NCBI RefSeq assembly: GCF_000403355.2
Contig: NZ_KE159646.1
Location: forward strand, 1,578,258-1,642,257
DNA length: 64,000 bases
Direction: 5' to 3'
Source: Adlercreutzia caecimuris B7
GTDB taxonomy: Bacteria > Actinomycetota > Coriobacteriia > Coriobacteriales > Eggerthellaceae
This document shows, in pieces, positions 1 to 64,000 of the stretch (within the stretch, counting starts at the first letter, position 1; each line of letters opens with the position of its first letter). Under the pieces are notes generated by a model. That model did no database searches, was not told the origin of the DNA, and saw only the letters and a program-made list of their open reading frames with translations. The position numbers and the translations under genes were made by a program.

Positions 1-16
1 GTGAAAGCTGCTGGAG

Positions 17-2278
17 CTATGCCGCCTGCTTCGTGTCGTCGCCGGCAGCTACCTCCGCGGGGGTTTGGGCCGCACCGTTCTGTTCCACAACGTCGTCCTC
101 GGGCTCGCCAGAGGCGTTCTCGTCGCCGGCAGGAGTCGGCGCAGCTGCCGAGCCATCCGTATTTGCGTCAGCCGGGGCGCCCTCGGCGCCCGCGTCGCCA
201 GCCGCGCTGCCATCCGAACCTGCGGCATCCTCCGTCGCCGGGGCCTTGCCGTCGGCGCCCAAGATCTCGTAGGCAGGGCTCACGTTACTGCCCGCCGATT
301 CCACGTAGGTGAAGTTGATGACGTCGCCCACCTTATAGCCCACAATGTCCAGCAGGCCCGGCAGCGCGAAGTCGAAGATGTTGCCGTCCTCGTCCTCCAG
401 GGTCACATAGAAGTGGGTGTTACCCTCGATGACCGCTTGGTTGAGCGAGCGAATGGTGCCCTTCACGGTCTTCACGTCGGTGGCCGTGCCGCCGTCGCTC
501 TCGGTCACTACGCCGTTGGTGGCCAGCAGGGCCTCGTAGGCCTTCTGAGTGTCGGCAACCGTATCGCCCACGGCCACGTTCTGGTAGCGCTGGATGTCGA
601 TCATGGCGAACTTCTTCACCAGGCCCGCGCCGTCCTTCAGGGCCATGAAGTACGTGGGCTGGTTGCCCACATTGATGAGCAGCGGGAACGTGGAGGTGTA
701 GCGCAAGTTCTGCACCTGGCCCTCGGCCGATTCCATAGCCGAGTCCTCGGTGGCGCCAGCCACGCTGTAGAAGTGCGACTCCTGGGTGCGTTGGTTCACC
801 AACACGAAACCGATGATGGAGTTGTCGGCCGTGGCCGAGGTGACGCCGGTGTACACCCACACGTCGTCGTCCTTGGCGATGTAGTTGTAGCCGAGCGTGC
901 CGTCGGTGCCCGGCGTGGTGCGCACCACGCCCTCCTGGCCGAGGAACGAGTTCAGCCACCCGTTGTTATAGGCGCCCCACCAGTTGTACTGCTGGATGAG
1001 CAGCTCGGCCGGGAACACGCGGTCGACCCATTCGGGACACTCCTCCACCGACAGGTCCTGGGTCTCGCCCGTGGTGGCATCGCACAGCACCACGCGGCTG
1101 ATGGTCTCGCCGCCGAAGAGTCCGATGGTGAAGTCCTTCACAGGGCAGATCCACCAGGGATGCCCGTCTTCGTCAATCTCGAAGGACTTCTCGCCGAACA
1201 TGTAGAAGGGGTACTTCAGCTGCACATGGCGGTCGATGTTGCGGGCCAGAGGCTCGCTCTGGGAGTAGTAGATGGGGTTGTCGCCTAAACGCACGATCTC
1301 CGCGTCCTGGGTGGTCATGTTCACCAGAGCGTAGGCCGGAATACCGCCGTCGCGGTTGGTGAACCACTTGAACAGGTCGGCGTAACCCAAGGGGCTCACG
1401 CGCACCGGCGTGCCCTGGTAGTTGATCTGGGAGTACAGGTTCGACACCTCGAACTGGCTCACGTACTCGGGAATGGAGCCCATCTCGCGGTTGCCCAGCA
1501 GAATGGCCGAGTCGCGGTCGATGACGGGAATCTCGCTGTAGTTCACTTCCTTGATGTCCTGGGCGAACTCCAGCGTGTCGGTCTTCAGCACGTTGGAATA
1601 CTTCTCGGCATTGCCGGGGAAGATGGCCATGGACATGACAGCGCCGATGGCCACAAGCGCCACCACCGCCACTGGCACGAAGGACAGAATGCGGAAGGTC
1701 TTGGCCTTGCCCTCGTTCTTCGTCACTTCCTTGGTGCCGGTCTTGTACTGCTTGCTGCGCACCCAGAAGATGAGGAACAGCGGCAGCAGGATGACAATGA
1801 AGACAAAGCCCCAGAAGTCGGTAGAGTGAATGTTGATGGACGGGTGGAACCACCAGTAGGCGCCCGCGATAACGAGCAGGGCCACCAGAATCAACACCGC
1901 GAGCCACTTCTTGGATGGCAGGTGAAAGTCGTTGGCCAGAAACTCGAAATCAACCGTGGGGCCGCCGTTGCCGCCGTTGCCGCCCGCACCCGAGCCGCCC
2001 CGGCCACGTCCGCCGCCGTTGCCTGCGCCGCCGAATCCGCCGAAGCCCCCGAACGGGAAGCCCCCGAAACCGCCCACGCCGCCGCGCGAGCCCGAGGCGC
2101 CGGAGCCGCCATTCGCGCCGGATCCTGAAGCCGGGCCGCTGCCAGGCGTCTGCGGGCCAGCACCGGAGCCGGCGTTCGCGTTCGCACCCGATCCCGATTC
2201 CACGCCATCGGTGTTCATACCCGACTGACGAAGCGCCTCGAGCAGCGCATCCAAACCAGATTGTGCCACTAATCTCAT
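17..2278 (-). CDS. Uncharacterised multi-pass membrane protein with Gly-rich N-terminus
   Basis: I do not recognise a named family. From the start at 2278 the protein is 753 aa. It has a short N-terminal helix, a Gly/Ser/Asn-rich low-complexity stretch (about residues 28-107), three predicted membrane helices (about 124-143, 155-173 and 198-219), and a long region of roughly 390 residues that is probably extracytoplasmic. Near residues 610-670 there is a beta-rich segment that could be an OB-like fold, and the last 75 residues are Ala/Asp/Gly/Glu-rich and disordered. The ORF is open up to 2341, but the ATG at 2278 is preceded by AGGAGAGG, so I prefer it. A possible -10 TATAGT lies upstream near 2380. 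Function unknown; the topology suggests an envelope protein. Confidence 0.7.
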   Translation of the reverse strand: MRLVAQSGLDALLEALRQSGMNTDGVESGSGANANAGSGAGPQTPGSGPASGSGANGGSGASGSRGGVGGFGGFPFGGFGGFGGAGNGGGRGRGGSGAGGNGGNGGPTVDFEFLANDFHLPSKKWLAVLILVALLVIAGAYWWFHPSINIHSTDFWGFVFIVILLPLFLIFWVRSKQYKTGTKEVTKNEGKAKTFRILSFVPVAVVALVAIGAVMSMAIFPGNAEKYSNVLKTDTLEFAQDIKEVNYSEIPVIDRDSAILLGNREMGSIPEYVSQFEVSNLYSQINYQGTPVRVSPLGYADLFKWFTNRDGGIPAYALVNMTTQDAEIVRLGDNPIYYSQSEPLARNIDRHVQLKYPFYMFGEKSFEIDEDGHPWWICPVKDFTIGLFGGETISRVVLCDATTGETQDLSVEECPEWVDRVFPAELLIQQYNWWGAYNNGWLNSFLGQEGVVRTTPGTDGTLGYNYIAKDDDVWVYTGVTSATADNSIIGFVLVNQRTQESHFYSVAGATEDSAMESAEGQVQNLRYTSTFPLLINVGNQPTYFMALKDGAGLVKKFAMIDIQRYQNVAVGDTVADTQKAYEALLATNGVVTESDGGTATDVKTVKGTIRSLNQAVIEGNTHFYVTLEDEDGNIFDFALPGLLDIVGYKVGDVINFTYVESAGSNVSPAYEILGADGKAPATEDAAGSDGSAAGDAGAEGAPADANTDGSAAAPTPAGDENASGEPEDDVVEQNGAAQTPAEVAAGDDTKQAA

Positions 2279-2463
2279 CCTCTCCTGATGGGCTCCCGCC
2301 GAATGCGGCTCCTCGCCGCACCGCGGGCAAACCCGTCGCACGCGGGGTCTTTCCCTGCCCCGCCCAAAGGTTTCGTGACACTATACCCGAACGGCCCCCG
2401 CCGAGGCGGAGGCCGTCAAATACCCGAAAGAAAACCGCAAGGTTGAAGCTGCGCGCACCGTTC

Positions 2464-3780
2464 CTACAGGATCGCGCGGCTCATCTCGCCGACGACCTCC
2501 TCCAGGCGCACCTTGGCCTCGGTGTGGGTGGCCATGTCGCGCAGGGTCACCTCGCCCGCATCCAGCTCGTCGGGGCCGAGCACGGCCACGCGGGCCGCTC
2601 CCAGCTTGTCGGCCAGCTTGAACTGGCTCTTCAAGGAGCGCTTCTGGTGGTCCATCTCGGTGACGAAGCCGGCGTCGCGGCACTCCTGCACAAGCGCGAA
2701 GGCCCGGGCTCGCACGGTGTCGTCTACGCAGGCCACGAACAGATCGCACCTCTGGGCGCGGGGGAATTCCACACCGGCCGCCTCTAGGGCCAGCACGCAG
2801 CGCTCGAAGCCGAGGGCGAAGCCGAGGCCCGGGGTGGCTCGTCCGCCCACTTCCTCGGCCAGCTTGTCGTAGCGCCCGCCGCCGCCGATGGCGTTCTGGG
2901 AACCCATGCCGTTGTCCACCTGCACCTCGAACACCGTGCGCGTGTAATAATCGAGCCCGCGCACGAGCTTGTAGTCCTCCTCGTAGACCACGCCCGCGCC
3001 GTCGAGCAGGGCCTTCACGGCCCCGTAGTGCTCGCGACAGTCATCGCAGAGATGGTCGGTGATCTTCGGCGCCTCGGCCATCACCGCGGCACACTGGGGG
3101 TTCTTGCAGTCGAAGGCCCGCAGCGGGTTCACCTCGGCGCGCGTGAGGCAGGTCTCGCACAACTCGCCGGCATGCGCGTCCATGTAGGCGCGCACCTGCT
3201 CGCGGTAGGCCGGGCGGCACTGCTCGCAGCCCATGGAGTTCAGCAGCAGGCGCATGGACTCGCGCGGAATGCCCACCTTCTCGTAGAAGCGCATGAGCAT
3301 GATGATGGCCTCGGCGTCGATGGTGGGCTCCTCGGCACCCAGGCACTCCACACCCACCTGGTTGAACTGGCGCTGGCGGCCCTTCTGCGGACGCTCGGCG
3401 CGAAACATCGGGCCCGCGTACATGAGCTTCGCGGGTGCCGCCCCCTGAGGCACCAAGTCGTGCTGCACCACGGCGCGCACCACGCCAGCCGTGCCCTCGG
3501 GGCGCAGCGACAGGCGGCTTTTCGCCTTCGGGGCCTTCCCCTCTTCCACCCAGCGGCGCAAATTCTCGCCGGAGATGGCCGTGAACATCTCCTTGGACAC
3601 CACGTCGGTCGCCTCGCCGATGCCGCGGACGAACAGCTCGGTCTGCTCCATGATGGGCGTGTCGATGGGCAGATAACCATAGGTGCCGAACACCTCGGCC
3701 GCCGTCTGCTTGAACTGGTTCCAGAACAGCGCCTCGTCGGGCAGAAGATCGCGCGTCCCTTCAGGTGCGTTAATGGCCAT
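2464..3780 (-). CDS. hisS: Histidine--tRNA ligase
   Basis: Cytoplasmic class II aminoacyl-tRNA synthetase that charges tRNA-His with histidine. The 438-aa product begins with the family-typical APEGTRDLLPDE, has the class II motif 2 region (FRAERPQKGRQRQFNQ), the histidine-binding LVRGLDYYTRTVFE and the GGGGRYD segment, and ends in an anticodon-binding domain. A central CxxC...CxxC-rich insertion (about residues 190-260) is seen in many Gram-positive HisRS proteins. The ATG at 3780 is chosen over an in-frame ATG 30 bases upstream because GAAGGA sits at good spacing and the family starts just before APEGT. It appears to be a single transcription unit. Confidence 0.97.
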   Translation of the reverse strand: MAINAPEGTRDLLPDEALFWNQFKQTAAEVFGTYGYLPIDTPIMEQTELFVRGIGEATDVVSKEMFTAISGENLRRWVEEGKAPKAKSRLSLRPEGTAGVVRAVVQHDLVPQGAAPAKLMYAGPMFRAERPQKGRQRQFNQVGVECLGAEEPTIDAEAIIMLMRFYEKVGIPRESMRLLLNSMGCEQCRPAYREQVRAYMDAHAGELCETCLTRAEVNPLRAFDCKNPQCAAVMAEAPKITDHLCDDCREHYGAVKALLDGAGVVYEEDYKLVRGLDYYTRTVFEVQVDNGMGSQNAIGGGGRYDKLAEEVGGRATPGLGFALGFERCVLALEAAGVEFPRAQRCDLFVACVDDTVRARAFALVQECRDAGFVTEMDHQKRSLKSQFKLADKLGAARVAVLGPDELDAGEVTLRDMATHTEAKVRLEEVVGEMSRAIL

Positions 3781-3853
3781 AGCGAGTCCTTCGTCGTCAT
3801 CGGGCGCCATGCGCCCCTCTCAGATAAGCTCCGGGTATTGTAACGCAAGCGCC

Positions 3854-3885
3854 AAAAAGGCGCGCACCGGAAACCGATGCGCGCC
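3854..3885 (-). terminator. Rho-independent terminator
   Basis: On the minus strand a GC-rich hairpin (arms GGCGCGCA and TGCGCGCC, extended by CGG/CCG) is followed by TTTTT. It closes the transcription unit made of the NifX-like gene and the surface-protein remnant. Confidence 0.8.
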
Positions 3886-3912
3886 CCAGCATGATCGTTG
3901 TACGTCTATCTG

Positions 3913-4194
3913 TTAGTCGAACGTCCAGCGAAGCTGGCCGCGCGCGCCCTTCACCTTGTAGCTGTAGTGCTTGCCGCTCGTGTAGGTAGTCTTCCCCACC
4001 TTCTTGTTGGCCACGACATAGACGTAGTAGTTCTTCTTGGGGCTGAACTTCTTGCCCTTGAGCTTCTTCAACGTGACCGACGATTTCGACGACTTCACCG
4101 TCGCGAGCTTCTTTACCGCACCGTAAAGAAGCAAGGCGACCTGCAGCAGGCTCGGCGCAAAGGAAAAGGACGGCACCGAAGCGCCGCCCTTCAA
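3913..4194 (-). pseudogene. Remnant of a fibronectin-type III-like surface protein C-terminus
   Basis: A 93-codon open frame with only a TTG start and no clear ribosome binding site. Its second half is Lys/Tyr/Val-rich and ends in a strand pattern (for example NYYVYVVANKKVGKTTYTSG) typical of the last strands of fibronectin-type III-like repeats in Coriobacterial surface proteins. The first half has no such pattern and no signal peptide. Because it keeps a terminator but lacks the rest of a surface protein, I read it as a decayed C-terminal fragment now downstream of the NifX-like gene. It could instead be a short expressed protein; the evidence is limited. Confidence 0.45.
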
Positions 4195-4217
4195 AGCCTT
4201 TTGAACCGTCGTGTGGC

Positions 4218-4598
4218 CTAGTGGTGGTGCTGGCAGGCTTGGGAGGGATCCATAACGGGGGCCTCGCCGGCGGCCACGGCAGCTGCGGCATCGCCCACCT
4301 GTGGGTGCACGTTGTCGAAGTACACAGTGATGCCCGCCTGGTTGAAACCCGCAAGCGGGCGTCCGCCCATGCCCGCGGCCACGATGGCGTCCACGCCCTC
4401 GCCCGCCAAGAGGCCCACCGGGCGCAGGCAGCCGCCCGACTCGTGGGGCGGATTCTCCACCACGCCGGTCTCGGACAGCACTTTACCGTCCTCGATAGTC
4501 ACGATGGTAAAGCGATCGCAGTGGCCGAAATGCCCCGCACGCTGGGCCTCAAGCCCCGCCTCGCCCATGGTGGGTACGGCCAGTTTCATCGTCGTCAT
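4218..4598 (-). CDS. Dinitrogenase iron-molybdenum cofactor (NifX/NifB-like) family protein
   Basis: A 126-aa single-domain protein of the family that includes NifX, NafY and the C-terminus of NifB. It has the typical N-terminal strand (MKLAVPTMGE), the FGHCDRFTIV signature, and a central VDAIVAAGMGGRPLAGFNQ helix-strand. It ends in a His cluster (QHHH) that could bind metal. Family members bind or carry Fe-S/Mo clusters; in organisms without nitrogenase their exact role is usually unknown, and no nif genes are seen here. The ATG at 4598 has GGAG seven bases upstream; an in-frame ATG at residue 4 is an alternative. Confidence 0.88.
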   Translation of the reverse strand: MTTMKLAVPTMGEAGLEAQRAGHFGHCDRFTIVTIEDGKVLSETGVVENPPHESGGCLRPVGLLAGEGVDAIVAAGMGGRPLAGFNQAGITVYFDNVHPQVGDAAAAVAAGEAPVMDPSQACQHHH

Positions 4599-4766
4599 AA
4601 GCGTCTCCAATCTCGGAATATGTCTCACCTGCTATTCAACGGGAAGGCAGCGCAAGCGTCAAGTTCGACCACAAAACCCGCAGGTTCGCTCCAGGAGGCA
4701 CCGCGGCAAGCAGAGAGGTCATGCCCGATAATCTGACTCGCCTTTCACCTGGCGTGCTATCCCACT

Positions 4767-4790
4767 AAAAAGGGCGCCCGCAGGCGCCCT
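4767..4790 (-). terminator. Rho-independent terminator downstream of leuB
   Basis: The minus strand reads a perfect stem (AGGGCGCC / GGCGCCCT) followed by TTTTT. It lies 43 bases beyond the leuB stop. The rest of the leuB to NifX-like gap (4599-4766) shows no gene. Confidence 0.85.
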
Positions 4791-4832
4791 CGCATTGGCC
4801 AAAGCCCGCCGCGCAAGGGTGGCCGGCAACCG

Positions 4833-5939
4833 CTACAGGTGCGCCACCACCAAGTCGCCCATGCGCTCGGTGCCGACCACGTGATCGGCAGGCGTCTCGG
4901 CGTCCTTGATGTCGCCGGTGCGCCAGCCCTCGTCGAGCACCTCAGTCACGGCGCGGCGGATGTCGTCGGCCGCATCAGCCATGTCGAAGCTGTAGCGCAG
5001 CATCATCTCCACCGAGAGAATCTGCGCGAGCGGGTTGGCGATGCCGCGGCCGGCGATGTCGGGCGCGCTGCCGTGACTCGGCTCGTAGAGGGCCACGCCA
5101 TCGCCCAAGCTGGCGCTGGCCAGCATGCCGAGCGAGCCCGTGATCTGGGCCGCCTCGTCGGAGAGGATGTCTCCGAACATGTTCTCGGTCACCACCACGT
5201 CGAAGTCGGCCGGGCGGTTGATAAGCTGCATGGCGGTGTTGTCCACCAACAGATCTTCCAGCTGAACGTCGGCGTAGGCCTCGTCGTGCACGCGGTGCAC
5301 GATCTCGCGCCACAGACGGCTCGTCTCCAGCACGTTGGCCTTATCGACGCTGGTCACCTTACCCCGACGCTTGCGGGCGATCTCGAAGGCCTGGCGGGCG
5401 ATGCGCTCGATCTCGTACTCGGAGTACTCAAGCGTGTCGTAGGCCCGCTGACCCGGGGCGCCGTCCACTCCGGCGGCCGGTTCGTCATAGAAGCGCTCGC
5501 GACGGCCGAAGTACAGACCACCCGTCAGCTCGCGCACGATCATCATGTCCACGCCGTCCACGATTTCAGGGCGTAGGGTGGACGCATCGGCCAGGGCGTT
5601 GAAGATCTGCACCGGGCGCAGGTTCGTGTACAGCCCCAGCTCCTTGCGGATGCCGAGCAGGCCCTGCTCCGGGCGCGGGGCATTCGGGTCGGTGGTGTCC
5701 CACTTCGGACCGCCCACCGCGGCCAGCAGCACCGCATCCGACGCACGGGCCGCCTCCAGCGTGGCCTGCGGCAGAGGCTCGCCGGTCACATCGATGGCCG
5801 CGCCGCCGATAAGGGCATCGGCGTACTCGAAGGCCGTATCGTACTTCGCGCCCACGGCGTTCAGCACCTTCACGCCCTCGGCGATAATCTCCGGACCGAT
5901 GCCGTCACCGGGCAGCAGGCAGATCTTATAGGTGTTCAT
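4833..5939 (-). CDS. leuB: 3-isopropylmalate dehydrogenase
   Basis: Catalyses NAD-dependent oxidative decarboxylation of 3-isopropylmalate, the third step of leucine synthesis. The 368-aa protein has the N-terminal [12 protein letters not shown] motif, substrate-binding arginines in the [20 protein letters not shown] segment, the metal-binding aspartates in [19 protein letters not shown], and the NAD-binding [18 protein letters not shown]. The start at 5939 ([13 protein letters not shown]) has GGAGG upstream and fits the family N-terminus. It follows leuC and leuD on the same strand but is separated from leuD by 328 bases that hold a small ORF and an antisense promoter (see 5935-6254). Confidence 0.97.
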
Positions 5940-5963
5940 CTCTTCCTTCCTCCGTGTTATAAT
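5935..5963 (+). promoter_or_regulatory. Plus-strand sigma-70-type promoter, extended -10
   Basis: TTCATC (5935-5940), a 17-base spacer, then a perfect TATAAT (5958-5963) preceded by TG one base upstream (extended -10). There is no plus-strand gene downstream. Transcription from here would run antisense to the leuB leader and to the 3' end of the small ORF at 6030-6170. Confidence 0.55.
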
Positions 5964-5969
5964 GCAGAA

Positions 5970-6060
5970 AGCCGGCAAAGCCCGTCAGTCGTTAACTGGG
6001 AGCGGGCGGCGCAGGTTAGTACGAATTGGTTAGGACCGGTGGCCGCCGGTCCTTTCCTTT
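5970..6060 (+). ncRNA. Candidate antisense small RNA (type I antitoxin-like)
   Basis: Predicted transcript of about 90 nt, running from just after the extended -10 promoter (5958-5963) to a hairpin with a T-rich tail (6033-6060). It is antisense to the last ten codons and the 3' untranslated region of the 46-aa ORF on the opposite strand. This convergent 3'-overlap is the layout of known type I toxin-antitoxin loci such as txpA/ratA. It would also overlap the leuB 5' leader, so an alternative is a leuB regulatory RNA. Existence is inferred from the signals only. Confidence 0.4.
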
Positions 6061-6170
6061 TCTCCCTTCGTCATCCGTCGTTGCTTATATTCTCTCCAGA
6101 CTTCGAGCAAAAGCCCGGCAACCGTGGCAAGGGCTGCGCAGCCATTCAAGATTTCAAGGAATATATCCAT
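6030..6170 (-). CDS. 46-aa hydrophobic small protein, candidate type I toxin
   Basis: A short ORF starting at ATG 6170 with a strong AGGAGG seven to eight bases upstream, ending TAA at 6030. The product has an N-terminal hydrophobic helix (MDIFLEILNGCAALATVAGL, continuing LLEVW) followed by a strongly basic, charged tail (REYKQRRMTKGEKERT). This shape (one membrane span, cationic C-terminus, under 50 aa) matches holin-like type I toxins, though I see no specific family signature. It has its own extended -10 promoter (6226-6231) and a convergent antisense RNA candidate. It is too short for routine gene finders. Toxicity is inferred. Confidence 0.55.
   Translation of the reverse strand: MDIFLEILNGCAALATVAGLLLEVWREYKQRRMTKGEKERTGGHRS
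6033..6061 (+). terminator. Plus-strand terminator hairpin
   Basis: Arms GGACCGG (6033-6039) and CCGGTCC (6046-6052), a 6-base loop, then TTTCCTTTT. The T-rich tail is only on the plus strand, so the terminator serves a plus-strand RNA although no plus-strand gene is present. Its left arm overlaps the final codons of the minus-strand small ORF. Confidence 0.55.
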
Positions 6171-6225
6171 AGGAAGCGCCTCCTCTCAGAAGCGCCACCC
6201 GCAAGCGGACTTTGCCGGCCTCCTT

Positions 6226-6254
6226 AGTATACCAGCTTTCACATACCAATAATA
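6226..6254 (-). promoter_or_regulatory. Minus-strand promoter for the 46-aa ORF
   Basis: On the minus strand TG-G-TATACT forms an extended -10 (TATACT at 6231-6226). The -35 region (TTATTG or TATTAT, spacing 15-17) is weak. It lies in an unusually AT-rich patch just after the leuD stop and would give a leader of about 50 nt before the ATG at 6170. Confidence 0.45.
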
Positions 6255-6267
6255 CGAATAAATGTTC

Positions 6268-6762
6268 CTATTTCCCGAGCTTCTTCTGCCAGCGCGGCAC
6301 CAGGCCGCCGGCGTTGATGATCTCCATGAGGAACGGCGGGAAGGGCTGGGCCGTGAAGGTCGCGCCCGTGGTCTCGTCGACGATGACGCCGCTGTCGGCA
6401 TCCACGCTCACCACGTCGCCGTTGCGAATGGCCTCCACCGCCTCGGGGCACTCCATGATGGCCAGCCCCGTGTTGATGGCGTTGCGGTAGAAGATGCGGG
6501 CGAAGCTCTTGGCGATGACCACGTCCACCCCGGCCGCCTTGATAGCGATAGGCGCGTGCTCCCGCGAGCTTCCGCAGCCGAAGTTCTCGTCGGCCACGAT
6601 GATGTCGCCCGGTTGCACGTTGTTCACGAATTCCGTGTCAAGATCCTCCAGGCAGTGCTTGGCCAGCTCCGCCGGATCAGAGGTGTTCAGGTAGCGGGCC
6701 GGGATGATGACGTCGGTGTCGATGTCGCGGCCGTAGCGGTGCACGGTTCCCTTGAATTGCAT
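6268..6762 (-). CDS. leuD: 3-isopropylmalate dehydratase small subunit
   Basis: Small (swivel-domain) subunit of isopropylmalate isomerase, which with LeuC converts 2- to 3-isopropylmalate. The 164-aa protein has the characteristic DIDTDVIIPARYL near the start, ENFGCGSSREHAPIAIK, and the substrate-domain segment SFARIFYRNAINTGL. The ATG at 6762 lies 14 bases after the leuC stop with a GGAAGGGAAG leader, so leuC and leuD are one operon and are likely translationally linked. Confidence 0.96.
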   Translation of the reverse strand: MQFKGTVHRYGRDIDTDVIIPARYLNTSDPAELAKHCLEDLDTEFVNNVQPGDIIVADENFGCGSSREHAPIAIKAAGVDVVIAKSFARIFYRNAINTGLAIMECPEAVEAIRNGDVVSVDADSGVIVDETTGATFTAQPFPPFLMEIINAGGLVPRWQKKLGK

Positions 6763-6776
6763 GAGGCTTCCCTTCC

Positions 6777-8063
6777 CTATTCGGCCGCGCAGGCGACCGG
6801 CTCCAAGTCTTCCGGAAGGCCGATGTGGCCGAGCACGGCGCTGGCGGCGGCCACGGCCGGCGAGGAGAGGTACACCTCGCTCGTGGGGTCGCCCATGCGG
6901 CCGACGAAGTTGCGGTTGGTGGTGGCGATGGCGCGCTCGCCGGCGGCCAGGATGCCCATGTAGCCGCCCAGGCACGGCCCGCAGGTGGGGGTGGACACCG
7001 CGCAGTGGGCGTTGATGAAGATGTCCATGAGCCCCTCGGCGATGCACTGCTGGTACACCTGCTGAGTAGCCGGGATGACGATGCAGCGCACGTCCGGGTG
7101 CACCGTGCGTCCCTTGAGTACCGCGGCGGCCTGGCGCATGTCGTCCAGACGGCCGTTGGTGCAACTGCCGATGACCGCTTGGTCGATCTTCACGTCGCGG
7201 GCCTCGGCCACCGGGCGCGTGTTGCTCGGCAGGTGCGGGAAGGCCACCGTCGGCACGATGTCGGCGGCGTCAATCTCGATGACCTGGGCGAACTCGGCGT
7301 CCTCATCGGAGTAGTAGGCGGTATAGGGGCGCTCGACGCGGCCGTCCATATAGGCGCGGGTCACGTCGTCCACGGGGATGAGACCCGCCTTGCCACCGGC
7401 CTCGATGGCCATGTTCGAAATGGACAGGCGCTCGTCCATGGGCATGGTCGCAATGGCGCTGCCGGTGAACTCCATGGCCTTGTACAGGGCGCCGTCCACG
7501 CCGATCATGCCGATGATGTGCAGGATGACGTCTTTGCCTGTAACCCCCGGCGCCAGCTCGCCGTTAATGACGAACTTGATGGTCTCGGGCACCTTGAACC
7601 AGGCCTTGCCGCAGGCCATGCCCACGCCGGCATCGGTAGAGCCCACGCCCGTGGAGAAGGCGCCCAAGGCGCCGTAGGTGCAGGTGTGGCTGTCGGCGCC
7701 GATGATGAGGTCGCCCGCGCCCACGACGCCCTGCTCGGGCAGAAGCGCGTGCTCCACGCCCATGCAGCCCACCTCGTAGTAGTGGGAGATGCCCTGCTCG
7801 CGCACGAAATCACGCACGATCTTGGCCTGCTCGGCGCTCTTGATGTCCTTATTGGGCACGTAGTGGTCGGGCACGAGGATCACGCGATCGGCGTCGAAGA
7901 CGCAGTCGGTAATCTCGCGCACGGTCTTGATGGCAATGGGGGCCGTGACGTCGTTGGCGAGCACCAGGTCGAGATCGCATTCGATCAACTGGCCGGGCAC
8001 CACCTCGTCGAGCCCCGCATGGGCGGCGAGAATCTTCTCCGCCATGGTCATGGGACGAGTCAA
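6777..8063 (-). CDS. leuC: 3-isopropylmalate dehydratase large subunit
   Basis: Large aconitase-family subunit carrying the 4Fe-4S cluster. Cluster cysteines are visible in GSCTNGR and in the CxxC of [31 protein letters not shown] is also typical. The product is 428 aa, the length of the bacterial/archaeal-type LeuC. I choose the TTG at 8063 because AAAGGAG lies six bases upstream, giving [17 protein letters not shown]; an ATG four codons further in is the alternative, and an upstream ATG at 8087 would place the Shine-Dalgarno inside the gene. Confidence 0.95.
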
Positions 8064-8107
8064 GGGAAGCTCCTTTACGCAACGCAAACCTTACTGAAAG
8101 CCGCATA

Positions 8108-8116
8108 ATTGTAGCA
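8108..8116 (-). promoter_or_regulatory. Possible leuCD promoter (-10)
   Basis: Minus-strand TGC-TACAAT forms an extended -10 about 45 bases upstream of the leuC start. No good -35 is seen. The remaining gap to the next gene (8117-8333) shows no ORF and no recognisable T-box or leader peptide rich in leucine. Confidence 0.3.
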
Positions 8117-8333
8117 CCGTGCGACTGCATGGAGTTTTTTCTCCCTCGAAGTGGCGCGAAACGTCGGAATTGGTGCACATTCTCTCGACTTGGGGCGCGC
8201 GGCCTGGCGTCTGCGTCATGAAAGGCCCGAGAATTGGAGGCGATCGAGGGTGATGGGCCCGCCCTCGCCCCCATCGTGCACCAGAACCGAAACTTTGCGC
8301 CACATTTCCCCTACCGCAGCTGCAAGGCGCAGC

Positions 8334-8360
8334 AAAATGCCGCCCCGGAGGGCGGCATTT
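8334..8360 (-). terminator. Rho-independent terminator after the Tat flavoprotein gene
   Basis: Perfect 10-bp stem (AATGCCGCCC / GGGCGGCATT) with loop CGGA. It is followed by TTTT on the minus strand and by TTT on the plus strand. It lies about 70 bases after the stop at 8431. Confidence 0.8.
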
Positions 8361-8430
8361 GAGGGAGGGTAGGAAACGGCGCGCTCAGCCTGCTGTGGCG
8401 AGCCGGTGCGCCAGCTGGGAGCGAGGCGCC

Positions 8431-10182
8431 CTACTTCTCAGCGAGCATCTTGCCGACCATGCGGCCGAAAGTGACGCACTTGCCCGCGTTCAGGCCCGCG
8501 GCCAGGTTCGGGTAGGTGCCGTTGTAGAAGCACCCGCCGTCGTTGCCCACGGCATAGACGCCCTCGATCACCGTGCCATCCTCGCGCATGGGCTGGCAGT
8601 CGTCGTTCACCACTACGCCGTCGGTCGTGCACAGGGTAAAGCCGCAGGACTTCACCGAGGCGTAGAACGGGGGCGTGCGCAGCTCGGACAGGCGGAAGGG
8701 CTCCTTGCCGAAATCGGGATCGAGCTGGTTGTCGAAGTTCTCGTTCTGGCGCTCGCAGGTTTCCAAAAACGCCGCCTTGTCGTCGCCCGTGAAGCCGAGC
8801 GCGTCGGCAAGCGCGTCCAGGGTGTCGGCCTTCACGATGCGGCCGTCGGCCACGAACTGCTCCATCTCCGGCTCGATCCACTCGTCCAGCTGGCCGGGGA
8901 AGGCGTCGTGATCGGAACCGCCCTCGGGCTGCATGTAGATGGTGGAGCAGCCCACGGTGTGGAAGCGCGGCACGTCGTTCTTCCAGTTGCCGTCCCACAC
9001 CTGGTGCCAGAAGCGTTCGCCGGCCGGCTTGCGGGAGATGGCGCTCTGCACGAAGTCGTAGGGTGCGCTCTCGTTGTGGAAGCGGCGGCCGTGGGCGTCA
9101 ACGCGCAGGAAGGGTTGGGAGGCGTAGAAGTGGTAGCCGTACTCCTCGCCGCCGATCTCGTAGGGGGTGCCCACCTCCTGGTCGGCCGTGAGCAGGCAGC
9201 GGTTGAACGACACCGAGGAGGGGTTCTCGTCCATATAGGCGCCCTGGCGCAGCAGGGCCAGGATACCGTCGCCGGTGCAGCTGGGGAAGGCGTCCATGGT
9301 GCCGTTGCAGGCGTAGCGGGTGGCATGGCGGTCGGCGAACATCTCCTGGTTGAAGGCGTAGCCGCCCGTGGCCACTACCACGCCCTTGGCGGCGTTCACG
9401 CGGATCATGCCGTCCGGGCCCTCGGCGTAGGCGCCCACTACGCGGCCGTCCTCGGCGATGAGGTCCACCATGGAAGTGTTGAAGCGCACCTCGCAGCCGT
9501 CAAACGACGCGATGTAGGCGTCCATAATCGCCGCCACATCGCCCTCGCGGGAGGGGTACTCGCCGTTGGTGCCGTGACCCGTGGGGAAGTCCTTGTAGAA
9601 GGTGCCCTCGGGCATGTTCCACTCCAGCTGCACCTCCATGCCGTTCTTCTGAAGCAGATCGGTGTACCAGTCGATGGCCTCGCCGGAGTTGAACGCCCAC
9701 TTCTTCAGAAGGCCCATGGACACCTGGCCGTTGGCGTAGCGGTCCATGTCGTTGACGATCTCCATGGGGTCGATGGCGGCCTTCTCGCCCTCGGCCTGCT
9801 GCAGGCGGCTGTTCACCGCGCCGAGCGCCGAGGAGCGCACGGAGTTGCCGTTGCCGGACTTCTCGATGAGCAGCGTCTTGGCGCCGTTCTCGGCGGCGGC
9901 GCAGGCAGCGAAGTAGCCGGCGGTGCCCGCGCCGATCACGAGCACGTCAGTGTCCACAGTCTCCACGCAGTCGGCGTCCGACACCGCCGGGGCGTCAACG
10001 AGCCATGCGGGCTTGCCCGAGGTGGACGCGAGGGCACCATCGGCGTTGGCGACCCCTTCGGCCGGGGTCGATTCGCCGGGCTGCTTCGGCGAGCAGCCGG
10101 TCACAGCCGCGGCGGCGGCCAGCGAGCCCAAGGCGGCCGCGCCGGTCAGAAACGAGCGGCGAGAAAGCGAAGCGTCGGTCAT
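8431..10182 (-). CDS. Tat-exported FAD-dependent fumarate-reductase-like flavoprotein
   Basis: A 583-aa FAD_binding_2 family oxidoreductase (fumarate reductase / flavocytochrome c flavoprotein superfamily). The N-terminus carries a twin-arginine motif (SRRSFLTG), an Ala-rich helix and a lipobox-like AVTGC, so it is probably exported folded and may be lipid-anchored. The dinucleotide fold is VIGAGTAGYFAACAAAENGA with the ribose-binding IEK; a C-terminal VYAVGNDGGCF completes the FAD site. No CXXCH haem motif is present, so electrons must come from a partner. Eggerthellaceae have many such enzymes, each reducing a particular organic acceptor; the substrate here cannot be read from sequence. The ATG at 10182 has AGGAGG six bases upstream. 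It is divergent from a LuxR-type regulator. Confidence 0.9.
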   Translation of the reverse strand: MTDASLSRRSFLTGAAALGSLAAAAAVTGCSPKQPGESTPAEGVANADGALASTSGKPAWLVDAPAVSDADCVETVDTDVLVIGAGTAGYFAACAAAENGAKTLLIEKSGNGNSVRSSALGAVNSRLQQAEGEKAAIDPMEIVNDMDRYANGQVSMGLLKKWAFNSGEAIDWYTDLLQKNGMEVQLEWNMPEGTFYKDFPTGHGTNGEYPSREGDVAAIMDAYIASFDGCEVRFNTSMVDLIAEDGRVVGAYAEGPDGMIRVNAAKGVVVATGGYAFNQEMFADRHATRYACNGTMDAFPSCTGDGILALLRQGAYMDENPSSVSFNRCLLTADQEVGTPYEIGGEEYGYHFYASQPFLRVDAHGRRFHNESAPYDFVQSAISRKPAGERFWHQVWDGNWKNDVPRFHTVGCSTIYMQPEGGSDHDAFPGQLDEWIEPEMEQFVADGRIVKADTLDALADALGFTGDDKAAFLETCERQNENFDNQLDPDFGKEPFRLSELRTPPFYASVKSCGFTLCTTDGVVVNDDCQPMREDGTVIEGVYAVGNDGGCFYNGTYPNLAAGLNAGKCVTFGRMVGKMLAEK

Positions 10183-10350
10183 AACATTCCTCCTTTTATC
10201 TCGCCCGCTTCTCGTTTGCCGCTTGTCGCGTCGCGCTCGACGAGGACAGCGGCGGGAAGCGGGCCCCTCCCTTGAACGTCTCAAGGCGCGGCCAGTATGC
10301 CCGAGGCTGCTGCCCAAAACATCGCCTGAAAGCTGGGTTTTCGCCGTTTT

Positions 10351-10365
10351 CACCTACAATAGGTG
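10351..10365. promoter_or_regulatory. Palindrome in the divergent intergenic region
   Basis: Perfect inverted repeat CACCTA-CAA-TAGGTG. It lies between the flavoprotein and LuxR-type genes and contains a TACAAT that could act as a -10. Candidate operator. Confidence 0.4.
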
Positions 10366-10393
10366 AGGGGCAATGCGGTCTGCTTCGCCTATC

Positions 10394-10416
10394 ATGGCCG
10401 TATGAAATACGGCCAT
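10394..10416. promoter_or_regulatory. 10-bp perfect palindrome upstream of the LuxR-type gene
   Basis: ATGGCCGTAT, GAA, ATACGGCCAT: ten bases per arm with no mismatch, ending 14 bases before the regulator start codon. A dimeric HTH protein site is the simplest reading; an RNA hairpin that hides the GGGGAGGG ribosome binding site is also possible. Confidence 0.5.
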
Positions 10417-10430
10417 CACGGGGAGGGTTC

Positions 10431-11963
10431 ATGGCTCAACGAGAAGCGAAGGCGCTCGACGGCGTCTTCTCAAAATTAGAAGGCCGCCTGAAGGTGCGCT
10501 ATCTCGGCATCGGGTTTCTGTGGGCTTGGATCTACGGCTCCTACGAAACGTTCGCCGTGTATCCGGAACGCGCCGGCGTCGGCATCAACGCCGACCCCTC
10601 ATGGGTCGTATCCGCCTCGGCGGTAGTCATCGCGCTCTTCGCCGCCGGTGCGCTGCTGGGCCGTCGCACTGGCAATCCTCCTCGCTGGGTCGTCGTGGCA
10701 GCGGGCGCGGCCACGGCCCTCGGGACGGCTCTCTCGGCCCTCGCCCCTGCCTGTCCCCCGCTCGGCACATCCCTTATATGGGCCAGCGGCATTTGCACCG
10801 GAATCGGCAGCGGCACGTTGTACGTGCTGTGGGGCCAGGCTCTCGCCCAGCTCGACATGGAGAGCACCGAGCTGGCCATACCGGCCGCGTCTACCATCAT
10901 CATCGCCAGCGTGCTCGTGCTTCCCTACCTGCCCGCTCCCCTGGGCACCATTGCCACGGTCTCGCTGCCTCTCATCTCCTGCCTCATGCTGTGGCTCACC
11001 TATCGCGATGTCGCACGAACCGGCAATGCCGGCCCTGCTGCCCTCGAGCGTCCCGCTCAAGGCGGCATCGCGCGGCCAGCCGCCGCCTCGGCCACCTTTG
11101 CCCGCATGGGAGCGCTTCTGTTCATCGCCTACGCGGTCCTGGGCTTTTCCGGCGCGGTGCAGCCCGACACCGACGCACCGTTCTTCGCCTTCGGCATCGA
11201 TTGGCCTACGCTCATCGGCTCCTGCTGCGGCATCGGGCTACTTGCCTGCTTCATCGTGTACACGGTTCGGCCCCGCTTTGACGCGCTCTTCCGCCCCATC
11301 GCCGTGGCCATTTGCGCCGCCTGCGCCCTCTTGCCCTGGGCCGACTTGTGGGCCGTCTTCCTCGCGGAAACCCTCACGACCATTGCCGACACCATGCTCA
11401 CCATCTCCGCCGTGCTCTTTGTGGCGCAGGCGGCGAAGCGCGGAGCCATGAATGCCGCCCTGGGCACCGGCATCGCCCAGGGCTCGCTGCAGCTGGGCGT
11501 GCTCGTGGGAAACGTTGCGGGCGGCATGGGAGCGGAGGCCATCGCCGCTGCCCCGACGGGCCTGTTCACCGTAGCCCTGGGGCTCGCGGTCTTCTTCAGC
11601 CTCGCATGGCTTTTGTACCCGGCCGATCGGACGATAGCCACCGCGGGAATGGCGGGTCGCCGGTTGGCCATGCAAGTCGGTACAGGAGCAGACGGCGCAG
11701 CGACGGATGCGGGCGCCATCGGCACCGACCCCCATCCGGTCAGCGATTCCACCACCGACGAGCGTTGTCGCATGCTTGCGGAAAGCCGCGGTCTATCAGG
11801 CCGCGAGGCGGAGATTCTCGGCTATCTGGCCCGCGGGCGCAGCCAACCTTATATCCGCGACGAGCTGGTGCTCTCCAAGAACACCGTGGCCACCCACGTG
11901 AAGCACATCTACCAGAAGCTGGACGTGCATTCCCGCCAAGAGCTATTGGACCTGTTCGAGTAA
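10431..11963 (+). CDS. Membrane-bound LuxR-family transcriptional regulator (12-TM)
   Basis: A 510-aa protein with about twelve hydrophobic helices resembling a major-facilitator-like sensor domain (about residues 20-410), a short linker, and a C-terminal LuxR/GerE helix-turn-helix (about 440-510; LSGREAEILGYLARGRSQPY, then TVATHVKHIYQKLDVHSR). This architecture is typical of Eggerthellaceae, where such genes sit beside flavoprotein or molybdoenzyme reductases and are thought to sense their substrates. The gene is divergent from the Tat flavoprotein, its likely target. The ATG at 10431 has GGGGAGGG upstream. Confidence 0.9.
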   Translation: MAQREAKALDGVFSKLEGRLKVRYLGIGFLWAWIYGSYETFAVYPERAGVGINADPSWVVSASAVVIALFAAGALLGRRTGNPPRWVVVAAGAATALGTALSALAPACPPLGTSLIWASGICTGIGSGTLYVLWGQALAQLDMESTELAIPAASTIIIASVLVLPYLPAPLGTIATVSLPLISCLMLWLTYRDVARTGNAGPAALERPAQGGIARPAAASATFARMGALLFIAYAVLGFSGAVQPDTDAPFFAFGIDWPTLIGSCCGIGLLACFIVYTVRPRFDALFRPIAVAICAACALLPWADLWAVFLAETLTTIADTMLTISAVLFVAQAAKRGAMNAALGTGIAQGSLQLGVLVGNVAGGMGAEAIAAAPTGLFTVALGLAVFFSLAWLLYPADRTIATAGMAGRRLAMQVGTGADGAATDAGAIGTDPHPVSDSTTDERCRMLAESRGLSGREAEILGYLARGRSQPYIRDELVLSKNTVATHVKHIYQKLDVHSRQELLDLFE

Positions 11964-11971
11964 GGCGGCGC

Positions 11972-12874
11972 CTACCCCTGAAGGGCCGAGCAGAGGGCGT
12001 CCAGCAGCGTGATGGCGTAGTGCTGGGCGGAGCGCTCGGGCCCGGCCTCCAGCCACACCTTCCCCGGCAGCAGCACCGACACGCGGGGCCACGACGCCTC
12101 GCGGGCCACATTCAGCGCCGAGGTAAGACGCAGGGCGAGCGAGTCCTCATCCTCGTAGGAGACAAGCGGCACACCCGCTTCGGCATCCTTGGCGGATAAC
12201 AGAACATGTACGAGCATCATTGACTCATCGGGGGGCACCGACAGGCTGTCGGCGCTGATGATCTTGGCCGCCGGGTTCGTGGCTACCGACAGATTCGACA
12301 TGCGCGAGGCCACCGAGCGCGAGAATTCGTCGGTACCGAACAGGCACACCGCGTTGCGCTCGAGCACATCGGCGGCACGGGCGAAGCCGAGATGGCGTAC
12401 CGGCCCGTGAGTCGCTTCCTTCCCCACCCAGGAATGGGCGAGATTGCGCAGGGCGGCGTAGGTGTAGGCCCCGGCGATGCCGTCGGACGGCAGGCCCATG
12501 TTCAGCTGGAAACGGCGCAGCGCGTCTTCCGTATGAGCGCCGAAAATGGCGTCGTCGTCGCCGTAGAAGAACCCGAGCGCACCAAGCGCGTGCTGGAGTT
12601 CCAGCACATCATGACCGTGGAAGTAGGGCATGCGCAGATACAGCGTGCGGTCGCCAAGGTTGAACGAGGCATCCACCAGGGCCGACCATACCTTCTCGGT
12701 TACCTCCTCGGCGATGGGCAGGGCCGCGCCGGCGCAGAAATCGGCCAGGGCCCGGGCGGTGGCGTCGTCGAAGATGCCCGTCACGGCGTCTTCCGAAAGA
12801 TGCCCGATGCGGACGAGGCGCTGCTGCACGTCCTCGACGGCGGCGCCGGAATCGTTGCGTTTGATAGGCTCCAT
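11972..12874 (-). CDS. Peptidoglycan-binding-domain protein, catalytic domain degenerate or absent
   Basis: A 300-aa protein with two tandem PG_binding_1 repeats (about residues 1-70, starting IKRNDSGAAVEDVQQRL, and 78-150, containing DVLELQHALGALGFF and DALRRFQLNMGLPSDG). The C-terminal half has the length and position of an amidase_3 domain as in actinobacterial CwlM-like proteins, but I cannot find the zinc-ligand His/Glu set, so it may be a regulatory pseudo-enzyme. No signal peptide is seen, again as in CwlM. Its start is one base from the stop of the upstream polyprenyl synthase gene, so the two are translationally coupled. Confidence 0.75.
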   Translation of the reverse strand: MEPIKRNDSGAAVEDVQQRLVRIGHLSEDAVTGIFDDATARALADFCAGAALPIAEEVTEKVWSALVDASFNLGDRTLYLRMPYFHGHDVLELQHALGALGFFYGDDDAIFGAHTEDALRRFQLNMGLPSDGIAGAYTYAALRNLAHSWVGKEATHGPVRHLGFARAADVLERNAVCLFGTDEFSRSVASRMSNLSVATNPAAKIISADSLSVPPDESMMLVHVLLSAKDAEAGVPLVSYEDEDSLALRLTSALNVAREASWPRVSVLLPGKVWLEAGPERSAQHYAITLLDALCSALQG

Positions 12875-12875
12875 A

Positions 12876-13931
12876 TTACTTCAACCTGTTCACGAACCAG
12901 TCGGCCATAGACACGAGCAGGTCGCGCCAGCGCGAGGGCTCCAAAGCCGCCTCGAGACGCCCCTTCGCGTTCTGGCTGAGATCTTCAGCGTAGGCGCGGG
13001 CGTACTCGATGGAGCCCGCCTCCTCCATAATGGCCACGGCCTCGGCCAGCACCTCGGGATCGCGCTCCTTAGCGGAGAGAATCTCGATCAGGCGCTCGCG
13101 AGCCGCAGGCGAGGCGTTCTGCAGGGCGTGCACCACCACGAGCGTGCGCTTGCCCTCGGTGATGTCGCTGCGGAAGTCCTTCTTCTTGGCCTCGTCGGTG
13201 CCCACGAGGTTCAGCAGGTCGTCTTGAATCTGGAAGGCGAGACCGGTATCGAGCCCGTAGCTTCGCAAAGCCTCCACCTGCTCGTCGGCGGCTCCGCCCA
13301 CGATGGCGCCCACGGCGAGCGGAACGGCGCCCGAGTAGTGAGCCGTCTTGTGGATGGCCATGGTGAGGTAGTCCTCGGGGGTGATGTCGTAGCGCCCGTC
13401 GCGCGCCCAACCCAAGTCGAGCGCCTGGCCCTCCACCGTGCGGCAGGTCATGGCGATAAGCTCGCGGATGACGCGCACCTTGGTGGCGTCGTCGAGCAGC
13501 GGATCGCTCACCACCGGTCCGTTCACCATGGAAAGCGCCAAGTCGCCCATGTTGATGGCCAGTCCCAGCCCCTCGGTGAGGTGCAGACACGGCTCGCCGC
13601 GGCGCAGCTCGGCCTCGTCGGCGATGTCGTCGTGGATGAGGGCGGCGGAATGGAAGTGCTCGATAGCCGCCGCCGAGGTGGTGGCGCAATCCGGGTCGCC
13701 CCCTACCGCCAAGCACGCCGCGTAGCAGATAAGCGGACGATGGCGTTTGCCGGCGTTCTCGCTGTAATGGTAGAGGGGGGTGTACAGGTACTGGTCCATA
13801 TCTCCGTGGGAGCCGCGGGGAATGTAGCTGTTGATGAGCTCTCCGACCGGGTCGGCATAGCACTTCAAATAGTCTTCGAACGTGGTGGGCGTCTCATCGA
13901 CGCTGGCGAGAGTTTCAGAGATGTTCTTCAT
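12876..13931 (-). CDS. Polyprenyl (geranylgeranyl/farnesyl-type) diphosphate synthase
   Basis: All-trans isoprenyl diphosphate synthase that condenses IPP with allylic diphosphates. The 351-aa protein shows the KRHRPLICY segment near the N-terminus, the first Asp-rich motif in HDDIADEAELRRG and the second in FQIQDDLLNLVG, where the last Asp is Asn. Product length cannot be assigned. It is followed with 1-base spacing by the peptidoglycan-binding protein gene, suggesting a role in cell-envelope lipid supply. The ribosome binding site is weak (AAGAAAG). Confidence 0.9.
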   Translation of the reverse strand: MKNISETLASVDETPTTFEDYLKCYADPVGELINSYIPRGSHGDMDQYLYTPLYHYSENAGKRHRPLICYAACLAVGGDPDCATTSAAAIEHFHSAALIHDDIADEAELRRGEPCLHLTEGLGLAINMGDLALSMVNGPVVSDPLLDDATKVRVIRELIAMTCRTVEGQALDLGWARDGRYDITPEDYLTMAIHKTAHYSGAVPLAVGAIVGGAADEQVEALRSYGLDTGLAFQIQDDLLNLVGTDEAKKKDFRSDITEGKRTLVVVHALQNASPAARERLIEILSAKERDPEVLAEAVAIMEEAGSIEYARAYAEDLSQNAKGRLEAALEPSRWRDLLVSMADWFVNRLK

Positions 13932-14189
13932 AGCGCTTTCTTGCCGGTGGTCGGTCGCTTAGCATCGCATCATCATACCACGGACGACGCCAAGTCGCCC
14001 CTCCGATCGGCGCACTGACATGAATGTAAGATTTGACGGCGTGACAAGGCGTCCAGGCGGAGGAGGCACGCGGCAGCGGCCGATAGGGTCTAGCATTTTT
14101 GACGATAAGTCGATACAGTACGGGCATGGGGAATGCGCACCGCGCCCCGTTCGCCTGCCCGCCGCCATCCCAGCCCGAAAGGAGGCCCC

Positions 14190-15062
14190 GTGCTCTGTCG
14201 CGCCCGCCATCGCGCCCTGTCGCGACCGCCGCGCAGCTACGCTTTTGCGGCCCTTGCCTTCCTCGTCCTTGCCGCCGGGCTGGTCTTCCCCGCAAGTGCG
14301 CTCGGTGCCGAGACGGCAACCTCCGAGCTGCCGCCGGTCACCCGGGGCGTGGGCGATTTCTTCCTCGCCCTCGAAGGGCGTATCGACTCCCACGGTCAGG
14401 AGGTGCTCGCCGAGAAGGAGCTCGAGCACGCGCGCCGCAGCGACGAGGTATCCGAGAAGCTGCGCCTCGATGCCATGAACAGCAAAGGGGATGAGTACAG
14501 CAAATCTCTCGATGCCGCCTCCCAGCTGCTCGACGGCACGGCCACCGTGGAGGAGCTTGCCGACGAAGGGGGCTCGACCGACCCTTCCGATACCGGCGTC
14601 GATAGCACCGGGGAGCCGGCGGCAAGCGACAGCGCCCCAGCCGCAGCGGCCGAGAAGAAGCCGAGCAAGAGCACCTCGTCTAAGAAGCGCAAGAACACGA
14701 TCCGCTTCAACGGCGAATACGTGTCCTACGTGCAGGGATCGCCCGCCGACGAGACGGCCCCCGAGGCCACAGCCGCGGCTTGGGTCAGCAACGGCGACGT
14801 GACTGACAACGAGAACACGTACTTCATCGGCCACAACCCTGGCGTTTTCAGCGGCGTCATGAACCTGGATGTGGGCGACAAGGTCACCGTATGGGACGGC
14901 AAGGGGCGCTCGCGCACCTATTACGTGTTCGATGTGCTCACGCTGCCGAATCAGTCGAACTACTTCCGCTATGAGGGACGCATCGCCCCTACCGGCGAGT
15001 CGATCACGCTGCAGACCTGCTGCGCCGACAATAAGCACGTCCGTTGCGTCATGGCGCGCTAG
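14190..15062 (+). CDS. Sortase-like (class uncertain) transpeptidase
   Basis: A 290-aa protein with an N-terminal membrane or signal segment (AFAALAFLVLAAGLVFPASA), a long charged and Ala-rich linker, and a C-terminal sortase-like domain (about residues 170-290). That domain has the histidine in TYFIGHNPGVF, the Cys in SITLQTC and a following Arg in VRCVMAR. The catalytic triad His-Cys-Arg therefore seems to be present. The GTG at 14190 is chosen because AAAGGAGG lies just upstream (spacing 4); the longer frame from 14133 has no such signal. No clear sortase substrate gene lies beside it. Confidence 0.75.
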   Translation: MLCRARHRALSRPPRSYAFAALAFLVLAAGLVFPASALGAETATSELPPVTRGVGDFFLALEGRIDSHGQEVLAEKELEHARRSDEVSEKLRLDAMNSKGDEYSKSLDAASQLLDGTATVEELADEGGSTDPSDTGVDSTGEPAASDSAPAAAAEKKPSKSTSSKKRKNTIRFNGEYVSYVQGSPADETAPEATAAAWVSNGDVTDNENTYFIGHNPGVFSGVMNLDVGDKVTVWDGKGRSRTYYVFDVLTLPNQSNYFRYEGRIAPTGESITLQTCCADNKHVRCVMAR

Positions 15063-15114
15063 AGACGCTCCGTTCGTGCTATGATGCTCTCGCCTTCCCG
15101 GCAGCGGTTCTTTC

Positions 15115-15199
15115 GGGGGTGTGGCGGAATTGGCATACGCAGCGGACTTAAAATCCGCCGCCGCAAGGCTTAAGGGTTCGAACCCCTTCACCCCTACCA
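15115..15199 (+). tRNA. tRNA-Leu(UAA)
   Basis: An 85-nt tRNA with a long variable arm and an encoded CCA end. The acceptor arms are GGGGGTG and CACCCCT, the anticodon arm is CGGACTTAAAATCCG with anticodon TAA, the variable loop is CCGCCGCAAGGCTT, and the T-loop is GGGTTCGAACCCC. A TATGAT box at about 15080 could be its -10. Confidence 0.96.
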
Positions 15200-15322
15200 A
15201 CTCTCATCAGAGAAAAGCACGAGTATCGGGCAAACCCGCCGCGAACCATGCCGCAGGGCGCGCGGACTCGCGGCGCAACCGCGACAGCGCATCCCCGATC
15301 CCGGCCCGTCGCCGTGCGGCGC

Positions 15323-16273
15323 TCAGGCCGTGCGAGCCGCTTCCAAGATCATGCCCTTCAGAATATCCGATTCGCTGGCCGTATATCCGTCGGCACCGGC
15401 CAGGTGCAGCACTTCCTCCAAGATAACGAGGCCCGCGCCGATCACGCCCGCGCGCTTAGGATCGAGCCCCACGATGACTCGGCGCTCCTCGATCGGTTGG
15501 GCGTTCAGGCGCTCCTCGAGCGCGACCAGCTCTTCGAGGGCCACCCGCGCCTTGTGCACGCGGGCCGAATCGTAGACGGCCATCTCATCGCGCATGCTCA
15601 CCACGCTCGTGGCCGTGCCCGCTACGGCCACGACCCGCTCGATGGCGAATCCGCGTGCGGCCAAATCGTCGAAGTACGGCGACATTTCCTCGCGAACCCA
15701 GGTGCGCGCCGCGCGAAGCTGCTCGGAAGTCGGCGGATCCTCGCGGAAGAAGCGCTCGGTCAGCCGGCGACAGCCGATGTTGAAGGAATGGGATGCAACG
15801 GGCGCCATGCCGGCGCGACCGGCCACCAGCTCGGTGGAGCCGCCGCCGATGTCCACGACCAGCAGGTTCTCGTCGGGAAAGTCACTCGAGGCGCCCGAGA
15901 ACGTGAGCGTCGCCTCGCGCTCCCCGGGAATAACCGAGAGCGTAACGCCCTCATCGGCCAGGCGCTCGGCAAACTCGTCGGCGTTGGCCGCATCGCGGGC
16001 CGCCGACGTGGCCATGGCGATCATCCCCTTCACGGGATGCTCGGGCCTATCGCAGGCGGCGAGCACGGCCTTGTACCGGGCCACCGTGGATGCCACGCGG
16101 TTCATAGCCTCTTCCGACAGGCGCCCCGAGGCGTCCACACCCACGCCCAGATCGGTAATGGCGTACTCCTTCGCCACCTCCCGCACCGAGCCCGCCTCCA
16201 CATCGGCCACGAGCAGACGGCAGGTCACCGTGCCGATGTCGAGCGCCGCGAATCGTCCGTTACGCGAAGTCAT
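15323..16273 (-). CDS. Ppx/GppA family exopolyphosphatase
   Basis: A 316-aa actin-fold phosphatase of the Ppx/GppA family, which hydrolyses polyphosphate and/or pppGpp. Visible motifs are AALDIGTVTCRLLVAD (phosphate 1), MIAMATSAARDAAN, LLVVDIGGGSTELV (phosphate 2) and VVAVAGTATSVV. It is shorter than E. coli Ppx, matching the short single-module actinobacterial type. The ATG at 16273 has AAAGGA upstream. It lies at the end of a dtxR-divIC-ppx run on the minus strand, as is common in Actinobacteria where divIC and ppx adjoin. Confidence 0.93.
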   Translation of the reverse strand: MTSRNGRFAALDIGTVTCRLLVADVEAGSVREVAKEYAITDLGVGVDASGRLSEEAMNRVASTVARYKAVLAACDRPEHPVKGMIAMATSAARDAANADEFAERLADEGVTLSVIPGEREATLTFSGASSDFPDENLLVVDIGGGSTELVAGRAGMAPVASHSFNIGCRRLTERFFREDPPTSEQLRAARTWVREEMSPYFDDLAARGFAIERVVAVAGTATSVVSMRDEMAVYDSARVHKARVALEELVALEERLNAQPIEERRVIVGLDPKRAGVIGAGLVILEEVLHLAGADGYTASESDILKGMILEAARTA

Positions 16274-16353
16274 ATTGCATCCTTTCCCTGGAAGCGCCGC
16301 ATATCGAAGCCGCTGGCGAGACCTCGCACCGGGCGGGGAGGCGGCCGACGCGG

Positions 16354-17310
16354 TCAGCTTACGCCGAAGAGCGGATCGAGAATGCCCGAGTACCAAGTGT
16401 CGGGCAGGGGGATATCCTCCGAGACGATGTTTCCGCGGAACTCGGCGGGGTCTTTCGGGTCCAGGCCGCTCACGCTGACGGCATGCTCGCCCTTGCGCAC
16501 CCAACCCAGCTGCGTGCGGGCCATGTCCTCGATGCCCTCATCGGTCTCCAGGGCCTGCACCTGGCTGTCGATATGCTCGTTGCGCTCGACCACGGCCGCA
16601 TACTCAGCCGCGAGCCGATCCTTCTCGCGAATGTCCACATATAGCTGCTGCGCTGGGCCGTAGAGCGTCACGACGCCGAAGACCAGGCAGAGCACCGTGG
16701 CGGCCAGACCCATGAACCAGGCCCGCCCGTAGAAGGGCGTGCCGTCAGCCGCACGTCCCCGACGCCCGCGCCGCGAAGACGGGGCCGTCGTCGCCTGCTG
16801 CTGCATCCGTGAAGAGCGCTTATGGGTCGAGCCCATCTCGCCCTTGTACACCGCAGCCCGCGGGCCGCCCGTAGGCTCAGAGCCCTTGCCCACCTCGTAC
16901 TGGCGGAAGTAGGCGCGATCGGCACGTTCCTTGGTACGCTCGCGACGGCGCTTCGCCGAGTCGGCGCGCAGGCGCCCCAACGGACCGCGCTCGCGCTGGG
17001 CCATGGCCTCTTCCAAGCGCGCATCGTTGTCGTCGGCTGCCGCGTCGTCGGAAAAGCGGTGAATGCGGCCCGATCGCTCGGAGGCGAAGGGGCTCTCGTC
17101 GTCTTGCGAGCGCTCGCGAGACGACGCGGTATACCAGCTGGGAGCGGGGCGCAGCGCGGTGGCCGAAGCGGCGCCGGCGCCTTTATCGCTCACGATTGCC
17201 GACTGATCGCCGCCGATGAGAATGCGGCCGCCGCCCGCACGCGGCGCACGCGTACCCGACGCGGCGCGGCGCGCTGCGTCGAAGGATACGATGTTCGCCT
17301 GGCGTGGCAC
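16354..17310 (-). CDS. DivIC/FtsB-like septum formation initiator
   Basis: A 318-aa bitopic membrane protein. It has a long, basic and disordered cytoplasmic N-terminus (about residues 1-190), a single membrane helix (about 203-222, FMGLAATVLCLVFGVVTLYG), a short coiled coil with leucine-zipper spacing, and a C-terminal TQLGWVRKGEHAV segment typical of DivIC/FtsB. It acts in the divisome together with FtsL and FtsQ/DivIB. I choose the GTG at 17310 (MPRQANIVSF) because AAAGGA lies upstream. It overlaps nothing and precedes ppx by 80 bases. Confidence 0.85.
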   Translation of the reverse strand: MPRQANIVSFDAARRAASGTRAPRAGGGRILIGGDQSAIVSDKGAGAASATALRPAPSWYTASSRERSQDDESPFASERSGRIHRFSDDAAADDNDARLEEAMAQRERGPLGRLRADSAKRRRERTKERADRAYFRQYEVGKGSEPTGGPRAAVYKGEMGSTHKRSSRMQQQATTAPSSRRGRRGRAADGTPFYGRAWFMGLAATVLCLVFGVVTLYGPAQQLYVDIREKDRLAAEYAAVVERNEHIDSQVQALETDEGIEDMARTQLGWVRKGEHAVSVSGLDPKDPAEFRGNIVSEDIPLPDTWYSGILDPLFGVS

Positions 17311-17399
17311 TGGTGGAAATTCCTTTCGCTGCCGTAGTTCGTTTCGGGTGCGGTCAGTCAGTCGAAAGCGGTCGGACGAGAACGCTCTCCCGTCGGTTG

Positions 17400-17780
17400 C
17401 TATACGTCGAGGCCCTTGACGAAGGCCTCCCATTTCTCGAAGGACGCATCGCTGATGGCGTGCTCCATCTGGCAGGCCTCTTCCTCGGCGACCTCGGGCG
17501 GAATGCCCACCGCCTTGGTGAGGAAGTCGAAAAGCATGCGGTGGCGACCGAGCACCGAGCTGCCGTAGGCATAGCCCTCGTCGGTGAGCGTGATGTCTCC
17601 ATAGTGGGGCTGGATGACCAGCGCCTGCTCCTTCAGGGCCGAAATGGCCTTGTTCACCGAAGCCTTGGAGACGCCCAGCTTGTTGGCCACATCGACCGAG
17701 CGCACGGGAACCTCCGTCGTGCCTCCCAGCATGACGATGGCCTCGAGATAGTCCTCGTGGGACATGGATGTCTTCACCAC
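17400..17780 (-). CDS. DtxR/MntR-family metal-dependent transcriptional regulator
   Basis: A 126-aa two-domain metalloregulator. It has an N-terminal winged helix (EDYLEAIVML, VDVANKLGVSKASVNKAISA) and a dimerisation/metal domain with candidate ligands in LGRHRMLFDFL, EEEACQMEHAIS. It lacks the third SH3-like domain of DtxR, so it resembles MntR. The GTG at 17780 follows AAGGAG at six bases; an ATG at 17804 is possible but would place the Shine-Dalgarno inside the frame. It is the obvious candidate regulator for the feo operon located just upstream. Confidence 0.9.
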   Translation of the reverse strand: MVKTSMSHEDYLEAIVMLGGTTEVPVRSVDVANKLGVSKASVNKAISALKEQALVIQPHYGDITLTDEGYAYGSSVLGRHRMLFDFLTKAVGIPPEVAEEEACQMEHAISDASFEKWEAFVKGLDV

Positions 17781-17830
17781 AGCGCTCTCCTTATCCAGAT
17801 ACATTTTGCCATGGTATCACGGCCCCCTCC

Positions 17831-17868
17831 AAAAAACGAGGCTCGGACACAGAGTTCCGAGCCTCGTT
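17831..17868 (-). terminator. Rho-independent terminator of the feo operon
   Basis: Perfect 12-bp arms (AACGAGGCTCGG / CCGAGCCTCGTT) with a 10-base loop, followed by a T-run on the minus strand. The stretch 17869-18132 between this hairpin and the last feo gene holds no convincing ORF; it has several GC-rich inverted repeats. Confidence 0.88.
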
Positions 17869-18132
17869 CACATTGTTTTCGCCAACGGTTTGCCAGCGGT
17901 TGCTTGACGGGTGTGGCCACCCGTGCTTCTGCGCTCGTGCGCGATTTTGCGACCTGCGGCGTTGCCGCAGCGCAAGGCTACGCGATCCCGCGGCCCGCCG
18001 CATCGCCGGGCCGCGGAAACGCGATCTTCCCGCACCGACCCTTCCCCGGCGCCGCCTTCATGACGGCAACGCTGGGGACGACCCGCCTTCTCCCCGCCAG
18101 CGCCGGACGTGGCGAGGAGCGGCTCGCAGGAG

Positions 18133-18336
18133 CTACTTGCCCTTCGCCGCCTTCTCCATGGCCGCAGCCATGGACTCCGCTGCCGCGCAGCCCTCACAAC
18201 CGGAGCAGCCGCCCTCGCAGTGGTCGCCGCAGTCGCACAGCCCCCGGCGCGTCATGCGCCGGATGGCGAGCACGGCCAGCGCCGCAATGACGACGAGGAT
18301 GATGACGGTGGGGAGGTTCAGGCCGAGCTCTTGCAT
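18133..18336 (-). CDS. FeoB-associated Cys-rich membrane protein
   Basis: A 67-aa protein with one N-terminal membrane helix (LPTVIILVVIAALAVLAI) and a cytoplasmic cysteine-rich tail (RGLCDCGDHCEGGCSGCEGC). This matches the FeoB-associated Cys-rich family, which follows feoB in many Gram-positive anaerobes and may handle Fe(II) at the transporter exit. ATG 18336 has AAAGGA upstream, and the gene lies 91 bases after feoB. Confidence 0.92.
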   Translation of the reverse strand: MQELGLNLPTVIILVVIAALAVLAIRRMTRRGLCDCGDHCEGGCSGCEGCAAAESMAAAMEKAAKGK

Positions 18337-18427
18337 GACATTTCCTTTACGATCGTACGTTTCGGACGGAGGAGGTCGCGACCCTTTCCCCGAGGTGGGA
18401 TGGCGCGGGATCCCCGGCGGGGGCTGG

Positions 18428-20761
18428 CTAGGCGTTGTCGACAGCCGTTTCCAGCCGGACCGCGCCCTTCGCCTTGGCGGCGGGGCGGAACAGCAGGAAG
18501 AGCATACCGGCGGCCACCACAACGGCCAAAGCCGTGAAGGGGCCGAAGGCGACCTCGCCGGTAGCCAAGCCGGCGAACTGGTAGATCATGAGTCCCACGC
18601 ACCAGGCGAAGGCGCACATGTAGCCGATGGCGGCCCAGGTCCACTTCGCGGACATCATCTGGCGGCGGATAGTGCCGATGGCGGCGAAACAGGGGGCGCA
18701 CAGCAGATTGAAAGCGCAGAAGGCCATGATGGCAGCGCTGCCGCCGCCGAGCATGGCGGCGAACGATGCCCACAGGGACGGGTCGGTCTCCCCGGCCTCG
18801 CCGAGGCTCGTGATGACGCCCACCGTGGCCACGACGTTCTCCTTGGCCACCAGCCCCGTGATGGAGGTGACGGTAGACTCCCAGTTGCCGAAGCCGAGCG
18901 GAACGAAGACCCAGGCGAGCAAGTTGCCGAGGCCGGCCATAAGGCTGTACTGGATATAGCCGTCCATCTCGGGATCGAGCAGGCCGAAGGAGCCCTCGTA
19001 GAAGCCGAAGTTCAGCAGGAACCAGATGACCATGGAGGACAGGAAGATGATGGTACCGGCCTTCACCGCGTAGCTGCGCACGCGCTCCCACATGGACAGG
19101 AGCACGTTCTTCACGGTGGGCAGATGGTACTGGGGCAACTCCATGATGAAGGGGGCCACCTCGCCGGCGAAGGCACGGAACTTCTTCAGAATGATGCAGG
19201 ACAAGATGATGGCGGCCAGACCCAGGAAGTAGAACAGCGGGGCGACCCACCAGGTGGCCTCGTAGTCGCCGCCGGCCAAGGCGCCGAACACGAGCGCGAT
19301 GATGGGCAGCTTGGCGCCGCAGGGGATCATGGTGGTGGTCATGATGGTCATGCGGCGGTCCTTCTCGTTCTCGATGGTCTTGGTGGCCATAACCGCGGGC
19401 ACACCGCAGCCAGAGGCGATGAGCATGGGAATGAAGGACTTGCCGGACAGGCCGAAGCGGCGGAAGATGCGGTCCATGATGAAGGCAATGCGCGCCATGT
19501 ACCCGCAGCCCTCCAGGAAGCCGAGGAGGATGAACAGCACGATCAGCTGCGGGATGAAGCCGATGACGGCGCCCACGCCGGCGATGATGCCGTCGAGCAC
19601 GAGCGACTGCACCCAGGGTGCGGCGCCGACCGCCTCGAGCCAGCCGCCCACCACCACGGGCACGCCCACGTGGTACAGGCCGTAGTCGGCCGGGTCGGGC
19701 TCCTCGATCTCGCCGGCCTCGAAGGCGGCAGCGCCCTCGGCGGTTTCCAGGACGCCCTCGAACTCTTCGACGGCGGCATCGTAGGCCTCGGTGTTGGTGT
19801 AGAGCCAGCCGTCGCCGAACAGGCCGTCGTTGGCCCAGTCGGTCACGAGTGTGCCCACGGTGGACACCGAGATGTAGTACACGAGGAACATGATGACGAT
19901 GAAGATCGGAATGCCCAGAATGCGGTTGGTGACCACGCGATCGATCTTCTGGGTGGTCGTCATGGCCTTCGGGGACTTCTTCACGCACTCGGCGCACACG
20001 TCACCGATGGCGTCGTAGCGCTCATTGGTGATGATGGATTCGGCGTCGTCGTCCTCGGCGTCCTCGAGCGCCTCGCGCACTGCGGCGATCTTGGACAGCT
20101 CCCCGGCCGGCAGGTTGAGCTTGTCGATGGTGAGCTGCTCGCCCTCCAAAAGTTTGATGGCGTACCAGCGGGCGTGGCGGCCGCTGATGCGCGCCCCGGC
20201 GATGTCGATCACCTTGGCGAGGGCCTCCTCGACCTTCTGGCCGAAGCCGAACTCGGTCGTGGGAGCCGTGCCTTTCTTCGCCTCGGCGATAGCGCGCTCC
20301 ATAAGCGCGTCCATGCCGCGGCCCTTAAGGGCGGAGGTTTCCACCACCGGGCAGCCCAAATGGCGCGAGAGCTCGGCCACGTTGATGGAGTCGCCGTTCT
20401 TCTCCACGAGATCCATCATGTTCAGAGCCAGAACCACCGGAATGCCCAGGTCGATGATCTGGGTGGTGAGATACAGGTTGCGTTCCAGATTGGTGGCGTC
20501 CACCAGGTTGACGACCACGTCGGGCTTGCCGCTCATGAGGTAGTCGCGGGTGACGATCTCCTCGGGGGTGTAGGGCGACAGCGAGTATACGCCGGGCAAG
20601 TCGGTGATAACCAACTCTTTGTCGCCGCGGTACTTGCCCTCTTTCTTCTCAACGGTAACGCCGGGCCAGTTTCCCACGTATTGGTTGGCACCGGTCAAAT
20701 CGTTGAACATGGTCGTCTTGCCGCAGTTGGGATTGCCGGCAAGGGCGATGTTGATTGCCAT
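18428..20761 (-). CDS. feoB: Ferrous iron transporter FeoB
   Basis: Inner-membrane Fe(II) permease with a cytoplasmic GTPase. The 777-aa protein begins with the G domain (G1 GNPNCGKTT, G3 DLPGVYSLSPYTPEE, G4 NMMD), then the helical GDI domain, and two Gate domains with many membrane helices, including the conserved cysteines in GCGVPAVMATKTI. A hydrophilic extracytoplasmic insertion follows the first helix. ATG 20761 has AAGGAAAGG upstream. It sits in the order feoA-feoA-feoB-Cys-rich protein. Confidence 0.97.
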   Translation of the reverse strand: MAINIALAGNPNCGKTTMFNDLTGANQYVGNWPGVTVEKKEGKYRGDKELVITDLPGVYSLSPYTPEEIVTRDYLMSGKPDVVVNLVDATNLERNLYLTTQIIDLGIPVVLALNMMDLVEKNGDSINVAELSRHLGCPVVETSALKGRGMDALMERAIAEAKKGTAPTTEFGFGQKVEEALAKVIDIAGARISGRHARWYAIKLLEGEQLTIDKLNLPAGELSKIAAVREALEDAEDDDAESIITNERYDAIGDVCAECVKKSPKAMTTTQKIDRVVTNRILGIPIFIVIMFLVYYISVSTVGTLVTDWANDGLFGDGWLYTNTEAYDAAVEEFEGVLETAEGAAAFEAGEIEEPDPADYGLYHVGVPVVVGGWLEAVGAAPWVQSLVLDGIIAGVGAVIGFIPQLIVLFILLGFLEGCGYMARIAFIMDRIFRRFGLSGKSFIPMLIASGCGVPAVMATKTIENEKDRRMTIMTTTMIPCGAKLPIIALVFGALAGGDYEATWWVAPLFYFLGLAAIILSCIILKKFRAFAGEVAPFIMELPQYHLPTVKNVLLSMWERVRSYAVKAGTIIFLSSMVIWFLLNFGFYEGSFGLLDPEMDGYIQYSLMAGLGNLLAWVFVPLGFGNWESTVTSITGLVAKENVVATVGVITSLGEAGETDPSLWASFAAMLGGGSAAIMAFCAFNLLCAPCFAAIGTIRRQMMSAKWTWAAIGYMCAFAWCVGLMIYQFAGLATGEVAFGPFTALAVVVAAGMLFLLFRPAAKAKGAVRLETAVDNA

Positions 20762-20835
20762 GATCAGCCTTTCCTTCTCCTCGGGCTTCGATTCCGCTTT
20801 TCCCCGACGCTCTCCCAAACGTCCGCGGAGCCAGC

Positions 20836-20855
20836 AAAGTTAGTTTAAGTTAACT
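20836..20855 (-). promoter_or_regulatory. GTTAAC-type box between feoA and feoB
   Basis: The patch reads AAAGTTAGTTTAAGTTAACT on the plus strand, sharing AGTTAACT with three boxes upstream of the first feoA. It lies about 75 bases upstream of feoB, in an AT-rich spot. It resembles sites of MntR/DtxR-type repressors and may allow separate control of feoB. Confidence 0.4.
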
Positions 20856-20905
20856 AGAGGGGAGAAAAAATGCGCCGAAGGCGCAGGTGAGAGAGCCGCC
20901 TCTCT

Positions 20906-21136
20906 CTAGGCGACGAGCACGTTTTCCGCCTCGCCCTTGCGCAGCGATAACTCGAAGCCGCGCACGGTCACCTCGATGGGATCACCCAGGGGCGCCACCT
21001 TGCGCACATACACCTCGGTGCCCTTGGTAATACCCATGTCCATGATGCGACGCTTGACGGCGCCTTCGCCCACAAGACGACGCACCGTGGCCGACTGGCC
21101 CACGGGCACATCGCGCAGGGTCTTGTCCTCTGCCAT
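20906..21136 (-). CDS. feoA: FeoA family protein
   Basis: A 76-aa SH3-like protein of the FeoA family, which interacts with the FeoB GTPase and is needed for ferrous iron uptake. Typical segments are GQSATVRRL, RIMDMGITKGTEVYVRKVAP, and a C-terminal TVRGFELSLRKGEAENV. AAAGGAAGGAAC precedes the ATG. It is the second of two feoA genes, directly before feoB. Confidence 0.95.
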   Translation of the reverse strand: MAEDKTLRDVPVGQSATVRRLVGEGAVKRRIMDMGITKGTEVYVRKVAPLGDPIEVTVRGFELSLRKGEAENVLVA

Positions 21137-21230
21137 GTTCCTTCCTTTCTGTGTTCCTCCGGAATGGCGATGGGGCTATGAGATTGCGACGCGCTCGTCT
21201 CGCGGAGACGGAGGCGCCTGAAAGGCCGTG

Positions 21231-21512
21231 CTAGGCGACGATGATCTTCGAGGCCACGCTTCGATCGAGGGCCACGTTGGCTCCCTTGACCTGAACGATA
21301 AAGTTCCCCGCCTGCTCGGAAACGACGGACACCGCTGCCCCCTCGACGAACCCGAGGTTCTCGAGGTGGTGATGCACTTCGCCTTTTCCGCGCACCCGGA
21401 CGACTTTGGCCGCATCCCCGCTGCGAAGAAACGCCAGGGGCATGGGCTGGCACGACGAACCCGCGCTGCCGCTCTGGCAGCGCGCGCCTTCTACAACCAT
21501 TGCATGGCTCAT
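21231..21512 (-). CDS. FeoA family protein with Cys-containing N-terminal extension
   Basis: A 93-aa protein. The C-terminal three quarters is a FeoA SH3-like domain (HHHLENLGFVEGAAVSVVSE, then VQVKGANVALDRSVASKIIV). The N-terminal extension has two cysteines (CQSGSAGSSCQ) that could bind a metal. It is the first gene of the feo operon, with operator-like boxes immediately upstream. The start ATG 21512 has GGGAG five bases upstream; a longer in-frame ATG at 21539 lies inside the promoter boxes. Confidence 0.88.
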   Translation of the reverse strand: MSHAMVVEGARCQSGSAGSSCQPMPLAFLRSGDAAKVVRVRGKGEVHHHLENLGFVEGAAVSVVSEQAGNFIVQVKGANVALDRSVASKIIVA

Positions 21513-21526
21513 AACGACTCCCATCA

Positions 21527-21597
21527 ATGTTAACTGCATGCAACATTGTATTGTAGAGCAAAGTTAACTGTTGTAAACCCAAAAAGTTAACTTTTTC
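21527..21597 (-). promoter_or_regulatory. feo promoter region with three GTTAAC boxes
   Basis: Three GTTAAC-centred boxes at 21529, 21563 and 21586; the last is a perfect 16-bp palindrome AAAAAGTTAACTTTTT. On the minus strand GTTTAC, a 17-base spacer and TACAAT (21555-21550) make a promoter whose spacer contains one box, so binding would block RNA polymerase. AGTTAACTT-type sites are known for MntR/MtsR/ScaR-like repressors of the DtxR superfamily; assignment to the regulator at 17400-17780 is inference. Confidence 0.6.
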
Positions 21598-21738
21598 ATA
21601 CTTGTTCATCTGCGTCCGCAAACGGCGGAGGCGCGCCATCTTTCTCTTTTCTCTTCGCGCTCGCCTTATCAGGGCGCCCACTTCGCTGTCGACATGGTAT
21701 TCTTGCCTTATCTGACCTCATTGGAGAAGGAACGTCTC

Positions 21739-23313
21739 ATGGCACAACGCACCGACCGAGCCGCCTCGTTCGGCCAGAACCTCTACCTTGACACCCGCGG
21801 CGCCGCCGGGAAGCCCGTACCGTTCACCGCCGCCGTCGTGAACGGGTTGGCCGCAGGCGGCGGACTGTACGTCCCCCAAGAGCTGCCCACCATGACCGTC
21901 GAGGAGATCGCCGCCCTGGCATCGCTGCCCTATGCCGAACGGGCCGCGACAGTGTACAAGGCGTTCAACATCGACCTTCCCGACAGCACCATCGACGAGC
22001 TCATGGGCCGTGCCTATGGCGAGAACTTCGACGACGCGGCCGTCTGCCCCATCACCTCCCTCGACGAGAGCACTCACATCCTCGAGCTGTGGCATGGCCC
22101 CACGAGCGCCTTCAAGGATATGGCACTCCAGTGCCTGCCGCACTTCTTCTCGGCCAGCGCGGCGAAGCTGCGCGACGAGGGAGCACTCGACCACGAGTTC
22201 ATGATCCTCGTGGCCACATCCGGCGACACCGGCAAGGCCGCCCTCGAAGGGTTCTCGGGCGTGGACGGAGTCTCCATCGGCGTGCTGTTCCCCGACGGGG
22301 GCGTCAGCGACATCCAGCGCAAGCAGATGGTTACCACTACCGGCGACAACGTACGGGTGTGGGCTGTGCGCGGCAATTTCGACGACTGCCAGACCGGCGT
22401 GAAGCGCGCCTTCTCCGACGCTGCCTTCGCCGAGAAGCTCGCCGAGGAGTGCTCCGTCGCCCTGTCGAGCGCGAACTCCATCAACTGGGGACGTCTGCTG
22501 CCCCAAGTGGTGTACTACATCTCCAGCTACGCCGAGCTCATCGCCCAAGGCAAGATCGCTGCCGGCGACGAAATCGACATCTGCGTGCCCACCGGCAACT
22601 TCGGCAACATCCTGGCTGCCTGGTATGCCAAGCAGATCGGCGTGCCTGTCGGCATGCTCCTGTGCGCCAGCAACGACAACCGCGTGCTCACCGACTTCAT
22701 CAACACCGGCACCTACGACATCTCCGACCGCGAGTTCATCCTCACCTCCTCGCCTTCGATGGACATCCTCGTGTCCTCCAACCTGGAACGGCAGCTCTTC
22801 GAGCTCACCGGGCGCAACGCCGAGGCCATCAGCCAATGGATGGCCGACCTGAGCGAGCGGCGCTGCTTCCGCGTCGATCCCGAGACGTTTGCCCGCGTGC
22901 GCGAGAGCTTCAGCGCCGACTCCATCGACAATGCCACCTGCCTTACCACCATCAAGAAGGTGCACGACGAGCACGGTTATCTGCTCGACCCCCACACGGC
23001 CGTTGCCTACGCCGCCGCCCAGAATCTGCGCGGCGAGAACCCGGTGCTCATCGCCTCCACAGCCCATTGGGCCAAGTTCGGCGATAACGTGTACCGCGCA
23101 TTGCACGGTTTGGAGCCCGGCGAGCCGCTGCCCGAGGAGGTAGCCGCCCTGACCGGTTGCCAGCTTAACGAGCGTATCGCGCAGGAAGCGGAGCGGAGCG
23201 ATATTCCCGCCGGCCTTGCCAACCTCGACACCATGGAGGTACGATTTACCGAGGTAATCGACAACGATGTGGAGGCCATCGAGTCGGCCGCCGAAGCGTT
23301 TCTGCGCCGCTAA
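21739..23313 (+). CDS. thrC: Threonine synthase
   Basis: PLP enzyme that converts O-phosphohomoserine to threonine. The 524-aa protein has the PLP lysine in TSAFKDMALQCLPHFF, the phosphate-binding ATSGDTGKAALEGFSG, and SSANSINWGRLLPQ and VPTGNFGNILAAWYAK, all typical of the long ThrC class. ATG 21739 is preceded by GGAGAAGGA. It is monocistronic or co-transcribed with the small ModE-like regulator 27 bases downstream. Confidence 0.97.
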   Translation: MAQRTDRAASFGQNLYLDTRGAAGKPVPFTAAVVNGLAAGGGLYVPQELPTMTVEEIAALASLPYAERAATVYKAFNIDLPDSTIDELMGRAYGENFDDAAVCPITSLDESTHILELWHGPTSAFKDMALQCLPHFFSASAAKLRDEGALDHEFMILVATSGDTGKAALEGFSGVDGVSIGVLFPDGGVSDIQRKQMVTTTGDNVRVWAVRGNFDDCQTGVKRAFSDAAFAEKLAEECSVALSSANSINWGRLLPQVVYYISSYAELIAQGKIAAGDEIDICVPTGNFGNILAAWYAKQIGVPVGMLLCASNDNRVLTDFINTGTYDISDREFILTSSPSMDILVSSNLERQLFELTGRNAEAISQWMADLSERRCFRVDPETFARVRESFSADSIDNATCLTTIKKVHDEHGYLLDPHTAVAYAAAQNLRGENPVLIASTAHWAKFGDNVYRALHGLEPGEPLPEEVAALTGCQLNERIAQEAERSDIPAGLANLDTMEVRFTEVIDNDVEAIESAAEAFLRR

Positions 23314-23340
23314 CGCCCTCCTTCGGATCGGAGAGAAGCC

Positions 23341-23685
23341 ATGAGCCAACTTCAATCGCTCGCCTTGGGCGTGCGCCTTACGGTGACAAACCCGGTATCC
23401 GAGAGCACCTCGGCCTTCGGCCCCGGCGTCGCCAAGCTCTGCCTCGGCGTGCGCGAGCACGGATCGTTGAATGCCTCGGCGAAGGCTATTCGCATGGCTT
23501 ACAGCAAGGCCTGGCGCATCCTGAAGGACACCGAAGAGTCCCTCGGTGTCCAGCTGCTCCTCCGCGACGGCGCCCACGGCTCAACTCTCACCGAAGAGGG
23601 CAATCGCCTGCTTGACGCCTATCTCTCCATTCAGGGGAAGCTCTCCGAGGAGGCCCAGGAGCTCTTCGACGACATGGTTCGCTAA
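23341..23685 (+). CDS. ModE-like winged-helix regulator
   Basis: A 114-aa single-domain winged helix protein similar to the N-terminal domain of ModE and to LysR HTH domains (REHGSLNASAKAIRMAYSKAW, then VQLLLRDGAHGSTLTEEGNR). It lacks the C-terminal molybdate-binding domains, so the ligand is unknown. GGAGAGAAG precedes the ATG. Its 3' end overlaps by four bases the convergent zinc-ribbon gene. Confidence 0.85.
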   Translation: MSQLQSLALGVRLTVTNPVSESTSAFGPGVAKLCLGVREHGSLNASAKAIRMAYSKAWRILKDTEESLGVQLLLRDGAHGSTLTEEGNRLLDAYLSIQGKLSEEAQELFDDMVR

Positions 23686-24152
23686 ATCGCGACGGTCCGG
23701 GAACGCCCTTGCTGCGCATCCTGGTCCGGAGCCGTCCGCGCAGCGCACGTTGCCGTCGGGGCCGGCTCGACGGTGATCTCAAGCCCCGATCCGCCGGACA
23801 CGACTTCTTGCTCGCGCAGACCCACTCTCCAGGCTCCCACGACGACGACCCTTGTCGACGCCATCGGCGCCCCTGCAGCCGCAAGGCGACCTGAAACAAC
23901 AGCCGCATCCTGGCCTGCATCGCGCTGCCGCTCTATCGGAGGAGGCCATATCTGGGAATCGTCAGAGGCCCATCCAGCGTTCCCGCATCCTTCCCCTTCC
24001 AGCACATCCTCGGGGAAATCGCTCCCCTCGATCTCGCGCTTTACCGCCTCCTCCCGCGCAGGATCGCTTCCGAATCGGTACATGCACCCGTAGCAGACGT
24101 CCATGTCCTCGAACACAGAAGTCTTGCACGTCGGGCAGAGCTTCAATTCCAT
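23682..24152 (-). CDS. Small zinc-ribbon protein at the end of the tad operon
   Basis: A 156-aa protein with an N-terminal two-CxxC zinc ribbon (LCPTCKTSVFEDMDVCYGCM). A short acidic stretch follows, then a beta-rich C-terminal part (TRVVVVGAWRVGLREQEVV, GLEITVEP). That segment looks like the phosphopeptide/FHA-like or inner-membrane strand pattern, but I cannot assign a fold. It overlaps the upstream DUF192 gene by 10 bases, so it belongs to the same operon. Function unknown. Confidence 0.65.
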   Translation of the reverse strand: MELKLCPTCKTSVFEDMDVCYGCMYRFGSDPAREEAVKREIEGSDFPEDVLEGEGCGNAGWASDDSQIWPPPIERQRDAGQDAAVVSGRLAAAGAPMASTRVVVVGAWRVGLREQEVVSGGSGLEITVEPAPTATCAARTAPDQDAQQGRSRTVAI

Positions 24153-24544
24153 CGCCAGCCCCTTCCTTTCCAATCTGCGCGCCGCACGCTCCGACGCGAG
24201 CCTGCCATCAGCACCTGATCCCCCCGCTCGAACCACGGTCCATCGCGGGCGAACCGCTCAACAACCAGCGACGCGGATCGGTGATGCAAACGCACCCTCG
24301 GAGGCACCGAACGGTGAACCCTGAGCACCCGCCCTTGCTTGTCGACAAAGGCCACGTCTATGGGATGCGCCATGGTGAATGTGTGCACGTCGTTGCACCG
24401 TGGAAACACCATCACCGTACAATCAGGGCTCCGCCGCGCTAGTCCCCGCAATCGCATCAAGGAAGTTGAGGCGATCACCCAGAGGCCGCCGAAAGGAGCA
24501 GGCGCTCCCTCCCTTATCTCGCAAGCACTTGAATGACAACGCAT
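24143..24544 (-). CDS. DUF192 family protein
   Basis: A 133-aa protein whose core matches DUF192 (LRGLARRSPDCTVMVFPRC, then HTFTMAHPIDVAFVDKQGRV). The family is a small beta-barrel of unknown biochemical role, often secreted; here no signal peptide is visible. Two starts are possible: ATG 24544 with GGAGGGAGG just upstream, and ATG 24583 with GGGAGG. Both overlap the end of the preceding gene (stop at 24514), by 31 or 70 bases. DUF192 genes are found next to tad clusters in several bacteria, which supports a pilus link. Confidence 0.75.
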   Translation of the reverse strand: MRCHSSACEIREGAPAPFGGLWVIASTSLMRLRGLARRSPDCTVMVFPRCNDVHTFTMAHPIDVAFVDKQGRVLRVHRSVPPRVRLHHRSASLVVERFARDGPWFERGDQVLMAGSRRSVRRADWKGRGWRWN

Positions 24545-25008
24545 GCCCTCCCTCCGACAGTCGTGGCGCTGAACCAAAGCCATGAGCACCTCCCCTCTTC
24601 CTTTACTCCCGTGAGCGTTCCCTCTACCCCGGTTTTTGCTAACGTCCAACCTCGTCGAATCAACTGATCTTCCAGCCATTCGCACTCTACGGTCGCGTCC
24701 GTCTCTCGGGAAAACCCGATGGTGGACCAATCGTCGGTGGCTCTCAGCTCTTCCACGCCCGCCAAATCGGCCACCTCTGCTTCCACCCATGGCGGAGCAT
24801 CCCGAACATCCCTCCCTGCGGCCGGCGTCTCCCCAGCCATCTCTCCATCGGCATCGATCAGCTGCTCGGCATAGGCTCTCCCCGAAAAGGACCTCCGAAC
24901 TTCATCTTCGACTGCACCCGTCGCACTCCCCGTTACAGCGATCACCGCGCACAGACCACTTATCGCCAGTGCAGCCCCGACCGCTCTTCTTGCCTGCTTG
25001 CCGGACAT
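24514..25008 (-). CDS. Secreted or membrane-anchored protein of the tad operon
   Basis: A 164-aa protein with an N-terminal signal sequence (RRAVGAALAISGLCAVIAVT) and no recognised domain in the remainder. The mature part is acidic, with a C-terminal half containing WSTIGFSRETDATVECEW and ending in beta strands (SWLWFSATTVGGRACVVIQV). It lies 10 bases after the last TadE-like gene and overlaps the DUF192 gene, so it is probably an envelope component of the pilus system. ATG 25008 has GGGGGAGAGG upstream. Confidence 0.7.
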   Translation of the reverse strand: MSGKQARRAVGAALAISGLCAVIAVTGSATGAVEDEVRRSFSGRAYAEQLIDADGEMAGETPAAGRDVRDAPPWVEAEVADLAGVEELRATDDWSTIGFSRETDATVECEWLEDQLIRRGWTLAKTGVEGTLTGVKEEGRCSWLWFSATTVGGRACVVIQVLAR

Positions 25009-25018
25009 CCTCTCCCCC

Positions 25019-25456
25019 TTAGAACAACACACCGGGCTTATACGCATCTACCACCATCGACACTTCGCGAGTCATCGGCGGTAACGCGATGCCGAATATC
25101 TCGCGACGCAGCCCCAGGCCGAACAGCGTTGGCGAATACTCCATCCGAGCCGTAAATCGGACAAGGCCGAATTCCGTGTCTTCCACGCCCACCGAAACCA
25201 CCACATTTTGCGCGCCGACGGCCCGTTCCAGTTCGTCTTTCACAGCCGAAGCCACCTCCCTGCTATCCTGACCGGCCGCAGGTGCGGCACCCCACGCGCA
25301 AACCGCCTGACGCGCAACGCGGTCGAACGTCGCGCAGCTGCCCAAAAAGGCCAGTGCATTTACCACGATAACCGCCACGATGATGGCGATCGGCAGCACG
25401 ACGGCAAGCTCCACCGTCGCCTGCCCCCGCTCATCGCACCCTTGCCTCCCAACCAT
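25019..25456 (-). CDS. TadE-like pseudopilin
   Basis: A 145-aa protein with a prepilin-like N-terminus: a short basic leader, then GQATVELAVVLPIAIIVAVI, the hydrophobic helix typical of TadE/TadF pseudopilins with the conserved Glu five residues after the Gly. The C-terminal domain is soluble and beta-rich. ATG 25456 has AGGAGG at seven bases. It follows the TadG-like gene with nine bases between them. Confidence 0.88.
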   Translation of the reverse strand: MVGRQGCDERGQATVELAVVLPIAIIVAVIVVNALAFLGSCATFDRVARQAVCAWGAAPAAGQDSREVASAVKDELERAVGAQNVVVSVGVEDTEFGLVRFTARMEYSPTLFGLGLRREIFGIALPPMTREVSMVVDAYKPGVLF

Positions 25457-25465
25457 GGTGCCCTC

Positions 25466-27568
25466 CTATTCCCACGGACGATCGAAGCCGAGTGATCCCG
25501 CCGCCGAGCGCAGCGCGTCGACAGCCCGCTCAACAAGGCCCTGCGCCCCCTCCGTCACCGATGGCGGCAGCGTCACCGTCAGGGGGATCGAACCGATGCC
25601 GAGCGGCAGCTCGATGCAGGCAATCTCTATCTCCAGGGCGGCAAGACGGTCGTAGGCTTCTCGCTCGACACGATCGGCCAGAGAGGCGACCGGGCTGCCA
25701 GAGCCGAGAGATGAGGCGAGCGCCTCATCTCTCACGGCCGAAAAACGCACCGCGTACTCGCCGCCGTCTGCGGCGGCTACAGCCGCTGTTTGAACGAGCA
25801 CGGGCTTGAGCGGGCTCGTGTCGGCAGGCTCCAGCCCAACTGCCCCGAGCGTATCGCGCAAGGCCCCGGCGGCCCACGGGCCCAATCCGGCCGCCCCAAC
25901 GAGGGGCAGGCCGTCCAAAGCGCTTTCCACCCCATCGATCAGCGCCTTCTGGCCCGATCCGTAGGCTTTGAGCATCGCATCCCAGCAATCGAGCACAATG
26001 CGCGCCGCCCCGACTGGTGCGCTTTCGGCGCCTAGGCCATCGAGCAGGTTTCCAACCACCGATGCCTCATCTGTCGCATCTTCCAACAAGGTCGCAGCAG
26101 ATATGGCTGCCCGCGTGCCGAGCCACGAACGCGAGGATACGAAAGGCGATCTCGGCCTCTCTCCCGCATTGGGGGCCACCGCCAAGGCGATGCAGCCCGC
26201 CGCTCCCGGCGGCGTCGCATCGATACGCATGGACGCCGCCCCTTGAAGCGCCTCGACCACCTTGTCGAAGAGCCCCTGCGCTTCGCTTTTAACCGATTCA
26301 GCGAGAGGGGCCGCCTCACGCAGCGCCGCCCGGTACTCATCGGCGGCTCGGGCAACGGCGTCGTAATGGTACTCGAAGCCGTTGTCGATCGCCGTGGACG
26401 CCGATGCTACGCTGGCCAAAGAAGCCGCCGTGAACTTGCACTCCTCGCACACGGCGAACTGCCCTGCCTCCCAGGCACGCACCGAATCGTAGTAGTCGAC
26501 CAGGCCCAGGCCCGCGCAGCCCTCCCAGGCGTGCATGACCGGAAGTTCGCCTTCGGTATCGACCGGGTACTTCGCCGTGGTGTAGAGCGAGGTCCCGCGC
26601 AGCTCATCCAGATTGCGCGGAAAGCGAGGGAGCGACCCCTCGAGAGATGTTGGCGTCTCGTGCAGCTCGCAGGCCCTCAACTGAGCGATAGCATAGGCAT
26701 AGAAATCCTTGCGCAGCGCCGAACGCGCCTTCTCCTCCCCCGCATCGCTTGCAGGGCGCTCCCCCAGCAGTCGTGCCTGATAGTAGGCAAGCGCCCGATC
26801 GCGGGCCACGGTGAACGACCAGGTATCGACCGAGTGATGCATCGGGTTCGCGCCTCCCGTCAGCCCGGCAAGATGACCCGCACGCTCGTACATGCAGTAA
26901 GAAGGACTGTCGCCGCAGTCCCGTCGATAGGCCCGCTCCTTCGCCTCTTGCGCGCGGCGCGTGGCCTCTTCCGCGCGCTCGGCAGCCTCGGCCAGACCGT
27001 CCTTCTCTTCTTCCACCGCCTCGGTCAGATTGTCCTCGGCGCCATTGGCTCCGACCGCAATCGTCTCCCCCTCAGCCGGCAGCAGCAACGCCATGGCGTG
27101 ATAGCCTCCCGCACGGTCGTGCCCGTTGGCCGCAGCGACGGCGGCGGCGCTGGCGGCGGCCATAAAGGGAAGCGCCCGCTGCAGCTCGTTGAGCGATTGC
27201 GCCGCGCGCTCGGCAAACGCATCCCGCGCATCGAGGATCTTCTGACCCGCCGATATCAGCTTCGCTCCCAACTCAGCAGCCGGCGGAACGCACAACCCAA
27301 CCACACCCAGGCCGTAGGAGGTAATACCCAGCAGCGTCATGGACAGAACAGCGCCATCTACCACCCGCACGGCGATCATGAACTCGGCCACCTGGTTCTC
27401 GGCAGCAAGAGCCGCCGCATCGGCCACCTCCTGCACCTCGGCAGACAGTGTATTGATGCGGTACACCTGCGTCGCCGAGAACAGCAGCGACAGCGATACC
27501 AGAAGCGCCACGGCCATACCCGCCGTCGTGAGCCCCTCCTCGTCCCGAATAAACCGTTCAACTCTCAT
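25466..27568 (-). CDS. Large TadG-like pilus-associated protein
   Basis: A 700-aa protein with an N-terminal membrane segment preceded by a short leader (RDEEGLTTAGMAVALLVSLSL), as in TadG-type or Flp pilus-associated proteins. The ectodomain is Ala-rich, with a long predicted coiled coil (about residues 170-210, TEAVEEEKDGLAEAAERAEE) and several cysteine pairs (RDCGDSPSYC, CEECK) that may form disulfides. No von Willebrand domain is seen. The ATG at 27568 lies 10 bases inside the previous gene's end and has only a weak ribosome binding site, so translational coupling is likely. Confidence 0.75.
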   Translation of the reverse strand: MRVERFIRDEEGLTTAGMAVALLVSLSLLFSATQVYRINTLSAEVQEVADAAALAAENQVAEFMIAVRVVDGAVLSMTLLGITSYGLGVVGLCVPPAAELGAKLISAGQKILDARDAFAERAAQSLNELQRALPFMAAASAAAVAAANGHDRAGGYHAMALLLPAEGETIAVGANGAEDNLTEAVEEEKDGLAEAAERAEEATRRAQEAKERAYRRDCGDSPSYCMYERAGHLAGLTGGANPMHHSVDTWSFTVARDRALAYYQARLLGERPASDAGEEKARSALRKDFYAYAIAQLRACELHETPTSLEGSLPRFPRNLDELRGTSLYTTAKYPVDTEGELPVMHAWEGCAGLGLVDYYDSVRAWEAGQFAVCEECKFTAASLASVASASTAIDNGFEYHYDAVARAADEYRAALREAAPLAESVKSEAQGLFDKVVEALQGAASMRIDATPPGAAGCIALAVAPNAGERPRSPFVSSRSWLGTRAAISAATLLEDATDEASVVGNLLDGLGAESAPVGAARIVLDCWDAMLKAYGSGQKALIDGVESALDGLPLVGAAGLGPWAAGALRDTLGAVGLEPADTSPLKPVLVQTAAVAAADGGEYAVRFSAVRDEALASSLGSGSPVASLADRVEREAYDRLAALEIEIACIELPLGIGSIPLTVTLPPSVTEGAQGLVERAVDALRSAAGSLGFDRPWE

Positions 27569-28076
27569 CACGCCATGCACCTGCCTTATCGTTCGGATGA
27601 CTTCCCCCAAGGGATTCCTGTGCCCATGACGCCCGCGTCGGAGCCTCGACCTCCACCTCGATGACGAGATTGCCGCGCTCATTGACAAGCCCGAGGAGCG
27701 TCGCTCCCATATCGAGCAGCGGCAGCGGGCGAACCTCGGTGCGCACCACCACCCGCGATCGATCGGCCGAACCGCCTCCCTCGCACATCACCTCCCACGT
27801 GCATCCGCCACGATGCACGTGGAAGTTGTCATGCTGGGGAATAGCGCCCAGGCGACGCTTGACGAAATCGACGCAGGCCGTCGCATCCCCTTCTCCGGTC
27901 GCCAGCAGACGGCAGGCCTCTGAAGCCGCAGAGGCCATAACCATACGGTCGTAGAGAACGATGCCGGGCTGCGCGAGCAACAGCACAAGCAGAAAAACAA
28001 TGGGCAATCCAAAGGCTGCCTCCACCGTGGTCTGCCCGCACTCGCGAGGCCTGCCCGCCCTGACACGCCCTGGCAT
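27558..28076 (-). CDS. TadE-like pseudopilin
   Basis: A 172-aa protein beginning with a basic leader and GQTTVEAAFGLPIVFLLVLL, the TadE-family pseudopilin signature (Glu near position +5). The rest is a soluble domain with three cysteines. GGAGACGGA precedes the ATG. It stands between the small pilin-like gene and the large TadG-like gene. Confidence 0.85.
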   Translation of the reverse strand: MPGRVRAGRPRECGQTTVEAAFGLPIVFLLVLLLAQPGIVLYDRMVMASAASEACRLLATGEGDATACVDFVKRRLGAIPQHDNFHVHRGGCTWEVMCEGGGSADRSRVVVRTEVRPLPLLDMGATLLGLVNERGNLVIEVEVEAPTRASWAQESLGGSHPNDKAGAWRDES

Positions 28077-28090
28077 TCCGTCTCCTCTCC

Positions 28091-28312
28091 TTAGAAACTG
28101 AACACATCGATGACCCAGCTAGCCGCACCCTGCATATGATGAGAGGCGGAGAGCAGCGCATGGTCTATTACGAGCCCCGACGAGAGCATGCGCCACACGG
28201 CCCCTCCCGCCAGAATCACGCAGACGAAGGCGGCTGCCACGATGGCATACTCGACCGTACTCTGTCCGCAGTCCCCTACAGCCCGTTGATGCCGCTCGCA
28301 ATGGCATCCCAG
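28091..28312 (-). CDS. Small Flp/TadE-like pilin without a canonical start codon
   Basis: The frame encodes GQSTVEYAIVAAAFVCVILA, an unmistakable prepilin cleavage and membrane segment, and runs to a TAA at 28091. In this frame no ATG, GTG or TTG occurs between the upstream stop and the cleavage motif. The nearest possible initiators are CTG at 28312 (used here, 73 aa) or ATT at 28324. Both lie inside the 3' end of flp, in the -1 frame relative to it. Translation may begin at a rare start codon by coupling to flp, or the two may be joined by frameshifting. Confidence 0.55.
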   Translation of the reverse strand: MGCHCERHQRAVGDCGQSTVEYAIVAAAFVCVILAGGAVWRMLSSGLVIDHALLSASHHMQGAASWVIDVFSF

Positions 28313-28518
28313 AGCTCTTGCAATTTGGGGCGGAACAAGGTGATGGCGATAATGGCGATGACCACCAGCACGCCGACCAAAATGGCGTACTCGGTCGTTC
28401 CCTGCCCCTTGGCCTCGGCGAGCTTCGCGCGGGCAGAGACAAAAGCTCCAATCGTCGCGCGGCCCGCCATCTCCCAACCGCGGCGCGCCGCGGCGATCGT
28501 CTTCTCGATTGCTTTCAT
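28276..28518 (-). CDS. flp: Flp pilin (type IVb pilin)
   Basis: An 80-aa prepilin with a 41-residue basic leader helix, then the cleavage motif in KGQGTTEYAILVGVLVVIAI, the classic Flp signature (G/XXXXEY). The mature pilin is about 38 aa and ends in LWDAIASGINGL. It is the main pilus subunit. ATG 28518 has AAAGGA upstream; an in-frame ATG six codons earlier is less likely. Confidence 0.93.
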   Translation of the reverse strand: MKAIEKTIAAARRGWEMAGRATIGAFVSARAKLAEAKGQGTTEYAILVGVLVVIAIIAITLFRPKLQELWDAIASGINGL

Positions 28519-28548
28519 AATGCGTTTCCTTTCCATGTCTGTTCTCCA

Positions 28549-29514
28549 TCAAAACCCTCCTGCCAACTCGAGCAGAACGGGACCGAGCACCAACATCAGC
28601 ATCGCCGGCAAGATGAGCACGCCGGTAGGCACCATCATCTTCACGGGCGCCTTCGCCACCTGCTCCTGCTTACGGGCCTTGTATCCGGCACGCGCCTCAC
28701 GGGCGGCATCCTCCAAGTTGTCCGCCAGCGTTGAACCGAACCGCAGCGAGCGAACGATGTTCTCCATCACCCGCGCGAGGAGAGGGGAGGCGTAGGAAGC
28801 CGCCACCTCCCTCAACGCCTCGTCGCGTGCGATAAGGCCGCATGCCCACTGCCGATGAGCCGCCCGAAGCGTCTCGGCGAGCATCGTCTCGAAGTGGCCG
28901 GTGTACATCTCGAGGCTCCTGTCGAACGACAGGCCGCTGCGCATCCCCAATGCCACGACGTCGAGCATCTCCGACAAGTCGCGCTCCATAGCCTCGGCTC
29001 TGCGGCGGCTGCGCACCGAGAGCGCCCGCGGAAGCGCCTGCCACCCCAGCACGGCGCCGGCTATCGCCAGGAGCATGCCGAGCTCCACCGTGACCAGGCA
29101 TCCGACGACGGCACCTCCCGCAGCCCCCATCAACGCCAACCGAAAGCGCGCCTCCCAAAACCCCGCATCGGTGAGCCGGCCGGCAACCCCGGCGGGTGCT
29201 GCACGGGCCTCGACGCCCCCTCGACGCCGAAGGGCCAAAGGCGCTATCGTGCGGGCCAACGGACTCAGCAGGCGCTGTGACACCTCGATCCCGTAGGCAA
29301 TGATCTGCTCGTCAACCGTCGGACGTCCCGCAGTCTCGGTCGACATCCTCTGCTCCCCCGATCCGCCCACGCTCTCGGCCACAGCCGCCCGATAGCGCAC
29401 CCGGCGCCTCCAGGTTTCCGCAAGACGCCAGAGCATCCACCCGACGCCGAAGGCGCTCGCCGCGGCTCCTGCCGCGAGAATCGATCCCAGTATTCCTTCC
29501 CCCACAGCGCTCAC
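28549..29514 (-). CDS. tadC: TadC-like type II secretion F-domain protein
   Basis: A 321-aa membrane protein with the T2SSF domain (about residues 150-290, including LSEMLDVVALGMRSGLSFDR and LARVMENIVRSLRFGSTLAD) and hydrophobic helices at the N-terminus, about residues 130-165, and the C-terminus. It forms the platform of the Flp pilus machine together with TadB. Its start overlaps the tadB stop by four bases. Confidence 0.9.
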   Translation of the reverse strand: MSAVGEGILGSILAAGAAASAFGVGWMLWRLAETWRRRVRYRAAVAESVGGSGEQRMSTETAGRPTVDEQIIAYGIEVSQRLLSPLARTIAPLALRRRGGVEARAAPAGVAGRLTDAGFWEARFRLALMGAAGGAVVGCLVTVELGMLLAIAGAVLGWQALPRALSVRSRRRAEAMERDLSEMLDVVALGMRSGLSFDRSLEMYTGHFETMLAETLRAAHRQWACGLIARDEALREVAASYASPLLARVMENIVRSLRFGSTLADNLEDAAREARAGYKARKQEQVAKAPVKMMVPTGVLILPAMLMLVLGPVLLELAGGF

Positions 29515-30491
29515 CCCCCGCTCACATCGAGGAGGCGGTGCACGGCCAGCACGCCGACGGCCTGCATCGCCAGGGCCGCCGCCAACAGCAGCATTCCCGG
29601 CAGGCTCTCGAAGAACGGCGCAAGAAACCCCGGACTCATAAGCGAGAAAATGCCAACGAGCACAAAGGGCATGATGGTGACGATGCGAGCGGACAACTTC
29701 GCCTGAGCCGTCTGGACCCGCAGCGATCGCTCGAGCTCGATCTCCCCCTCTACCGACTCGCGAGCGGCATCGAGCACCGAGGCCAGGCTACCGCCGCTCG
29801 CATGCTGCACATCGAGCGCCACGGCAATGAATGCGAGCTCCGAAGCGTCCGATCGGCAGCGAAATACCGCCAGCGCCTCACCAGCGGTCGCCCCTGTCTC
29901 CAGCAGGCGGGCCGATGCGAGAAACAGGTCGCCCAGCGGCCCCTTCATTTCAGAGCCCGTCTGGCGAAGCGTCTGCATGAGGGACAGACCTGCCCGAAAG
30001 CAGACGCCAACCGAACGCAGGGCGTCGGGAATCTCGTCGCGCAGCGCGCACGCCCGTCGCTCCGCATCGCTTTTGGCCCAGCCGGAGAAAGTCACCAGGG
30101 CGCATCCGGCGACAGCGATGCCGAACACAGGCGATCCCGTCGCCAGCCATCCGATACCGACCAGGACGAGCGTCGCCGCGATCGTCGTCGACAGGAGGGG
30201 CACGCGGGCAACGTCGATACCCCGCGCGCGCAGCGCCAGGCACTCACAGTCCACCACGCGCCGAACAAAAGGGCGGCGTAAAAGCGCTTCGGCCAGGGGA
30301 ACCAAGGGGGCTACCCCGTGTCGGAGCCGCTCCGCCATACGTCCGGCCCGCCCCCGATGCTTCTCCCCGCCTAAAGCCCTCTGTGCACGCTCCCTCCGAC
30401 GAGAACGATCAATCCAGGCTCGTCCGACGGAAAAGCCCGCTCCAGCCGCTGACATCACGCCGACAAGCGTATATCCAACGAGCGTATCCAT
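29511..30491 (-). CDS. tadB: TadB-like type II secretion F-domain protein
   Basis: A 326-aa platform protein with an N-terminal helix, a helix pair near residues 80-120, a T2SSF domain (DEIPDALRSVGVCFRAGLSL, ASGGSLASVLDAARESVEGE) and two C-terminal helices. AGGAGGTGAAGCA precedes ATG 30491, which lies 37 bases inside the end of tadA, indicating coupled translation. Confidence 0.92.
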   Translation of the reverse strand: MDTLVGYTLVGVMSAAGAGFSVGRAWIDRSRRRERAQRALGGEKHRGRAGRMAERLRHGVAPLVPLAEALLRRPFVRRVVDCECLALRARGIDVARVPLLSTTIAATLVLVGIGWLATGSPVFGIAVAGCALVTFSGWAKSDAERRACALRDEIPDALRSVGVCFRAGLSLMQTLRQTGSEMKGPLGDLFLASARLLETGATAGEALAVFRCRSDASELAFIAVALDVQHASGGSLASVLDAARESVEGEIELERSLRVQTAQAKLSARIVTIMPFVLVGIFSLMSPGFLAPFFESLPGMLLLAAALAMQAVGVLAVHRLLDVSGG

Positions 30492-31786
30492 TGCTTCACC
30501 TCCTTCTTGTCGGCAACGGCCGCTGCCGGAAGATCGTCGATCCAGGCCGGGTAGTCGAACCAGCGCCCTGTCTGCTGCCCCATCTCGCGCCGGTACAGCG
30601 TCGTGAGGGCGCACCGTCGCCGATCGACGTCGAACGCCATGGAGGCGATCTCTGCCACACATCGCGTGCCGTCGGGGCGGCGCGACGTCTGGATCACCAA
30701 ATCGAAGGCGTTCCCGATTTGCGCCTCGATGGCGTCCACCGGCAATTCCACCCCGTAGCGCACCATGGTCACCAAGCGATCGACCGCTTCGCGCGGCGAG
30801 TTCGCATGCAACGTCGTCAACGACCCGTCGTGACCCGTATTCATGGCCTGCAGCATATCGATGGCCTCCTCGGAGCGACACTCGCCGACGATGATGCGGT
30901 CGGGGCGCATGCGCAGGGCATTAGCCACCAGCTCGCGTATGGTCACCTCGCCCGTCCCCTCGGCATTGGCCGCCCGGGCTTCCAAGCGCACCACATGAGG
31001 ATGTTCGTCGAATTTGAGCTCGGCGGCGTCCTCGATCGTGATGATCCGCTCCCCGAAGGAGATATGGAACGAGAGGGCGTTGAGCAGCGTGGTCTTGCCG
31101 CTGCCGGTGCCTCCCGCTACTGCCATGGACTTGCGAGCACTGACTGCCCAGACGAGGAACTGCTCCACTGTCTCGTCGAACGAGCCGAGGTTCCTCAGCT
31201 GAACGAGGCTCAAGGCCTTGCGCGTGAACGACCGGATGGTCAGGCACGGGCCGTCAATGGCAAGGGGAGGCACCACGGCATGCACGCGATGCCCTTGGGG
31301 CAGCCGTGCGCTCACCAGCGGCGACGACTCGTCGATACGGCGGCCCAACGGACCGAGGATACGGTCGATAAGAGCCCTAACCTGGTCATCGCTCTCAAAT
31401 TTCACCGAAGCGAGCTCAAGGCGCCCGTTCCGTTCCACGTATACGCTGTGCGTACCGTTCACCATAATCTCCGTTACAGCCTCGTCGTGAATGAGCGCAT
31501 CGAGCGGCCCGAAGCCGAAGATCGTATCGATAAGCCCGTTCACAAGCCCGCGAAAGACAAGAGGGTCGAGGGCACGCCAGGGATCGTGCATCGCCGCGCG
31601 GCGGCAGGCGGCGCGAACCTCGTTGCGTGCCCGCTCGGGACTCTCGTCCGCCATGGCCGCCACGCGGTCCAAGGGCACGATCTCCCCCACCGCAGAGCGC
31701 AACGTCTCGATGCCGATGCGGACGCGTCCATCGTCCTCTCCCCTTCGCTCGTCTTCTATCGCCTGCACACGCTCGAGCAGCGACAT
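30455..31786 (-). CDS. tadA: TadA/CpaF pilus assembly ATPase
   Basis: A 443-aa secretion ATPase of the VirB11/TadA family that powers Flp pilus assembly and probably retraction. It has a Walker A ([15 protein letters not shown]), an Asp box ([10 protein letters not shown]), a Walker B ([20 protein letters not shown]) and a His box ([12 protein letters not shown]). ATG 31786 has GGGAGG upstream; a GTG nine bases earlier is possible. Confidence 0.96.
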
Positions 31787-31791
31787 GACGC

Positions 31792-33072
31792 TCACCTCCC
31801 CTCGCCTAGCGGCACTCGTATCTCATCACGCTGCGCCCGGCTCCGGCGGCGCGAGGCTCTGCGCATGTGCTTTTTCTCACGCACGCGGGCCCCCTTCAGC
31901 CCCCAGCGCGCGATTACCCCCTCCTGAGCCACGCCTTGGCAAAGCGCCGTGCCCCTCGGCAGCAATTCGCCCAGCAAACGATCCACGCTCGCGCACAGGT
32001 CGTTGCCCGAGGCAAAGAGCGCCGGCGCCGAGGCCGCGCCCAAAAGTTCCTCAACCTCTCGACCGCCATCGGCCAGCTCTATCACCGGAGCTCCCTGAAG
32101 AGCGCTCGACACGTCGATAGAGGTGAAGGGAGCATGGCGGCCGCATCGGTTGAGCACCAGCACGAACGAGCTTGTGGCAACGCCGCAGCGAAGGCACAGG
32201 TCGAGGGCCCGTCGGCAAGCACGCACCGAAGATGCTCGCTGGTCGATGAGAAACACGACAGCGGCGCTGCGCTCCAGCAGGCGCACCTGCTGCTCGTTCC
32301 AGCTTCCTCCCGTATCGACGACTACGAAATCGAAGCGGCCGAGCGCCTCCTGCACTGCCCTATCGAGCGGCCCGGCAAGCACCTCGGCTAACTCGGGGCG
32401 GCCCGGCGCCTCGATGAGCGCAACCTCTCCAGCCGACACCTCAGGAAGCAGCGCCGAATCTTCCGCCAGAGCGTCAAGAGAAACATGCGCATCGGCCGCA
32501 CCGATTTCACCTAGATCGCCGAATTGGAGATCGGCATCGATCAAAGCGCAGCGCAAGCCGCGTCGGGCCGCTCCGTGGGCCAACACGGTCGCCACCGTGC
32601 TCTTCCCGACACCCCCGCTTCCGCTGACCACGGTTAGCAGAAACCCCCCAGCTCTTTCTTCCTCCCGACTCCTCCCCGAAGCGTCGTCCGCAGCGATGGC
32701 GGCGGTATCGGGAACGACCTCCGCGCTCAGACGCCGCACAACTTCGTCCAGGGAGAGGACGCCGTCCAAGTGCGCCGCAGCCAGACGGGAGCGCACCGAC
32801 CCCGTTTCCTCGCAGGCTGCCAAATACACGCGGCAGGCGGGAGCGTCGACCTTCAGCGCGGCGGCGAGGTTGATCCCCTCGACCTCTTCGCTGGACAGCA
32901 CAATGGCCTCTTCTATCGCCGGGGATGCGGCAATCGCCTCACGTGCAGCGCGGGCACGGGAGCACACCGTGAGCCATGGAGCTTCGAGGAGGGTCGGGTC
33001 AAGGCCTCGACTCGTCAACGCCACCTGTTGCTCCGCATCGGCGCAGAGCAGCTTTCTCACCATCGCGCTCAC
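31792..33072 (-). CDS. tadZ: TadZ/CpaE-like ParA-family localisation ATPase
   Basis: A 426-aa protein with an N-terminal receiver-like pseudo-domain (about residues 1-115) and a MinD/ParA ATPase domain with a deviant Walker A (VVSGSGGVGKSTVATVLAHG), switch I (LIDADLQFGDLG) and FDFVVVDTGGSW. TadZ proteins place the pilus machine at a cell pole. The C-terminus is strongly basic (HMRRASRRRSRAQRD), perhaps a membrane or nucleic acid contact. It overlaps cpaB by four bases. Confidence 0.9.
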   Translation of the reverse strand: MSAMVRKLLCADAEQQVALTSRGLDPTLLEAPWLTVCSRARAAREAIAASPAIEEAIVLSSEEVEGINLAAALKVDAPACRVYLAACEETGSVRSRLAAAHLDGVLSLDEVVRRLSAEVVPDTAAIAADDASGRSREEERAGGFLLTVVSGSGGVGKSTVATVLAHGAARRGLRCALIDADLQFGDLGEIGAADAHVSLDALAEDSALLPEVSAGEVALIEAPGRPELAEVLAGPLDRAVQEALGRFDFVVVDTGGSWNEQQVRLLERSAAVVFLIDQRASSVRACRRALDLCLRCGVATSSFVLVLNRCGRHAPFTSIDVSSALQGAPVIELADGGREVEELLGAASAPALFASGNDLCASVDRLLGELLPRGTALCQGVAQEGVIARWGLKGARVREKKHMRRASRRRSRAQRDEIRVPLGEGR

Positions 33073-33878
33073 AGAACCGCCCCCTCAGCTGACGGCGCCT
33101 CGCTCGGCGCACTTTCCTCCGCAGGCGGCGCCTCAATCGCCGCCGCCTCCTGCTCCGACGCCGGTGTATCGCTCGGCACCGCGCCGCCGTCGGCAGGCAC
33201 CTCGACTGCGCCATCTAAAGCCGCCTCCGCGCCTCCGGACTCAGATCCCGCCGTAGCGGGCAGGGCGAAATACAGCTCCAGATTCTGTGCGGCGGACACG
33301 ATCTCCTGCACGCGCTCGGGGGCCACGGCAAGGGTGATCCATGCATTGGACGCGGCGGCCGACCCCGTCTCCGCTGACGCGCTCGAGGCGAGAACGAGCG
33401 CCCCCTCAACCAGCCTCGTCGTAGAAACAGGGCCTGTAGCGTACACATCCACGTGCATGCCGGCCTCCACCGAGCCGCCCACCGCTTGCACCGCTCGCGC
33501 AGGAACACTGATGGCGGCAAGGCCCTGCGGCACGCTGATATCAGCCTCCTGCGCCTCGGTGCGCCGGACGCTGAGCACTTCGCCCTTGATGACCGGCGAG
33601 CCCAAGCGCTGCCCCACAATGCCCGACGGCTCTGTCACCGCGCCGTCGGGAAGCAAATCGGCCACCCACATCTTGGTGGCGACCGCCGAGCCGTCCACCA
33701 CTTCGCCAGGCGCCAGATCGCGCGTGGCCACGCACACCTCGACCTGCTCTCCTCCGTAACGCGCAAGGGCCTCCGCCCGCGCCTCATCGACCTCCCCGCG
33801 CACCTCGGCCATGTACAGCCCGACGCATAATGAGCAGCACAGCCCGCAGGTCAGGCCGGCCAGCGTTGTCTTCTTCAT
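33069..33878 (-). CDS. cpaB: Flp pilus assembly protein CpaB/RcpC (SAF domain)
   Basis: A 269-aa protein with an N-terminal membrane anchor (TTLAGLTCGLCCSLCVGLYM), an SAF domain (VCVATRDLAPGEVVDGSAVA) and the RcpC domain (SVPQGLAAISVPARAVQAVG, then HVDVYAT). The last 60 residues are Ala/Glu/Pro-rich. It is the first gene of the tad operon. The ATG at 33878 is used; ATG 33890 is equally possible since neither has a strong ribosome binding site. Confidence 0.88.
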   Translation of the reverse strand: MKKTTLAGLTCGLCCSLCVGLYMAEVRGEVDEARAEALARYGGEQVEVCVATRDLAPGEVVDGSAVATKMWVADLLPDGAVTEPSGIVGQRLGSPVIKGEVLSVRRTEAQEADISVPQGLAAISVPARAVQAVGGSVEAGMHVDVYATGPVSTTRLVEGALVLASSASAETGSAAASNAWITLAVAPERVQEIVSAAQNLELYFALPATAGSESGGAEAALDGAVEVPADGGAVPSDTPASEQEAAAIEAPPAEESAPSEAPSAEGAVL

Positions 33879-33962
33879 GAGCCATCCCATCTCGTGTTCT
33901 CAGGAAACACTGGGCATTATGCCCGCGCATAACCGTCAAACGATCTCGAGAATGACCCGTTT

Positions 33963-34046
33963 GGAGCCGTCCGGGAACCGCCCCCGAACCGTCCGGCCAC
34001 CGTCTACAAACCGCTCGGGAGCCGTCCGCGAGCCTCCCCCGAACCG
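33963..34046. repeat. Imperfect 29-bp direct repeat upstream of the tad operon
   Basis: Copies at 33963-33991 and 34018-34046 begin GGAGCCGTCC and end CCCCCGAACCG, with 26 of 29 bases identical and a 55-base period. They lie between the tad start and the prophage end. No ORF is supported in 33891-34268. Candidate regulatory sites or decayed sequence. Confidence 0.5.
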
Positions 34047-34268
34047 CAGAAAGCCTCAAGCACTGGGGGAGGGTATGCCGCGCGCCATGCCCCCAGACGA
34101 TCATTTGGCGCACGAGCAGGCAGCGGCTGCAACAACAAGCCGCTGCAGCCGACGGCGCCGTTGGCGCGTGATTGGCACATCTATGGATGCGGCTCGTCAG
34201 GAGGAACCCACAGCGTGAACCCTGCGCCATTCGCGGTTGATTTGCAGATTCGGTGCGGACGAACCCTG

Positions 34269-34311
34269 AAAACGAAAACAGGTCACCGCCTCTAAAATAA
34301 GCGATGACCTG
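34269..34311 (-). terminator. Terminator of the tRNA gene used as phage attachment site
   Basis: Minus-strand hairpin with 11-base arms (CAGGTCATCGC / GCGGTGACCTG, one G-T wobble) and a TTTTCGTTTT tail. It starts 11 bases after the CCA end of the tRNA fragment at 34322, so it is the original terminator of the host tRNA. Confidence 0.8.
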
Positions 34312-34321
34312 CGAATACTTC

Positions 34322-34349
34322 TGGTGGTCGCGGAGGGATTTGAACCCAC
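34322..34349 (-). other. 3' end of a tRNA gene, probable attL
   Basis: On the minus strand the sequence reads GTGGGTTCAAATCCCTC (T-arm, one mismatched pair), CGCGACC (acceptor 3' strand), discriminator A, and CCA. No matching 5' acceptor or anticodon arm lies upstream (higher coordinates), where phage DNA with the integrase begins. This is what remains of a tRNA gene after phage insertion; the intact copy should be at the far prophage end outside the window. Some bases up to about 34424 may belong to the att core. The tRNA type cannot be told. Confidence 0.65.
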
Positions 34350-34424
34350 CGCCGATGAGCTTTCTACCTGGGGAAACTCCGCTTCGGTCTGCCATGTCTG
34401 CCAAATTCACAAGCCCTCCACGGC

Positions 34425-35525
34425 CTATCCGAGCGCCGCGTCGATGATGTCGGCGTCCTCGTAGAGGTCGGCTATCCGGTGCTTCACGTAGCGGTTGAGC
34501 GTCGTGGTCACGTCCACGTGCCCCATCCAGCGGGACAGCTTGGACACCTCGATGCCGGCGGTGATGCAGCTCGTGCCGAAGCTGTGGCGCATGGAGAACT
34601 GAGTCATGCGCGGCACGGGGGTGCCGTCGTCGAACCTCGCGCCGTCGCGGAACACCTTCTGGAGCCTGCCCCTGGCGGTGGACGGGTTCATCCTGCCCCC
34701 GTCGAGCCCGCGCACTACGGGGCCGTCGGGCAGGTCCCAGCCCTCCATGATCTCGCGGGCCCTGCGCATCATGGGCACGTCCCGGACGGCCTTGGGGGTC
34801 TTCGGCGGCCCCAGCTCCGGGCCGTGCTCGCCCTCGGTGTAGGCCTGCCGTATCCCGATCTTGCGGCCGGCGATGTCCACGTCGCACGCATCCAGGCCCA
34901 GCACCTCTCCCTTGCGCAGCCCGAAGAGCAGCCCGAGCACCACCATGCGCTCCTCCGGCGCGCCCTCCCATCCCCGGTGCACCCAGTCCACCACGCGGCC
35001 TATCTTCTCGAAGCTGGTGAGCCACACCCCAAGGGCCTCGGGGTCCGGCCGGGAGGCGGCGGGGTACTCGTACCGGAAGCCGGCGGGGTTGACGGGGACC
35101 ACGCCCATCTCCACGGCCAGGGACATGACCGAGGACAGCGTCTCGCGGGCGTTGGTGGCGGTCTTCCTCGTGGGGCACGACATGAGCATGCGCTGTATCT
35201 GCAGCCGCCCTATGTCCTCCATGGCCATGCCGCCGAGCGCCGGCAGTATGCGGAGGTCGAGGTCGCGCTTGTAGCCCTTCACCGTGGATCCCTTCAGGCG
35301 CGTCTTCTGCGGCCAGAAGAAGTCCGCCACGAACTCCGCCAGGGCTATGCGGCCGTAGGACTTGCCGCGGGCCCGCTCCTTCTCCACGAGCCACGCCCGC
35401 TCGGCGCGCTCCGCCTCGGCCTTCGTGCGGCACTGCCTGGTGCGCCTGTCGCGCGAGCCGTCGAGGCGCCGGCCCATGGTCACGTCGGCGACCCACAGGC
35501 CGCTGTCCAGCCTCCTCACGGACAT
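34425..35525 (-). CDS. int: Tyrosine-type phage integrase
   Basis: A 366-aa site-specific recombinase. The N-terminus is an AP2-like/arm-binding domain, residues about 65-155 a SAM-like core-binding domain, and the C-terminal catalytic domain has R (LLFGLRKGEVLGL), HxxR-like (FSMRHSFGTSC), H (WMGHVDVTTT) and the nucleophile Tyr (NRYVKH). ATG 35525 has AGGTGA upstream. It faces the attachment site, as usual for tRNA-integrating phages. Confidence 0.95.
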   Translation of the reverse strand: MSVRRLDSGLWVADVTMGRRLDGSRDRRTRQCRTKAEAERAERAWLVEKERARGKSYGRIALAEFVADFFWPQKTRLKGSTVKGYKRDLDLRILPALGGMAMEDIGRLQIQRMLMSCPTRKTATNARETLSSVMSLAVEMGVVPVNPAGFRYEYPAASRPDPEALGVWLTSFEKIGRVVDWVHRGWEGAPEERMVVLGLLFGLRKGEVLGLDACDVDIAGRKIGIRQAYTEGEHGPELGPPKTPKAVRDVPMMRRAREIMEGWDLPDGPVVRGLDGGRMNPSTARGRLQKVFRDGARFDDGTPVPRMTQFSMRHSFGTSCITAGIEVSKLSRWMGHVDVTTTLNRYVKHRIADLYEDADIIDAALG

Positions 35526-35621
35526 GGTACAATCACCTAGCCTTCCGTTGATCGGTCGGTATTGCTTTGAGCCCCGCGCCATCCGCCAAGATTCAGCGGG
35601 GCTCGCCTGTATACATTTTCT

Positions 35622-35643
35622 GTTGTCAAACCCGCTTGACAAC
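35622..35643. promoter_or_regulatory. Palindrome upstream of integrase
   Basis: Perfect inverted repeat GTTGTCAA-6-TTGACAAC about 100 bases upstream of int. It carries a TTGACA on one strand and a related TTGTTGACA occurs at the early promoter (36718-36726), so it may be a repressor or excisionase site. A TATACA at 35610-35615 could be the int -10. Confidence 0.4.
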
Positions 35644-35700
35644 ATTTTTCGTTGTAGGCGACTCCTCCCCTACCATGTCTGCAGATGATAGGAGGCCGCT

Positions 35701-35952
35701 ATGATAGTCCCGAAAATTCTCTGCATCCTCGTGCCGATCTGCGCCGCACTCGCCGCCGCGGCGTTCAGGATCTACATGGAGGATGCGCCCGGATCATCCT
35801 CCCGTACGCGCACGGACGGCGCTTGCGATATTCACTGCGATCTCCACGCCGCACGATGCGGATATGAACAAGAGCACAGCCTCGACGATCTCACCCGACA
35901 AGAAACCGAGCATGCCAGATGCGGCAACAACGCACAGTCCTATGGCAACTGA
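35701..35952 (+). CDS. Possible small membrane protein
   Basis: An 83-codon ORF with a good AGGAGG five bases before the ATG and an N-terminal hydrophobic helix (KILCILVPICAALAAAAF). The C-terminal 50 codons are antisense to the end of the 152-aa gene on the other strand, and that part has no protein-like pattern. Only the first 30 codons look genuine. It may be a small membrane peptide of the lysogeny region; it could also be chance. Confidence 0.35.
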   Translation: MIVPKILCILVPICAALAAAAFRIYMEDAPGSSSRTRTDGACDIHCDLHAARCGYEQEHSLDDLTRQETEHARCGNNAQSYGN

Positions 35953-36252
35953 TGCCAGCATCATCGAAACGCTCCCGAGCAGCCTAACGACAAGCGGAAC
36001 CGGTCTGCCGCGAGATGCCGCCTTGACCTCGACCGTGCCGACGATCGACTTCCTCAGGGCCCTCATCGCATCGCGCTCGTTCTGGAGCGACCTCGACTGC
36101 TCCATCTGCCGGTAGATCTCGATCTCTTGGAGCACCGCGTCCCGCCACGTCCGGCGGCTGCGGAACTTCAGCAGCAGCTCCACCGCCGCCACGCCGAGCG
36201 TCATCACCGTGATGACGAACCCCGGCAGGATCGTTTGCTCGAACGAGATCAC
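35794..36252 (-). CDS. Lysogeny-region membrane protein
   Basis: A 152-aa protein with an N-terminal membrane helix (FVITVMTLGVAAVELLLKF), a basic helical middle (residues 32-75), and two C-terminal helices (VRLLGSVSMMLASVAIGLCV and a following span). It starts with GTG 36252, with GGGAGG eight bases upstream. The position between integrase and repressor is where temperate phages often keep superinfection-exclusion or other conversion genes; that role is inferred only. Confidence 0.7.
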   Translation of the reverse strand: MISFEQTILPGFVITVMTLGVAAVELLLKFRSRRTWRDAVLQEIEIYRQMEQSRSLQNERDAMRALRKSIVGTVEVKAASRGRPVPLVVRLLGSVSMMLASVAIGLCVVAASGMLGFLSGEIVEAVLLFISASCGVEIAVNIASAVRARTGG

Positions 36253-36277
36253 GGCATCACCTCCCTACTCCATCTCC

Positions 36278-36649
36278 CTACGCGCTCCTCAGCGACGGCG
36301 CACTATCCTCAGGCCCCGCTGCCTGAGCTCGCGCGCCCTCGGATGCGCGGATGCCCCTCACTGCCCCGGCGGCCGCGTCCTTCCCGGCATCTGAGAGGCG
36401 GGCGTAGTCATCGTTCATGACGGCCTGCCGTGGGTCGGCATAACTGTCAGCCTTAAAATCTCGGCCGGCAAGTTCGTCTAGGGTACACCCCAGAACATCA
36501 GCAAACTCCCAAGCAAGTTCCAAAGTAATGGGTCTGGCCCCTTGCTCATAGTTTGTATAGGTGTCCTTACTCATGCCGATATGTTCGGCGAAAGCCTTGG
36601 CGCTCTTGAAGCCCCGGTCTTTTCTAATTCGTTGAAGCTGCGTTTTCAT
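36278..36649 (-). CDS. CI-like phage repressor (XRE family)
   Basis: A 123-aa protein with an N-terminal XRE helix-turn-helix (SAKAFAEHIGMSKDTYTNYE) and a short C-terminal region in place of a peptidase S24 domain, so it would not be cleaved in the LambdaCI way. GAGGAGG precedes ATG 36649. It is divergent from the early genes, with promoters and a palindromic operator between them. Confidence 0.88.
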   Translation of the reverse strand: MKTQLQRIRKDRGFKSAKAFAEHIGMSKDTYTNYEQGARPITLELAWEFADVLGCTLDELAGRDFKADSYADPRQAVMNDDYARLSDAGKDAAAGAVRGIRASEGARAQAAGPEDSAPSLRSA

Positions 36650-36672
36650 GCGGGACCTCCTCTCGCAGCGAG

Positions 36673-36701
36673 ATATTACCCGCACTGAACAAAATTAGCA
36701 A
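36673..36701 (-). promoter_or_regulatory. Repressor promoter
   Basis: Minus-strand TTGCTA (36701-36696), 17-base spacer, TAATAT (36678-36673). It drives the CI-like gene. Confidence 0.65.
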
Positions 36702-36720
36702 TCTTTTTTACAAAATCTTG

Positions 36721-36748
36721 TTGACACTTTGCTCGTTCTGAGTAAGAT
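36721..36748 (+). promoter_or_regulatory. Early rightward promoter
   Basis: A perfect TTGACA (36721-36726), a 16-base spacer and TAAGAT (36743-36748), 50 bases before the first early gene. Confidence 0.75.
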
Positions 36749-36758
36749 AGCTAATTAG

Positions 36759-36777
36759 TTAGTTCGCTCCGAACTAA
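36759..36777. promoter_or_regulatory. Operator palindrome at the early promoter
   Basis: Perfect 8-bp arms TTAGTTCG-CTC-CGAACTAA, lying at about +5 to +25 relative to the predicted early transcription start. A bound repressor would block early transcription. Confidence 0.6.
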
Positions 36778-36799
36778 AAACGAAGGAAGGAACAGCGCA

Positions 36800-37093
36800 A
36801 TGAAGATCGACCGCAACGCATTTGACGCCCGCCGCAGCAACTGGGTGAGCGGCAGCCACGACGGGTACACCTTCGAGGCCAAGGTGTTCGCCGAGCCTAG
36901 CATGTTCGGCATCCCCACTCCACGATTCGAGGACGGCGGCAACGTCTCCAAGCTGGTCATCCGCGACGCCGAGGGGCGCGAGGTTTACGCCTACGACCGC
37001 GGGCCGTGCTACGGCGAGACGGTCCCCCACTACGCCGACGTCGCCAACGAGATCGTGGCCGCCCTAGAGGCCGAGTTCTGCGAGGAGGCGTAA
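36800..37093 (+). CDS. Early phage protein, unknown function
   Basis: A 97-aa protein with strong ribosome binding site GAAGGAAGGA. It begins MKIDRNAFDARRSNWVSG and contains a beta-rich middle (LVIRDAEGREVYAYDRG) and an acidic C-terminal helix. It is the first gene of the early operon, the spot often used by phages for antirepressors or small regulators. No family recognised. Confidence 0.75.
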   Translation: MKIDRNAFDARRSNWVSGSHDGYTFEAKVFAEPSMFGIPTPRFEDGGNVSKLVIRDAEGREVYAYDRGPCYGETVPHYADVANEIVAALEAEFCEEA

Positions 37094-37096
37094 GCG

Positions 37097-37339
37097 ATGA
37101 GGAACGAGAAGCTGTACCGCCAGGCTATCGAGATCGCCTCCTATGCTGAGGAGCGGTTCCTGGAAGCGCATGAGAAGAACCGCGCGGTATCGCCGGAACT
37201 CAGGGAGAGGCACCGCGAGACGTTCGTGCAGCCGGCCGCCGCCGAGGCGTGTGCCCAGCAGAGCCTCATCGCCGAGCTGTTCGGCGTGTCCGAGGAGAAG
37301 GTGCACCAGGACCTGGCCAGCGCCATCCTCGCGCGCTAG
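37097..37339 (+). CDS. Early phage protein, unknown function
   Basis: An 80-aa, mostly helical protein. A C-terminal segment (QSLIAELFGVSEEKVHQDLA) looks like a helix-turn-helix. It follows the preceding gene by three bases, so the two are co-translated. Function unknown. Confidence 0.65.
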   Translation: MRNEKLYRQAIEIASYAEERFLEAHEKNRAVSPELRERHRETFVQPAAAEACAQQSLIAELFGVSEEKVHQDLASAILAR

Positions 37340-37383
37340 GCGCCCCGTCAGGCCACCCGCGGCGACGTTAACAACGCGGGGCA

Positions 37384-37497
37384 GCTTGGGAACCGAATAA
37401 GGAGGGCGGCAATCGCTGTTCAAGAAACTAGTAAAGGCCGCTGTCCCGGATCACAGCGAACCCCCTTCCTGCCGCCCTCCTTATTCGGTTCCCAAGC
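37384..37497. repeat. Perfect 28-bp inverted repeat / long hairpin
   Basis: Arms at 37384-37411 (starts GCTTGGGAACCG, ends GGAGGGCGGCA) and 37470-37497 are exact reverse complements over 28 bases. The 58-base centre contains a second 7-bp pairing (TCGCTGT at 37413-37419 with ACAGCGA at 37453-37459). No ORF crosses it and there is no terminal T-run, so it is not a simple terminator. It may be a structured RNA, an invertible segment, a replication or packaging signal, or a tiny mobile repeat. Confidence 0.9.
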
Positions 37498-37527
37498 CCC
37501 TCATTCCACACCCGCACTGAGTTGGCA

Positions 37528-37554
37528 GATGCAATCCCGCCAAGGCATTGCATC
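37528..37554. promoter_or_regulatory. Palindrome before the second XRE gene
   Basis: GATGCAAT-11-ATTGCATC, perfect 8-bp arms, about 40 bases upstream of the XRE gene start. Likely its operator or an RNA hairpin in the leader. Confidence 0.45.
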
Positions 37555-37591
37555 CCCCAGATCACTGCGAGAACACAGGAAGGAGGAAAAC

Positions 37592-37828
37592 ATGGCATGC
37601 ACCAAGGAGCAAGTCGGAGAGTGCATCCGCGCGGAGCGTGCACGACGCAAGTGGAGCCGCGATGACCTTGCGGAAGAAACCGGCATCCCGGCAACCACCA
37701 TCGGCTCGTACGAGAACGCTAAGAGCGGCATCACCCTCGACAACGCCTGGGCATTGGCCGATGCGTTCAAGATGCCCATCGGCTCTCTCTTCGGCCGCGA
37801 CGAGAGCAAGTACGAGAAAGCAAGCTAA
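37592..37828 (+). CDS. XRE-family regulator (Cro-like)
   Basis: A 78-aa single helix-turn-helix protein (WSRDDLAEETGIPATTIGSY, then ENAKSGITLDNAWALADAF). Its size and place in the rightward early region suit a Cro-like regulator or a second repressor. ATG 37592 has GGAAGGAGG upstream. Confidence 0.88.
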   Translation: MACTKEQVGECIRAERARRKWSRDDLAEETGIPATTIGSYENAKSGITLDNAWALADAFKMPIGSLFGRDESKYEKAS

Positions 37829-37851
37829 CCGACCAAGGAAGGAGCACCCAC

Positions 37852-37993
37852 ATGGAAGGCGGCGGAGGACCCCGGCGGCGCGTACGCCGTTGCCGAACTC
37901 GGCAAGGCGTACGCCGCCATCCTGGACGCCGAGGCGAGGCGCGACGCCTCAAGCATCGGCTCCAAGCTGCTCGAAGAGATCAACAACCTGTAG
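37852..37993 (+). pseudogene. Small phage gene with a frameshift just after the start
   Basis: ATG 37852 has a perfect AAGGAG, but in its frame the peptide is an Arg-rich shadow. One base later the frame encodes a normal-looking helical peptide (AYAVAELGKAYAAILDAEAR, ending in KLLEEINNL) that stops at 37993 and has no start codon. Deleting one G after ATG would give a 46-aa protein MKAAEDPGG... I infer a one-base insertion, either real or a sequencing error; a programmed frameshift is less likely. Confidence 0.55.
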
Positions 37994-38004
37994 AGGAGGA
38001 ACAC

Positions 38005-38226
38005 ATGAACGAACTCAACATCCGAGAGGTGGTCGGCCTCATCGCCGACGCCCTGTCCGAGGGCGCCCGGGCCGTGGTCGCCATCGAGCGCAAGCCGGGC
38101 GGCGCGGGCTGCGGCCTGACCGTCTCGAAGGCCCCCAGCTGCGTGCTGGACGCCGTGACCGACAACGGCTACTACGCCGCCCCCGACTTCGGTGGCACCG
38201 TCATCGCCGCCGAGGAGGTGCTCTGA
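38005..38226 (+). CDS. Early phage protein, unknown function
   Basis: A 73-aa protein with GAGGAGGAACAC before the ATG, so translation begins here and not in the longer open frame that starts at 37852. It has a helical N-terminus and a beta-rich rest (GARAVVAIERKPGGAGCGL). Its stop overlaps the next start (ATGA). Confidence 0.7.
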   Translation: MNELNIREVVGLIADALSEGARAVVAIERKPGGAGCGLTVSKAPSCVLDAVTDNGYYAAPDFGGTVIAAEEVL

Positions 38227-38534
38227 TGGAGAACCGCGTGAAAGTGCGCGCCTGTTTCCAGGGCTGCAACATCAAGAGCGGCAAGACCGTCATGCAGTTC
38301 GAGCTGGACCCCGAGCACAAGGGCGCCCTTCCCCAGCTGGCCATTATGACGGGCACCTTCACCACGCTCGAAATGACCAGCGACCAGCTGGTCATCCCGG
38401 TGGATGCGAGCAGCGGCGAGGTCCTGGACGGCCAGGATGAGACCTTCGACGAGGAGTTCTGGGTCGACGGTGAGCCGATCGCCTTCGAGCTGCCGCCCGC
38501 CGGCTTCGAGTACGAGGAGGACGAGGCGGCATGA
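38226..38534 (+). CDS. Early phage protein, unknown function
   Basis: A 102-aa acidic protein, mainly beta (KVRACFQGCNIKSGKTVMQF, LVIPVDASSGEVLDG), with an Asp/Glu-rich C-terminus. It looks like a small OB- or barrel-type protein as seen beside phage recombination genes. No family assigned. It overlaps both neighbours. Confidence 0.7.
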   Translation: MENRVKVRACFQGCNIKSGKTVMQFELDPEHKGALPQLAIMTGTFTTLEMTSDQLVIPVDASSGEVLDGQDETFDEEFWVDGEPIAFELPPAGFEYEEDEAA

Positions 38535-38737
38535 TCACCGAGTGGCCCGTGCCCGCCGAGTTCCCGCTCTACGCGCCCATCGACAGGGCCGCGGAGATCG
38601 CCGGGGTGTCGCGGGACAAGATGCGGGAGTGGGCGCACGACCAGCGCGACCCGCTGCCGCAGATACCGTGCGGCAGGAAGCGCCTCGTTCGCATCGGGGC
38701 CCTGCCGGAGTACCTGATGAGGAGGGAGTGCGTATGA
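38531..38737 (+). CDS. Small excisionase/AlpA-like DNA-binding protein
   Basis: A 68-aa protein with a MerR-like helix-turn-helix (APIDRAAEIAGVSRDKMREW) and a following basic wing (IPCGRKRLVRIGAL). This pattern is typical of excisionases and AlpA-like regulators. It is far from int, so it may be a regulator rather than the excisionase. Confidence 0.7.
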   Translation: MITEWPVPAEFPLYAPIDRAAEIAGVSRDKMREWAHDQRDPLPQIPCGRKRLVRIGALPEYLMRRECV

Positions 38738-38988
38738 GGAAGATCGAGATGCCGGCGCGGGGCGGGTCCAATCGCATCCCGCGCCGGAAGGTGCATCGTC
38801 GCCCTTACGCGACGCCGGAAGTGTACCGCATCGCGGGGCTTCGCATCAAGGCCCTGGCCCGCGCGGCCGCGCCGTTTTTGGCGTGCCTGGCGCTGCTGCT
38901 GGCCGTGTGGGGCTACTCCATCGCCTTGTGGGACACGGCCTACAACGTGGGCCTGGGGGCATCGGGGGCTGGCCATGCGCAACGCTGA
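38734..38988 (+). CDS. Small single-span membrane protein
   Basis: An 84-aa protein: 45 basic residues followed by one membrane helix (AAPFLACLALLLAVWGYSIA) and a short polar tail. It overlaps both neighbours by four and fourteen bases. Function unknown. Confidence 0.6.
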   Translation: MRKIEMPARGGSNRIPRRKVHRRPYATPEVYRIAGLRIKALARAAAPFLACLALLLAVWGYSIALWDTAYNVGLGASGAGHAQR

Positions 38989-39418
38989 CGGAATCGAGAC
39001 CGCCCTCTACGACGGGGTGCCCATGACGCCCGAGCGGCGCGTGGAGCACGCCCTGGCCTGGATCGCCGGGGACTACCCCCGCAAGTGGCTGCGCCTCGTG
39101 AACCTCTGCGAGGAGGCGGCCTGGTCGGGCTGGCCCCGCATCCGCCGCGGCGACCTGTACGTGCTGGCCTCGCAGCAGGGGCTGGACATCACGCTGTGCC
39201 GCGAGTTCCGCATGGACAACAACCTGTGGAGCGTGCTCAGCCGCTACCTGCTGATGTTCCGCCCGTCCCTGGCCGCCGTGATCTTCCCGAAGACCACCAA
39301 GGCGCTCGATGACGGCTCCATCGACTTCGAGGCCCTGTGGCACGACCAGGTTGCGCGCAACACGTTCTTCCGCGCCCCCACGTGGGAGGCCGCTGCCAAG
39401 AGGGGGCGGTCGGCATGA
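38975..39418 (+). CDS. Phage protein, unknown function
   Basis: A 147-aa protein, helical and rich in Trp and Arg (RKWLRLVNLCEEAAWSGWPR). No family recognised. It overlaps the RuvC-like gene by four bases and may be a partner of DNA processing. Confidence 0.65.
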   Translation: MRNADGIETALYDGVPMTPERRVEHALAWIAGDYPRKWLRLVNLCEEAAWSGWPRIRRGDLYVLASQQGLDITLCREFRMDNNLWSVLSRYLLMFRPSLAAVIFPKTTKALDDGSIDFEALWHDQVARNTFFRAPTWEAAAKRGRSA

Positions 39419-39903
39419 ACATCGTGGCCGTGGACCCCGGCACCTCCAACACCGGCATCGTGTACATGAACGAGCGCCGCATCATCTGCGCCAAGACCCT
39501 GCGCTACAAGAGCACGGTGAAGGCCGACCAGTACGCCCTGCGCGATCGCGCCGACAACATCGCGCGGCAGCTGAGCGCGTGGGTGGCCGACAAGCCCCAC
39601 GAGGTCATCGTCATAGAGGGCTTCCTGGGCTACCCGGGCAAGGGCGGCGGCTACGTCTTCCAGACCCCGTACCTGTGCGGCTACCTCCACGCGGCCCTGC
39701 GCGGCGAGGAGATCGCCATACAGACCAGCAGGCAGGTGCTCAACCCGAAGTCCCGGGGCAACACGGCCGACCTTCGCACCCTCATGGAGCGCGGCGCGAA
39801 CCCCTACCCCGGGTGCGAGCACTGCACCAACGACCACCTGCGAGCGGCCGCGTGCCACGGGGCGTACTACCTCGCGCACCATCTGAGGCCGGGCCATGCG
39901 TAA
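39415..39903 (+). CDS. RuvC-like Holliday junction endonuclease
   Basis: A 162-aa RNase H-fold nuclease. The acidic catalytic residues are in NIVAVDPGTSNTGIVYMN, VIVIEGFLGYPG and the C-terminal NDHLRAAACHGAYYLA. Phage RuvC-like enzymes resolve branched DNA before packaging or during recombination. ATG 39415. Confidence 0.82.
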   Translation: MNIVAVDPGTSNTGIVYMNERRIICAKTLRYKSTVKADQYALRDRADNIARQLSAWVADKPHEVIVIEGFLGYPGKGGGYVFQTPYLCGYLHAALRGEEIAIQTSRQVLNPKSRGNTADLRTLMERGANPYPGCEHCTNDHLRAAACHGAYYLAHHLRPGHA

Positions 39904-40471
39904 GGGGGCCAAGAGGCGGGACTGGTCGGTCGAGGAGGAGCGGTACCTCGCGGCGAGCGCGGGGCGCATCCCGAAGCGGGACATATGCCTCAAGCTGCGC
40001 CGGTCCTCCAAGAGCGTCGAGCGGAAGGCCGCCGCCATGCGGGCGGCGGGCGCCGACATCGACCTGAGGTGCTACCGCCCGTCCCTCTCCCCCTGCCCGC
40101 GGTGCGGGTGCATGTCGGGGACCATCGACAGGCGCGGCCTGTGCGAGCCGTGCAGGCGCCGGGAGCAGCTGGCGGCCATCCAGTCGAGGATAGCGGCCAT
40201 GCTCCCCCGGCTGCCGGCCGCCGAGCGGGCCGTCTACGCGCGGACCGAGTCCATGCTCGAGTCCCGCGCCGAGCCGCTGCCGGAGGCGCCCGACACGTCG
40301 GGCATGAGCAGGTGGCGCAGGGCCTACCGCGAGGAGGCTCACGCGCTGGCGGTCGAGCAGGCCGTCGCGCGCAACCTGCGCCGCGAGGTCAAGGCGGCGC
40401 AGAAGCGCAAGGAGCGCATCCAGAAAAAACTGAAATCAATGGGGGTTACCCAGATAGGAGCAGAGAAATGA
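39896..40471 (+). CDS. SANT/Myb-like and zinc-ribbon DNA-binding protein
   Basis: A 191-aa basic protein. Residues about 5-50 form a SANT/Myb-like helix-turn-helix (DWSVEEERYLAASAGRIPKR, SSKSVERKAAAMRAAG). Residues 66-88 hold a CxxC...CxxC zinc site (PCPRCGCMSG, RGLCEPCRRR). The C-terminus is a long charged helix. A role as a phage transcription or replication factor is inferred. Confidence 0.65.
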   Translation: MRKGAKRRDWSVEEERYLAASAGRIPKRDICLKLRRSSKSVERKAAAMRAAGADIDLRCYRPSLSPCPRCGCMSGTIDRRGLCEPCRRREQLAAIQSRIAAMLPRLPAAERAVYARTESMLESRAEPLPEAPDTSGMSRWRRAYREEAHALAVEQAVARNLRREVKAAQKRKERIQKKLKSMGVTQIGAEK

Positions 40472-40815
40472 AGAAAAAGAAGATGCAGGCGATGATGGCC
40501 GCGGGGCCCCACATCCCCGTGGAGGTGGCCACGGCGCTGATCGACGAAATCGACGCCTCCGATCCGGATTCCGGCATGGGGGACTTCGGCAAGGGCGCCG
40601 CGGCGGCCCTCGCGTTCCTCTCGTGCGGGCCCGAGTACGGCATGCACGGGGCCGGCTTCGCCGACTTCATGGCCAACGCCAAGGCCGTCGCCGATCGCGC
40701 GGCCGAGCCCCCCGAGGAGGTCGTCGGGGCCGCCATGGAGGTCATCGCGCAGCTGGAGGCCATGGGCGTGAGCGTCGTGAGCGCCGCCATCGTGAAGGAG
40801 GTGCCCCGTGGCTAG
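40468..40815 (+). CDS. Phage protein, unknown function
   Basis: A 115-aa Ala-rich protein with an Asp-rich segment (LIDEIDASDPDSGMGDFGKG). The overall composition is helical. It overlaps both neighbours. Function unknown. Confidence 0.6.
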   Translation: MKKKKMQAMMAAGPHIPVEVATALIDEIDASDPDSGMGDFGKGAAAALAFLSCGPEYGMHGAGFADFMANAKAVADRAAEPPEEVVGAAMEVIAQLEAMGVSVVSAAIVKEVPRG

Positions 40816-42034
40816 CATAGAGACCGTCAGCATCGAGGACGTCTACCCCCTGACCGACGAGTACGGCAACTCGATGGCCCGCCGCGACTACTCGCTCAAG
40901 GCCAACAAGGACTACGTCAAGCGCCTGGCCGAGTCGTTCAACCCCGAGACCAAGCTGCCCGACGAGCCCGTCGTGCTCGTGCGCGACGGCGGGGTCTACC
41001 GCATCAAGACCGGCAACTCCCGCGTTGAGGCCATGAAGCTGCTCAAGGTCAAGTCCTTCCCGGCCGTGGTGGAGGACGGCGACGCCGGGGCGGTCGTGGA
41101 GGCCGCCTGGCGCACCGACACCAAGAAGACCTACGAGGCCGAGGAGCGCGCCGAGATATTCAAGGCCCTCACCCTGTTCGGCGACGACGAGTACGTGGGC
41201 CGGATCACCGGCATCGACGCCGAGCGCGTCAAGCGCATCCGGAAGGGCTCGAAGCGCGCCGGCGAGGCCATGGAGCAGATGACCATGGACTGGATGGAGG
41301 CCGTGGGCGAGTTCGAGGGCGACCCCGAGGCCGCCAAGGCCATCCTGGACGCCGGGGCGAGCGGCTGGAGGTACGAGGCGCAGCAGCGGCGGGCGGCGGC
41401 GGCCCGTGCGCGGTGGCGCGCCGAGATGGAGGCGGCCCTGGCCGATGCGGGCGTGGAGGTCGCAGACGGGACCCCGGACGGCATGCACTACAAGAAGCTC
41501 CTCAAATCCCCGGGAGACCTCGCCGACATCGACATCGAGCCGGGCGCGAAGGCCGAGTTCAACAAGTGGAACACCTGCGCGTGGCTCTACTTCCCCGGCG
41601 GGGGGAAGGCCGCCGACCCCGAGAGGGAGCAGATGCTCGCCCGGCGCGACGAGGCCGGATCCCAGTTCGAGGAGGCCGACAAGTCCCGCTCCAAGTGGCT
41701 CGCCGAGCACCTGGAGGAGATCGACCCGGCCGCCATCCTCAAGGCGCTGCCGGCGGGCGCCGAGATCGAGGTGTACGACTACGACGTGATCAAGTTCTGC
41801 GAGGCGCACGGGGCGGAGATCCCGATCGGGCCCGCCGTGACCGTCGCCGCGTTCTGCGAGGCGAGCGCCAAGCCGTGGGGCAAGTGGAGCGACAGCCCGG
41901 ACCCGGACGGCTGCCGCAGCTTCGTGGCGCTGACCGACGCCATGGAGCTGTGCGGCTACGAGCCGCCCGAGGCGGAGCAGAAGCTGTACCAGACGTGCGT
42001 AGACGCCATCGGGAAGGAGGACGCAGATGAGTAG
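40808..42034 (+). CDS. ParB-like nuclease domain protein
   Basis: A 408-aa protein. The N-terminal 110 residues resemble the ParB/sulfiredoxin nuclease domain (LPDEPVVLVRDGGVYRIKTG, then NSRVEAMKLL), followed by a helical DNA-binding region with HTH-like YVGRITGIDAERVKRIRKGS and a long charged C-terminal part. Phage members of this family are often near methyltransferases or terminases. Starts with GTG 40808 overlapping the previous stop. Confidence 0.8.
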   Translation: MASIETVSIEDVYPLTDEYGNSMARRDYSLKANKDYVKRLAESFNPETKLPDEPVVLVRDGGVYRIKTGNSRVEAMKLLKVKSFPAVVEDGDAGAVVEAAWRTDTKKTYEAEERAEIFKALTLFGDDEYVGRITGIDAERVKRIRKGSKRAGEAMEQMTMDWMEAVGEFEGDPEAAKAILDAGASGWRYEAQQRRAAAARARWRAEMEAALADAGVEVADGTPDGMHYKKLLKSPGDLADIDIEPGAKAEFNKWNTCAWLYFPGGGKAADPEREQMLARRDEAGSQFEEADKSRSKWLAEHLEEIDPAAILKALPAGAEIEVYDYDVIKFCEAHGAEIPIGPAVTVAAFCEASAKPWGKWSDSPDPDGCRSFVALTDAMELCGYEPPEAEQKLYQTCVDAIGKEDADE

Positions 42035-42941
42035 CGATGCCGTGGAAGTCGCCGCCGAGGTCATCGAGCCGACCGGCGAGCTGGCCGTGACGTACACGCC
42101 GGCCGTGATCGACGACAACCTCGAAGCCCTCAACGCCTTCGTCGAACAGCAGATCGCGCCCTACATCGGCGCGCAGATCGACCCTAACGACTACGAGCAG
42201 GTCAAGGAAGCGCGCAAGTGCATGGCAGACCTCAACAAGCTGAAGAACCCTATCGAGGCGGAGCGCAAGCGCATCAAGCGCGAGTACGAGGCGCCGCTCA
42301 AGGCGCTGGAGAGCAGGGTCAAGGCGATCACGGCCAAGATCGACGAGGCGCGCGCCGTCCTCAAGGTCCAGGTCGACGAGGCCGATGCCCGCTTCAAGGA
42401 GCTGCGCCGCGCCGTCCTCGCGGAGGAGTACGAGGGCTGCGCCGGCCCGATCGCCGACGTCATCCCCTTCGCGGCCGTCCTCGAGGACGCGTGGCTCAAC
42501 CGCTCCACGCCCGAGGCGAAGGCAGCCGACGCCCTGTACGAGAAGGTGGGGAAGGCGCTCAAGGGCTACAAGACGCTGCAGACCAAGGAGCTCGTCCACA
42601 AGGACGAGGTGGTCAAGCACTACGCCGATACCCTCGACCTCATCGCCGCGCTTGAGCTGGAGGACAGGCTGAACGAGCGCGACCGCGAGATGGCCGAGTT
42701 CAAGGCGGCCCAGGAAGCCGCCCGCCTCGTCGCCGAGGAGCGCAGGGCCCCCGAGCCTGAGCCCGAGCCCCAGCCGGAGCCAGCGCCCCGGGCGGAGCCT
42801 GCGGCCGATCGGTTCAGATGGGCGCTGTCCATGGAGTTCGAGGGCACCAAGGAGTTCGCCACCTCCGTGGCCCGCACCCTCAAAGGCCTGGGGCTCACGG
42901 GAGCATCCATCGTCTGCACCGGGGTGATCGGACATGACTAG
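42027..42941 (+). CDS. DUF1351 family phage protein
   Basis: A 304-aa protein with the coiled-coil core of DUF1351 (ARKCMADLNKLKNPIEAERK, VKAITAKIDEARAVL). A Glu/Pro repeat linker (EPEPEPQPEPAPRAEPAA) and a C-terminal beta-alpha domain (FEGTKEFATSVARTLKGLGL) follow. DUF1351 genes lie next to single-strand annealing recombinases in many Gram-positive phages, as here. Exact function is unknown. Confidence 0.85.
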   Translation: MSSDAVEVAAEVIEPTGELAVTYTPAVIDDNLEALNAFVEQQIAPYIGAQIDPNDYEQVKEARKCMADLNKLKNPIEAERKRIKREYEAPLKALESRVKAITAKIDEARAVLKVQVDEADARFKELRRAVLAEEYEGCAGPIADVIPFAAVLEDAWLNRSTPEAKAADALYEKVGKALKGYKTLQTKELVHKDEVVKHYADTLDLIAALELEDRLNERDREMAEFKAAQEAARLVAEERRAPEPEPEPQPEPAPRAEPAADRFRWALSMEFEGTKEFATSVARTLKGLGLTGASIVCTGVIGHD

Positions 42942-43827
42942 CGAGATAGTGCGTTACAAGGCCGACAACGGCCAGGACATCGAGGTGACCGAGCAGGACG
43001 TGCGCGACCTCATGGCCGCCAACGGCACCACCACGTCGAACGTGACGGCGCAGGAGATAAAGACATACCTGCGCCTGTGCCAGGCCCAGCGCCTCAACCC
43101 CTTCACGAAGGACGCCTACCTCGTGAAGTACGGCACGAGCCCGGCCACCATCATCGCCGGCAAGGAGACGTTCACCAAGCGAGCGCAGCGAAATCCCAGG
43201 TTCCGGGGGTTCGAGGCCGGCATCACCATCTTCGGCACTGACGGCAAGCTCCACCGCCGGGAAGGCTCCATGCTCCTCGACGGGGAGATCGTCGTGGGCG
43301 GCTGGTGCAAGGTGTACATAGCCGGCTACGAGGCCCCCATGTACGACGAGGTTTCCTTCTCCGAGTACAACACCGGCAAGAGCAACTGGCTGAAGATACC
43401 GGCGACCATGATCCGCAAGGTGGCCATCTGCCACGCCCTGCGCGAGGCGTTCCCCGAGGACCTGGGGGGCCTCTACGGGGCCGAGGAGATGGACCAGGCC
43501 GCGCCGCAGCAGTCCTATGAGGAGCCCGCGCCCCAGGCGCCCGCAGCGGTGGCCGTCGAGGCGGCCCAGGCGCCTCCCGAGCCGCCGGCGGCCCGGCCCA
43601 TCGACGAGTACAAGCTCGCGCTCGTCCGCGCCCGCGACGAGCGCGGCGTCCCCGTGAAGGAGGCCATGGCCAAGGTGCGGGAGACCATCTCCAAGCCGCC
43701 CGAGGAGTACGACGCGGCTGACATCGCCTCCGCCGTGGCCATCGTGGACGCCCTGGGTGCGCCCGAGCCCGAGTACGAGCTCGTGGAGGAGCCGCTGCCC
43801 CTGTCCGAGTACGACATCCCGTTCTAA
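42934..43827 (+). CDS. RecT/Bet family single-strand annealing protein
   Basis: A 297-aa recombinase of the RecT/Redbeta superfamily. Typical segments are IKTYLRLCQAQRLNPFTKDA, PATIIAGKETFTKRA, and NWLKIPATMIRKVAICHALR. The C-terminal 100 residues are a Glu/Pro/Ala-rich linker ending in a short acidic tail (ELVEEPLPLSEYDIPF) that may recruit single-strand binding protein. No exonuclease gene is seen beside it. Confidence 0.9.
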   Translation: MTSEIVRYKADNGQDIEVTEQDVRDLMAANGTTTSNVTAQEIKTYLRLCQAQRLNPFTKDAYLVKYGTSPATIIAGKETFTKRAQRNPRFRGFEAGITIFGTDGKLHRREGSMLLDGEIVVGGWCKVYIAGYEAPMYDEVSFSEYNTGKSNWLKIPATMIRKVAICHALREAFPEDLGGLYGAEEMDQAAPQQSYEEPAPQAPAAVAVEAAQAPPEPPAARPIDEYKLALVRARDERGVPVKEAMAKVRETISKPPEEYDAADIASAVAIVDALGAPEPEYELVEEPLPLSEYDIPF

Positions 43828-43839
43828 GGGGGCAGGCGC

Positions 43840-44529
43840 ATGGGAATGGTAATCCACGATGACTTCTGGGCGGCATGCCAGGCCATGCCCGAGAAGCAGC
43901 GCGCCCCGTTCCTCTACGCCCTGGCCGAGTACCGCTTCGAGAAGAAGGAGCCGAAGGGCAGCCCCGCGTGGCTGCCCACCTTCATCGCCTTCAAGCAGCG
44001 AATCGACTTGAGCGACGAGGCGAGCGCCAAGGGGCGCAAGATGGCCGAGGCGAGATGGGGCAAGAAGAGGGCGGCATCGGACGGACGCGATGCCGCCGCA
44101 ACGCACGGGCACGATGCACGAGCAGATGCGCAAGCATATGCGCGTGCATATGCAGCAGTATCGGAGTCGTTCGATGCTGAGAAAGAGAAAGAGATAGGAG
44201 TAGATATACCCCCCTATAGTCCCCCCGCGATCAGCATCGAGGACGCGCCGTTCTGGATGCGCTGCCTCGCCGCATTCAACGACGCGAGGGGGACGGCCTA
44301 CACGACGATGCCCGAGAAGTGCCGGCGCACGCTGGAGCGGGCGGAGGGCTCCTACACGGTCGAGCAGGTCGGCGCCATGGTCGCCTACAAGTGCGACCAG
44401 CTGGCCAAGACGAGGTGGAAGGGGTGCCGCACGCCGAGCTTCCTCTTCTCGCCCGACCACTTCGAGGAGTGCATGCACCAGTCCATCGAGGCGCGGGAGG
44501 AGGCCGACCGCTATGCAGACTACGCCTAG
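43840..44529 (+). CDS. DUF6291-containing phage replication initiator
   Basis: A 229-aa protein with an N-terminal DUF6291-type module (FWAACQAMPEKQRAPFLYAL, SPAWLPTFIAFKQRIDLSDE), a low-complexity linker (about residues 75-130), and a DnaD-like/phage-conserved C-terminal module. The layout, just before a DnaC-like loader, is that of phage replication organisers. The linker codons have an odd composition and carry repeats that may form the origin. Confidence 0.78.
   Translation: MGMVIHDDFWAACQAMPEKQRAPFLYALAEYRFEKKEPKGSPAWLPTFIAFKQRIDLSDEASAKGRKMAEARWGKKRAASDGRDAAATHGHDARADAQAYARAYAAVSESFDAEKEKEIGVDIPPYSPPAISIEDAPFWMRCLAAFNDARGTAYTTMPEKCRRTLERAEGSYTVEQVGAMVAYKCDQLAKTRWKGCRTPSFLFSPDHFEECMHQSIEAREEADRYADYA
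44110..44215. other. Candidate phage replication origin
   Basis: Inside the initiator gene, two copies of the palindrome GCATATGC (44134-44141 and 44146-44153) spaced 12 bases, embedded in GATGC/ATGCA/TGCGC repeats (44114-44180). An AT/purine-rich patch (GAGAAAGAGAAAGAGATA and TAGATATA) follows. This resembles origins located inside O-type initiator genes. Not tested. Confidence 0.4.
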
Positions 44530-45262
44530 GGGCTTCGTCTCCGGCCCCAAGCCGTGCCCCCACTGCGGGCGCGTCCTCCAGCCCCTCACCGCCGACCTCA
44601 ACGGGCGCGAGGTGTTCGCGGGCTGGGAGCCCTGCGGGTGCGACGGGGCCGCGGCCGCCAGGGCCGAGTGGGAGGCCGAGCGGAGGAGGGCCGACGAGGC
44701 TGCTTCCGCCGCTTCGTGGGAGCGCAAGCTGGACGCCTCCGGCATCCCCCCGCGCTTCCGCGACGCCCGGCACCCCTGGGCGCGGAGGCTGGCCGAGCGC
44801 ATCGCCGCCGGCGACGGGCTGTACCTGCACGGGGGCAACGGCACCGGCAAGACCACCCTGGCCTGCGCGGCCGCCCTCATCTGCCTCCGCAACGGGATGA
44901 GCGTTCGGTTCGCCGTGGCCACCAAGCTGCTGGACGAGCTGCGCGAGTTCGGCGAGGCGCAGAGGGAGCTGCTGGCGGCCCTCGCCAGGTGCGACCTGCT
45001 CGTCGTGGACGACCTGGGCAAGGAGGGCGCGGCCACCCCGAGGGCCGCCGAGAAGCTGTTCGACCTGTTCAACGACCGCTACAACTCCCAGACCCTCGTC
45101 CACCCCAGGCCCTTCGTGGTGACGAGCAACTTCCCCCGCAACGAGGTCGCGGTCCGCGTGAGCGACGGGGGGTCCGGAGTGGCCATCGCCAGCCGGCTCA
45201 GGGAGACGACCGAGGCCGTCCTGATGGACGGCGACGATTGGAGGATACATGGCAAGAATTGA
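44513..45262 (+). CDS. DnaC/IstB-like helicase loader ATPase
   Basis: A 249-aa AAA+ protein. An N-terminal zinc motif (CPHCGRVL...CGC) is followed by the Walker A (LYLHGGNGTGKTTLACAA), Walker B (CDLLVVDDLGKEG), sensor 1 (PFVVTSNFP) and an arginine finger region (IASRLRETTEAV). It would load the replicative helicase at the phage origin. It overlaps the initiator by 17 bases. Confidence 0.92.
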   Translation: MQTTPRGFVSGPKPCPHCGRVLQPLTADLNGREVFAGWEPCGCDGAAAARAEWEAERRRADEAASAASWERKLDASGIPPRFRDARHPWARRLAERIAAGDGLYLHGGNGTGKTTLACAAALICLRNGMSVRFAVATKLLDELREFGEAQRELLAALARCDLLVVDDLGKEGAATPRAAEKLFDLFNDRYNSQTLVHPRPFVVTSNFPRNEVAVRVSDGGSGVAIASRLRETTEAVLMDGDDWRIHGKN

Positions 45263-45989
45263 CGTCATCGAGCAGGCCGACGCCCTGGGCGCGCTCCGCG
45301 GCGTGCCGTCGGGGTCGGTGGGCATGCTGCTCACCGACCCGCCCTACTCCAGCGGCGGCCTGTTCCGGAGCGACCGCTCGGGCGCGACCTCCGAGAAGTA
45401 CCAGACCCGGGGCTTCGCCAAGAAGCCCGACTTCTACGGCGACAACCGCGACGAGCGCAGCTTCGTGCTGTGGTCCGTGCTGTGGCTCTCGGAGTGCTAC
45501 CGCGCCATGGAGGACGGCGCCAGCGCCGTCGTGTTCTCCGACTGGAGGCAGCTTGCCAACGTGGCCGACGCGGTGCAGGCGGCGGGCTTCGTCTTCCGGG
45601 GAATCGTCCCGTGGCGCAAGACCTCGTCGCGCCCCCAGCCCAACAGCTTCCGCAACGAGTGCGAGTACGCCGTATGGGCGACCAAGGGCGCGATCGACCG
45701 CGCTCCCGTGGCCGGCGCCAAGTACCTGCCGGGCCTCTACTCCGTGCCGGCCCCCGTCCGCGAGGAGCGCGTGCACTCCACCCAGAAGCCCCTGGAGCTG
45801 ATCAAGTCGCTCATGGAGATCGCGCCCGACGGGTGCGTGGTGCTCGACCCTTTCATGGGCTCGGGCACCACCGCCGTGGCGGCGATAGAGACGGGGCGCC
45901 GCTTCATCGGCTTCGAGATGTCGCCCGAGTACTGCGCCCTGGCCAACGAGCGCGTCTCGCGCGCGAAATCTGCGGGAGGGGTGGCTTGA
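45249..45989 (+). CDS. DNA adenine/cytosine-N4 methyltransferase
   Basis: A 246-aa beta-class N6_N4 methyltransferase. It has the catalytic DPPY motif (MLLTDPPYSSGG) N-terminal to the SAM-binding motif (LDPFMGSGTTAVAAIETGRR), plus HSTQKPLELI. No restriction gene lies beside it, so it is a solitary phage methyltransferase, perhaps for protecting phage DNA or controlling replication. Target sequence unknown. Confidence 0.92.
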   Translation: MARIDVIEQADALGALRGVPSGSVGMLLTDPPYSSGGLFRSDRSGATSEKYQTRGFAKKPDFYGDNRDERSFVLWSVLWLSECYRAMEDGASAVVFSDWRQLANVADAVQAAGFVFRGIVPWRKTSSRPQPNSFRNECEYAVWATKGAIDRAPVAGAKYLPGLYSVPAPVREERVHSTQKPLELIKSLMEIAPDGCVVLDPFMGSGTTAVAAIETGRRFIGFEMSPEYCALANERVSRAKSAGGVA

Positions 45990-46400
45990 ATGGCTAGGGT
46001 CACGACTCTGCCGCGGATGTGGTGGCCGATGATGGGCAGGCCGAGCACCCGGCTCCCCTACTGCCCCGTCTGCGGGCGCACCTCGCCCCTGGAGCAGCAC
46101 CACGTCGTGAGGCGGGGCGCCGGCAGGCTGTTCGACGCCAGCGGGCGTGAGGTGCCCAAGCCCACGGTGACGCTGTGCGGCTTCGGCAGCAATCTGCTCG
46201 ACGCCGACGGGAGGCCCTACTGCCACGGCCTGGCGCACCACAACCGGCTGCACTTCCGCTGGGCCGAGGTGCGCGGCCTGGAGGAGCCGCTGGGCGGCCT
46301 CCCCTGCCCCTGGGAGGGCGGCCACTGGGAGTACCTGCTGCTGGACGAGCCGGCCGACTACCTGACGGCCCTGGGCATGGACGGGTGGAGGCGGCTGTGA
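45990..46400 (+). CDS. HNH-like zinc protein
   Basis: A 136-aa protein with CPVCGRTSPLEQHHVVRRGA near the N-terminus and a second metal-like cluster (YCHGLAHHNRLHFRW), matching a phage HNH-type or recombination-associated (NinG-like) fold. Catalytic activity cannot be confirmed. It starts right after the methyltransferase stop. Confidence 0.72.
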   Translation: MARVTTLPRMWWPMMGRPSTRLPYCPVCGRTSPLEQHHVVRRGAGRLFDASGREVPKPTVTLCGFGSNLLDADGRPYCHGLAHHNRLHFRWAEVRGLEEPLGGLPCPWEGGHWEYLLLDEPADYLTALGMDGWRRL

Positions 46401-46534
46401 GCAACTACCCCGACGGAACCTGGGCGGGAGACCCCCGCGCCCCCTGGAACGAGCCCGGCGAAGACCCCGAATGGGAAGACGAATACGACGACCCTCACAT
46501 CGACATGCTGCGGGAGGAAGGATACGAACGATGA
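46397..46534 (+). CDS. Small acidic phage protein
   Basis: A 45-aa Asp/Glu/Pro/Trp-rich peptide (DPEWEDEYDDPHIDMLREEG) starting with GTG 46397, overlapping the previous stop. Acidic small proteins of this type occur between phage replication and packaging modules; function unknown. Confidence 0.55.
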   Translation: MSNYPDGTWAGDPRAPWNEPGEDPEWEDEYDDPHIDMLREEGYER

Positions 46535-46689
46535 TCGACAAGGAAACCGCCAGCTACATCTGGCGCTGCATCTGCAACCACGACGGCTACTCGGAGGACA
46601 GGGGCGAGTGGTGCGACGCCCTGGAAATCGACCCCGAGGCCTGCGACGAGTTCGAGCAGTTCGTCGCCGAGAAGATCGAGGAGCTGTAG
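46531..46689 (+). CDS. Small phage protein
   Basis: A 52-aa acidic protein with a Trp/Cys-containing helix (SYIWRCICNHDGYSEDRGEW). The start overlaps the previous stop. Unknown function. Confidence 0.6.
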   Translation: MIDKETASYIWRCICNHDGYSEDRGEWCDALEIDPEACDEFEQFVAEKIEEL

Positions 46690-46691
46690 CC

Positions 46692-47402
46692 ATGGAGCGG
46701 AAAGACCCCAAGGACATGACCGCAAGCGAGCTGCTGCGCCATATTGCGCGAACCGTTGAAGACGAGGAATGCGCCAGTGACGCCATAACCTGGCTGCGAA
46801 TGAAAGCGGGCACTGAAGAAACACCGAACTATGGGGCAGAGATGGCGAACGCGCTTGAAGCTGTCGCAAACAAAATCGACGCCGAGATCGAGGCGGCCCG
46901 CAGGGACGCCGTGAAGGAGTCTAAGAAGCCCATGCGGTGGTTCCGGAGCGCCATCCGGCAGGGCGAGGACTGGCCCGAGCCCCGCGACGGCGAGAAGTTC
47001 CGCGAGTACCTGAGACGCTGCTTCATCCTGCTCCCCCGCTACGAGGATGGCGAGCCGGTGCGGTTCGGCGAAGATACCGACAAGCTGCACGAAGTCGAGA
47101 AGCTCATCTTCACGCGCTCCGGCGAGTGCTGCCAGATGCAGGACGCCCGCGGGAACATGCAAAATGCATTCCCCGGCCAGCGCGTGAAGCGCCCCGGCCC
47201 CGAGATGCTTGGCGCCGACGGGAAGCCCATCTCGGTGGGGGAGACGGTGTACAGCAAGAACACCGGCTCGGTTTATACGGTGCTGAAGGTCAAGCCTTTG
47301 GCGGATCTGGTGACAGTCGGCATCTACAACGGCATCGCCTTTGACGTCAACCATGCATCTCTCACCCACACCCCGCCCGACGCCCGCAAGGGAGGCGAGT
47401 AG
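46692..47402 (+). CDS. Phage protein, unknown function
   Basis: A 236-aa protein with an N-terminal helical region (MTASELLRHIARTVEDEECA) and a C-terminal SH3-like beta region (PISVGETVYSKNTGSVYTVL) of the sort seen in phage-encoded DUF1642-like or similar proteins. Codon use in the first 60 codons is slightly less GC-rich than its neighbours. Function unknown. Confidence 0.65.
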   Translation: MERKDPKDMTASELLRHIARTVEDEECASDAITWLRMKAGTEETPNYGAEMANALEAVANKIDAEIEAARRDAVKESKKPMRWFRSAIRQGEDWPEPRDGEKFREYLRRCFILLPRYEDGEPVRFGEDTDKLHEVEKLIFTRSGECCQMQDARGNMQNAFPGQRVKRPGPEMLGADGKPISVGETVYSKNTGSVYTVLKVKPLADLVTVGIYNGIAFDVNHASLTHTPPDARKGGE

Positions 47403-47404
47403 CC

Positions 47405-47776
47405 ATGAGCAGACTCTATGTCTCCGGCCCCGTGACAGGTCGCGATAACCGCAACCTGGATGCGTTCCAGTCGGCGCAGCGGGCGCTGGTCGATGCCGGC
47501 CACACGGCTATCATCCCGCATCAGATCGTCCCGCTCTCCGCGACGCACGAGAAGGCCATGCGCGCGTGCATCAACGATCTCACATGGTGGATGGGCGGCT
47601 TCGCGTACGACGGCGTGGCCCTCCTCGAAGGCTGGGAGGCATCCGATGGCGCGTGCCTTGAGAGGGCCGTGGCCGTGGCGTGCGGAATCCCGTGCAAGAC
47701 CGTGGGAGAGTGGTTGGAGGAGGTACGCGATGATCGAGGCGATGGCGCAGTCGCGCCGCAACTTCTGCCGTCGTAA
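47405..47776 (+). CDS. DUF4406 (nucleoside 2-deoxyribosyltransferase-like) protein
   Basis: A 123-aa protein of the DUF4406 family, related by fold to nucleoside 2-deoxyribosyltransferases. The typical N-terminus RLYVSGPVTGRDN and the LLEGWEASDGACLERAVA segment are clear. It may modify or scavenge nucleotides; activity unproven. Confidence 0.85.
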   Translation: MSRLYVSGPVTGRDNRNLDAFQSAQRALVDAGHTAIIPHQIVPLSATHEKAMRACINDLTWWMGGFAYDGVALLEGWEASDGACLERAVAVACGIPCKTVGEWLEEVRDDRGDGAVAPQLLPS

Positions 47777-47924
47777 CTGCACCCGCGCCACCGAGCGCGG
47801 CGGCTGCACGGTGGGGGCCAAGCCCGAGCGGGTCGGCCCCCAGTTCCCGAGGCGCGGCGGCGCGTACTACGTCGGCCGCCTGCGGTGCGAGGTCGGCGAG
47901 TGGCTTGACGAAAGGAGATGGTAG
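47730..47924 (+). CDS. Small basic Cys-rich phage protein
   Basis: A 64-aa Arg-rich protein with four Cys residues (NFCRRNCTRATERGGCTVG). It overlaps the DUF4406 gene by 47 bases and has GGAGGAGG upstream of ATG 47730. The stretch after it (47925-48151) holds only a 16-codon ORF and a terminator. Confidence 0.5.
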   Translation: MIEAMAQSRRNFCRRNCTRATERGGCTVGAKPERVGPQFPRRGGAYYVGRLRCEVGEWLDERRW

Positions 47925-48071
47925 CTATGAGCGAGCGCGGCCCAGCCCCTCCTCGCCCTCGCGTCCCGGTGAGGTGACGGTCGTGCGCTAGCGACACATG
48001 GCGGAACATGCACTTGCAGGCGCGGGGGCTTCCTCGGACTCCTTCACCCCGCTGCCTGCCCTTCCCTCTCT

Positions 48072-48097
48072 GAGCCGCCCTCCCCCAGGGGCGGCTC
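48072..48097 (+). terminator. Possible terminator before the packaging genes
   Basis: Arms GAGCCGCCC and GGGCGGCTC with an 8-base loop, then CTCTCTTTG. It would separate early from late transcription, but the T-tract is poor. Confidence 0.5.
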
Positions 48098-48151
48098 CTC
48101 TCTTTGTGCGACAGATTCGCGACAATCCCCTCCCGAGTAAGGAGGTGCCCC

Positions 48152-48298
48152 ATGCCACTCAGCCAGATGAAGTGCGAACGCTGCGGCGGGATGATGCCCG
48201 TGCGCCGCAGGCGCGGCCACTTGAGGAAGAAGAACCACATCAAGACCATGTGGTGCCCGTGGTGCAAGCGCGTGACCCCGCACCGCGAGCGGTTCTGA
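48152..48298 (+). CDS. Small zinc-ribbon phage protein
   Basis: A 48-aa protein with CERCGG and CPWCKR zinc knuckles around a basic middle. GTAAGGAGG precedes the ATG. It lies directly before the terminase and its stop overlaps the terminase start. Possibly a transcription factor or terminase partner. Confidence 0.65.
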   Translation: MPLSQMKCERCGGMMPVRRRRGHLRKKNHIKTMWCPWCKRVTPHRERF

Positions 48299-49950
48299 TG
48301 CTCACCGCGCCCCAGGAGAAATACTGCCAGGCCCGCGCCCGCGGGCTGTCCCAGCGCCAGGCGTACCGCGAGGCATACCCGAAGTCGGCCAAGTGGAAGG
48401 ACTCGGCCGTGGATTCGCAGGCCTGCCGCCTTGAGGCGCTGCCCAAGGTTTCCGCAAGGCTCGCCGAACTTCAGGAAGCGGCCGCAAAGGAGGCCGTCGC
48501 GTCGCGTGCGGCCGTGATCGACCGCATGGCGGCCCTGAACGCGCATTCGGCCAAGATCGCCGTGGAGAAGGCTCGACGGGGCGTGATCGACAAGGACGCC
48601 GTGAAGGCCATGGTGGACACCAGCGCGAAGCTGCTCGACGTTCTGCCGGAGGAGCGCGACAATCCGGGCGGCGCCCTCCGCGTGTACGACTTCGGCAGGC
48701 TGCTCGGGCGCGCCTTCGTGGATGTGCACCGCGACATAGCCGAGCACGCCCACGAGGAGTACTGGTTCGAGGGCGGGCGCGGCTCGCTCAAGTCATCAAC
48801 CATCGCCACGGAGATCGTGGGCGGCGTCACCTCTGCGGAGGGCCGCAACGCGCTCTGCATGCGCAACCGCACGAACAAGCTGCGCACGTCGGTATATGCC
48901 GAGATCAAGAAGGCGGCCCGCAGGATGGGCGTGGCCGATGAGTTCACCTGGGGCAAGTCGCCCCTGCAGACGACCCACAAGCCCACCGGCAACGTGATCT
49001 ACTTCTTCGGCGCCGACAACATCAACCCGGAGGACTCCCCGCTCAAGGGCCTCACGCCCGAGGAGGGCTATATCGCCTACGTGTGGTTCGAGGAGGCCAG
49101 CCAGTTCCCCGGCTACAACTACATCCGCAACGTGAAGCAGACGGTGCTGCGCGGCGGCGGCGACCTGCCCACCTGGACGTTTCTCAGCTACAACCCGCCC
49201 ATCAGCGTCAACGCGTGGGTGAACCGCGAGAGCCGCGAGCCGCAGGACGGCAGGCTCGTGCACCGCTCCCACTGGACCGACGCGCCCAGGGAATGGCTGG
49301 GCGATGCCTTCGTGGCCGTTGCCGAGGCGCTGAGGAAGCGTAACCCGAAGGCGTACCGGCACGAGTACGACGGCGAGGCCACGGGCACAGGTGCCAACGT
49401 GATCGACCCTGAGATCATCGAGGTGCGCCCCATCACCGACGAGGAGCGCGACGCGCTGGACAACATCAGCCACGGCGTGGACGCCGGCTCGGTGCATCCG
49501 TGGGTGCACATGCGCGTGGCCTACGACGTGGACGAGGGCGTCCTGTGGCTGCTCGACGAGGACACGGCGACCGGGCACGACGCCCACGATACCAAGACCG
49601 CCCCGCTGCTGGCCGAGCGGCTTGAGCAGTTCGGCGAGGAGGACGCCGACCTGTGGTGCGACAGCGCGGCCAAGGGCATGATCCTGTACTACCGCCAGCA
49701 GGGGCTGAACGCGCGCAAGGCGTACAAGCAGGGCGTGAACTCCCCCGCCGAGCGAGTGCGCTGGCTCAACCGCCTGGCCAAGATCGTCATCAACCCAGAG
49801 ACGTGCCCGATGGCCGCCGAGCAGTTCCCCGCCCTGGAGTACGTCGTAACGCCCGCGGGCGACATTACCGAGACACTGCCGAAGGTGAACGACGACACGA
49901 TCGACGCGGTGGGCTACGCCGCGTCCGTATGGATTAGGCAGGGGCTCTGA
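48298..49950 (+). CDS. Fused small + large terminase subunit
   Basis: A 550-aa packaging motor protein. Residues about 1-125 match small terminase (Terminase_2 type: LTAPQEKYCQARARGLSQRQ, then a helical oligomerisation region). Residues about 140-550 are a PBSX-type large terminase with Walker A-like GGRGSLKSST, Walker B-like YVWFEEASQF, the coupling motif (FLSYNPP) and the nuclease region (VDAGSVHP, LWCDSAAKG, DDTIDA). Fusion of both subunits in one frame is uncommon; no separate small terminase gene is seen. Confidence 0.9.
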   Translation: MLTAPQEKYCQARARGLSQRQAYREAYPKSAKWKDSAVDSQACRLEALPKVSARLAELQEAAAKEAVASRAAVIDRMAALNAHSAKIAVEKARRGVIDKDAVKAMVDTSAKLLDVLPEERDNPGGALRVYDFGRLLGRAFVDVHRDIAEHAHEEYWFEGGRGSLKSSTIATEIVGGVTSAEGRNALCMRNRTNKLRTSVYAEIKKAARRMGVADEFTWGKSPLQTTHKPTGNVIYFFGADNINPEDSPLKGLTPEEGYIAYVWFEEASQFPGYNYIRNVKQTVLRGGGDLPTWTFLSYNPPISVNAWVNRESREPQDGRLVHRSHWTDAPREWLGDAFVAVAEALRKRNPKAYRHEYDGEATGTGANVIDPEIIEVRPITDEERDALDNISHGVDAGSVHPWVHMRVAYDVDEGVLWLLDEDTATGHDAHDTKTAPLLAERLEQFGEEDADLWCDSAAKGMILYYRQQGLNARKAYKQGVNSPAERVRWLNRLAKIVINPETCPMAAEQFPALEYVVTPAGDITETLPKVNDDTIDAVGYAASVWIRQGL

Positions 49951-51374
49951 TGGCAGAGGAACGCGGCACCTACGCTTACGCGATCGAATGGCTCAAGATG
50001 CTGGGGTACAGCCCCGACGTGCGCATGGCCGGCACCATAGCGAAGTACTGGGGCTGGTACACGGCGGACAACCTGTGGTACCACTACCGCGCGCGCCGCG
50101 GGTTCAAGCTCTTCAAGAGCGACCGGGAGACGCTGCACCCCGCCGCCCTGGCCGCCGAGGCGTGGAGCGACCTGCTCATGAACGAGAAGCTGGAGATGAC
50201 CGCCGAGGACGGGGGCATGCGGGAGGTGCTGGCGGCGCACTTCGGGAGCTTCGGGGTCGCCCAGGCCGACTTCACCACCCGGGCCTTCGCCCTCGGAACG
50301 GGGGCGTGGGCCGTGGGGGTCGACGACGTGAGCGACGACGGGATGCTCCACCCCGACGCCCGCGTGAGGATCGACGGCTACGATGCCCACCAGGTGATGC
50401 CCCTCACGTGGTCTGCAGACAGCTGCACCCAGTGCGCGTTCGTCACCCGCGTGGAGCTGGGCGGCCGCGACTACGACCAGTGCCAGGCCCACATCCTGCT
50501 CGGCGGCACCTACCACATCCTCACCCAGCTCTTCGACGCGAGGAGCCACCGCATGGTGTTCCCCGAGGGCGTGACCTCTGACCTGGACACGAGATCGCCG
50601 CACAAGACGTTCGCGCTCGTGAAGCCCGCCGTGCCCAACCCGCACTTCAGCTACTGCGCGATGGGGGCCAGCGTGTTCGACAAGGGGGTGAGCGCCATCA
50701 AGGCCACCGACGAGGCCCTGACCTCGCTGCTGGTGCACCTGCGCGTCTCCCGCCCGAAGATGTTCGTGACGGACACGATGATCGAGAAGAAGACCACGAA
50801 GGCGGCAGACGGCAAGAAGGTCACGGAGTACGCCGCGTTCGGCGAGGCCGACGATATCACCTTCCGCACCCCTCCCGGCGAGGAGGGGACCGACCCGCTC
50901 AAGGTGGTGCAGCCCGACATGCGCATCGCCGACAACGAGCGTGCCATCAACGCGGGCCTGAAGATGCTCTCCATCGCCTGCGGCCTGGGCGACCAGTACT
51001 GGGCATGGGATCACAAGGACGGGCTGAAGACCGCCACCGAGGTGGTCAGCGACTCCTCCATGCTGGCCCGGACCCTCAAGAAGCACCAGAACGTCCTGCG
51101 CAAGTCCATCGGCGAGCTAGTGCGGGGCGTGGCCGGCGTGTGCCGGCACCTCTGCAACACCGCCGTCGACCCGATGGCCGAGGTGTCCATCGACTTCGAC
51201 GACGGCATCATCACCGACACCCAGACGGACAAGAATATGGCGCTCACCGAGATCAGCGTCCTCGGCATCCCCGCGCTCAAGAGGAAATACCTGACCGACT
51301 ACTGCGGCTTCTCCGAGGAGGAGGCGGAGGCCGCCGTGCCCGACCAGGCCCCCGCGATCGACCCCGGCTACTGA
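49950..51374 (+). CDS. Portal protein (SPP1 gp6-like)
   Basis: A 474-aa head portal of the SPP1/Phage_portal type. The N-terminus (YAIEWLKMLGYSPDV...WGWYTADNLWYHY), a central helical DE-rich stem, and a C-terminus with DSSMLARTLKKHQNVLRKSI are all typical. It forms the DNA channel. It overlaps both neighbours by one base (ATGA/TGATG). Confidence 0.9.
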   Translation: MAEERGTYAYAIEWLKMLGYSPDVRMAGTIAKYWGWYTADNLWYHYRARRGFKLFKSDRETLHPAALAAEAWSDLLMNEKLEMTAEDGGMREVLAAHFGSFGVAQADFTTRAFALGTGAWAVGVDDVSDDGMLHPDARVRIDGYDAHQVMPLTWSADSCTQCAFVTRVELGGRDYDQCQAHILLGGTYHILTQLFDARSHRMVFPEGVTSDLDTRSPHKTFALVKPAVPNPHFSYCAMGASVFDKGVSAIKATDEALTSLLVHLRVSRPKMFVTDTMIEKKTTKAADGKKVTEYAAFGEADDITFRTPPGEEGTDPLKVVQPDMRIADNERAINAGLKMLSIACGLGDQYWAWDHKDGLKTATEVVSDSSMLARTLKKHQNVLRKSIGELVRGVAGVCRHLCNTAVDPMAEVSIDFDDGIITDTQTDKNMALTEISVLGIPALKRKYLTDYCGFSEEEAEAAVPDQAPAIDPGY

Positions 51375-52996
51375 TGCTCTCCCCCGAGCAGATAGAGGCG
51401 GCGGGCGACGCCGTGGCCGCCGTGTACGGCGAGATCGAGGCGAGGATGCTGGACCGCCTCGCGGCCGCGCTGCTGTCCGGGGGCGGGCTCGGGCAGGCGG
51501 ACATCGTGGCGCTGAACCTGCTGGCGCAGTCGCGCACGGCCGAGCTGATGGCGATCCTGGAGGAGCACCGCGCCGAGATCGACGCCGCCGTGCTCGCCAC
51601 GGCCGAGAGGTACCTGGAGGCCTCCGACGCCGACGACGTGGCCCGCTGCGGCGGCGCCCCCGCGTGGCCGCGCCAGGTGAGGGCCACCGTCCAGGGCGTG
51701 GCCCGGATACTCGCGAGGGACAACATCCAGATGGTCGAGGGCGCCAAGCGGGCCTTCCTGGGCGCGTCCATCGAGGCGGTGACCCGAGTCAACGCCGGCG
51801 CGTCCGACCCCGAGCGCGCGATCCACTCGGCCGTGCGCAAGCTGGAGCGGGAAGGCATCGGCATCGTCACGTACCAGAACCGGGCGACGGGGGCGGTGAC
51901 CGTCGAGAACAGGATCGACGTCGCCGTGCGCCGCCACGTGCGCACCCAGATAGCCCAGGACGGCATGAGGATGGCCGAGGAGCGCATGCGCGAGGTGGGC
52001 GTGCAGCTCGTGGAGGTGTCGAGCCACCCGGACAGCCGCCCGGAGCACCGCGCGTGGCAGGGCCGCTGCTACTCGCTCGTCGGCGACATCGAGATCGACG
52101 GCACCCGCTACCCCGACTTCTACGCCGCGACCGGCTACGGCAGCGTGGACGGCCTCGGGGGCGCGAACTGCCGGCACAGCTTCGGCCCCTACCGCCACGG
52201 GATGCCGCGCGCCTACGAGCCCGACCCGAAGCCGGCGTGCGGCCTACTCGGCGAGGAGGTGTACGCCCTTGAGCAGGGCCAGCGGTACCGCGAGCGCAAG
52301 ATACGCGAGGCCAAGCGCGAGCTGCGGGGAGCGCGGCTCGTCTACGACGAGAGGCGGGACGGAGACAGCCTGGCCGAGTACCTGGGGGCGAAGCGGAAGC
52401 TGCGCGATCGCCAAGAGAAGATGCGCGAGTACATCGACGCCGCCAACGCACGGAGCAGGGTGCCGGGCGCCAAGGTGCTGCACCGCCACCCTGCCAGGGA
52501 GTGGGCCGGCGATATGCCGAAGGGCGGCATCGCCGTCAGCGCGGCCTCGAAGAGGAGGGCACTTGAGAGAGCGGAGCTGAAGGAGAAGTGCCTTCGCGCA
52601 AAGTATCCCGTGTTCGACCGGGGAAGGCTCGGGCAAGTCGGCAGGGCAACCCACGAGGCGAGAAGAAGCGGCGGGCATTACGACGTGGTGATGCACGGAT
52701 CTCCGCAGCTCGCGCTCCCCTACCTCGAAAGGACCGACGCCCGCCTGATCGCCGACGTGCTGCGCTCAAGGAACGACTACCACGGGGAGCCGGTGCGGCT
52801 GCTGTCATGCTGCACGGGGCGCGCCGACGAGCACGGAGAGTGCTTCGCCCAGAGGCTCGCCGACGAGCTAGGCGCGACCGTGACGGCGCCCGACGGGATG
52901 CTGTGGCTCTACGATGACGGCTCCTTCACCATCGGGAAGAAGAAGGGCGTGAATACGGGAAGCATGGTACAATTCGACCCGAGGAGGAAGCGATGA
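51374..52996 (+). CDS. MuF/minor capsid protein 2 with C-terminal toxin-like domain
   Basis: A 540-aa protein. Residues about 1-300 form the phage minor capsid protein 2 (MuF-type) domain, with SSHPDSRPEHRAWQGRCYSL and GGANCRHSFGPYRHG. Residues about 310-400 are a charged coiled coil. The last ~135 residues form an extra domain with a conserved-looking His (YDVVMHGSP, H441), Cys (VRLLSCCTG, C479/C480), and FAQRLADELGATVTAPDGML. That pattern is known from C-terminal domains of polymorphic toxins and resembles clan CD/C80-type cysteine peptidase folds. A small acidic gene follows, as an immunity gene would. Confidence 0.85.
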   Translation: MLSPEQIEAAGDAVAAVYGEIEARMLDRLAAALLSGGGLGQADIVALNLLAQSRTAELMAILEEHRAEIDAAVLATAERYLEASDADDVARCGGAPAWPRQVRATVQGVARILARDNIQMVEGAKRAFLGASIEAVTRVNAGASDPERAIHSAVRKLEREGIGIVTYQNRATGAVTVENRIDVAVRRHVRTQIAQDGMRMAEERMREVGVQLVEVSSHPDSRPEHRAWQGRCYSLVGDIEIDGTRYPDFYAATGYGSVDGLGGANCRHSFGPYRHGMPRAYEPDPKPACGLLGEEVYALEQGQRYRERKIREAKRELRGARLVYDERRDGDSLAEYLGAKRKLRDRQEKMREYIDAANARSRVPGAKVLHRHPAREWAGDMPKGGIAVSAASKRRALERAELKEKCLRAKYPVFDRGRLGQVGRATHEARRSGGHYDVVMHGSPQLALPYLERTDARLIADVLRSRNDYHGEPVRLLSCCTGRADEHGECFAQRLADELGATVTAPDGMLWLYDDGSFTIGKKKGVNTGSMVQFDPRRKR

Positions 52997-53277
52997 TCGA
53001 CGCATTCACAGACTACGAGAGCAAGGACGACCTCGTAACCCACGACTACAAGTCGGGCGAGAAGGAGGCACTGCTGTCCTATATGCGATCCTTCCGCTAC
53101 GACGCCGTGGCGGCCGGGTTCTTCGACGACGTCGTGACTGGCGAGATGAAGATCGGCATCGACTACCTCGCGTTCGATGATGGCATCTTCTCCTGGACAT
53201 CCAGAGACACCTACCACGTGGAGCACTACGACTTGGCACCCCGCGACGAGTTCCTTGCAGCCGCACTCGCTGCCTAG
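52993..53277 (+). CDS. Probable immunity protein for the MuF toxin domain
   Basis: A 94-aa strongly acidic protein (IDAFTDYESKDDLVTHDYKS, TGEMKIGIDYLAFDDG) whose start overlaps the MuF gene stop. Its composition, size and tight linkage to a polymorphic toxin-like C-terminus suggest a cognate immunity protein. No family recognised; the call rests on context. Confidence 0.6.
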   Translation: MIDAFTDYESKDDLVTHDYKSGEKEALLSYMRSFRYDAVAAGFFDDVVTGEMKIGIDYLAFDDGIFSWTSRDTYHVEHYDLAPRDEFLAAALAA

Positions 53278-53323
53278 TCGAACAGCAGGATACAGGGCGA
53301 CGGTACGCCCGGCTCTGTTGCCA

Positions 53324-53349
53324 AGCCCCGCCACGGCGGGGCTTTTTCA
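53324..53349 (+). terminator. Rho-independent terminator after the immunity gene
   Basis: Stem AGCCCCGC-CACG-GCGGGGCT followed by TTTTTC, 50 bases after the stop at 53277. The 256-base gap up to 53533 holds no gene; it has phased repeats at 53368-53397 and probably the promoter of the structural genes. Confidence 0.85.
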
Positions 53350-53367
53350 TGCCCAGATTTCCCTGCC

Positions 53368-53397
53368 ACTTCCCCGAACTTCCCGCAACTTCCCCGC
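53368..53397. repeat. Three 10-bp phased repeats
   Basis: ACTTCCCCGA, ACTTCCCGCA, ACTTCCCCGC in tandem, exactly one helical turn apart (starts 53368, 53378, 53388). Related ACTTCC motifs continue at about 53415. Candidate protein-binding array before the head genes. Confidence 0.5.
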
Positions 53398-53533
53398 CTG
53401 GCGACACCTTCGGGACACTTCCAACCATCGCGAGAGACGGCGGCAACGGTCTCACTCGCCCGCCCGAGCGGCAATCGGGTGCCGAAGCGCGCAGAGAAGC
53501 GCGGCAAACAAACCCCGGAGAAAGGTTGGAAGA

Positions 53534-54061
53534 ATGGCAGATCAGAACAATGCCGACAACGGCGCACAGGCTCAGCAGGAAGCAGGCGCGCAGAGCCAGC
53601 AGGCTCAGCAGACCGAGCAGAGCGCCGCGCAGGGAACCGACAACGGCGCACAGGCTCAGCAGAGCACCCAAACGCAGTCCGCACCGCCGGCAGGCAACAC
53701 GGTGAACGCCCACAAGCACCAGCGCGACATCGCCAAGCTGGAAGCCGAGCGCGACGCCGCGAGGGCGGAGGCCGAGGGCTACAAGGGCCTCAAGGCCGAG
53801 TTCGACGCCTGGAAGGCCGAGCAGGCCGCAGCGAAGGCGGAGGACGCGCTGAAGGCAGCGGGCTGCATCGACGTGGTGGCCGCATCCGCGCGCCTCTCCG
53901 AGTTCGACGGCGACGTGGAGAAGCTGAAGGGGGCCGCGCCCTACCTGTTCGCCTCTTCCGACAACAGCAAGAGCACGGGCGGCAACCCGAAGGGGACCCC
54001 CGACCCCGAGGACGAGCGCACCAAGAAGATGCGCGAAATGCTCGGGCTGACCAACGAATAG
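53534..54061 (+). CDS. Capsid scaffolding protein
   Basis: A 175-aa protein: Gln/Ala/Asn-rich disordered N-terminus with a repeated DNGAQAQQ, a central coiled coil (HQRDIAKLEAERDAARAEAE, WKAEQAAAKAEDALKAAG), and a C-terminal helix. Typical of scaffolds (minor structural GP20-like) placed directly before the major capsid gene. Confidence 0.85.
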   Translation: MADQNNADNGAQAQQEAGAQSQQAQQTEQSAAQGTDNGAQAQQSTQTQSAPPAGNTVNAHKHQRDIAKLEAERDAARAEAEGYKGLKAEFDAWKAEQAAAKAEDALKAAGCIDVVAASARLSEFDGDVEKLKGAAPYLFASSDNSKSTGGNPKGTPDPEDERTKKMREMLGLTNE

Positions 54062-54071
54062 GAGCGTTTCA

Positions 54072-54944
54072 ATGCCTAACCAGATCACCCTGCCCCAGGG
54101 CATCCAGACCATCCTCGACGAGGTGTACCGCCAGGCATCGGTCACCTCCGTGCTGACCAGCCCTCCCTCCCAGCTGCGCCCGACCCAGAACGTCCACGAG
54201 TTCTGCTACCCGCAGATGGAAGTGGGCGGCCTGGGCGACTACGACCGTGCGAGCGGCTACACCGCGAACAGCGGCGTGAACCTGGTCTGGAAGACCGTGA
54301 CGGCCGACTACGACCGCGGCACCAAGATCATGGTCGACGAGATGGACAACCAGGAGTCCTTCGACCTCGCCTTCGGGCAGGCCGCGAACATCCTGATGCG
54401 CGAGCACGTCGCGCCCGAGGGCGACGCCTTCACCTTCGCCAAGATCGCGGGGCTGGACAGCATCACCAACAACACCGACAGCATCGAGAACGGGGTGCAG
54501 TTCCTGGAGGCCATCCTCACCGCCACCACCGAGATGGACGAGGAAGAGGTGCCCGAGGAGCAGCGTTACCTGTTCACCACCTCCACCCTGCTCAAGTCCG
54601 TGAAGGCGCTGGACACCACCAAGTCGCGCGAGGCGCTGGACGGCTTCGCCGGCATCGTCAAGGTCCCGCGCGGCCGCTTCAACACCGCCATCGACCTCTT
54701 GAGCGGCCGCGACGGCGACGAGATCGCCGGCGGCTGGAAGGCCTCGGAGCTGTCCAAGCCCATCAACTTCCTCATCGTCCACAAGCCCTCGCTCATCAAG
54801 TTCGACCGCCACGTTGCAGGCCCCACCGTCATCGGCCCGGAGATCAACCCCGACGCCGACGCGAGCATCGTGAAGTACCGCAAGTACGGCGTGGTCGACG
54901 GCTACGAGAACAAGCGCGCGGGCATCTACCTGAGCCACAAGTAA
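54072..54944 (+). CDS. Major capsid protein
   Basis: A 290-aa protein following the scaffold, with the HK97-like fold expected from size and position. Visible are the N-terminal helical arm (LPQGIQTILDEVYRQASVTS), E-loop region, and the C-terminal part with IVHKPSLIKFDRHVAGPTV and KYGVVDGYENKRAGIYLSH. It forms the icosahedral head. Confidence 0.88.
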   Translation: MPNQITLPQGIQTILDEVYRQASVTSVLTSPPSQLRPTQNVHEFCYPQMEVGGLGDYDRASGYTANSGVNLVWKTVTADYDRGTKIMVDEMDNQESFDLAFGQAANILMREHVAPEGDAFTFAKIAGLDSITNNTDSIENGVQFLEAILTATTEMDEEEVPEEQRYLFTTSTLLKSVKALDTTKSREALDGFAGIVKVPRGRFNTAIDLLSGRDGDEIAGGWKASELSKPINFLIVHKPSLIKFDRHVAGPTVIGPEINPDADASIVKYRKYGVVDGYENKRAGIYLSHK

Positions 54945-54955
54945 GGAGGAAGCAC

Positions 54956-55213
54956 ATGAAGACCGTGGGACTGACCTTCGAGAAAAAGGCCGCCGCCAAG
55001 CCCAAGCAGGCTAAGAAGCCCTCAGCGCCCAAGGGCGCGGGGGCCAGGGCCGGAGAGGGGGAGGCGGATAAGGCCGCCGACGAGGCCGGGAAGGCCGAGG
55101 GCGCTGCAATCACCGAGACCGCGACCGACAACAAGGGCGCGAAGGCCGACAGCGCCGCCAAGGAGAAAAAGGCCGCCGACGAGGCCGGGAAGGCCGACGG
55201 AGGGGAGGGCTAG
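54956..55213 (+). CDS. Lys/Ala-rich low-complexity protein
   Basis: An 85-aa protein with a repeated AADEAGKA segment and Lys-rich N-terminus. AAGGAGG precedes the ATG. Comparable small proteins sit between capsid and connector genes in phages; a head-decoration or linker role is inferred. Confidence 0.65.
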   Translation: MKTVGLTFEKKAAAKPKQAKKPSAPKGAGARAGEGEADKAADEAGKAEGAAITETATDNKGAKADSAAKEKKAADEAGKADGGEG

Positions 55214-55216
55214 AGA

Positions 55217-55573
55217 ATGCCACTGCCCTCCGTCACATACGACCTCTACAGAGGCCAGGGCGGAACGCTCGGGGAGGACGCCTTCGCGGCGTCCCTCCGG
55301 GCGGCGGCGTCCGCGGTCCGCGACGTCATCGGCTTCAACGAGCCGCAGGACGGCGAGGACGAGGAGGCCTACATCCGCGCGGTGTGCGCCGCCGTGGAGG
55401 TGGACGACGCCTACGGCGCGTCCGGGGGCATCGGCGAGTCGGTGGCATCGGTGACTCTCGGCAAGTTCTCCGCCACGGCCGGGGCGTCGTCCGGCTACGG
55501 CGCCGACATGGGCCGGGCGATCCGCCGCGAGCTCGCCGGCTCGTCGCTGCTCTACCAGGGGGTGCCGGCATGA
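55217..55573 (+). CDS. Head-tail connector (gp15/gp6-like) protein
   Basis: A 118-aa mainly helical protein (LRAAASAVRDVIGFNEPQDG, DEEAYIRAVCAAVEVDDAYG) at the place of the head completion/adaptor protein directly after the capsid genes. Assignment by size and position. Confidence 0.75.
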   Translation: MPLPSVTYDLYRGQGGTLGEDAFAASLRAAASAVRDVIGFNEPQDGEDEEAYIRAVCAAVEVDDAYGASGGIGESVASVTLGKFSATAGASSGYGADMGRAIRRELAGSSLLYQGVPA

Positions 55574-55917
55574 TGCCCATCCCGCGCAGGCTGCTGCGCC
55601 AGGCGTGCACCGTGCGCGTGCCCCGGGACTCGTTCTACAGGGGGGAGTACGAGGAGCCCGTCACCATCGGGCGGGTCTGCTACGAGCCCGCATCCTCCAT
55701 CGGAGGCACCGCCAACTCGGGCGGCTCCCCCCACCAAGAGCAGAACCCCGTGCGCGGGACGCTGTTCATCGACCCCAGGGCGAGCGAGGGGGCCTTCGAG
55801 GTGCCCGCGGGGTCCCTGGTCAAGGTGGACGGGATGGAGACCGAGGCCGTGGTGCGCGAGTGCGCCGCGATCATGTGCGGGGGCCGGGTGCACCACTGGG
55901 AGGTGGTGCTGAAGTGA
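55570..55917 (+). CDS. Minor capsid / head closure protein
   Basis: A 115-aa beta-rich protein (MPIPRRLLRQACTVRVPRDS, FEVPAGSLVKVDGME, HHWEVVLK) with the layout of Minor_capsid_1/head closure proteins. It overlaps its neighbours by four bases each. Confidence 0.78.
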   Translation: MMPIPRRLLRQACTVRVPRDSFYRGEYEEPVTIGRVCYEPASSIGGTANSGGSPHQEQNPVRGTLFIDPRASEGAFEVPAGSLVKVDGMETEAVVRECAAIMCGGRVHHWEVVLK

Positions 55918-56252
55918 CCGTGGCGATCGACACCCCGGGCATCGACGCCATCGCGTCCGGGAGCCGCGCCCGCGACTGCCTGGAGGAGGTGTCCCGCAGG
56001 GCCGAGCTGCTCATGCGCCCGTACGTGCCCGTGCGCGAGGGCATCCTGCGCTCGTCCGCGCTCGTGTCGAGCGACTTCGCCGCCGGCATGCTCTCGTGGA
56101 GCACGCCCTACGTGGACAGGCACTACTACGTCCCCATGGCCCACACCGACCCCGCCGGCATGGCCACGGACCACTGGGACGAGGCCATGATGGCCGAGCG
56201 GGGCGATGAGCTGACGGAGTACGCCGCCGAGGTGTACGGGAAGGATCTGTGA
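55914..56252 (+). CDS. Minor capsid 2 / HK97 gp10-like protein
   Basis: A 112-aa protein with LRSSALVSSDFAAGMLSWST and TPYVDRHYYVPMAH, matching tail-completion proteins (Minor_capsid_2 / gp10 type). Starts with GTG 55914. Confidence 0.75.
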   Translation: MTVAIDTPGIDAIASGSRARDCLEEVSRRAELLMRPYVPVREGILRSSALVSSDFAAGMLSWSTPYVDRHYYVPMAHTDPAGMATDHWDEAMMAERGDELTEYAAEVYGKDL

Positions 56253-56644
56253 TGGAGCTGGATCTGATGGAGTCGGTGAGGTCCCGCCTGAAGGCCGCCG
56301 GCATCGGCAACGTCTACGCGAGGCTCGCCGACGCCGCCAGGCACGACGAGTTCACCGTGCTCAGCTTCGCGGCGCCCATGCGCCCCGAGTGCTTCTTCGA
56401 CATGTCCATGGACATCGCCGCGCGCGTCACCGTCGTGTGCCTGCGGCACAGCGACTTCGAGGCCATGGCGGACGCCACCGCCGCCTTCGACGCCCTCAGG
56501 GCCGACCCGCCGGAGTCCGCCAACGGCAGCTACCGCCTCACCGGCATGGACATCTCACTGCCCTCGCCGGTCACCTGGGACGAATCCGGGCGGCTCGCGT
56601 GGGCGTTCGACATGAACCTGACAATCGAGAGAAAGGACGCGTAA
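56252..56644 (+). CDS. Tail terminator / minor capsid 3-like protein
   Basis: A 130-aa protein with SRLKAAGIGNVYARLADAAR and a C-terminal WAFDMNLTIE beta strand, as in tail terminators of siphoviruses. Start ATG 56252 overlaps the previous stop. Confidence 0.72.
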   Translation: MELDLMESVRSRLKAAGIGNVYARLADAARHDEFTVLSFAAPMRPECFFDMSMDIAARVTVVCLRHSDFEAMADATAAFDALRADPPESANGSYRLTGMDISLPSPVTWDESGRLAWAFDMNLTIERKDA

Positions 56645-56647
56645 GCC

Positions 56648-57370
56648 ATGGACATCGGATACGCGATGAACTACCAGCACGTCTGCGAGATCGACACCAC
56701 GCCGCAGGACGGCGCGCCCACGTGGGCGTGGTTCGGCCCCGGCATCAAGTCGATCAGCGCCGACAAGAGCGAGACCACCTCCGAGGAGTACTTCTTCGAC
56801 GGCGGGGGCCAGGCCGAGACGTCCGTGGACGCCATCGCGCGGGCCTACAACGTCAGCGGCTACCGCCGCCCGGGCGACCCGGCCCAGGACTTCGTGGCCG
56901 GCCTCGACGAGGAGACGGGCGACGCCCTGCTCACCAAGATCCGCATGACGGGGCCCACCGGAGAGATGGTCGAGCGCGACGTGACCGTGCACGAGATCAA
57001 GGCCAGCGACCCCACCGGCGACGCCAACGCCAAGACGGAGTTCAGCTGCAAGCTGAGCTGCAAGGGCTCCCCGCGCCTGGTCGAGGAGAGCGCCGGCACC
57101 GACCTCCCCGATTCGGTGACGGCCCAGGCCGTCACCGTCGCCGTCGGGGGCACCTCGGCCATCGGCGCCTCGGTCTCGCCCGCCACGGCGTCCCAGCGCG
57201 TGCTCTGCGCCGTGCTCGACCCCAAGGTCGCCGAGGTCACCACCGACGGCCTCGTCACGGGCCTCAAGGCCGGCAAGACCACGGTGACCGTCAAGGCGGC
57301 CGCCAAGCCGTCGGTCATGGCCCAGGTGGAGGTGACCGTGACGGCGGGGGCGCAGGCCGCCAAGGCGTAG
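56648..57370 (+). CDS. Major tail tube protein with C-terminal BIG_2 domain
   Basis: A 240-aa protein. Residues 1-150 are the tail-tube domain (AWFGPGIKSISADKSETTSE, GYRRPGDPAQDF). Residues about 158-235 are a bacterial Ig-like group 2 domain (VTAQAVTVAVGGTSAIGASV, then DGLVTGLKAGKTTVTVKA), an optional decoration that may bind cell or mucus surfaces. It is followed by a terminator at 57397. Confidence 0.88.
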   Translation: MDIGYAMNYQHVCEIDTTPQDGAPTWAWFGPGIKSISADKSETTSEEYFFDGGGQAETSVDAIARAYNVSGYRRPGDPAQDFVAGLDEETGDALLTKIRMTGPTGEMVERDVTVHEIKASDPTGDANAKTEFSCKLSCKGSPRLVEESAGTDLPDSVTAQAVTVAVGGTSAIGASVSPATASQRVLCAVLDPKVAEVTTDGLVTGLKAGKTTVTVKAAAKPSVMAQVEVTVTAGAQAAKA

Positions 57371-57396
57371 GCGACACCTTAGAGAACATTCCGAGC

Positions 57397-57436
57397 AAGG
57401 CCGGGGCCGACGCGCTGCGCCCCGGCCTTTCCTTTT
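57397..57436 (+). terminator. Terminator after the tail tube gene
   Basis: Arms AAGGCCGGGG (57397-57406) and CCCCGGCCTT (57420-57429) followed by TCCTTTTG. A terminator just after the tail tube gene sets its high expression apart from the genes below. Confidence 0.8.
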
Positions 57437-57466
57437 GTCTCGCAGCGCATGGAACAAGGAGACAAG

Positions 57467-57928
57467 ATGAAGAGGATCAAGCTCTACTCCCCCGTCGAGA
57501 CCGTGGAGGTCGAGGTGGGCGGCAACGTGGCCGAGCTGAGGCTGGACCTGTCGAAGGAGCGGCTCGAGGACGTCGCGGACGCCTGCATCAAGGCCAAGTC
57601 CAAGGTTGCCACCCTGGAGGCCCTGGCGGCGAAGGCCGCAGACAAGCGCGACCGCGCCGAGATCGACCGCAAGGTGAGCAAGGCCATCGAGCCCGCCGTG
57701 CGCCTCGTGCTCGGGGACGCCCAGTTCGACGAGGTGATGGAGCTGTGCGGATGCGACGGCTCCATGGGCGCGGGCACGCGCAACCTCGTGGTGCTCCCGC
57801 TGCTCGCCCTGGTGATGGAGTGCATCGCCAAGCGCAACGAGGTCATCGGCGAGAGCAAGAAGATCATCGGAACCATCGCAGCGCGCCCCGAGGGGGACGA
57901 AGATGCGCTGCGACCTGACGAGGACTAA
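57467..57928 (+). CDS. Tail assembly chaperone
   Basis: A 153-aa mostly helical protein with an N-terminal strand (RIKLYSPVETVEVEVGGNVA) and a charged middle. Its position between tail tube and tape measure marks it as a G-type chaperone. AAGGAG precedes ATG 57467. Confidence 0.75.
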   Translation: MKRIKLYSPVETVEVEVGGNVAELRLDLSKERLEDVADACIKAKSKVATLEALAAKAADKRDRAEIDRKVSKAIEPAVRLVLGDAQFDEVMELCGCDGSMGAGTRNLVVLPLLALVMECIAKRNEVIGESKKIIGTIAARPEGDEDALRPDED

Positions 57929-58580
57929 CCGGGTAGACCCCGAGCGCGGCCACGTCGCGGAGTACCGCTGGCGGGGCCGCGACATCGGCATATGCGACTC
58001 GGCCCGCAACGTCGTCGCGGTCGTGTCGTCGTTCGACGGGCCCGACCAGGCGTGGCGGGCCGTCACTGAGAAGCTGTTCCTCGACTTCGACAACGAGGCC
58101 GTGCTCGCCGCGGCGTGCGAGCCGGGCAGCCTCGAAGACAACATCTCCGACCTCGTGTGCTCGGCCCTGTGGGACGTGTGCGGCCTCGACGCGACGCCCG
58201 ACCGCCGCCACTCCCCCGAGTGGGAGGAGCCGCGGTTCTCGTGGACCCAGGACGCCCACCGCATACGCGCGTCGCTGCTGGCCGCCTACGGGCTCGACTG
58301 GGACGAGTGCGCCGACCGCATGTCCTTCGCCGACATGTGCGGGCTCCTTGCGTCCCTCATGGAGACCACATCCCCCACCCCCTTCCAGCAGGCCGTCATC
58401 TACCGGGGCGAGGCCCCTGAGCACGTGAGCAAGAGCGACGGGGCCATGGAGTCGTGGCGGGCCTGCGCCGCCCACTACGCCCTGGAGGACGAGGGCGGCG
58501 AGGGCGACGCGATGAGAGCCGCCGACGCGGCCATGGCCGACATGTTCGCCGCGGCGCGGCGCGCCGCGGGGAGGGGGTAG
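57903..58580 (+). CDS. Gp15-like tail assembly protein
   Basis: A 225-aa protein (RCDLTRTNRVDPERGHVAEY, AYGLDWDECADRMSFADMCG, LMETTSPTPFQQAV) resembling the Bacteriophage Gp15 family, the second chaperone before the tape measure. It overlaps the first chaperone by 26 bases in another frame; a G/G-T type frameshift product is possible but the second gene also has its own ATG. Confidence 0.72.
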   Translation: MRCDLTRTNRVDPERGHVAEYRWRGRDIGICDSARNVVAVVSSFDGPDQAWRAVTEKLFLDFDNEAVLAAACEPGSLEDNISDLVCSALWDVCGLDATPDRRHSPEWEEPRFSWTQDAHRIRASLLAAYGLDWDECADRMSFADMCGLLASLMETTSPTPFQQAVIYRGEAPEHVSKSDGAMESWRACAAHYALEDEGGEGDAMRAADAAMADMFAAARRAAGRG

Positions 58581-58583
58581 CCC

Positions 58584-61463
58584 GTGGCCGACGAGATCAA
58601 GATCAGGGTCAACATAGACGACCGCGAGGCCGTCGCCGGCGCCAAGCGCATCAAGGCGTCCCTCGACGACATCAAGCGCGCGGACGCCGCCATCGACGGC
58701 GAGGGCACCGAGCACCTGGGCGACGCCGCCCGCGACGCGGACGGCGGGTACAGCACCCTCAAGGCCACGATGGCCAACCTCGCCAGCCAGGGCATCGCCC
58801 TGGCCGTCGGCAAGGCCAAGGACCTCGCGGCCTCGGTCGTGGAGATCGGCTCCGGCTTCGAGTCGTCCATGTCGAACGTGTCCGCGCTCTCCGGCGCCAC
58901 GGGCGAGGCCCTGGACGCCCTGGAGGCGAAGGCTCGCGAGCTCGGCGCGACCACCACCTTCAGCGCGGGCGAGGCCGCCGACGCCCTGTCCTACATGGCG
59001 CTGGCCGGATGGGACACCCAGCAGATGCTCGACGGCGTGGGCGGCGTGCTCACGCTCGCCCAGGCCGGGCAGATGGACCTGGCCGCCTCCTCCGACCTCG
59101 TGACCGACTACCTGAGCGCGTTCAACATGAAGGCGTCCGAGACCGGGCGCATGGTGGACGTGCTCGCCTACGCCCAGGCGAACGCCAACACCACGGTGGA
59201 CGGCCTGGGGCAGGCCTTCAAGAACTGCGCCGCGAACTGCAACGCCGCGGGGCTGGACGTGGAGACCACCACGGCCGCCCTGGCGATGCTCGCCAACCAG
59301 GGCCTCAAGGGATCCGAGGGCGGCACGGCGCTCACCGCCGTGATGCGCGACATGACCGCCAAGATGAAGGACGGGGCCATCGCCATCGGCGACGCCAACG
59401 TGAAGGTCATGGACGCCCAGGGCAACTACCGCGACTTCGCGGCCATCCTGGCCGACGTGGAGAGGGCCACCGACGGCATGGGCGACGCCGAGAAGGCCGC
59501 CGCCCTGCAGAGCACGTTCACGGCCGACTCCATCAAGGGCCTCAACCTGCTCCTCAACGCCGGGGCCGACGAGATGGCCGGCTTCCGCGACGAGCTGTAC
59601 GCCTCGGGCGGCGCGGCCGAGGCGCTCGCCGACACCATGACCGACAACCTCCAGGGCGACCTGGCGGCCATGAACTCGGCCCTGGAGGAGACCGCGCTCA
59701 AGATATACGACGGCCTCCAGGAACCGCTGCGCTCGGCCGTCCAGTTCGTCACGGGGTCGGTCGTGCCGGCCATCGAGTGGATGCTGGGCCACCTGCCCCA
59801 GGTGGGCGTGGCCGCAGGCGCCATAGCGGCGGCGGTCGCCGCCATGAACTTCTCGAAGATCGCGACGTTCCTCACCGTGCTCCCCAAGCTGCTGGCCGCG
59901 CTCTCCGCGAACCCCGTCGTGCTCGTCATCGCCGCCGTCGCGGGCCTCGCCGAGGCGTGCATGTGGGCCTACGACAACGTGCAGCCCTTCCGCGAGGCCG
60001 TGGACGCGCTCGGCTCCGCGCTCGCCGACAGCTTCGGCCCCATGGTCGACGAGGCCGCCTCGATGCTGTCGGGCGTGTTCGCCGATGCCTCCCGGCAGGC
60101 CGGAGACGTCATCGAGGACGTGGTGGTGCCGGCGATAGAGGACTTCGCCGGCTTCCTGACCGGCACCGTCGTCCCCGCCGTCGGGGAGTTCGCCGCGTGG
60201 GTTCGAGACGAGGCGGCTCCCGCCGTAAGGGACCTCGCCCAATGGGTCGGGGACAAGGCGCAGCCCGTGCTGGAGGGGATCGCCGGCTACATCACCGGCA
60301 CCGTGGTCCCCGCCCTGGGCGCGCTCGCATCCTGGATCGCCGAGGAGGTCGTTCCCCGCGTGCGGGAGCTCTGCTCGTGGCTCGCGGACAACGCCCTGCC
60401 CGTGCTGTCCGAGTTCGCCCAGGGAGTGGGCGAGTTCCTGGCAGGGTCGCTCGGCGCCCTCGCCGAGCTTCTCGTCGGGACGGTGTTCCCGGCCCTCCAG
60501 GAGTTCTTCGCCTGGTTCGGGGAGAACGTGATGCCGAAGCTGGAGCCGGTTGTCGAGTTGATCGGCGGCAGGCTCATGGTCGCGCTCGGCGCGCTGCTCG
60601 GCCTGGTCGGCGGCCTGACGGGCGCGCTCGGCGGCCTCGGGCAGATGTTCGAGGGCGTGTGCCAGATGGTGGGCGGCTTCATCGACGCCGTGGCCGGAAT
60701 CCTCTCCGGCGACGGCGACCGCGTGCGCGAGGGCATGGGGCAGCTGTTCGGCGGCCTCGGGGCCGTCGTCCAGGGCGCGATCGCCACGCCCCTCGGGCTC
60801 GTCACGGGATTCGTGGCCACGGTGGCCGACCTGCTCGGCTTCCACGACGCGGCCAACGCCGCGCGTGGGGCCTTCGAGCTCATCAAGGGCTTCATCAGCG
60901 ACCCCATCGGCCACGTCCAGCAGTTCGTGTCCGACGCTGCGAGGAAGATAGGCGGCTTCCTGGAGTTCAGCGGGGTCGCCTCGAAGGTGCGCTCGGTGTT
61001 CGACGCGGCGAAGAAGGCCATCGAGACGCCTCTGAATGCCGCCAAGTCCGCGGTGAAGGGGATCATCGACGCCATCAAGGGCTTCTTCAGCTTCTCGATC
61101 TCGTGGCCCCACATCCCCCTGCCCCACTTCGGCATCTCGCCGAGCGGGTGGCAGATAGGGGACCTGCTGAAGGGGTCAATCCCGTCGCTGAAGATCGACT
61201 GGTACGCCAAGGGCGGCGTGTTCGACGGCCCCAGCGTCATCGGCGTGGGCGAGGCGGGCCGGGAGGCCGTCGTCCCTCTCCAGGGCGAGCACATGCGCCC
61301 GTTCGCCCGGGAGGTCGCGGACAACATGCCGGGCGGGGGCGGGACGCACATCACCATCGGCACGGTGGTGATGGACGCCTCGAAGTTCGCCAGCGCGGCC
61401 GACTACGAGGAGTTCTTCGACATGTTCATGCGCTACCTGAAGCAGGCCAAGGAGGGGGCATAA
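58584..61463 (+). CDS. Tape measure protein
   Basis: A 959-aa protein that sets tail length. The N-terminal third is TP901-type (SGFESSMSNVSALSGATGEA, TFSAGEAADALSYMALAGWD), with hydrophobic segments near residues 410-460 and 665-740. A repeated central part (FLTGTVVPAVGEFAAWVRDE and similar TGTVVPA units) and C-terminal VGEAGREAVVPLQGE follow. At roughly 0.15 nm per residue this predicts a tail of about 140 nm. Starts with GTG 58584. Confidence 0.95.
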   Translation: MADEIKIRVNIDDREAVAGAKRIKASLDDIKRADAAIDGEGTEHLGDAARDADGGYSTLKATMANLASQGIALAVGKAKDLAASVVEIGSGFESSMSNVSALSGATGEALDALEAKARELGATTTFSAGEAADALSYMALAGWDTQQMLDGVGGVLTLAQAGQMDLAASSDLVTDYLSAFNMKASETGRMVDVLAYAQANANTTVDGLGQAFKNCAANCNAAGLDVETTTAALAMLANQGLKGSEGGTALTAVMRDMTAKMKDGAIAIGDANVKVMDAQGNYRDFAAILADVERATDGMGDAEKAAALQSTFTADSIKGLNLLLNAGADEMAGFRDELYASGGAAEALADTMTDNLQGDLAAMNSALEETALKIYDGLQEPLRSAVQFVTGSVVPAIEWMLGHLPQVGVAAGAIAAAVAAMNFSKIATFLTVLPKLLAALSANPVVLVIAAVAGLAEACMWAYDNVQPFREAVDALGSALADSFGPMVDEAASMLSGVFADASRQAGDVIEDVVVPAIEDFAGFLTGTVVPAVGEFAAWVRDEAAPAVRDLAQWVGDKAQPVLEGIAGYITGTVVPALGALASWIAEEVVPRVRELCSWLADNALPVLSEFAQGVGEFLAGSLGALAELLVGTVFPALQEFFAWFGENVMPKLEPVVELIGGRLMVALGALLGLVGGLTGALGGLGQMFEGVCQMVGGFIDAVAGILSGDGDRVREGMGQLFGGLGAVVQGAIATPLGLVTGFVATVADLLGFHDAANAARGAFELIKGFISDPIGHVQQFVSDAARKIGGFLEFSGVASKVRSVFDAAKKAIETPLNAAKSAVKGIIDAIKGFFSFSISWPHIPLPHFGISPSGWQIGDLLKGSIPSLKIDWYAKGGVFDGPSVIGVGEAGREAVVPLQGEHMRPFAREVADNMPGGGGTHITIGTVVMDASKFASAADYEEFFDMFMRYLKQAKEGA

Positions 61464-61464
61464 G

Positions 61465-64000
61465 TTGGCAGACAAGAAGACATACGCGCCGAAGCCGGTC
61501 ACGGGGGTGCAGCTGAAGGCGGTAAGCGCCTCCAAGCTGAGGGCGAGCTGGGTGAACCACAAGTCCACCGCCCGCCCCTACGACCAGATCATCGTGCAGA
61601 TGAAGACGGACTCGGGCAAGAAGGCGAAGTGGAAGACCTGCGGCAAGGCCGTGTCCGGCTCCACCTCGAAGCTCGACATATCGGTGAAGGCCGGGCACAA
61701 GTACCGCGTGCGCGTGATCGCCAAGAACTCCAAGGGAAAGGCGAAGGCCGTCTACTCGGGCACCGTCAACATCCCCAGGCCCAACGCGCCGAAGCCCGTG
61801 TCGGGGCTCGTGGCAAAGAAGGACGAGAAGACCGGCCGCATCGAGCTTCGCTGGAAGAACAACGAGAGCCTGAACCGCGAGTACAGCGAGGTGTACGTCT
61901 ATGTGCGCACCGACGGGGGCGAGGAGTTCGAGGAGGTCTCCTCCTCGAAGGCCGCCTCCTACGTCTACGACGCTGTCCCCGGCCACACCTACAAGTTCCG
62001 CGTAGAGGCCCACAACGACAAGGGGTTCTCGTCGCCCGTATACTCCGGCGACATCAAGATCGCCCCGCTCAAGCCCCTGGCCCCCTCGGACGCGGAGGCG
62101 GATCGGGTGTCCGACGGGTCCCACATCGTCTCGTGGCGCAGGGACGTCACCGCCGGGCGCGGCGCCACCGCCATGGTCGTCCAGCGGTCGACCGACGGCG
62201 GCGCGTGGTCCCTGGTGGCCGAGGTCGGCGCCGTGGACTCGTGGACCGACAACGGCACCGCGGCGAACCACTCGTACCGCTGGCGCGTCTGCGCGCGCAA
62301 CTCCGCCGGCGACTCCCCCTTCGCCCTCACCGGCACGGCGGTGACGACCCCGGCCGCGCCGGGGACCCCCTCGGGCGACCGGCTCGGCGACGGCACCGCG
62401 ACCATCCGGTTCTCCAACACGGCGCGCAACGTCACGGCCGTGGAGGTGCAGCGGTACGACGCCGACTACGGCGAGTGGGCCGACCCCGTGTCGCTGGCGG
62501 GCCTCCAGGCCTCCTACCACGACGCCGCCGCGCCCGTCGACGCGGTGCTCCAGTACCGGGCGCGGAACGTGCACGGCGAGGGTACCGGCGCGCTGCGCTC
62601 GGCCTGGACCGCGCTCTCGCCGCGCATAGTCCCGAAGGGGCGCCCCAAGGCCCCGCTGCTGCTGTCCCCCGAGGCGCGCGCCGTGGTGCGCGACGACGGC
62701 ATGTCCGTCGAGGTGTCGTGGCGCCACAACCCCGTGGACGGCTCGGCCCAGACCGCCGCCCAGGTGCGCGTGGCGTGGGGCTCGGCATCCAGGACGGTGG
62801 CGGTCTCGGGCCCCGCGGCATCGTGCCGGCTCGACCTGGCCGCCCTCGGCGTGCCGCTGAACACCCAGGTGTCCTGGTCGGTGCGCACCCGCGGCGCGTA
62901 CCGCGCGACGGCAGCGCCGGACAACGACAACATGTCCCCATGGTCGGAGACGCGGGCCATGACCGTGTGCCGCGCGCCGTCGGTCGCCTTCGTGCTGCCC
63001 GGGGCGTCGGGCTACTTCGGAGACCCGTCCGAGCTGGACGGCATCCTATCCGGCGGCGGGGAGGGCGGCACCGAGGACGTGGAGGAGGGCGACTTCGACC
63101 AGGACGAGGACTTCGTGCCCGCCGACCCCGACGGCGACGGCGAGGATGAGCCCGGCGAGGGGCTTCCCTACGCGCTCGTGGCGGACTTCCCGCTCGCCCT
63201 GCTGCTCGACTACACCGACGAGTCGGGGGCGCTCGCCCAGTGCACCCTGTCGGTGGCCGACGCGACCGGGGCCGGCGTCTACTCGTGCGATCTCGGCGCG
63301 GCCGAGGGCGGCCAGATCGCCGGCGAGCTGAACCGCCGCCAGTGGGCGCCGGAGAACAACGCCCGCTACACGCTCACGGCCACGGTGCGCTCCACCACGT
63401 CGCTCACCGCCCAGGCCTCCATCGACATACTCACCGACTTCGACCTGCCCAAGCGCGCGTCGCTGGAGATCGAGGCCGACCGCGAGCGCGGGTGGCTCTC
63501 CCTCACGCCGCGGGTCGCCGACTACCAGGACGGAGCGGACGTGGACGGCATAGACATCTGGCGCGTCACCGGCTCCGAGCAGGTGCTCATCGCATCCGAC
63601 CTGGCGGACGGCGAGGTGTTCACCGACCGCTTCGCACCGCTCAACACCGAGTTCGCCTACCGCACCGCGGTGTACTCGCGCGCCGGCACCTACCGCACGG
63701 TCGACCACCCCGGCTCCCTCAAGACCCCCTACGCCTTCGTCTACTACGGGGAGGGGCTTGAGCGGGTCGCCAGGGGGATGCACAGCCCCACCGAGTCGGC
63801 GGCGCTGTCCCGCACCCGCCGCCGGTACGAGGAGTACGCCGGGCGGCCCTGGCCCGTGCTCTACGACGGCGGCGGCCGAAGCGAGGAGCGCACGATCGGC
63901 TTCAACGTCAAGACCGCCGAGGAGGCTGCCGCCCTGGCGGAGGCCATGGACTGGGGCCGCTGCGTGTGCAAGACGCTCACCGGCTCCGTGTTCTGGTGCA
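61465..64000 (+). CDS. Multi-domain fibronectin III tail protein (partial at window end)
   Basis: The frame is open from TTG 61465 to the window end (845 codons) and continues beyond. GGAGG precedes the TTG. The product has several fibronectin type III domains (about residues 8-110, 112-200, 204-295 and more), e.g. PKPVTGVQLKAVSASKLRAS. Next comes a Gly/Asp/Glu linker (about 525-570) and then beta-rich tail domains. It lies where distal-tail or receptor-binding proteins are expected; the N-terminal FN3 repeats would bind host surface material. Downstream part not seen. Confidence 0.8.
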   Translation, partial: MADKKTYAPKPVTGVQLKAVSASKLRASWVNHKSTARPYDQIIVQMKTDSGKKAKWKTCGKAVSGSTSKLDISVKAGHKYRVRVIAKNSKGKAKAVYSGTVNIPRPNAPKPVSGLVAKKDEKTGRIELRWKNNESLNREYSEVYVYVRTDGGEEFEEVSSSKAASYVYDAVPGHTYKFRVEAHNDKGFSSPVYSGDIKIAPLKPLAPSDAEADRVSDGSHIVSWRRDVTAGRGATAMVVQRSTDGGAWSLVAEVGAVDSWTDNGTAANHSYRWRVCARNSAGDSPFALTGTAVTTPAAPGTPSGDRLGDGTATIRFSNTARNVTAVEVQRYDADYGEWADPVSLAGLQASYHDAAAPVDAVLQYRARNVHGEGTGALRSAWTALSPRIVPKGRPKAPLLLSPEARAVVRDDGMSVEVSWRHNPVDGSAQTAAQVRVAWGSASRTVAVSGPAASCRLDLAALGVPLNTQVSWSVRTRGAYRATAAPDNDNMSPWSETRAMTVCRAPSVAFVLPGASGYFGDPSELDGILSGGGEGGTEDVEEGDFDQDEDFVPADPDGDGEDEPGEGLPYALVADFPLALLLDYTDESGALAQCTLSVADATGAGVYSCDLGAAEGGQIAGELNRRQWAPENNARYTLTATVRSTTSLTAQASIDILTDFDLPKRASLEIEADRERGWLSLTPRVADYQDGADVDGIDIWRVTGSEQVLIASDLADGEVFTDRFAPLNTEFAYRTAVYSRAGTYRTVDHPGSLKTPYAFVYYGEGLERVARGMHSPTESAALSRTRRRYEEYAGRPWPVLYDGGGRSEERTIGFNVKTAEEAAALAEAMDWGRCVCKTLTGSVFWC

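Follow-up and report, generated by a model that had tools for sequence, protein, structure and literature searches.

The 64,000-nt stretch of Adlercreutzia caecimuris B7 DNA analysed here (the window) carries a perfect inverted repeat at positions 37384-37497. An earlier note, made from the letters alone, had placed this repeat in the early region of a prophage, and the protein family searches bear this out, giving an integrase, two Cro/CI-type helix-turn-helix (HTH) proteins, a DUF7678 protein and a RuvC-like resolvase. The helix sits downstream of the DUF7678 gene, with the integrase and a CI-type HTH gene on the opposite strand. Upstream of it is the gene of an 80-aa early protein (37097-37339, + strand), which has homologues in four other genomes among the 138 searched and also on one IMG/VR contig. 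Downstream is a Cro/CI-type HTH gene (37592-37828, + strand; Pfam HTH_3), the product of which is 68% identical in genomes G058 (Enterorhabdus sp. P55) and G060, and had no match when searched in IMG/VR. The only promoter-like site in 36600-38100 (TTGACA, 16 nt, TAAGAT; 36721-36748, + strand) is a candidate early promoter ~640 nt upstream of the helix. No promoter-like site was found in 37400-46600, and on the + strand the terminator search up to 46600 gave a single site, a stem of 5 pairs at 38855. Since there is one promoter and the stretch is poor in terminators, we infer that the helix most likely lies at this distance into one long early transcript.

The left, leader-like arm of the helix (37384-37411, + strand) is complementary at 28 of 28 positions to the right, trailer-like arm (37470-37497, + strand), and the two arms enclose a loop of 58 nt (37412-37469, + strand), a short "cargo" when compared with the 214 to ~570 nt of the other elements described below. 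The 28-bp perfect repeat and the 114-nt element are thus as first reported. This is the sole perfect inverted repeat of at least 14 bp (loop up to ~300 nt) in the window, and it is not due to chance: the expectation for perfect 28-bp repeats with a loop of 3-100 nt is 1.6 × 10−9, and 40 Markov-1 simulations of a 64-kb sequence reached 15 bp at most. The predicted RNA fold of the + strand has an energy of −67.6 kcal/mol, against −32.05 for shuffled sequences (sd 3.16, z −11.25). A further 7-bp pairing within the loop (TCGCTGT/ACAGCGA), pointed out earlier, does exist, but the predicted fold favours a competing CGCTGT/ACAGCG pairing. The remark that no ORF crosses the element is true for plausible genes, whereas mechanical ORFs on both strands enter it. 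No T-run follows the right arm, as had been noted, and there is no terminator-like site in 36600-38100, so an intrinsic terminator was rejected. A scan of this region against Rfam gave nothing above the gathering threshold (17 sub-threshold matches, mostly microRNA precursors), and the corresponding slot of G058 gave one sub-threshold match and none above the threshold.

Folding of the whole interval 37336-37592 (−121.4 kcal/mol) predicts three consecutive structures. Element A (37344-37383, + strand), a hairpin or possibly an H-type pseudoknot, lies directly 5′ of the motif described below, and its sequence is conserved in G058, G060, G057 (Adlercreutzia faecimuris, Eggerthellaceae) and locus L089. 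By eye, a GTC of its 5′ flank could pair with a GAC of its loop, and a TAACAA is conserved; in G057 a change from G-C to C-G could preserve the stem, although the predicted fold differs. Hairpin C (37513-37569, + strand), directly upstream of the ribosome-binding site of the HTH gene, is conserved as well, its core GATGCAAT/ATTGCATC being found in the same four places. Such a row of three structures in an early operon, with the outer two conserved, is what one would look for in a protein-free antiterminator or structured leader resembling put, canT or conAn2, in which A, the stem and C would directly affect either the polymerase or how the HTH gene is translated. We nevertheless hold this to be improbable, as a third lineage, represented by G057 and L089, keeps A and C with neither stem nor motif, and a perfect stem whose letters change freely would offer little specific surface.

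The 5′ base of the helix resembles the host's own ribosomal RNA leaders. The 16S leaders of the B7 genome read GGCACCTTCACAACCGGATACTGAGGATGG and have a trailer complementary to the leader, and the rrn leaders of B7, G053, G057, G058 and G101 have in common G(C/A)ACCTT(G/C)A.AACCGGATACTG just 5′ of the 16S gene, the last four in the form G(C/A)ACCTTGA.AACCGGATACTG (16S was found in 5 of the 12 genomes queried, and the leader of G137 is cut off at a contig end). A related copy of the motif lies in the 16S-23S spacer. Co-folding of the leaders and trailers of B7, G058 and G101 predicts that the arms pair from CCTT on, drawing the motif into the helix. By its position, and by a partial likeness to GYTCTTTAANA, this rrn motif appears to be the boxA of these bacteria. 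In the prophage, the boxA-position motif CAGCTTGGGAACCGAATA (37382-37399, + strand) is similar to the B7 pre-16S leader motif CACCTTCACAACCGGATA; where four leaders agree, at 15 positions, it has 3 changed letters. Other phage elements also open with the rrn motif, for example CACCTTGACAACCGGATA in L108 and AACTTTGAGAACCGAATA in L090b, and one of the three B7 changes, GAATA for GGATA, is common to most of them.

The association between motif and repeat was evaluated with a matrix built from the four distinct rrn leader motifs, phage sequence not being used. Over the whole window and both strands, the best site of this matrix was 37382 (17.0-17.2 bits, rank 1 of 127,966), the runner-up being a site of 16.7 bits at 47291 on the other strand; with column-shuffled matrices any site at the repeat ranked first in 1 of 300 and first or second in 2 of 300. 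Among 26 repeats found independently of the motif, 11 had one of the two best motif sites of their locus within 30 nt and 15 had none, while 300 shuffled matrices on the same 26 repeats gave a mean of 1.3 and a maximum of 4. The 11 do not amount to 11 independent events, since L098 and L099, and likewise B7 and G058, are related, and two of them, L103 9349 (4.1 bits) and L102 6923 (11.0 bits), are weak; the G058 motif scores 7.9 bits owing to a one-base insertion. Omitted from the 26 were the G058 element where it recurs (L086, L092), hairpin C (L086, L070), the repeats in L109, L112 and L118, and the G137 repeat. When 18 loci were scanned, 9 had a site of at least 15 bits, two (L086 and L087) had the weak form with the insertion, and 7 were without a good motif.

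A strict form of the motif, MACYTTGANAACYGAATA, to which those of B7 and G058 are not exact matches, occurs 8 times in 5 of the 138 family genomes, from all of which the reversed control is absent. In IMG/VR, a repeat adjoins the motif in 6 of 66 loci compared with 12 of 1,320 positions drawn at random from these loci, L164 among the six being a short-loop hairpin and L185 a repetition of the G002 phage. Twenty matches in the motif scan of these 66 contigs belong to one AT-rich family without a repeat and were set aside as chance or coding. Two further motif copies, in L140 and L145 (G010), have identical flanks on different contigs, and no 16S signature was seen in their 3-kb loci. Locus L102 of G116, where genes distantly homologous to these phage genes are found, has two longer perfect inverted repeats, one of 43 bp (6923-7041) and one of 51 bp (8508-8610), which are apparently unrelated to the helix.

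The 114-nt element itself is present once in the B7 genome. It has no match among the INPHARED phage records in a nucleotide search, its exact left arm is absent from IMG/VR, and blastn against the 138 family genomes returned, besides itself, short matches only (best E 0.0016), which we take as chance. The perfect terminal inverted repeats, and the corresponding slot of G057 and L089, where the element is missing, could point to a small mobile repeat (MITE-like) or an invertible segment. However, the single copy and the absence, by eye, of a target-site duplication speak against such an origin, and the slot in relatives holds arms that are different yet self-complementary. We regard it as very improbable, and the suggestion of a tiny mobile repeat, together with the MITE reading, was dropped; the invertible switch of the earlier note likewise finds no support.

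In G058 and G060, the slot after the 80-aa gene is occupied by the motif and a stem of ~20 bp, its arms spelt otherwise than in B7 and its loop longer than 300 nt; the IMG/VR contig with the 80-aa homologue carries the G058 element letter for letter and G060 is 99% alike, which makes them one lineage. On the minus strand of L072 (G137), a motif at 1849 is followed by a perfect helix of 22/22 pairs directly after the 80-aa homologue, the arm letters again differing from those of B7 and the loop being ~369 nt long; a type II element (see below) lies ~0.5 kb beyond this helix. G007, which is 82% identical at a nearby gene, has no motif within 9 kb and only a 16-bp repeat ~5 kb off. A contig on which gp38975 is 83% identical (L090) has two elements, a small ORF following closely on each of them, and L108 was reached via an interior stretch conserved in long elements. 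The motif, the helix and their register, all established computationally, recur in prophages, within the family in G002, G058, G060, G137 and a second place of the B7 genome, and also on IMG/VR contigs. The earlier note had offered a phage RNA with a very long stem as one possibility, and stems of other letters that pair at the same slot, together with the rrn-leader motif at the left arm, support it. Of its statement that perfect identity implies selection or recent origin, selection on pairing fits. The likeness to the rRNA leader and the two conserved flanking hairpins were beyond the reach of that note.

Two layouts can be distinguished. In type I, the motif continues into the left arm as in rrn; this layout is seen in B7, G058, L090a, L090b, L108, L126, L185, L177, L208 and L148, and also in G137 (L072 1849). 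In type II (L072, L097, L098 and L099), a 20-24-bp hairpin is followed 4-11 nt downstream by the motif and then by an ORF, as judged by eye. The motif alone is found just before early ORFs in L096, L104, L098 (5465) and L099 (5599), and in L098 a 14-pair repeat lies further downstream of the motif. The core AACCGAATA shows little change across the first ten elements of type I. Core positions 10-21 of these ten vary freely, yet 114 of 120 cells are paired, with 53 both-side changes, a degree of pairing that is partly selected since members were either recognised as repeats (B7, L090a, L090b and L108) or retained for having a helix (L126, L185, L177, L208 and L148). Both-side differences between B7 and G058 fall at positions 3 and 8 of the aligned core. 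The common motif and register are free of this selection, and so are the stems of other letters that G058 and G137 have in this slot. Within that caveat on selection, the aligned letters indicate that the long helix is preserved through compensatory change. The CTTGA of the motif is unpaired or nearly so in L108, L185, L177, L208 and L148, partly paired in G058, L090a and L126, and paired in B7 and, with wobbles, in L090b.

In the G002 prophage (L146, the same as L185) and in L126 of the B7 genome, the motif stands, by eye, ~40 nt after a promoter-like sequence. The helices of these two elements have 26/28 and 22/23 pairs, respectively, and enclose a small ORF plus an inward antisense unit made up of TGGTAGAAT, a Shine-Dalgarno sequence and an ORF. 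L126, the second element of the B7 genome (C1:1822.7k), lies beside a CI-like gene, and its helix encloses an ORF of 128 aa and, on the antisense strand, one of 64 aa.

RNase III processing hairpins are known from phage early messages, those of T7 being an example, and like them the B7 repeat would place a long duplex between early genes; here, however, the duplex comes with an rrn-leader motif, and the register of the two recurs. The helix might do nothing more than provide a cut in the early message that separates the 80-aa gene from the HTH gene, its rrn-leader likeness reflecting a preference of the nuclease or a partner, with antitermination absent. A perfect duplex of 28 bp, an RNase III encoded in the B7 genome and the changed letters of the B7 motif are all compatible with such a role. 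The motif also occurs without a long helix before the early ORFs of the four places given above, and it follows shortly after promoter-like sequences, which a mere cutting site would not need. We judge a simple cutting hairpin to be rather unlikely.

The reading that we favour, and think reasonably probable, is that the repeat is an RNA of the phage early transcript with a miniature pre-16S leader/trailer layout, probably cut by RNase III and possibly serving Nus/boxA antitermination. The boxA-position motif would run into the left arm of the long helix, the short insert would stand where 16S rRNA would be, and the right arm would close the helix. The missing motif in G057, L089 and G007, and the loci and repeats that lack a good site, count against this reading. 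Once the early transcript is made, the helix would fold and become a substrate of host RNase III, whose cuts would divide the message and free the insert. Host Nus factors may bind the motif as they do on rRNA, which would render the polymerase resistant to terminators across the long early operon. Both functions of the helix, processing and antitermination, are what we infer from this resemblance. Processing is the safer half and antitermination the weaker one, since the letters of the B7 motif are changed and the partner arm follows after only 58 nt; for the same two reasons, the B7 copy may be processing-only or decaying. The arrangement suggests that the phage borrows host machinery for read-through or cutting of its early message.

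In the phage element, as in the rrn leader and trailer, a long helix spans an insert and has the motif at its base, and the host motif is also drawn into its helix; the differences are that the phage insert is 58 nt (or small ORFs/RNA) instead of 16S rRNA, that the location is a phage early operon, and that the motif letters are partly changed. The lambda nut site (boxB-boxA, protein N) is similarly an RNA site of a phage early operon with a boxA-position motif, and in B7 and G058 a predicted hairpin stands just 5′ of the motif, but the phage motif here departs from the enteric consensus. A CRISPR-boxA is reportedly the subject of an eLife paper. In E. coli, boxA recruits NusB-S10 so that the polymerase resists termination, while the helices of leader and trailer are cleaved by RNase III (PMC10250234). 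PMC5725501 describes boxA antitermination as classically belonging to rRNA operons and lambdoid phages, with an extension to some other genes. HK022 put, which is located downstream of early promoters (PMC9378689), Tn916 canT, pLS20 conAn and B. subtilis EAR are mobile-element or operon-leader RNAs that make the polymerase terminator-resistant (PMC9378689, PMC11658703, PMC8955417); our element is likened to them by description only, and the word boxA has 0 occurrences in these three papers.

Our searches found no literature on phage pre-16S-like elements, most subscription journals being outside their coverage. If phages do imitate the leader-trailer helix of pre-16S rRNA as well as its boxA position, this would add a further route by which they hijack the ribosome-making machinery, here in gut Actinomycetota, and the helix, motif and cargo offer concrete, testable sites.

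More tentatively, the elements could form an RNA class of Eggerthellaceae phages and mobile elements that imitates the front and back of pre-16S rRNA, the 16S slot being a cargo bay and the host machinery transcribing, excising and perhaps being titrated by the RNA. The cargo of such a class, an equally speculative matter, might be small ORFs, the inward antisense unit or small RNAs. The interior stretch GACCGCGTCCTCAAAA of the long elements occurs in 2 of the 138 family genomes and in 17 IMG/VR stretches, and in three of the latter (L108, L113 and L073) it lies inside such an element. Its derivation from the interior of the 16S leader was considered and dropped, since by eye G058's own leader is without it. 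In L087, L090 and L108, the antisense GACCGCGTCCTCAAAA falls in a tiny frame (..LRTRSL.., assigned by eye) after a Shine-Dalgarno-like stretch, and some long elements have a −10-like TGGTAGACT near this antisense frame.
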